The notes under the pieces are model-generated. The model was not told the origin of the DNA. It saw only the letters and a program-made list of their open reading frames with translations, and searched no databases. The position numbers were made by a program, and so were the translations under genes. Below are positions 1 to 22,139 of a stretch of DNA of 22,139 nucleotides, piece after piece. Each line of letters begins with the position of its first letter. Position 1 is the first letter of the stretch. This DNA is from a virus: positions 1-22,139 of the IMG/VR virus record IMGVR_UViG_3300008107_000728; one strand, written 5' to 3'.

Positions 1-2
1 TT

Positions 3-263
3 CAGCCGCAGCCATACCAGGCGGAGGCGATTAAGTTCATTGAGCGTGGCGACAAAAACGATCAATTTGGCTTTGTGGACCCATTTTGGGGGCAATGGAA
101 TCTTTGCGTGATCGGTCGCCGGGCACAAGTCAACATTGGCCCTGTTTACTTGCTGGCATTTCACATTTCCGACCAATCCCCCACTCTGGGCCGTAAGCGC
201 CGTGTTCGCCGCGCCAGGGGGCGCCAGATCCAAACGAACCGCCAAGGAGGGCTCAATGCTTAA
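3..263 (+). CDS. 3' end of an unidentified gene, cut by the window edge
   Basis: This frame is open from the window edge to a TAA that overlaps the dcd start by 8 bases. It encodes at least 86 residues. The middle is hydrophobic and aromatic (around FVDPFWGQWNLCVIGRR) and the tail is strongly basic (GRKRRVRRARGRQ). I recognise no family. The overlap with the dcd start and the placement of the dcd ribosome binding site inside its last codons are what two coupled genes would look like. The basic tail could instead be a chance reading of GC-rich leader DNA. An internal GTG at 75 is a possible start if the gene is short. Confidence 0.35.
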   Translation, partial: QPQPYQAEAIKFIERGDKNDQFGFVDPFWGQWNLCVIGRRAQVNIGPVYLLAFHISDQSPTLGRKRRVRRARGRQIQTNRQGGLNA

Positions 264-873
264 GAACGACCGCTGGATTGCTGCCCAAGCCGCTGCCGGC
301 ATGATCGAGCCGTTTCAGCGGGAGCTGGTGCGGACCATTGAAGTGCAAACCTCGCGCACCCATGGAGGTATCTGGGCCGACGTGCCAGCGCTTTCCTTCG
401 GCACCAGCAGCTACGGCTACGACATCCGCCTGTCACCGGCCGAGTTCCTGACCTTTCGCCATGTGCCCGGTACGGTGATGAACCCCAAGCGATTCAATCC
501 CGCCAACCTTGAGCCGGCTCCCCTGCACCAGGACAAAGACGGCCGCTACTTCATCTTGCCGGCCCACACCTATGGCCTGGGGGTGGCGCTTGAAAGGCTC
601 CGGGTGCCGCCCAACATTACGGTCATTTGCCTGGGTAAAAGCACCTACGCACGATTGGGTATCATCGCCAACATGACCCCGGCCGAGGCCGGCTGGGAAG
701 GGCACCTCACCCTGGAGTTCAGCAACTCATCAGGGGCCGACTGCCGCATCTATGCCGATGAGGGCATCTGCCAGCTGCTCTTCTTTGAGGGGGATCCTTG
801 CGAGACCACCTATCAGGACCGGGCTGGGAAATATCAAGCGCAGCCGGAGCAAGTGGTCATAGCGCGGGTTTGA
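256..873 (+). CDS. dcd: dCTP deaminase
   Basis: This enzyme deaminates dCTP to dUTP in the cytosol and feeds the dUMP/dTMP pathway. The protein is 205 residues, close to the usual 190-200. Family blocks are visible: SYGYDIRLSP near residue 55, a GKSTYARLG block where most Dcd proteins have GRSS(L)ARLG, and GWEGHLTLEFSN, which carries the catalytic glutamate. The start MLKNDRWI and the whole C-terminal half (SGADCRIYADEG, QLLFFEGDPCE) resemble cyanobacterial Dcd as I remember it. The ATG at 256 is chosen over the longer frame from 136 because a perfect AAGGAGG lies at 244-250, five bases upstream. The gene ends just before a hairpin terminator. It could be a host gene flanking a prophage or a phage-carried copy; the window does not decide. 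Confidence 0.93.
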   Translation: MLKNDRWIAAQAAAGMIEPFQRELVRTIEVQTSRTHGGIWADVPALSFGTSSYGYDIRLSPAEFLTFRHVPGTVMNPKRFNPANLEPAPLHQDKDGRYFILPAHTYGLGVALERLRVPPNITVICLGKSTYARLGIIANMTPAEAGWEGHLTLEFSNSSGADCRIYADEGICQLLFFEGDPCETTYQDRAGKYQAQPEQVVIARV

Positions 874-887
874 TGCAAACAGGCATG

Positions 888-918
888 AAAAAGCCCCTGG
901 CTGGTGCTGGGGGCTTTC
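888..918. terminator. bidirectional hairpin terminator between dcd and the minus-strand operon
   Basis: AAAGCCCC (890-897) pairs with GGGGCTTT (910-917) around a 12-base loop. On the minus strand the stem is followed by a run of T (TTTTTCATG), making a good intrinsic terminator for the operon ending at 929. On the plus strand the T run is only three bases, so termination of dcd would be weaker. It is the only hairpin between two converging genes. Confidence 0.75.
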
Positions 919-928
919 TGGTGTCAGG

Positions 929-1309
929 TCATGGCTCAATCCTCAGCTCGCATTCCTCCATAACAACCTCAGGCGGCTTAACCACCCCATCAGCAGGGTC
1001 AGGCCTAACCCGCCGCTGGCAATCAGCGCAGCCATAGGCCCAGTCAAACTGCCCGTTTTCCTGGATGCCGGCACCGGGGCAGCCGAGCACCTCCCAGCCG
1101 TGGCTGCGGACGTGAGCGGGGCGCGGCTTCCAGTGCCAAAACTTTAGCCGTCCAGCTTTGCGCATGGCCTGGATCCTGGAATCAATGCGGCGCCAGTTGC
1201 CTCCAGCGGCGGCCACCAGAACGGCGCTGTTAGTTGGATGCCCGTCCTGGTCTCGCAGATGGCACCAGATCAGCCAGTCCAGCTCGTCGTTGCTCACGGG
1301 GTCAGACAT
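929..1309 (-). CDS. hypothetical protein, last gene of the minus-strand operon
   Basis: This is a 126-residue protein of no family I can name. The frame is open much further upstream, but that part only shadows the neighbouring gene. The ATG at 1309 is chosen because GGAGG lies just upstream and the ATG overlaps the end of the preceding gene by 8 bases. The N-terminal 65 residues look helical, and the segment WRRIDSRIQAMRKAGRLKF could be the recognition part of a winged helix. The C-terminal half has three cysteines (GCPGAG, GCADCQ) that could bind a metal; this is a guess from spacing only. It ends 11 bases before the terminator stem. Confidence 0.6.
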   Translation of the reverse strand: MSDPVSNDELDWLIWCHLRDQDGHPTNSAVLVAAAGGNWRRIDSRIQAMRKAGRLKFWHWKPRPAHVRSHGWEVLGCPGAGIQENGQFDWAYGCADCQRRVRPDPADGVVKPPEVVMEECELRIEP

Positions 1310-1751
1310 CGGGCCTCCGCAGTTCACGGGCGATAGCGATCGCCATGGCCTCCTTGTCGGGGCCGATCGGTTGCCATCCTGCCTGGATCTCGGGCTGGTG
1401 GGTCCCGACCCCATCGAGCGGGTCGGCGGTGGTGCTGGCGCCCCCGTACAACTCGCTGAAGTAGGCGGCGATTTCGTGGGCAGCAGCAGCGGCCATGGCG
1501 AGGCAGCGAACGCACGGGGCTGGGCAAGGGGGGCCGTTGTCCTGGGCTTGGCAGATCGCCAGGGCGATGCGGTCGGAAAGCGTGGGGGCAACCGTGGCCG
1601 GCTGCTGGGGTGACGGGCAGGCCGCCCACGGCGCTGCCTTCTGCGGCGCTGGCATGTCACACCAGGGGCCATCGCTGCGGTATTGCCAGGACCCGTCGGC
1701 GTTCTGGCGGACGGTTGAGCCTGCCGGGATTGGGGGGAATTGGTCAGACAT
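1302..1751 (-). CDS. hypothetical protein (MSDQFPPIPAG start)
   Basis: This 149-residue protein has no recognised family. The N-terminus has an aromatic GSWQYRSDGPWCDMPAP segment. The middle is alanine-rich and helical with clustered cysteines (CPAPCVRCLAMAAAAAHEIAAYF). The C-terminus ends in a helix (EAMAIAIARELRRPDV). The ATG at 1751 follows a G-rich ribosome-binding stretch (GGGGGAG) and forms TGATG with a stop of the other frame, typical of coupled genes. As sequenced, the frame is also open upstream through a 10-base G run into the 50-codon segment at 1752-1901, so a 199-residue fusion is formally possible. I favour two genes. Confidence 0.6.
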   Translation of the reverse strand: MSDQFPPIPAGSTVRQNADGSWQYRSDGPWCDMPAPQKAAPWAACPSPQQPATVAPTLSDRIALAICQAQDNGPPCPAPCVRCLAMAAAAAHEIAAYFSELYGGASTTADPLDGVGTHQPEIQAGWQPIGPDKEAMAIAIARELRRPDV

Positions 1752-1901
1752 CACTCCCCCCCCCCAGCTAAGTGGCGATGGCGCGAACCTGGCCATAGTG
1801 GCACGGATGGCGGCGGCAAGGGCTGGCGCTGTGCCGAGAGTGGTTTCGTAGGCGTCCAGCACCGCCTGCGCGGCGGTGCTCAGTGGCTTGGGGGTGGTCA
1901 T
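1752..1901 (-). CDS. small hypothetical ORF, fused to the next gene across a G10 run
   Basis: The 50 codons from the ATG at 1901 encode a short helical, alanine-rich sequence (MTTPKPLSTAAQAVLDAYET...ALAAAIRATMARFA) that looks like a complete small helical protein. As sequenced there is no stop and the frame runs into the following gene. The join lies in ten consecutive G bases (1756-1765 on the plus strand). With nine G the frame would end at the TGA that overlaps the next ATG (TGATG), the usual layout of coupled genes. A length change in this homopolymer, biological or technical, is therefore likely. No clear Shine-Dalgarno precedes the ATG. Function unknown. Confidence 0.4.
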
Positions 1902-1941
1902 AATCCAAGGGCAAAGAATTAAAGGGCAAAAGTGTAAAGAA

Positions 1942-2826
1942 TTAGTCTTGGGGGAGGCAACAGACGCGGAAACCGACGTCGTTGCTGCGGTTGCCCGGGT
2001 GGTTGCCGACGCGGCAGGCCGAGCGGCAACCCCTGGGGTAGCCGTCCCACGACCCGCCGCGCAGCAGCCTTGGTTCATCATCGGAGGCAACAGACGCGGA
2101 AACCGATGCCGTCGTTGCGGTAGTCCGGGTCGTTGAGGATGCGGTAGGCCGAGCGGCAGTACGTGGGGTAGTGGAGCCACGACCCGCCGCGCAGCAGCCT
2201 TCGGACTCCCCCAGGCTGCAATCCTCCCACGAACTCCCATCATTGGGGGCGCCTTCGTAATCGCTGTGCCAGTGGTCCTGGCACCACTCCCAGACATTGC
2301 CGTGCATGTCATGCAAGCCCCAGGCATTGGCGGGGTGGCTGGCCACCTCAACAGTCGCGGGGTCGTCGCAGTTGGCCTGCTCCGGCGTCAACGTGGCCCC
2401 AAAGTAAAACGGTGTACTACTGCCGGCACGGCAGGCGTATTCCCACTGGGCTTCACTTGGCAGCCCGTAGCGCTTGCCCGTGCGCTGACTTAGGCGGCGG
2501 CAAAACTCCTGCGCGTCGCGCCAGCTCACCAGCTCTACCGGTCGCTGGTTGCCCTTGAAATAAGAAGGATCTGGTTCCAGGTCGCGCTCCACCTTCGGCC
2601 AACCCGCCACCGTCCGCCACTGGGCCTGGGTGGTCGGTGTCTGGGCCATCCAGAAGGCCCCCAGCGTCACCTGATGCTGGGGGCCTTCATCGTCAAAGCG
2701 ATCCGGCTCGTCCTCTGGAGAGCCCATCAGGAAGCTGCCGGCAGGGATCGGCAACATGGTTAGATCAAGGTCGGTCGTGGGGTTGGTCATGGGGTTGAGC
2801 AGGGATCGAAGGGTGGGATTTGTCAT
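1942..2826 (-). CDS. FGE-sulfatase-fold protein with DGR-type variable C-terminus, frameshifted
   Basis: The 294-codon frame has a formylglycine-generating-enzyme/C-type-lectin-like fold: [13 protein letters not shown] (24-36), [19 protein letters not shown] (95-113), [15 protein letters not shown] (121-135), [16 protein letters not shown] (171-186) and a final RLLRGGSW...GFRVCC block. Such proteins are known DGR targets whose surface residues diversify for ligand binding. Two variable-region copies lie at the 3' end. In the given frame copy B is read out of frame (about 40 Ala/Thr-rich residues), and copy A is read correctly, ending CCLPQD. One extra G in the G5 run at 2208-2212 would give [14 protein letters not shown], read copy B, and stop at 2078. 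Of the two active-site Cys of true FGE, only the position in GCRSA (or YCRSA) is kept; the other falls in a variable codon, so a binding role is more likely than catalysis. The ATG at 2826 has no Shine-Dalgarno; 2790 is an alternative. Confidence 0.82.
1953..2071 (-). repeat. DGR variable region, copy A (distal)
   Basis: This is the second copy, 11 bp beyond copy B. It reads [18 protein letters not shown] followed by [16 protein letters not shown], then the natural-looking end CCLPQD and TAA at 1942. The preceding codons SDDEPR resemble the usual lead-in to the last block of FGE-type targets, so this copy may be the remnant of a second target gene fused onto the first. The identical 3' end, GGTTTCCGCGTCTGTTGCC and following bases, is where an initiation-of-mutagenic-homing site would be expected. 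Confidence 0.82.
2083..2201 (-). repeat. DGR variable region, copy B (proximal)
   Basis: This 119-bp segment matches the copy at 1953-2071 exactly in length and is identical over its first 25 and last 22 bases (minus orientation). The 24 codons between hold all 19 differences: nine at first, nine at second and one at third codon positions. In its own frame it reads [18 protein letters not shown] followed by [16 protein letters not shown]. Nearly every differing codon has the form NNC, as expected when AAC codons of a template repeat are mutated at adenines. As sequenced it is out of frame with the FGE body. Confidence 0.82.
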
Positions 2827-2829
2827 AAA

Positions 2830-2846
2830 TGAATTAGCAAAAAGGC
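2830..2846. promoter_or_regulatory. TGAATTAGCAAA motif upstream of the FGE gene
   Basis: The 17-bp sequence TGAATTAGCAAAAAGGC lies 4 bases before the FGE start. It recurs with one mismatch at 6047-6063, upstream of the first gene of the same operon, and a shorter relative (TGAATGCAAAAAG) lies just upstream of the start at 5633. These genes lack Shine-Dalgarno sequences, so the element may be a promoter part or operator. The function is inferred only from position and recurrence. Confidence 0.35.
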
Positions 2847-2864
2847 AATGGAAAATACAATTTT

Positions 2865-2883
2865 ATGGCTAGGGCTTAGCCAG
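2865..2883 (-). terminator. weak hairpin in the gap between the nucleotidyltransferase and FGE genes
   Basis: GGCTA (2867-2871) and TAGCC (2877-2881) can form a 5-bp stem with a 5-base loop. On the minus strand it is followed by ATAAAATTG, which is AT-rich but not a T run. At best it is a partial attenuator in the 97-bp gap, the longest gap inside this operon. Confidence 0.2.
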
Positions 2884-2923
2884 GCGATTTGCAGCAAAGC
2901 ATCAGCCAGGGTGTCGCGGGTGG

Positions 2924-3448
2924 TCACGGCCCAACCTCCCGGTCCTGCGGTTCAACCCACTTCAACCCGATCGTGTCGAACAGCTCCCGCTCAGTGCGGC
3001 AGGGAACAATCGACCCGTCCTCACGGCGCAACAGTCCGCCCTCAGAATGAAAGCCGGCACGCTTCCAGGCTGTCGCCAAGCGCAGGTGCGACCAGTCAGC
3101 GGAGCCAGTCCTGATCGCCAAAACCAAGCCATATCCGTCCGGGTGGGGCATGAACAGATCCAATTTCAATCCGCAGGAGAGCAACCTCTGGGTGTACCTG
3201 CCATCAGGGGCGCCCTTGAGTCCAGGCCACTGCCCAACAGCCTGGGCAAACCCACCGGCAAACAGCGGGGTCGATTCGAGGGGCGAGCGATCGGGTAAGC
3301 AGACGATCTCAAGGTCGCCGATCGTTGGGCGCTGCCGGCGACCACTGCCGGCTAGGTCGGCTTTGTGGCAGTGGGGCCGCAGGATGGCCAGCGTGTTGGC
3401 GGCAATGTCTAGGGCCTCGGCCAGGGGGATGCGGGGGCCGGTGCTCAT
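2924..3448 (-). CDS. minimal DNA polymerase X-like nucleotidyltransferase
   Basis: The 174-residue protein keeps the catalytic part of family X polymerases and little else. AGSGRRQRPTIGDLEIV (33-49) has the GS-x-RR nucleotide-binding motif and the metal-binding Asp45 and Glu47. GLKLDLFM has the third acid at Asp97. RTGSADWSHL (113-122) and TERELFDTIGLKWVEPQDRE (152-171) match the thumb and the C-terminal signature of bacterial PolX. Missing are the 8-kDa lyase domain, the helix-hairpin-helix fingers and a PHP domain; normal PolX proteins are about 330-570 residues. It could be a small polymerase, a terminal transferase or another nucleotidyltransferase. The ATG at 3448 overlaps the upstream stop by ATGA, so it is translationally coupled. 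Confidence 0.78.
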   Translation of the reverse strand: MSTGPRIPLAEALDIAANTLAILRPHCHKADLAGSGRRQRPTIGDLEIVCLPDRSPLESTPLFAGGFAQAVGQWPGLKGAPDGRYTQRLLSCGLKLDLFMPHPDGYGLVLAIRTGSADWSHLRLATAWKRAGFHSEGGLLRREDGSIVPCRTERELFDTIGLKWVEPQDREVGP

Positions 3449-3708
3449 GGCTGCACCCCCGCCCCAGGCACCGGCACGGGATGTGCCCGCAGCCAGGACT
3501 CGGCGATGGCGCGGGCTTCGCTGCCCAGGTCAGGGCTCCAGCGAGTGGAGTCCCAGCGACCGGCAGCCAACCAGACCCCTGTTCGCATTTTGGATGGCCC
3601 GTTTCTGATGAACGCAAATTCCAGGACCCAACGGGCCAGTCCTGCGCGGGCGGTGATGGTCAGGTGCCCGCCGTCGGCGAGGCCGGTGTAGATGGTGCGG
3701 GTGTTCAT
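3445..3708 (-). CDS. hypothetical protein
   Basis: This 87-residue protein is joined to both neighbours by ATGA overlaps, the main evidence that it is real. The first half has a beta-strand pattern (TIYTGLADGGHLTITARAG, then WVLEFAFIRNG). The second half is a tryptophan- and arginine-rich loop and a short helix (SEARAIAESWLRAH). I recognise no family. It is encoded directly upstream of the PolX-like gene. Confidence 0.6.
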   Translation of the reverse strand: MNTRTIYTGLADGGHLTITARAGLARWVLEFAFIRNGPSKMRTGVWLAAGRWDSTRWSPDLGSEARAIAESWLRAHPVPVPGAGVQP

Positions 3709-4274
3709 CGCTGGCCACCTTCAGGGGATGGGGCAACCGGGATAACGGGGATGGCGTAGTGAGGGAGCAGCCAGCCGGCTTGGACGAAGGTTGGGTCAAC
3801 CATTCGCCAATACGCTGGGCCTTTTCTCGGGCTCCACCAGCATTCGCCACTGGCGTTGCGCCAACCTTCCAGCGCCCACGGGCGTTCGCTGACTGGTGTT
3901 GGGATAGGTGCGATCACCTCCCCTGGCTGGAGGGGCTGAACCACGCCGGGCTCGGTTTTCAGGTGCTCCAGAGCAGCCAAGTCCGCCTCGGTCAGGTGCA
4001 TAACAACGGCGCGGGGGATCATGTAACCACTGCCGTCTGGCACAAAGTCTTCTGACTCCTGCCAAGGTCGGCCTAGGGCTGGATCGAAAAACCTGTCGCG
4101 ATTGCCAGCCCCAATAGCCTCAAGCCGGCATTCAAAGCGGCCCAGCCTGACATCCTGGCGGGCTACGCGCTCCATCAGCACCGCAACCCTCTCCACCAGC
4201 TCGGCATGGGTTGGGATAGGGAGCCTTTTGGGATTGCGCCAGGCGGAAGGAATTGGAAGGGAAAAACGTTTCAT
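3705..4274 (-). CDS. hypothetical protein
   Basis: The protein has 189 residues and no recognised family. Residues 20-55 form a charged helix with heptad-like spacing (HAELVERVAVLMERVARQD), a possible coiled coil. The C-terminal third is rich in Trp and Tyr (GECWWSPRKGPAYWRMVDP), followed by a hydrophobic proline-rich end (HYAIPVIPVAPSP). There are no membrane segments. ATGA overlaps tie it to the genes on both sides. Confidence 0.6.
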   Translation of the reverse strand: MKRFSLPIPSAWRNPKRLPIPTHAELVERVAVLMERVARQDVRLGRFECRLEAIGAGNRDRFFDPALGRPWQESEDFVPDGSGYMIPRAVVMHLTEADLAALEHLKTEPGVVQPLQPGEVIAPIPTPVSERPWALEGWRNASGECWWSPRKGPAYWRMVDPTFVQAGWLLPHYAIPVIPVAPSPEGGQR

Positions 4275-4774
4275 GGTGTAAACAGTCCGAGATAATCGTC
4301 GGTCATAATTGCATCAATCCCCGGTGCATTCACCGGCAACTGAGGCGGCGGTGTGCATGGCTCGGCAAGGAGCCGGCGCTCTAATGCAGCACGCTCCAGG
4401 GGTGTCAGGAGATGCCCGACTGGGCAGAGCATTGCCGCCTCAGGCCCGGCCGCCCAGTCAGGCCACCGATCGCAGCCGTACTCCCAATGGACCCCACCAG
4501 GTCCCCAGGCTTGGCTGAGGTGCAGTATGGTGCCCTCCCGCCACATGATCAGCAGCCGCCAGCCAGGGACGGTCACCTGCTGTTGTTGATAACTGCCGGT
4601 CTCATCAGGGGTCTGGTCCACTGCGATGGGCTGCGCGGGATTGGCGATCAGGCGCAAGGCCTCGACCAGGGCTTCGCGAGTGGGGCGAACGGCGGGAGTG
4701 GGCTCCCGGTCGCCGGGGTGATTGGCTGGCAGTGTCGCCGGCTGGGATTTGCGTCGTTGGCGGGGTTTGGTCAC
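4271..4774 (-). CDS. hypothetical protein
   Basis: This 167-residue protein has a basic, disordered N-terminus (KPRQRRKSQPATLP). A likely folded core follows with alternating strands (VTVPGWRLLIMWREGTILHL), a WEYGCDRWPDWAAGPEAAM segment and a C-terminal helix (LTPLERAALERRLLAEP). I recognise no family. It overlaps both neighbours by ATGA. Opposite-strand frames here are long because of high GC, but they do not tile like these genes do. Confidence 0.58.
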   Translation of the reverse strand: MTKPRQRRKSQPATLPANHPGDREPTPAVRPTREALVEALRLIANPAQPIAVDQTPDETGSYQQQQVTVPGWRLLIMWREGTILHLSQAWGPGGVHWEYGCDRWPDWAAGPEAAMLCPVGHLLTPLERAALERRLLAEPCTPPPQLPVNAPGIDAIMTDDYLGLFTP

Positions 4775-5013
4775 CGCAACGCCTCAACCAAAAACAGCAG
4801 CACGCAAATCGAGCACAGGATCACCGCCAGCGCACGGACAATGGTCGGGGCCCCGAATGCCATGGTGAGGACTACGGCGGCGGCGGCTGCGGCCAGGGGC
4901 CGGACGTAGGGGTTGCGATTGACCGGGGCGATAAAACTGGGCGTGCCATTGCGAACCCTGATCCGGCAGTCAGGGCCGCGGCGAAGGCCTGGGGGGAAGG
5001 TGGGGCCGGTCAC
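4771..5013 (-). CDS. small membrane protein
   Basis: This 80-residue protein has a basic N-terminal half (RRGPDCRIRVRNG) and two closely spaced hydrophobic segments, about residues 40-56 (PLAAAAAAVVLTMAFGA) and 61-77 (ALAVILCSICVLLFLVEAL). It would be a hairpin in the inner membrane with a positive, probably cytoplasmic N-terminus. A holin-like or superinfection-exclusion role is possible from topology alone, but nothing specific supports either. ATGA overlaps link it to both neighbours. Confidence 0.6.
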   Translation of the reverse strand: MTGPTFPPGLRRGPDCRIRVRNGTPSFIAPVNRNPYVRPLAAAAAAVVLTMAFGAPTIVRALAVILCSICVLLFLVEALR

Positions 5014-5633
5014 TTGCCTGCCTCGCGTTCGAGCAGCCAGGCGTACGCGCTGTTACCGCCATCGCGAAACCACCGGGCCACGGCCAGCACTGCCCTTTTG
5101 GCCTCGTCTTCCCATGGCTCTTCAGCTATGGCATATTCAACCATCTCAAGCAGGGTTTCAGATCCAGTGGGCTGAGGTTGCTCAATGTCGTTTATAAACA
5201 GCCGACTGCCTGAGGGCTGGGGTTTGGGTGGAGTGACAAGGGTTTGGGCCTGGAATGGTTGCTCAGGCGGCCCTGCCTGCGGCTCCGGCTTGCTGTTTGG
5301 GGGGGTCGGGGGGGTGGAATTTGCCGCCATCAGGTGCATAGCCGTCAAAATCCGAGAGCGTTGCCAGGCTGGCTGGACGGCGCTTTGTGTCTGGTCTACC
5401 AGCACATCACGCAAGCCATTGATGGCGGAGTCCCATGTCAGACCCGACCTCCCAGGCGGTTGGATGGGCGGCTCCGGCTTGCTGCTTGGGGCTGGCGCTG
5501 GTGGGTTGGATCCACGGCGGAGCATCGGAGTAGCCGCAGACCGCCAGGCTTCAGCGGTTATTTCACCACCTCCGCAAGAAATTCTTTTGGGATGCCTGAG
5601 TTTTTTGATCCAGGCAAGAAAGCTGATAGTCAT
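5010..5633 (-). CDS. hypothetical protein with proline-rich linkers
   Basis: This 207-residue protein has three helical parts separated by two Pro/Ser-rich linkers that resemble each other (PAPAPSSKPEPPIQPPG, and PTPPNSKPEPQAGPPEQP). The last part is a compact helical domain (TLLEMVEYAIAEEPWEDEAK, then RAVLAVARWFRDGG). No family is recognised. The ATG at 5633 is preferred over a TTG at 5648; neither has a Shine-Dalgarno. It begins the ATGA-coupled run that continues down to the PolX-like gene. Confidence 0.55.
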   Translation of the reverse strand: MTISFLAWIKKLRHPKRISCGGGEITAEAWRSAATPMLRRGSNPPAPAPSSKPEPPIQPPGRSGLTWDSAINGLRDVLVDQTQSAVQPAWQRSRILTAMHLMAANSTPPTPPNSKPEPQAGPPEQPFQAQTLVTPPKPQPSGSRLFINDIEQPQPTGSETLLEMVEYAIAEEPWEDEAKRAVLAVARWFRDGGNSAYAWLLEREAGK

Positions 5634-5672
5634 CGAGGGTGAATGCAAAAAGCAAAAAGAATAGAAACAATG

Positions 5673-6021
5673 TTATTCCATCATCCTGTCAACCTCTTGC
5701 TTCGATTCATCTAATTGCGTTTGCAGCCTTTGTAAAGAGACTTTCAAAAACGCAATCTCTTCGCATAGCTTTACAATTCTTTCGTCGCGCTGGTCAATGG
5801 CTTTTTTGTTGCTGATGTAGGCCTCTGCGGTTGCCAAAATAAATGAGTCTTCTAGGCAGTGACTGTTTGCAGGTATCTGAATGGATATTGTATCCTTCTT
5901 GTATAAAAACAGCATTCATCTCAAGCATTGCGGCTAATGCGGGCAACGACTTGTCCGCGCCATTGTGGGGGACGTGAATGGCAATGTGGGTAGCTCGGTT
6001 GGTTTCGATTAGAGCAAACAT
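5673..6021 (-). pseudogene. coiled-coil protein gene split by a frameshift
   Basis: Two overlapping frames look like halves of one protein of about 117 residues. The first, from the ATG at 6021, gives MFALIETNRATHIAIHVPHN and ADKSLPALAAMLEMNAVFIQ, then turns into nonsense. The second, open from 5915, continues with a strand and helix (ISIQIPANSHCLEDSFILAT) and ends in a clear coiled coil (KLCEEIAFLKVSLQRLQTQL). The switch must occur near 5890-5912, where a T5 run lies. One base change would restore a single gene. Its lower GC than the neighbours suggests a separate origin. It is the first gene of the minus operon; no Shine-Dalgarno is visible. Confidence 0.5.
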
Positions 6022-6046
6022 TTTGGAAAACGGTAAAAGAGGGTAG

Positions 6047-6063
6047 TGAATTAGCAAACAGGC
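6047..6063. promoter_or_regulatory. second TGAATTAGCAAA motif, in the divergent region
   Basis: TGAATTAGCAAACAGGC matches the element at 2830-2846 in 16 of 17 positions. It lies 26 bases upstream of the minus-strand start at 6021, inside the 142-bp divergent gap between the accessory operon and the replication operon. Position suggests transcription or operator control. Confidence 0.35.
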
Positions 6064-6120
6064 CCAGGCGGGCCGAGGGCTGGGGCATGCTGGTTGGCGG
6101 ACCCCTCAACCGTAGCACCG

Positions 6121-6141
6121 TGGTAGCGTGTTCGTCTACCA
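6121..6141. promoter_or_regulatory. perfect inverted repeat TGGTAG-N9-CTACCA, candidate operator
   Basis: Six-base arms TGGTAG (6121-6126) and CTACCA (6136-6141) are perfectly complementary and separated by nine bases. The element ends 22 bases before the ATG of a ribbon-helix-helix protein, in the divergent gap. Small RHH proteins commonly bind such repeats as paired dimers and repress their own operon, so autoregulation is a reasonable inference. Confidence 0.4.
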
Positions 6142-6163
6142 TCGTTACGAACCGATCGGCGAT

Positions 6164-6346
6164 ATGCGGCCCAATCCTTTTACCGTCAGGCTCACCCCGG
6201 CGCTGCAGGCATGGCTAGACAGCCAGACCAGGGACGGCCTGCTCTCGCGTAACGCCATCGTCAGGCTTGCATTGCAGGCAGCCAAGGACCGGGGCGACGA
6301 CCTGACGACCCAGCAGCCCAAGGCCACTGATCGGGCCGGGTCTTGA
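6164..6346 (+). CDS. ribbon-helix-helix (CopG/Arc-type) DNA-binding protein
   Basis: This 60-residue protein fits the RHH pattern: a short strand at the N-terminus (PFTVRLT), helix one (PALQAWLDSQTRD), a turn (GLLSRNA) and helix two (IVRLALQAAKDRG), then a polar tail. Such proteins dimerise through the strand and insert it into the DNA major groove. The ATG at 6164 is preferred because it starts just before the strand and leaves the inverted repeat at 6121-6141 upstream; a GTG at 6128 would add 12 residues. The stop overlaps the next ATG by one base (TGATG). It is likely an early repressor or plasmid/phage copy-control type regulator. Confidence 0.68.
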   Translation: MRPNPFTVRLTPALQAWLDSQTRDGLLSRNAIVRLALQAAKDRGDDLTTQQPKATDRAGS

Positions 6347-8853
6347 TGGCCTCCACAACCAGGCTCATTCCCAGCGGGAAGCACAATCCCTGCCCGGTTT
6401 GCGGTCGCACAAAGGATGCGGACTGCAGGACATCGGGTGACGGGCTGGAGGTGATTTGTCATCACCCGAAAGAGCACCGCAAGGGCGAGGTGGTCACCGG
6501 GGCCGATGGGATGCCATGGGCTTTCACGGGGAACACCCAGGACGGTAGGGCCGGGCACTTCACCCTCGACAAACCCCGCGACGGGGCCCCGCGCCTTCCC
6601 AGGCGATCGATTCAGCACAGGCCAGCGGAGCCAGAACGAACACCCCCGGCGCCATTACCCGACCAGCCCCCGAAGCTGGCGCGGATGGCACCCCGTGAGC
6701 CGACCGGGAGCCCCTGGCGGTACAGCGACACCCAGCGGACCCGGAGGGTGGATCTTGAGGGAGGCGGCAAGGCCTTCTATGGATCCCACTTGGTGGGCGG
6801 CAGGTGGCAGGAGGGCAGCGGCCCTGACCCTTGGCCACTGTTCAACCAGGCCGACACGATCGGCGCCGATGGCTGGATCCTGGAACCCGAAGGCGAGAAG
6901 TGCGCAGAGATTGGGTCGTCTCAGGGGGTGGTCAGCATCAGCCAGCCGGGCCATTGCCATACCGTCGAGCAGATCGTGCCGCGTTACCGGGCGTTGCAAG
7001 AGGCCGGCGTCCCAGGGGTGATTTACCTGGCTGACTTTGACGGCCCACATCGGCCGCTGCACCAGCAGGAAGGTCGCCGCCGGGCAGAAAATGCACAGGA
7101 GGCCGCGGCGATTGCAGGCCTGCCGCTGATCGTGATCAGGGCTAACGATCTATGGCCCGGCATCCCAGACGGTGGATCGATCGACGACGCTCCAGACGGG
7201 TTCGGGGCTGCCATTGAGGACATTGAGGCCGCGGCAGTGGAGACCTACTGGACGCTGAAAGAACCTGTTCAACACCCCGTCCCCCCAGGTCCCATCACCG
7301 TTGAGCAGGTTAGGCAGCGCTATCAAGCTGCCATCGAAACCGGCGCCAGTCGGTCAGATCTTGAGACAGAACGCTTAGCCCTCGCTGCTGCCAGTGATCA
7401 ACACCCAGCTGCACTGCGCGACCTGTTCAAAAGTCTTGAGCAGGAGCAGGAGGCCGCCCATGCGATCAGCGCCGAAACCCGCGCTATTCGTGACGCCGGT
7501 GAACAGAAGGCCATGGCCCAGTGCCTTCGCCTGGATTACCTCCTGCCTCCTTCCCTGGCCCAGGCCCTCACGATCCGCACCACCTGGTTGCCGGCTGATG
7601 ATGTTGCCGCAGTCATGGCGTTTCTGACCTGCATATCGGGCCTGGTCAAATTGGGCACCGAGCTGGTGGCCTGCCCCGCCGCTGGCTACCGGGTACCACT
7701 CAACCTCTACTGCTGCCTGGTCGCTGTATCAGGTGCCAAAAAGTCACCCCTCAGCCGGGCTCTGGTCTCCGAACCAACCCACGCCCTGCGCCTTGACCTA
7801 GCACGCGATCACGATCGAGCCGAGAAAAACTGGGAGGAGCAGAACCGTGGCGTCAAGCCCGCCGATCGCACCGACCCCCCCAAGCCTGCCTACGTCTCGG
7901 TAACCGATGCCACGGCCGAGGCATTGATTCATCAGCTGCAGGTTCAGGAGGCCCGTGGTTTACCCCTGCTGTGGGAGCGCGATGAATTGGCCGGCCTTAT
8001 CGGTGGCCTCAATGCCTACCGGGGCGGCCGTGGCGGTGACAGCGAACACCTCCTAGAGGCTTATGACGGCAGTGGTTTCAGGTCCCTGCGGATCTCAACC
8101 ACTGGCGGCAGCCGCTCTTACAGCCGTTGCCACCTCTCCATCTGGGGCACCATCCAGCCCGATGTGCTCAAAGACCTGGTGAAAGGCGGTGACGCCTCCG
8201 GTCTTTGGGCCCGCTTTGCATTTGTTCCCCTGCCCGAAGAAGTCGTCCCCCTGGCCGTGAACCTTTCCCGGGCAGAGTTAGATGCAGCTCAGTGGGCCGA
8301 AAGCATGCTCAAGGATGTATGTGGCCAGATCTATCGCCTGCCGCGTTCCAGCATCTCCCTTAGCCCTAAGGGGCGTTCTGCATTCGTTGCCTATGAGGCC
8401 CGCTGTCAGCGTGACGCCCTTGATGCCGTGATCCCTGCCCAGGGGGCTCTCATGGCCAAGTCAGCAGGCAAGGCCCTCCGGATCGCTGGCCTAATCCACC
8501 TGCTCAACCAAGTCTCCCCAGACGGCGAACACAGCAACACCATCGGCGCTGAGGCGATCACCAGGGCCGCCACCCTGACCGACTACCTCAACTCCTGGGC
8601 ACTGGGCCTTCATGCTTCAGCCGCTGATGGCCCCAACGACCTCATGCGGTTGATTCACAAGATCGCCCGCACTGCTGGGAATCGTCCGGTGACATGGCGG
8701 GACATCCAGCCTCGCCTTTCGAAGGTTCAGCGTCGTGAGGCTGATGCCGCCGCAGGGGCTCAGGCAATGCACGCATTGGCAGCCATGGGCCTAGGCGAAG
8801 TGGTTGTAGGGGCCAGAGGCGCGACCACCTACCAGGCCACTGGCGACTTCTGA
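6346..8853 (+). CDS. replication protein: zinc-finger/TOPRIM-like primase fused to DUF3987 helicase-like domain
   Basis: This 835-residue protein shows a four-cysteine N-terminal zinc finger (Cys16, Cys19, Cys27, Cys38; CPVCGRTKDADC). A TOPRIM-like region follows at about 175-235 (WILEPEGEKCAE, then VIYLADFDG). A linker with helical repeats (LEQEQEAAHA) leads to a DUF3987 domain with a Walker-A-like SGAKKSPL near 461 and a Walker-B-like WERDELAGLIGG near 541. DUF3987 proteins are found as primase-helicase-like replication proteins of phages and plasmids. It probably primes and unwinds phage DNA, and a candidate origin lies directly downstream. The ATG at 6346 overlaps the RHH stop; a TTG at 6343 is possible. 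Confident on domain type, less on biochemical activity. Confidence 0.82.
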   Translation: MASTTRLIPSGKHNPCPVCGRTKDADCRTSGDGLEVICHHPKEHRKGEVVTGADGMPWAFTGNTQDGRAGHFTLDKPRDGAPRLPRRSIQHRPAEPERTPPAPLPDQPPKLARMAPREPTGSPWRYSDTQRTRRVDLEGGGKAFYGSHLVGGRWQEGSGPDPWPLFNQADTIGADGWILEPEGEKCAEIGSSQGVVSISQPGHCHTVEQIVPRYRALQEAGVPGVIYLADFDGPHRPLHQQEGRRRAENAQEAAAIAGLPLIVIRANDLWPGIPDGGSIDDAPDGFGAAIEDIEAAAVETYWTLKEPVQHPVPPGPITVEQVRQRYQAAIETGASRSDLETERLALAAASDQHPAALRDLFKSLEQEQEAAHAISAETRAIRDAGEQKAMAQCLRLDYLLPPSLAQALTIRTTWLPADDVAAVMAFLTCISGLVKLGTELVACPAAGYRVPLNLYCCLVAVSGAKKSPLSRALVSEPTHALRLDLARDHDRAEKNWEEQNRGVKPADRTDPPKPAYVSVTDATAEALIHQLQVQEARGLPLLWERDELAGLIGGLNAYRGGRGGDSEHLLEAYDGSGFRSLRISTTGGSRSYSRCHLSIWGTIQPDVLKDLVKGGDASGLWARFAFVPLPEEVVPLAVNLSRAELDAAQWAESMLKDVCGQIYRLPRSSISLSPKGRSAFVAYEARCQRDALDAVIPAQGALMAKSAGKALRIAGLIHLLNQVSPDGEHSNTIGAEAITRAATLTDYLNSWALGLHASAADGPNDLMRLIHKIARTAGNRPVTWRDIQPRLSKVQRREADAAAGAQAMHALAAMGLGEVVVGARGATTYQATGDF

Positions 8854-8859
8854 ACGAAG

Positions 8860-9215
8860 GGCGCTTGAGCCTACGTAGGTCATACGTAGGTCGGGTGAAC
8901 CTACGCTCAAAACCCAGTCATAGAAAGGGATTATATATAATTAATAATATATGTAGGCATGTAGATACCTTTTTTCTTTCTCGTTTCCCCTCCCCTCCTC
9001 ATTTCCTCAGTTTTTGTGACTAGCGACCTACGCAGGCCTACGCAGCCTTCATGGCCCAAACCCCTTGCGCTGCAGTTGATCGTATGTAGGCGGAACGACC
9101 TTCGTAAGACCTACACAAGACCCCCCTACGTGAAGAACTGGGCAAGCCGGCAAGGCTCTGCAGCCCCTCCAGAGCCCCCCCGTTGCATCCCCAGCCGCCA
9201 GGGCCTACGGTTGCG
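8860..9215. other. candidate replication origin: CCTACG iterons, AT-rich stretch and pyrimidine tract
   Basis: The gap from 8854 to 9262 has no convincing gene. CCTAC(G/A) or its complement occurs ten times: 8870, 8874, 8885, 8900, 8952, 9027, 9037, 9085, 9110 and 9125, with one more at 9204. Two of these form a direct 10-bp tandem (CCTACGCAGG, CCTACGCAGC). Between the two clusters lies an almost pure A/T stretch (8931-8953), followed by about 40 nearly pure pyrimidines on the plus strand (8968-9008). Iterons next to an AT-rich unwinding element directly after a primase-helicase gene are the usual layout of a theta origin. No DnaA-box search was possible. Confidence 0.5.
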
Positions 9216-9262
9216 TGGCTGGTGTTCCAGCCCCCCTCGCATCCCCTCTCAGGATTGATCCC

Positions 9263-9421
9263 ATGGCCCATGAAGCCCTCCAGAGCCACCTCACCGCCAT
9301 GGCCAAGGCACACCCCCGCGAGCACCCTTTCACCCTTGCCCTGAGGCTGCAGGTCGCCACAGGGAAGGAGATCACCGGGGCGCAGGCGGCGAAGTTGCTA
9401 GAGGCTGGAGGGCGGGGCTGA
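9263..9421 (+). CDS. small hypothetical protein
   Basis: This 52-residue protein is mostly helical (MAHEALQSHLTAMAKAHP, then FTLALRLQVATGKEITGAQAA). The C-terminal part, VATGKEITGAQAAKLLEAGG, resembles a short HTH-like or EF-hand-adjacent helix turn, but I assign no family. The ATG at 9263 has a weak AGGA eight bases upstream, and the stop overlaps the next ATG by one base (TGATG), which supports translation. It is the first gene after the candidate origin. Confidence 0.5.
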   Translation: MAHEALQSHLTAMAKAHPREHPFTLALRLQVATGKEITGAQAAKLLEAGGRG

Positions 9422-10023
9422 TGGCAGCGCGATGGTCCGCAGAAGACATCGAGGCCTTGACCGATCTGACCGGTGAACTGCCCTGGCATATGGTTGTTGC
9501 CAAATTCAACCGGCGCCGGCCCCCAAGGACAGAATATGCAATGCTCAACAAGGTTGATCAATTGCGTTTATTAAGAAAGCCGCAAGGTGAATTTATTGCA
9601 ATATGCGCAATAAAAGCTCTCACTGGGTATTCTTCCGAAAAAATCTGCTTATGGATCGACTCCGGCGACTTGCCTGCTGTTGCGCGGTCTGAAGCGACAA
9701 ACAGCCCTCGCTACATCTCCCGCAAAAGCCTTAGAAGTTTTGCCAGGAAGCGGCCTGATCAATTTGGTGGAATGGGGCAGGCAGAACTGACGCAGTTGTT
9801 TGACTGTGAAAAACTGGCGGCTAAGATTGTTGAAATGCACCTACCTAAGCTAAGTAATTCTATAGAAATAGAATGTATCGAAACTCGACGCCGATACCCC
9901 TCTATTGCTGCAGCTGCAAGGGAGGCGCGGGTTAGCCCCGAATTTGTAACAAAAGCTATTCGCCAAGGGTTTCCTGTTCGTGCCAGGCATTACCGCAGGG
10001 TTGACCAGCCCCTTAAGACTTAG
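9421..10023 (+). CDS. DNA-binding protein with Myb-like, MerR-like and NUMOD1-like modules
   Basis: This 200-residue protein appears to string together three DNA-reading modules and no catalytic domain. Residues 4-30 (RWSAEDIEALTDL, then PWHMVVAKFNRR) look like a SANT/Myb helix set. Residues 60-110 (AICAIKALTGYSSEKICLWI, then YISRKSLRSFARKRP) look like an excisionase/MerR-type winged helix. Residues 153-185 (YPSIAAAAREARVSPEFVTK) resemble the NUMOD1 helix found in homing endonucleases. It may be a transcription or replication regulator. From about 9530 the gene is visibly richer in A+T than its neighbours, which suggests separate acquisition. It is one base overlapped with the gene before. 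Confidence 0.65.
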   Translation: MAARWSAEDIEALTDLTGELPWHMVVAKFNRRRPPRTEYAMLNKVDQLRLLRKPQGEFIAICAIKALTGYSSEKICLWIDSGDLPAVARSEATNSPRYISRKSLRSFARKRPDQFGGMGQAELTQLFDCEKLAAKIVEMHLPKLSNSIEIECIETRRRYPSIAAAAREARVSPEFVTKAIRQGFPVRARHYRRVDQPLKT

Positions 10024-10041
10024 TTGACGTAAGGTGGGGGG

Positions 10042-10476
10042 ATGGCTGATTTGATCCACTTCAATATCGAGGGCATCAGGCCCGCCCCTCAAGGCTCAAA
10101 AAAGCACGTTGGGCGCGGGGTCATGGTGGACATGAGCGCCAACCTCAAGCCCTGGCGCGAAGCGGTCAGGCAGGAAGCCCTGAAGACTGGGGCAGCCATG
10201 GCACTGGGCCCGGTGTCCGTTGAGTTGGTGTTCAGGTTTGCTAGGCCTAAGGGCCACTTCAACACCAAGGGGCAGCTCAAGCCGAGCGCACCGATGCACG
10301 TCATCGTCAAGCCCGACATAGACAAGATCGAGAGATCAGTGCTGGATGGATTGACCGGCGTATTGTTCAAGGATGATTCTCAAGTGTGCTGCCTTTATGC
10401 ATTGAAGGTGTATTGCAAGGAAGGGGAACTTGAGGGGTGTGAGGTGATTGTTGAGAATGTTGGGGTGGGGGGATAG
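10042..10476 (+). CDS. rusA: RusA-family Holliday junction resolvase
   Basis: This 144-residue protein carries the RusA signature in KPDIDKIERSVLDGLTGVLF followed by KDDSQV. Asp92 and Asp94, with Asp111 or Asp112, match the catalytic acids of E. coli RusA, which as a dimer makes paired nicks in four-way junctions. An N-terminal GIRPAPQGSKKH segment is also typical (PxPQGSKR). Phages use RusA to resolve recombination or replication intermediates before packaging. AAGGTGGGG precedes the ATG at 10042. The next gene begins immediately after its stop. Confidence 0.9.
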   Translation: MADLIHFNIEGIRPAPQGSKKHVGRGVMVDMSANLKPWREAVRQEALKTGAAMALGPVSVELVFRFARPKGHFNTKGQLKPSAPMHVIVKPDIDKIERSVLDGLTGVLFKDDSQVCCLYALKVYCKEGELEGCEVIVENVGVGG

Positions 10477-11130
10477 ATGCCCAGCATTCACCTAGACATC
10501 GACAGCAGCGGCATCAGCAAGGCACAGGCATGGCTCGCAGGGGTTCAGAACCAGATGCCATTCGCAGCATCGAGGGCCCTGAATGAAGTTGCCAAAGGGG
10601 CAGCCAAGGATCTCAACCGGTCCACAACCCAATACTTCGACAGGCCTACCCAGTTCACCCAAAGGGCGTATCGGGTGAGCCGATTCAGCAATAAGCGTGA
10701 CCTGACAGCCGAGCTGGCGCCGCAACAGATCCAGGAGCGTTATCTGCTGCCGTCCATCCAGGGTGGCGTTAGGCCTCAGAGGCCATCAGAGCGGCGGCTC
10801 ACGGCTGCGCCCGCATGGCGCCCAGGACGTGGGGCAAAGCTCAACGCATCGGGCAACATGTCGAGGGCCGCCGCCGTCAAGGCGCTCAAGGGTGGGCCTG
10901 ACATATTCACGATCGACAAGCGCAAGGGCAAGCTCCGGCCTGGTGTCTACCGTCGCATCGGGTCGGGCAAGATGCGCCGCTATCGGGTCGAATCGCTGCT
11001 GCTCTTCAACCAGCTGCCCAACATCCCGAAGCGTTGGCCGATCCAGAAGATCACCCAGGACAGCGTGAGGGGCACCTGGGGGCCAGCGCTGCAGCGATAC
11101 GTGACCGAGGCCCTGAGGACGGCGCGATGA
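10477..11130 (+). CDS. putative phage structural protein, minor tail protein Z-like
   Basis: This 217-residue basic protein has an N-terminal stretch LAGVQNQMPFAASRALNEVA followed by KGAAKDLN, a central Arg/Lys-rich part (GVYRRIGSGKMRRYRVESLL) and a C-terminal FNQLPNIPKRWPIQKI block. This layout (helical ASRALN start, loop, strand with P-x-RWPI) resembles the Prophage minor tail protein Z family, which in lambda acts in tail completion. I cannot rule out another head-tail or tail-terminator family. Its position, after rusA and upstream of the terminase, differs from lambda. The ATG follows the rusA TAG directly. Confidence 0.5.
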   Translation: MPSIHLDIDSSGISKAQAWLAGVQNQMPFAASRALNEVAKGAAKDLNRSTTQYFDRPTQFTQRAYRVSRFSNKRDLTAELAPQQIQERYLLPSIQGGVRPQRPSERRLTAAPAWRPGRGAKLNASGNMSRAAAVKALKGGPDIFTIDKRKGKLRPGVYRRIGSGKMRRYRVESLLLFNQLPNIPKRWPIQKITQDSVRGTWGPALQRYVTEALRTAR

Positions 11131-11348
11131 CCCTGGCCCTGTGTCTTGGGTCCTCCGACAGGGGTCTTGGTCGTGGGTAGACTCGCGCCCGATCTTTCTG
11201 TTGATAACGGTTCGCAATAAAGGTACAACCCTTGCCATGGGCAGCCTGTAACCCTGAGATCCATTGGCGCCACTAGGTTGTAACCTATTTTGTACGCAGC
11301 TGGTTACAATATGGCCATAGGTACAAATCCGATGCTGGTGGCGCGGGC
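11131..11348 (+). promoter_or_regulatory. 218-bp gap before the terminase: repeated TTGTAACC/GGTACAA elements and a candidate promoter
   Basis: The gap has no gene. It holds GGTACAA at 11222 and 11320, TGTAACC at 11247, TTGTAACC at 11278, TTGTAC at 11290 and GGTTACAA at 11302. TTGTAACC (11278-11285) and GGTTACAA (11302-11309) form a perfect inverted repeat with a 16-bp spacer. TACAAT at 11305-11310 would serve as a -10 box inside the right arm. Two readings are possible: an operator-promoter for the late operon, or small-terminase binding (cosB-like) sites, since in lambda these lie directly upstream of the small-terminase gene. A weak hairpin (CCCTGT 11137, ACAGGG 11158) lies just after the preceding gene. 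Confidence 0.5.
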
Positions 11349-11972
11349 ATGTTGAACCTCCAGCAGTACGCCGATCACCGCAAGGCCATGGGGCTCCGAG
11401 GGGCCACCCATGTATCGGTGCTCAGGGCGATCAATAATGGCCGGCTGTCTCACCCAGCTGTTGAGCGGCAAGGTAAGGGCTGGGGGATCAACCCGGCTGT
11501 TGCCGATGAGCAGTGGGCCCAGGCCACCGACCCGGCGCCGCGTGGCACCAATGCCAGCCAAGACCAGAGGCCTAGGCCCAAGGCTGCCACGCCAGGAGCC
11601 CAGGCACCCGCCAAACCCTCGCGCCCCTCCGCCCCAGGCCTCGCCGACGACGACCTAGACACCGAGCCCGACGCCGACGCCGAGGCGGTCCCCAACTTCA
11701 ACGACGAGCGAGCGCTGCACGAACGGGAGAAACGGCTGATTGCCAGGATGGAGAGGATGGAGAAAGCCAGGGAGTTGGTCTACCGAGCCGATCACGAAAT
11801 CGCCTACAACGCTGTTTTACTCCAGCTAACCACAAAAGCAGCTTCAGCCCATAAGCAAATTAAAGCCGAGATCCCACACCTTACGCATGATGAACTTACC
11901 GCAGTCGAAAGAGTAATAGCAGAGATTTTTGAGGAAGTATCTTCGCATACTTTTGAAGAACTACCGGAATGA
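11349..11972 (+). CDS. terminase small subunit-like protein
   Basis: The 207-residue protein starts with a winged-helix-type DNA-binding segment (MLNLQQYADHRKAMG, then THVSVLRAINNGRLSH). A long Pro/Ala/Asp linker follows at about 60-115. The rest is a charged helical part (REKRLIARMERMEKARELVY) and an end domain (ELTAVERVIAEIFEEVSSH). This is the plan of Nu1-like small terminases: recognition of cos or pac, flexible linker and TerL-binding end. The ATGA overlap with TerL supports it strongly. The second half, from about 11790, is lower in GC than the first and continues so into TerL. No clear Shine-Dalgarno; GGTGG is the best candidate. Confidence 0.72.
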   Translation: MLNLQQYADHRKAMGLRGATHVSVLRAINNGRLSHPAVERQGKGWGINPAVADEQWAQATDPAPRGTNASQDQRPRPKAATPGAQAPAKPSRPSAPGLADDDLDTEPDADAEAVPNFNDERALHEREKRLIARMERMEKARELVYRADHEIAYNAVLLQLTTKAASAHKQIKAEIPHLTHDELTAVERVIAEIFEEVSSHTFEELPE

Positions 11973-13903
11973 TTGACCGCAATATTCGACGGATGGCGCA
12001 ACGGTTGGCAGCAAAGGTAAAGCCAAAGCCGCCAATCACGATGCTGGAATACTCAGACAAAAATTACTATATCACCAGCGCAACTGATGGCCGCAGTAAG
12101 TGGCATACGCGACCATATCAACGCGATTGGTTCTTGGCGCCAACTGATCCCGAAGTTGAGTGCATGGTATGCCAGAAGCCGTCGCGTGTTGGATGGTCGG
12201 AGTACGTCAAAGCGGTAATCGTTTTCTTTACCGACTGGCGGCCGTGCAAGGTGATGGTCGTTCAGCCTACGGATTCTGAAGTACAGAAGTACAGCACAGA
12301 AGATATAGATTCGTTGTTTGACGATAATCACGGGATACCACGCCTCAAGGGGCAGCTAAACAATAAAAAGACAAAGGGAGCGCTAAAAAACAGTTACGAC
12401 TTTAAGCAGTTGATTAGCGGCGCATTGATCCACCTGGTAAGCGCTGCAACGCCACGGTCCGGCCGGCGTGTTGAGCGCAGCCCGATTCTGTTTGAGGAAC
12501 CCGCTGCCTACGACAGTCCCGAAGGCGACACGATCGGAAACCTGTTTCAGCGGGCCGGTAATATCTGGGATCCATTCTTTACGATTGGTGGCACGCCGAT
12601 CTATCCTAATGATTACATGGAGCAGGCCTTTAAGAAAGGCGATCAGCAATATAGATATTATCCTTGCCCGCATTGCAATCACTATCAACAACTGCGCTGG
12701 GAAAATTTCATAAAAGAAGGCCCAGACGAAGGCCGGATTCGTTGCGAGCATTGCAAAACGCCGATCGATTACAAGCACCTTCGGGCGATGGATAGGGCCG
12801 CCGGCTGGGCTTGCCCCTTGGGCTTGGATCGCAGCAAGCAGGTGCTGCGTAACGGTGTGCCGATCTGGCGATCACAGCAGGTTGGCCCCGGCATGAGCTA
12901 CCACCGGGCGGCCATGTGGCCCGAGCTTGTGAGCCGCCACCGGACGGCGCTTGAGCAGATGAAGCTGGGCAACGTGGCCCCCATGCAAACCTTCCATAAC
13001 ACAGACCTAGGGGTGCCGTGGGAGGACTCAATTACCAGCAAACTTACCGGCGATGGCCTGGCCGAGCGCCGCAAAAACATTGGATTTGGGAATGGGTATC
13101 CCTGGGATGATGAAAAGTGGGACATCCCGATCGGCGTCCTGCTGCTGACCGATGGGGTGGATGTGCAGGGCGGTGGCGGCAGCCTTGGCGAGCGGCTGGT
13201 TTACACAATCTGGGGCTGGGGTGTTGGCGAAGAAGGCTGGCACATTGCGCACTTCGAGATTGAGGGGGATCCCCAGCAGCCGGAGGTCTGGGAGCAGCTG
13301 GACCGAATGAGCGAGAAGGCCTGGGCCAGGCAAGGCGGGGGAACCATGAAGGTGAACCTGGGCGGCATTGACCATGGCGGCCTGGCCAGCAAGCAGGTTG
13401 AGGATTTCTGCAAGGCCCGGCCCGGTCGATGGGTGGCGATGAAGGGGTCAGGCACCAAGGGGTTGCCGATCATCCAGAAGGGCAAGCCGACGGAGGTCAA
13501 CCGCAAAAACCAGAGCGTGACCAAACGCGGCGGGATGGTCTACACCACCGGCTATGAGGCCAGCGTCAACATGCTCAAGGCGATGTTGCGCGTTGAGCAA
13601 CCAGGCCCAAGGTACCTGCACTTCGGCGCCGCGTCTCGAGATGAGTTCTTGCGCGAGCTGTTCCCCTGGAAGTGGGTGCCGAAGACGCGGGCCCGCACCG
13701 AGTACAAATGGATCTGCCCGGTGGGATCCCGTGACGAAGGGGGAGACTGCACCCGGATGGCCTATGCCGCGATGCTGCTGGTTTCTCGCCGCTACGCCAA
13801 GGGCACCATGTGGACCCAGCTGGAGCGTGCGTTGGGGGTGCAGGTGGCAGGGGCTGTAAGCGCAGCCGCCACCAGGTTCGGCACTGGCGGGCGCTTTGGT
13901 TGA
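11969..13903 (+). CDS. phage terminase large subunit, GpA family
   Basis: This 644-residue packaging motor has an ATPase and a nuclease domain, as in lambda gpA (641 residues). The Walker-A-like motif is KPSRVGWSE (70-78), matching KSARVGYSK in lambda. The Walker B plus catalytic glutamate is PILFEEPAAYD (172-182). A zinc-ribbon-like insert has CPHC (233-236) and CEHC (259-262), usual in this family. The nuclease domain begins near TDGVDVQGG at about 392. It would cleave concatemers at cos or pac and pump DNA through the portal. GC content changes sharply inside the gene near 12780, at the domain boundary. The ATG overlaps the small-terminase stop. Confidence 0.93.
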   Translation: MIDRNIRRMAQRLAAKVKPKPPITMLEYSDKNYYITSATDGRSKWHTRPYQRDWFLAPTDPEVECMVCQKPSRVGWSEYVKAVIVFFTDWRPCKVMVVQPTDSEVQKYSTEDIDSLFDDNHGIPRLKGQLNNKKTKGALKNSYDFKQLISGALIHLVSAATPRSGRRVERSPILFEEPAAYDSPEGDTIGNLFQRAGNIWDPFFTIGGTPIYPNDYMEQAFKKGDQQYRYYPCPHCNHYQQLRWENFIKEGPDEGRIRCEHCKTPIDYKHLRAMDRAAGWACPLGLDRSKQVLRNGVPIWRSQQVGPGMSYHRAAMWPELVSRHRTALEQMKLGNVAPMQTFHNTDLGVPWEDSITSKLTGDGLAERRKNIGFGNGYPWDDEKWDIPIGVLLLTDGVDVQGGGGSLGERLVYTIWGWGVGEEGWHIAHFEIEGDPQQPEVWEQLDRMSEKAWARQGGGTMKVNLGGIDHGGLASKQVEDFCKARPGRWVAMKGSGTKGLPIIQKGKPTEVNRKNQSVTKRGGMVYTTGYEASVNMLKAMLRVEQPGPRYLHFGAASRDEFLRELFPWKWVPKTRARTEYKWICPVGSRDEGGDCTRMAYAAMLLVSRRYAKGTMWTQLERALGVQVAGAVSAAATRFGTGGRFG

Positions 13904-13917
13904 GTATGATGCTAGCC

Positions 13918-14145
13918 ATGGCAGGAATTACGCTCGCTATCGCCACTGCGCGGCTTAATGATTACCTTGATGCAGAGGTCAAGGTGTTGAGTGGCCAGGA
14001 AAAAAAGATCGGTGATCGAATGCTTAAGCGTGCAGACCTGGCGGAAATTCAGGCAGGGATCAAGATATGGGACAGCAGGGTTAAGGACTTGAGCGGCCAG
14101 GCCATTGGGCGCGGCCGAGGGCGAACTTTGCGCCCCAACTTCTGA
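13918..14145 (+). CDS. DUF6148-like head-tail joining protein (gpW position)
   Basis: The 75-residue protein reads MAGITLAIATARLNDYLDAE, then VLSGQEKKIGDRMLKRADLA and IQAGIKIWDSRVKDLSG. The pattern GITL...L...L..E..VLSGQ....G.R.L.RADL..IQ.GI..W matches the small DUF6148 proteins found between TerL and portal genes in lambda-like phages, the position of lambda gpW. It likely binds at the connector to stabilise packaged DNA. The ATG at 13918 fits the family start; in-frame ATGs at 13906 and 13909 would add four or three residues. The TGA overlaps the portal ATG by one base. Confidence 0.75.
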   Translation: MAGITLAIATARLNDYLDAEVKVLSGQEKKIGDRMLKRADLAEIQAGIKIWDSRVKDLSGQAIGRGRGRTLRPNF

Positions 14146-15737
14146 TGGCAAAGCGACGCGACAAGAAGCCCAAGCCCCAGGCAATGCCTGCTGCATCGCC
14201 GCTGGCTGCGGTTGACCGCCTGGGCTTTGGCGGGATGATGGCATTTGGTGGCATGACCGGTGCAAGCCAGATGGCGCGGTCGCCTCGATTCTCCAACTGG
14301 CGCCCCCAGCTGCTTGACGCTGACGGCCAGGCCGAATACGAGCTGTCGGACCTGCGGGCATTTTCGCGGGACCTGGAACGCACCGCCCCGGTAGCTGCTG
14401 GAGCGATCGAGACCAGGGTTTCGCACATTGTCGGAACCGGTCTCAAGCTTCAGAGCTTGATTGATGCCAAGGAACTGGGCATGACCGAACAGCAGGCCAG
14501 CGAGTGGCAAAGCCTGACGGAGCGCCGGTTTGGGATGTGGGCAAAATCACGGTATGCCGATCGGCACGGGGAGCTTTGCTTCTACAAGCAACAGCAACTA
14601 CTGCTGCGGTCGCATGATTCGAGCGGTGATGTTTTTGCAATACTGGGCGACAAAGGTCGAAACGGTTGGCCGTTTCGGCTGACGGTGCAGATCGTGGAGG
14701 CCGATCGAGTCTCGAATGAAAACGGCCGCATGAATACGGCCACCATGATCGACGGCGTTGAGCGCGATGAAGACGGCGAACCCGTTGCCATTTGGGTCGC
14801 AAAGCATCACCCTGGCCGGATCATTGCTCGATCTGCCAACACATGGGAGCGCATCCCGTACACCGGGCAGGAATCCGGCCGCCGCAACGTTCTGCATCTA
14901 AAGGAAATGAAGCGGCCGGGCCAGACCCGTGGCCTGCCGATCCTGGCGCCGATCATTGCGACAATCAAGCAGCTCACCCGGTACACCGACGCAGAGGTGG
15001 ATGCTGCAGTGAACTCCGCAGCGCTGGCGTTGTTCCTGCAGATGGACGGGGAGACATTTGCAGATCAGAGCATTTTCAGCGATGCCGAGCGGGCGAAGAT
15101 GCTGGCTGCTGCTAATTGGGACGGGACGATCGAAAGCGGCCGAGCCGTCAACTTGATGCCCGGCGAGAGCATCATCAGCCCAACACCAGGACGGCCAAAC
15201 CCCAATTTCGACCCGTTCTTTGGGGCGATGCTCAACATCTGCAGCATTGGCCTGGGGATCCCCAAAGAGGTGCTATCTAAGGCCTTCAACGCCAGCTATT
15301 CCGCCAGCCGTGCGGCTCTGATGGATGCGTGGCGAACCTGGCAGATCAAGCGAGCGTGGCTGGCTCAGGATATTTGCCAGCCCATCTATGAGGAGTGGCT
15401 GGCAGATGCCGTGGCCCTGGGCATCATCCAGGCGCCAGGGTTCTTTGCTGACCCGTTCATCCGGTACGCCTGGAGCCAGACGAGCTGGTGTGGCGATGGC
15501 CCTGGGGCCCTTGATCCACTGAAAGAAGCCATGGCGGCAGGGAAGCGCATGGAAATTGGCCTGACCACCCACGCCGATGAGGTGGTTGCTTACGACGGTG
15601 GTGACTGGGAAACCAAGCACCGGCAAAGCGCCAAGGAAATGGCGGCTCGATTCCGAGATGGCCTGGAGGAGCCCCCTGCTGGCACTCCTGCTGCCATCGC
15701 TGTGCCGCCCCCTGACCCCAACGAAACCACCGACTAG
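14145..15737 (+). CDS. phage portal protein, lambda GpB family
   Basis: This 530-residue protein is close to lambda gpB (533). Features seen: RAFSRDLERTAPVAAGAIET near residue 70, typical of the family; a GLKLQSLID segment; EADRVSNENGRMN; HLKEMKRPGQTRGLPILAPI near residue 245, a conserved portal block (PGQxRGxPxLAP); and SYSASRAALMDAWR near residue 385, in the channel region. The dodecameric portal would sit at one capsid vertex, act as the DNA gate and dock TerL. The C-terminus is proline-rich. It is joined to the DUF6148 gene by a TGATG overlap and lies nine bases before the protease. Confidence 0.93.
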   Translation: MAKRRDKKPKPQAMPAASPLAAVDRLGFGGMMAFGGMTGASQMARSPRFSNWRPQLLDADGQAEYELSDLRAFSRDLERTAPVAAGAIETRVSHIVGTGLKLQSLIDAKELGMTEQQASEWQSLTERRFGMWAKSRYADRHGELCFYKQQQLLLRSHDSSGDVFAILGDKGRNGWPFRLTVQIVEADRVSNENGRMNTATMIDGVERDEDGEPVAIWVAKHHPGRIIARSANTWERIPYTGQESGRRNVLHLKEMKRPGQTRGLPILAPIIATIKQLTRYTDAEVDAAVNSAALALFLQMDGETFADQSIFSDAERAKMLAAANWDGTIESGRAVNLMPGESIISPTPGRPNPNFDPFFGAMLNICSIGLGIPKEVLSKAFNASYSASRAALMDAWRTWQIKRAWLAQDICQPIYEEWLADAVALGIIQAPGFFADPFIRYAWSQTSWCGDGPGALDPLKEAMAAGKRMEIGLTTHADEVVAYDGGDWETKHRQSAKEMAARFRDGLEEPPAGTPAAIAVPPPDPNETTD

Positions 15738-15746
15738 AATTAGCCC

Positions 15747-17099
15747 ATGACGGTTCTCGATGTCCTAAATGCACCATGGGCGATCCTGCCCAATCGACTG
15801 GAGGAGATCCAGGCAATCTATGCCGCCCGCAGCCGTGGCGAAGAGCTGGACATCGCAGCGATTGAGGCCAGGATCGGGCGCCCCCTGGGGGCTGATCAGC
15901 AACAGGGCTACGAGGTGCGCAACGGCGCGGCATTGATCCCGCTGCATGGCGTACTGGCGCAGCGTATGAACCTGATGACCAACATGTCAGGCGGCACCAG
16001 CACCGAGCTGTTTGCCCGTGATGTTCAGACAGCAGCAGCAGACCCCACCGTCAAGGCGATCATCCTGCTGGCCGACACCCCAGGGGGGACCGTAGCGGGA
16101 ACGCAGTCGGCCGCCGCAGCTGTGCGAGCTGCGCGGGGCACAAAGCCCATGGCAACCATGGTTCAAGACTTGATGGCCAGCGCCGGGGTTTGGATTGGCT
16201 CCGCTACGGGATTGGTGGTGCTTGCCTCTGGAACTGCTCAGGTTGGATCGATTGGTGTTGTTGCAACGCACCAAGACATAAGCCAGCGAGAGCAAGCGCT
16301 GGGAGTGAAGACCACCGAGATCGTGGCCGGCAAGTTCAAGCGGGCTGCGTCGCAGTATGGCCCGCTGACGGAGACTGGCGAACAAATGATTCAGGATCAA
16401 GTAGACTATCTGTATTCGCTGTTTGTCAATGATCAGGCCGTCGACCGTGGGGTATCGGTTGACAAGGTGCTCAGTGACATGGCCGATGGGCGAATGTTCA
16501 TTGGCCAACAGGCGATTGATGCGGGCCTCGCGGACCAAATCAGTAGCCTGGACATGCTGATAGCTCAGCTCACCGCAACCCCTGGCGCTTCCTCTGGCAG
16601 GCGCTCTGCTCCCGTTCTCCGATCCCCCGCCCAATCTGCCATGGATGAAAACCAGCTCACTGCCCAAACCACAGCCGAATGGCTGGCGGCCAACCCTGAG
16701 GTCGTTGCTTCACTCAAGGCCGAAGGCGCCGAGTCTGAGCGGCAGCGGATTGCTGCTGTTCGTGCCCGGTCGCTGCCAGGCCATGAGGCCCTGATCGATC
16801 GCCTGGCTGCTGATGGCAAGACTACTGGCCCAGAAGCTGCTGACGCCGTGTTGGCCGCCGAAAAAAGCAACCTTGCCAGCCGAGCTGCGGTGCGCATGGT
16901 AGACGCCGCTCCTGCAGTTGCTTACGCAGCCGCCCCTGATGCCTTGAGCGAGGCGAAGGAACCCCAAAAGGTTGAACCGACCGCTCAGGAAATGGCCGAC
17001 AGGGCCAAAGATCTGGTTGCCAAAGCCAAGGCCGACGGTCGGATCCTTACCGCCACAGCCGCCGTGGCCCAGGCCCGGCGCGAATTAACCCAACCCTGA
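15747..17099 (+). CDS. S49 capsid maturation protease with C-terminal scaffold region
   Basis: This 450-residue protein has an SppA/ClpP-fold protease in residues 55-280 and an Ala/Glu-rich helical tail. Visible: ALIPLHGVL (62-70), AIILLADTPGG (104-114, oxyanion strand), DLMASAGVWIGSA with the likely nucleophile Ser145, and GSIGVVATHQD (168-177). A lysine near 196 (AGKFKRA) probably completes the Ser-Lys dyad. In lambda, gpC has this protease and its C-terminal end is also made alone as scaffold Nu3. Here an in-frame ATG at 16641 (residue 299, MDENQLTAQT) would give a matching 152-residue scaffold, but no Shine-Dalgarno is seen. It should act inside the prohead. Confidence 0.9.
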   Translation: MTVLDVLNAPWAILPNRLEEIQAIYAARSRGEELDIAAIEARIGRPLGADQQQGYEVRNGAALIPLHGVLAQRMNLMTNMSGGTSTELFARDVQTAAADPTVKAIILLADTPGGTVAGTQSAAAAVRAARGTKPMATMVQDLMASAGVWIGSATGLVVLASGTAQVGSIGVVATHQDISQREQALGVKTTEIVAGKFKRAASQYGPLTETGEQMIQDQVDYLYSLFVNDQAVDRGVSVDKVLSDMADGRMFIGQQAIDAGLADQISSLDMLIAQLTATPGASSGRRSAPVLRSPAQSAMDENQLTAQTTAEWLAANPEVVASLKAEGAESERQRIAAVRARSLPGHEALIDRLAADGKTTGPEAADAVLAAEKSNLASRAAVRMVDAAPAVAYAAAPDALSEAKEPQKVEPTAQEMADRAKDLVAKAKADGRILTATAAVAQARRELTQP

Positions 17100-17109
17100 G
17101 GCCCTTTCG

Positions 17110-17484
17110 ATGAGCAACCAAGGACTGACTAAGGCTTTTGTCGCCGGAGCCGCGATTGCCCCCAATCGATTTATCAAGTTTGGCGCTGATGACCGCACGG
17201 TGCTTCAAGGCGCCGCTGGTAGCGATTTCATCTTTGCCGTTTCTGATGATGTTGGCTGCGCGTCTGGTGAACGACTGGACAACATTCTGACCGAAAGCGC
17301 CACTATTGAATATGGCGGCACCGTCACTCGCGGCGCTTTGCTGATGAGTGATTCCGTGGGCCGGGCAATTGCTGCTACGGCATCTGCCGGCGCCAATGTC
17401 CGTACCGGCGGTGTTGCCCTTGTTTCTGCCGTCTCTGGCGACAAGGGCCCGATGCTTATTTCCCTTGGATCTTTCCAGGGTTGA
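17110..17484 (+). CDS. capsid decoration (cement) protein, DUF2190-like
   Basis: This 124-residue protein has strand-rich small-domain character: GLTKAFVAGAAIAPNRFIKF, FAVSDDVGCASGERLDNIL, IEYGGTVTRGALLMSDSVGR, then TGGVALVSAVSGDKGPMLI. The pattern (VAGAAI.A.R.VKFG, GV.D..GAASGE..DV...G.....GG.V..GD.L.SD..G.A) is that of DUF2190-type head decoration proteins, which occupy the position of lambda gpD. It probably trims the expanded shell and strengthens it. It sits between protease and capsid genes as in lambda. Confidence 0.82.
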   Translation: MSNQGLTKAFVAGAAIAPNRFIKFGADDRTVLQGAAGSDFIFAVSDDVGCASGERLDNILTESATIEYGGTVTRGALLMSDSVGRAIAATASAGANVRTGGVALVSAVSGDKGPMLISLGSFQG

Positions 17485-17511
17485 CTTACCACTTCCTGAG
17501 GTATTGATCCA

Positions 17512-18474
17512 ATGTCCTATCAGAACTTTCCTTTTCCGATTCAGCCAGAGTACACAGCGATTGCGCTTGCGCACACCAACAGAGCTTACATTGCTGACGA
17601 AGTGTCCCCTCGCGTGCGAGTTGGCAAACGCGAGTTTAAGTGGAATCAGTACAACCGCGACGAAATGTTTACGGTTCCTGATACCACAGTTGGGCGCAAA
17701 GGTGTTCCCAACGTGGTGCAGTTTGGCAGCACTGAAGTGGCAGGTTTTGTCAAAGACTACGGCCTTGATGACTTGGTGCCAAATGACGACCTTGAAAACG
17801 CTCCTCCCGGCGAAAACCCTGTAGGCCGTGCCGTTGAAGGTATTGCCGAACTGGTTGCCCTGGATCGCGAAAAGCGTGTCGCTGATTTGTATTTCAATTC
17901 AGCGACCTACCCTTCCGCCAACCGCACAACCCTAAGCGGTAGTTCGCAGTGGTCGGACTACGCCAACTCTGACCCTTATTCAGCGATCATGGCGGCCCGG
18001 GACGGCATGTTAATGCCGTTCAATACTGGCGTACTAGGCCGGCTGGCGTGGTCTAAGTTGCGCGTTCACCCCAAGATCACCGCCGCACTGGCCCCTTCCA
18101 GTGCCGGCAACAGTGGCACCAGTAACGCACAAGGCGCTCCGGCGTCTGTGCAGGCCGTAGCCGAGCTGTTGGAGCTTGATCGTTTGCTGATTGGCGAGAG
18201 CTGGATCAACACTGCCAAGCCGGGCCAAACCCCAACCATGACAAGGGTGTGGGGCAAGCACATGGCCTTGCTGCATATCAACCCAATTGCCAGCATTCGC
18301 GGCAACGCAATCACGTTCGGCTATACGGCCGAGTATGGCAATAGGGTAAGTGGCAGCATCCCAGAGCCTAAGGTGGGCCTGCGCGGCGCTCAGCGGGTGC
18401 GCGTGGGCGAGAGCGTGAACGAGATCGTTTGCGCTTCTGATGTTGGCTATTACTTCCAAAACGTCGTTGCCTGA
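17512..18474 (+). CDS. major capsid protein
   Basis: The 320-residue protein is placed exactly where lambda gpE lies (after protease and decoration protein) and has a capsid-like composition. Motifs include AYIADEVSPRVRVGKREFKW near 25-45, VPNDDLENAPPGENPVGRAV near 90, GRLAWSKLRVHPKI near 180, and a conserved C-terminal run ending ASDVGYYFQNVVA, where the last strand of the P-domain belongs. The AxxHTNRAYIADEVxPRV style start matches a widespread family of phage capsid proteins with an HK97 fold. A poor GAGG-type ribosome site lies 12 bases upstream. It should be among the most abundant virion proteins. Confidence 0.9.
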   Translation: MSYQNFPFPIQPEYTAIALAHTNRAYIADEVSPRVRVGKREFKWNQYNRDEMFTVPDTTVGRKGVPNVVQFGSTEVAGFVKDYGLDDLVPNDDLENAPPGENPVGRAVEGIAELVALDREKRVADLYFNSATYPSANRTTLSGSSQWSDYANSDPYSAIMAARDGMLMPFNTGVLGRLAWSKLRVHPKITAALAPSSAGNSGTSNAQGAPASVQAVAELLELDRLLIGESWINTAKPGQTPTMTRVWGKHMALLHINPIASIRGNAITFGYTAEYGNRVSGSIPEPKVGLRGAQRVRVGESVNEIVCASDVGYYFQNVVA

Positions 18475-18476
18475 TC

Positions 18477-18653
18477 ATGCCAGCCCACACCGTCACAAAC
18501 GGCCCCGTTGACCACGACGGGATCCGCTACGAAAACGGCGACAGCGTCCCTCGGCTTTCTGCTGAGGAGGCTGCCGCCCTGGTGGCTGCTGCGGTGATTG
18601 ATCCTCCTGCCACAGCGGCCAAGCCTGGCAAGGATCCGGAGAAGGCCGACTGA
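18477..18653 (+). CDS. small head-associated protein, DUF7210-like
   Basis: This short gene encodes 58 residues starting MPAHTVTNGPVDHDGIRYEN. The pattern V.HDG.RY..GD.....E.EAAALVAAA.V matches small proteins of the DUF7210 type found just after capsid genes. It starts two bases after the capsid stop, and its TGA overlaps the next ATG (TGATG). The tail is a flexible Lys/Pro-rich stretch. The role is unknown; a head-completion or gpFI-like accessory is inferred from position. Confidence 0.68.
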   Translation: MPAHTVTNGPVDHDGIRYENGDSVPRLSAEEAAALVAAAVIDPPATAAKPGKDPEKAD

Positions 18654-19036
18654 TGGCGTTCGACGATCTGGATGATTTTTTAGATCTGGACATGGACGCT
18701 GTCCCCGTGATAGCCGGGGCTGTGACAGGTCTCGGCTATCTTGACTTGAATAGTGAGATTGTTTTTGATGGAGGCGCTACAGTAATTGATTATTTGCTCA
18801 CTGCAAAAACTGATTTATTTGGCGGATTAGGTTATGGCAACCCAATTACGGTAGACGGCCAAACTTACAAAGTCGAGATGCAGCCTCAGCCCTTTAATGA
18901 TGGCGCGTTTTGCAAGATTCCATTAGCCCGCACCACAGCCATATCCATCCCCCTAATCTCCCGCCTTCTCCGCACCGGCTCCGGTCAGTTGCTGGTTACC
19001 GGCTCCGGCCGCTCGCTGCAAACTCAGCCGTTCTAA
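18653..19036 (+). CDS. head-tail joining protein, GpFII-like
   Basis: The 127-residue protein is mostly beta. An acidic N-terminus (MAFDDLDDFLDLDMDAVP) leads to a core ending in NPITVDGQTYKVEMQPQPFN and DGAFCKIPL. The V.G..Y.V...QP...G....L pattern is that of lambda GpFII (117 residues), which sits under the portal and receives the tail. The last 30 residues are an addition, with a short repeat (RTGSGQLLVTGSGRSLQTQP) that looks like tail-fibre or spike ends rather than FII. The ATG overlaps the previous stop by one base. The central part is lower in GC than the flanks. Confidence 0.65.
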   Translation: MAFDDLDDFLDLDMDAVPVIAGAVTGLGYLDLNSEIVFDGGATVIDYLLTAKTDLFGGLGYGNPITVDGQTYKVEMQPQPFNDGAFCKIPLARTTAISIPLISRLLRTGSGQLLVTGSGRSLQTQPF

Positions 19037-19043
19037 CCGAGCC

Positions 19044-20732
19044 ATGACCCAGACACCGCTCACGATCTTCCAACTGCCAAACCTGGACACCGTCCAAGGC
19101 AGCGACCGCCTGGTGTTGGATCGCGTCGGCGCGGCGGTAACGGCTGGTTCGTTTGTTGTTGGGCAGGCGTATCAAATAATAAATGCAGGTAATACCTCTT
19201 TTACGGCGATTGGGGCAGAGTCAAATACAGTTGGCGCTTATTTTGTAGCTACTGGAGCAGGCACGGGAACTGGCACGGCGGGGCCGATCAATACGGGGGA
19301 TGCGCCGCTGTCGGCCGTTGCGGCGCTGCTGGGTGGCGACCCTGCGGGAACGGCTGCTGCTGCTGTGGCTGACCACGCGGCTGCCGCAGACCCTCACCCG
19401 ACATACACAACCCCGCAGGAGGCAGCGGCGGCGGCTCCGGTGCAGTCGGTCAATGGTCAAACGGGCATCGTCATCCTGGGCCCTGGCGATGTTGGGGCGG
19501 CCACTGCGGCGCAAGGCACGCTGGCCAGCACCGCAGTCCAGCCGGCAGCGCTGTCGTCGACGCTCTCCAGCTACCTGACGATCGCCAGCGGGGCCCTCAC
19601 CTATCAGCCCCTGGATGCCGACCTGACGGCCATTGCGGCGCTGACCACTACCTCCTATGGCCGGTCGGCGCTGACGTTGGCAAATGCCGCAGCCGGGCGA
19701 TCCTGGCTTGAGCTGGGCACCGCCGCCACTGCCGCCACGGGGGACTTTGCAACCCCAGCAGCACTGAGCACCGGCCTTGCCGGCAAGGCCGACCTGATTG
19801 GGGGAGTGGTTGCAACCAGCCAGATCCCGGCAATTGCCCTGGTCCAGTACCTGGGCCAGGTCGGCAGCCAGGCCGCCATGCTTGCTCTCCGGGGCCAGGG
19901 TGGCGACTGGTGCATCAGAACAGACCAGGGCATCGAGTGGGTGATAGTCGCCAATGACGGCGCCTTGCTGGCCGATTGGGTTCAGATGCCCACGCCAACC
20001 GCAGGCGTCAGTTCGATCAATGGCCAGACCGGCGCGGTCACCCTGGGAACCGGCGACCTTGGGGAGTCCGGGGGCAATTTGTTCTTCACCGCTGCCCGAG
20101 CGATCGGCGCAGCGCTGACGGGGTTTACCGCAGGCGCCGGCACGGTTGCGGCGACGGACTCAATCCTGCAGGCCTTTCAGAAGGTGGTCGGCAACATTGC
20201 CAACCGGGCATTGGCGGGCTTGATCGGCTCCAGTGGTTTGACCATGGCCACCAACCGCCTGGCAGGCCGCAGTACGGCTGGGGTTGGGGCGGTGGAAGAG
20301 ATCGCCGTCACCAGTCCACTGCAGCTGGCGTCCGGTGCTTTCAGCCTGTCATCCATCGCTGACGGAATGATATTCAAGGCAACAAACAGAGGCGAAACAG
20401 GAACCGCCTCTACCAATTATGACGAATTACCGGTTGCTGTTACTAACGGAACTTTTGCAATTACGGGCATATATTTCGGGTGTCACATTGATTCTGTTGG
20501 TACGGGCACGGCAACTTTTAACGCTTACCGCCGAACAGCGGCAGGCGTTAAAACGTCGCTGCTGACGGCTAACGCCACCCTATCCGCTGGCGCCAGCCTT
20601 GTGGACGCGACCTCGCTGCTAACCGGAGCCACGGGGATTACTGCCGGCACCCGTGTCGGCTTTGACATCCTGGGCTTTGGGGGCGCTACGGGCGTGTTTG
20701 TTCTTTTCTTATTCAATCGCACTCAAGTCTGA
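19044..20732 (+). CDS. tail fibre protein
   Basis: The 562-residue, Ala/Gly/Thr-rich protein shows several tail-fibre modules. An AVADHAAAADPHPTYTTP block near 105-122 is a hallmark of trimeric phage fibres. SVNGQTGIVILGPGDVG (about 134) recurs as SINGQTGAVTLGTGDLG (about 323). An AT-rich module near 40-80 (GQAYQIINAGNTSFTAIGAE and NTVGAYFVATGAGTGTGTA) is a known mobile fibre insert. The C-terminal 130 residues are a beta-rich tip candidate of lower GC. It should bind the host surface. The adjacent 204-residue gene might be its assembly factor. No signal peptide. Confidence 0.85.
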   Translation: MTQTPLTIFQLPNLDTVQGSDRLVLDRVGAAVTAGSFVVGQAYQIINAGNTSFTAIGAESNTVGAYFVATGAGTGTGTAGPINTGDAPLSAVAALLGGDPAGTAAAAVADHAAAADPHPTYTTPQEAAAAAPVQSVNGQTGIVILGPGDVGAATAAQGTLASTAVQPAALSSTLSSYLTIASGALTYQPLDADLTAIAALTTTSYGRSALTLANAAAGRSWLELGTAATAATGDFATPAALSTGLAGKADLIGGVVATSQIPAIALVQYLGQVGSQAAMLALRGQGGDWCIRTDQGIEWVIVANDGALLADWVQMPTPTAGVSSINGQTGAVTLGTGDLGESGGNLFFTAARAIGAALTGFTAGAGTVAATDSILQAFQKVVGNIANRALAGLIGSSGLTMATNRLAGRSTAGVGAVEEIAVTSPLQLASGAFSLSSIADGMIFKATNRGETGTASTNYDELPVAVTNGTFAITGIYFGCHIDSVGTGTATFNAYRRTAAGVKTSLLTANATLSAGASLVDATSLLTGATGITAGTRVGFDILGFGGATGVFVLFLFNRTQV

Positions 20733-21346
20733 TGACAGCTCCAAGTATTGCCACCAATCCCGACACAGGGATTCGTTACTACACCGATCCGGGCCCAAGG
20801 CACGGCCACGGTGTTGACCTGTTTGTTCCGTTGCGGGATGGGGTTATCACCAATGCAACCGGCACGGAATGGCCCAACCTGTTCGGCCTCCCCGAGGATC
20901 GCCCTGAACTGGTTTGGTATTTGAAGACTGCCTCCCAGCCCCGCGAATATGACAACCGCACTCATTTTGAAGTCGCAGCCTGGGGCCCGGTTCCTTATGC
21001 CAGCCCCAAGCCTGGCGGTCCATTGGGGACATGGGAAGAAACACTGGAGGTGAAACCGCATCCGCAAGACGTGCTGATCGACCAGGTTGAATCCGCTTTT
21101 TCTCAGGCAAACTCCCGCCTTTACCCTGCCAACCAAGAGCCCCTTATTCGTGAACTGTTTGAGGATGCAGACGCCCGCGACAAAGATAATGAGGCGACAC
21201 CAGCGCAGCAAGAGCTATTGGTTTTCCGCCAAAAAATTAGGGACGCTGGCATGGCCAACGTGGAGCGCAGGACTGCCCTGATTGCAGACATCAAAGCCGG
21301 TCGGGCATTTGACCTTTCTGCCGGCTGGGTCAATGAGGTTTCGTAA
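20732..21346 (+). CDS. hypothetical protein after the tail fibre
   Basis: This 204-residue protein begins TNPDTGIRYYTDPGPRHGHG, and its middle looks like a compact beta/loop domain (FEVAAWGPVPYASPKPGGPL). The end is helical (LVFRQKIRDAGMANVERRTA, then LIADIKAGRAFD). It has no recognised family. Its start overlaps the fibre stop (TGATG), the position where tail-fibre assembly chaperones are usually encoded. The helical end would suit a chaperone, but this is inference from position only. Confidence 0.62.
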   Translation: MTAPSIATNPDTGIRYYTDPGPRHGHGVDLFVPLRDGVITNATGTEWPNLFGLPEDRPELVWYLKTASQPREYDNRTHFEVAAWGPVPYASPKPGGPLGTWEETLEVKPHPQDVLIDQVESAFSQANSRLYPANQEPLIRELFEDADARDKDNEATPAQQELLVFRQKIRDAGMANVERRTALIADIKAGRAFDLSAGWVNEVS

Positions 21347-21383
21347 GGAATGGAGACGCGGGCCATGGGTGGGGGGTAACCGA

Positions 21384-22064
21384 ATGACCGTTGTTGCAGA
21401 TCGGCGAAGGCCCCCAAGCCAAGCGCCTCAGCACTTGATAGTGCTAAATGGTGACGAGTCGCCTATTATTGACTCCTCTCCGTATAACCGGACAGTCACG
21501 GCTGTCGGCTCTCCTGCTCCGAGCATTAGCACTGCCCAGTTTCAGTATGGCGGCAGCTCAATCTCTTTCCCAAACACGCTGGGAAGCTATCTTTTAGTGT
21601 CGTCAAATGAATTTCCTGCAATAGGAACGGGCGATTTTACGTTTCAAACGTTTGTACGCCAGACCGCTTTTAATAATTTTTCAACTTTACTGGAAATTGG
21701 CAATCACCTAAATTCTAGCGGGATTGTTTTTATAGCTGGCAATAACGGCGGGACGAATTTGCAGATTTACAGTAATGGTTTTTTTGGCTCCGGCGCAGTA
21801 CCGCTAAACGCAATGAACCACGTTGCGTATGTCCGGGAGCAAGGCATTCTCAGCATATACGCGAATGGCACCAGGACCAGTCAAACTACGTTTACCAACA
21901 ATCTGACATCGACGGGCCCAATTACGTTTGGGTCCAGCAACCCGGCCAGTGTTGGCGCCTACAATAATACGTACCGGCTTGCCGGCTGGCTTGATGGAGC
22001 ATGTTTCACCCCATCTGCCCTTTTCAGCGGCCCGACGCTCACAATTCCGACTGGCCCATTCTAA
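21384..22064 (+). CDS. LamG/concanavalin-like virion protein, possible receptor-binding protein
   Basis: This 226-residue protein has a LamG-type jelly-roll (LamG_3-like). Its features are HLIVLNGDESPIIDSSPYNR near 25, GGSSISFPNTLGSYLLVSSN, GTGDFTFQTFVRQTAFNNFS, NHVAYVREQGILSIYANGTR and AGWLDGACFTPSALFSG at the end. The F..G.GDFT...WV pattern followed by (N)HVA..R....L..Y.NG.. is characteristic. Such domains occur at tail tips and bind carbohydrate. The ATG at 21384 has a GGTGGGGGG stretch upstream; an in-frame ATG at 21333, inside the previous gene, would add 17 residues. From about 21600 to 21800 it is richer in A+T than the head genes. Confidence 0.7.
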   Translation: MTVVADRRRPPSQAPQHLIVLNGDESPIIDSSPYNRTVTAVGSPAPSISTAQFQYGGSSISFPNTLGSYLLVSSNEFPAIGTGDFTFQTFVRQTAFNNFSTLLEIGNHLNSSGIVFIAGNNGGTNLQIYSNGFFGSGAVPLNAMNHVAYVREQGILSIYANGTRTSQTTFTNNLTSTGPITFGSSNPASVGAYNNTYRLAGWLDGACFTPSALFSGPTLTIPTGPF

Positions 22065-22139
22065 CGCTCCCAGGCATGCCCCAAGCCAGCCAATCAATCC
22101 TGAGCCCGGCCCTGAACTTTGCCTATAATCACACCACAA
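22065..22139 (+). promoter_or_regulatory. window end with a TATAAT box, possible promoter
   Basis: After the last gene no further start is visible. A perfect TATAAT lies at 22124-22129, but no convincing -35 hexamer occurs 16-18 bases upstream. It may drive a gene beyond the window. There is no hairpin terminator between 22065 and the edge. Confidence 0.25.

Follow-up and report, generated by a model that had tools for sequence, protein, structure and literature searches.

The target gene and its two variable regions

The window, by which we mean the whole stretch of DNA analysed here, is a viral record of 22,139 bases with genes for terminase, portal, S49 protease and major head protein. Its minus strand carries a gene whose product matches the FGE-sulfatase domain (PF03781, E 3.8e-46 in a profile search), bearing out the FGE-fold assignment of the initial annotation. 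The PDB sequence relatives of the product are PvdO and Treponema variable protein 1, and the fold of the modelled protein resembles PvdO, FGE enzymes and the Treponema DGR variable protein 2y3c. The AlphaFold model of the 0-frame protein is only of moderate quality (mean pLDDT 63.4, pTM 0.68), with pLDDT below 50 across residues 202-250, the stretch into which the 0-frame linker falls. The features of the gene, including its two variable regions (VRs), are:

1942-2826, minus strand: FGE/C-type-lectin-fold target gene, 0-frame ORF, 294 aa (ORF list, PF03781, PDB relatives, fold match)
2223-2227, minus strand: GGAGG, Shine-Dalgarno-like, exactly 10 nt 5' of the slip heptamer (sequence; same spacing in 12 of 16 loci)
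2206-2212, minus strand: putative slip site GGGGGAG, 0-frame codons CTG GGG GAG (sequence, comparison of relatives)
2083-2201, minus strand: VR1, 39 residues, in the -1 frame; the 0 frame reads an Ala/Ser/Thr/Arg/Pro linker (repeat, frame, template comparison)
2153-2190, minus strand: predicted stem GCGGCGG (2184-2190)/CTGCCGC (2153-2159), inside VR1 and 3' of the slip site (folding)
2075-2080, minus strand: tandem TGA stops of the -1 frame, directly after VR1 (sequence reading)
1953-2071, minus strand: VR2, 39 residues, in the 0 frame, followed by PQD and a TAA stop at 1942-1944 (repeat, frame, template comparison)

A repeat search recovered both 119-nt copies where they had been annotated, 84% identical and offset by 130 nt. 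They differ at 19 positions, 18 of them at codon positions 1 or 2, also as annotated (9, 9 and 1 differences at VR codon positions 1, 2 and 3); in gene orientation the shared start is indeed 25 bases long, while the shared end measures 24 bases rather than 22. VR1 is the copy closer to the FGE body and VR2 the distal copy that ends the ORF. The adenine-directed pattern proposed for them holds up against a template from a related cyanobacterial genome, on whose adenines 15 of the 19 VR1-VR2 differences sit, and the description of the locus as tandem DGR variable regions at the 3' end of an FGE-fold gene is likewise supported.

Absent from the earlier reading is the frame offset between the two copies relative to the FGE body. 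The 0-frame ORF runs open across VR1 and terminates after VR2; of the two copies only VR2 shares this frame, VR1 being in the -1 frame and followed by a separate stop. Because the frames differ, one polypeptide carries only one VR in the VR frame, so that the suggested pair of independently diversified binding surfaces in one protein is not supported. The other suggestion, a fusion of two target genes, is not required, as the VR pair recurs in related phages.

The best PHROGs category for the gene product is 'kinase' (E 1.6e-67), followed by a weak match to tail protein (E 5e-5), and no obvious export signal was seen by eye in the target protein. A scan of gene neighbourhoods in three relatives (L002, L004 and L023; 20 chosen ORFs) found the target gene near DUF3799 nuclease, SSB, dCTP deaminase and cytosine methylase in L023, dCTP deaminase and terminase in L002, and terminase and M15 peptidase in L004, with no clear tail module in these three. 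The protein may bind the host surface, or it may act inside the cell as a decoy or in counter-defence; we lean slightly towards intracellular binding. Adjoining the FGE gene in the window, at 2924-3448 on the minus strand, is an ORF whose sole match is the DNA polymerase beta thumb domain (PF14791, E 4.1e-9).

Recurrence in related phages

Searches of viral contigs for relatives returned 78 loci and then 78 with 32 new. Among 215 distinct FGE bodies (viral and genome loci together with the window), the off-frame arrangement is found in 16 distinct viral genes: those of the window, L002, L003, L004, L006 (two), L007, L008, L009, L010, L017, L018, L022, L023, L048 and L165, with the near-copies L005, L011, L019 and L193 left out. 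In all 16 the first VR is exactly in the -1 frame and the 0 frame stays open past it; in all 16 the -1 ORF overlaps the slip site and has its own stop, which lies 2-6 codons beyond GFRV in every off-frame locus. A 0-frame VR follows the -1 VR in 15 of the 16, the exception being L002, the closest relative of the window, which has a single VR, in the -1 frame. At the other extreme, L022 has five -1 VRs, each behind GGGAAAG, then a sixth in the 0 frame and an orphan VR past the stop. VR copy number shifts even between near-twins, since L017 carries an extra VR identical to its own VR1 that is missing in L019 (bodies 582/583 identical).

A frame offset is also what a damaged gene would show, and a pseudogene, an assembly error or an accidental fusion of two genes could produce one. 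The same offset, however, recurs in 15 further distinct viral genes, which are 57-86% identical to the window gene and have an open FGE body, and we give explanations of this kind hardly any credence.

The bacterial-genome loci examined contain no off-frame arrangement. Two of them (L140 and L164) have a -1 VR past an early 0-frame stop and a third (L266) has a VR in the +1 frame; L194 has a second VR-like match in a different frame, past the stop. A scan of the viral contigs for the slip-plus-VR pattern yielded no contigs beyond those already found.

Several loci show other layouts of the same parts. At 8900-10861 of L006 one target gene follows another, and both have a GGAGG-N10-GGGAAAG and a -1/0 VR pair of their own. 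On the viral contig L045, at about 8150-10300, at least 13 VR-like cassettes in all three frames, 131-151 nt apart where adjacent, lie upstream of an FGE body and are possibly a cassette store. L031, L032, L033 and L034 are permuted FGE genes, with 2-4 in-frame VRs in 153-nt steps N-terminal to an FGE body that itself ends without a VR; L033 and L034, near-identical by eye, have 4 and 3 VRs, respectively, of different sequences.

Template, reverse transcriptase and diversification

A template repeat (TR) and a reverse transcriptase (RT) had been expected in the genome, and neither is in the contig. The expectation failed for the viral records and held for a genome of the same family as Synechococcus sp. 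Tobar12-5m-g. In the window and 18 other records with off-frame genes (643,397 bases; the records may be fragments) there was no RT match, and the only template-like sequences were VR-type copies and matches below 25 nt; RT matches were sought in 50 of the 78 loci from the first viral search and in 12 further loci. The window gene can thus qualify as a DGR target but not as a complete element.

Exact adenine-rich TR patterns had no matches in the viral contigs or in 300 genomes from the G053 family. When 400 genomes of the Synechococcus sp. Tobar12-5m-g family were searched by similarity, with two candidates scored per genome, so that further TRs may have been missed, two matching templates emerged, in G310 and G345. 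The order in G310 (L269) is FGE target, helical Avd-like ORF (by eye), RT with YVDD, and TR; G310 is a genome related to candidate hosts and is not known to be the host of the window phage.

Compared with the G310 TR, VR1 of the window differs at 11/25 adenine sites and 6/77 non-adenine sites, and VR2 at 13/25 and 5/77. The same excess is seen across the off-frame genes: over 102 central positions per VR, mismatches to this TR amount to 266/475 at template A versus 157/1463 at non-A in the -1 VRs (n=19), and to 212/350 versus 101/1078 in the in-frame VRs (n=14). Not counted were one gapped VR from each of L006 and L022, both exceeding 25 non-A mismatches, the orphan VRs that L017 and L022 have in the +1 frame, and L019, which nearly duplicates L017. 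Since the excess at template A is present in both classes, both -1 and 0-frame VRs look like DGR products.

Natural variants point the same way. L008 and L048 are identical at 520/597 positions in the body and at 344/400 in the downstream DNA, and their VRs differ at 23/102 (VR1) and 22/102 sites (VR2), of which 15 and 19, respectively, fall on template A, a distribution that would agree with DGR diversification. L010 and L023, with bodies 94% identical, have the same VR1 and differ in VR2 at 21 sites, 18 of them on template A; here recombination at VR2 is possible, because the DNA past VR2 also differs (191/388).

Template and RT would probably be supplied in trans by a host DGR, and the phages carrying the gene probably infect small cyanobacteria. 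A TR adjoins an RT match in L109/L212 (Synechococcus sp. Tobar12-5m-g), L113/L209 (Cyanobium sp. FGCU6), L087/L204 (Cyanobium LBMAG bin3) and L098/L208 ('Microcystis elabens' FACHB-917). DGRs have been said, in the consulted part of one report, to be seemingly absent from Synechococcus spp. (PMC7517822); the TR and RT match of L109/L212 stands against that statement. A further locus, L246, has at 7179-8006 (minus strand) an RT-like ORF that by eye is broken inside YVDD and runs into a VR-type 3' end (FRVCCLPQ); its PF00078 match is weak, below the cut-off, and it belongs to a cluster of FGE targets that has TIR-like and ATPase-like ORFs next to it.

Codon design of the variable regions

Mutagenesis of AAC codons gives NNC in the VR frame and NCN, that is, Ser, Pro, Thr or Ala, in the 0 frame. 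Because the template adenines are mostly in AAC-type codons, mutagenesis is stop-free in either frame: randomising the adenines of the G310 template gave no stop in any frame (0/20,000 simulated). With this no-stop design, rewriting of VR1 leaves the 0-frame product unharmed. By the same token, we dropped the open 0 frame through VR1 as evidence of its use, as an A-randomised template never stops.

At the constant sites of VR1, 25/45 distinct changes are synonymous in the -1 frame (29% expected) and only 6/45 in the 0 frame (28% expected), counted after leaving out VRs with more than 20 such mismatches. VR2 in its own frame gives a similar figure (24/45), so that the bias in VR1 could come from template copying alone.

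A slip-type signal before VR1

The 0-frame codons before VR1 are CTG GGA AAG in 9 of the 16 genes, CTG GGG GAG in 6 (the window included) and GCA AAA AAG in one (L018). One of the heptamers GGGAAAG, GGGGGAG or AAAAAAG thus stands in the 0 frame right before the first VR in 16/16 off-frame genes. Ten have an exact X XXY YYZ heptamer (G GGA AAG or A AAA AAG). The GGGGGAG of the window is imperfect, with perfect re-pairing in the P site only, and we infer that slipping may take place there as well. Upstream, GGAGG is placed exactly 10 nt from the heptamer in all but L009, L017, L022 and L165.

In-frame single-VR genes served as controls. Among 176 of them, just 2 carry any of these heptamers in frame in the interval from body to VR, AAAAAAG in each case; the three sequences had been picked after inspection of the off-frame genes. 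A perfect XXXYYYZ of any composition occupies this interval in 10/16 off-frame versus 14/176 in-frame genes. GGAGG-N10-heptamer is found in 0/161 in-frame genes (this set comprises loci up to L196, and the set of 176 all loci at that stage). In 5.56 Mb of the relatives' loci, both strands, GGAGG-N10-GGGAAAG occurs 6 times and GGAGG-N10-GGGGGAG 4 times, always at a VR, and GGAGG-N10-AAAAAAG occurs 4 times, once at a VR. Codon habit does not account for GGA at the slip site, as only 21/263 Gly codons in the FGE bodies of the off-frame genes are GGA. All such counts across loci are not independent, because the loci share ancestry.

The third element would be a hairpin. A GCGGCGG/CTGCCGC stem follows the heptamer in many loci, most with weak z-scores; for 60-nt stretches z is -3.09 in the window, and among 17 folded it is below -2 only there and in L003, L010 and L023. 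As constant VR codons form the stem, which is intrinsic to the VR copies, it provides no independent evidence.

In the protein tree GGGAAAG and GGGGGAG are both present within the window/L002/L003 group and again within the L007/L008/L048/L165 group, into which L010 and L023 fall, so the heptamer has switched between the two at least twice, and each seems to be retained. L015, the sister of the second L006 gene on the tree, has a single in-frame VR and GAGAAAG in place of the heptamer; the putative slip site is gone where no shift would be needed. The tree is compatible with one or several origins (11/27 inner branches are open).

Two other accounts of the junction have to be weighed against ribosomal frameshifting. 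The switch of frame could be made by RNA polymerase slippage, for which AAAAAAG and GGGGGAG offer short homopolymer runs. Yet in GGGAAAG, the most frequent of the sites, no base is repeated more than three times in a row, and the GGAGG that recurs at 10 nt is indicative of a signal to the ribosome, which makes a transcriptional origin most improbable. Alternatively, VR1 could be a silent cassette or relic, with only the 0-frame protein (body, linker and VR2) being made and VR1 serving at most as a recombination donor for VR2. VR copies do duplicate, as the second VR of L017 illustrates, L002 gets by with one VR, and the linker needs no stop avoidance, since A-mutagenesis makes no stops. A silent VR1 would, however, leave unexplained the heptamer at the junction in 16/16 loci against 2/176 controls, the exact GGAGG-N10 spacing, the GGGAAAG ahead of each of the five -1 VRs of L022, and L002, whose sole VR is in the -1 frame. 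We consider it unlikely, though the least so of the alternatives.

Proposed mechanism

In the mechanism that we propose, the choice between hypervariable C-termini is made by programmed -1 ribosomal frameshifting, and the phage gene that encodes them is probably diversified in trans by a DGR of the host; from the sequence comparisons we put the probability of this reading at roughly 0.8. The gene would be a DGR target carried by the phage, with a set of alternative C-termini, all hypermutable, encoded at its 3' end. A ribosome keeping to the 0 frame would translate VR1 into a linker of ~45 residues, probably disordered, and end with VR2. A ribosome slipping back by one base at the heptamer, aided by GGAGG 10 nt upstream and by the hairpin formed from VR constant codons, would fuse VR1 directly to the FGE body and terminate immediately behind VR1. 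With two such translation routes one gene would give two variants, at a ratio set by the slip efficiency.

Relation to known systems

Classical -1 frameshifting offers the closest parallel to the junction: in dnaX the SD-like element is spaced 10 nt from the slip site, and the slip heptamer of lambda G-T is of the X XXY YYZ kind. The arrangement described here shares with dnaX and lambda G-T such a heptamer (10/16), an SD-like GGAGG at 10 nt, a downstream stem and two C-termini per gene, the latter predicted from sequence. It differs in that the alternative ends are copies of one hypermutable module, of which an array is possible, and in the imperfect GGGGGAG of the window itself. For dnaX, a slip site A AAA AAG accompanied by a stem-loop and an SD-like element is described (PMC6787027), and G_GGA_AAG is called highly shift-prone in E. 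coli (PMC5009743).

DGRs with a C-type-lectin/FGE-fold target share with the present locus the A-directed TR/VR mismatches at codon positions 1 and 2, the VR at the 3' end and the FGE fold, as well as, in the related cyanobacterial genome, a matching TR with an RT and an ORF resembling Avd by eye next to it. Here, in contrast, two or more VRs are in different frames behind a slip-type heptamer (L002, with its single VR, aside), and no RT or TR was found in the phage records. More than one VR-bearing domain per target gene, with diversification in trans, is known from Thiohalocapsa PB-PSB1 (PMC10907252), where the tandem CLec domains are in one protein and the consulted part of the report mentions no frameshift choice.

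The kind of target and the kind of recoding signal are each known; their combination we could not find described. In the open-licence literature as far as it was consulted, subscription papers lying mostly outside this scope, no description of a DGR with frameshift-chosen hypervariable C-termini was found, and one report that takes up both DGRs and ribosomal frameshifting handles them as separate annotation topics.

Significance

If the proposed frameshifting is real, it would connect targeted hypermutation with recoding in a new way. A tried variant could be kept in one frame while the other is diversified, both being expressed at a ratio fixed by slip efficiency, and the L022 array suggests a graded choice among six ends. 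Ordinary gene calling would pick up only the in-frame VR and overlook the others. The system also makes phage use of a host DGR in trans testable. We give even odds to the broader picture of a phage family, probably of picocyanobacteria, in which up to six hypermutable ends per gene would be chosen by a -1 slip before each off-frame copy and rewritten by the RT of a host DGR, so that several versions of one protein may be displayed at once.
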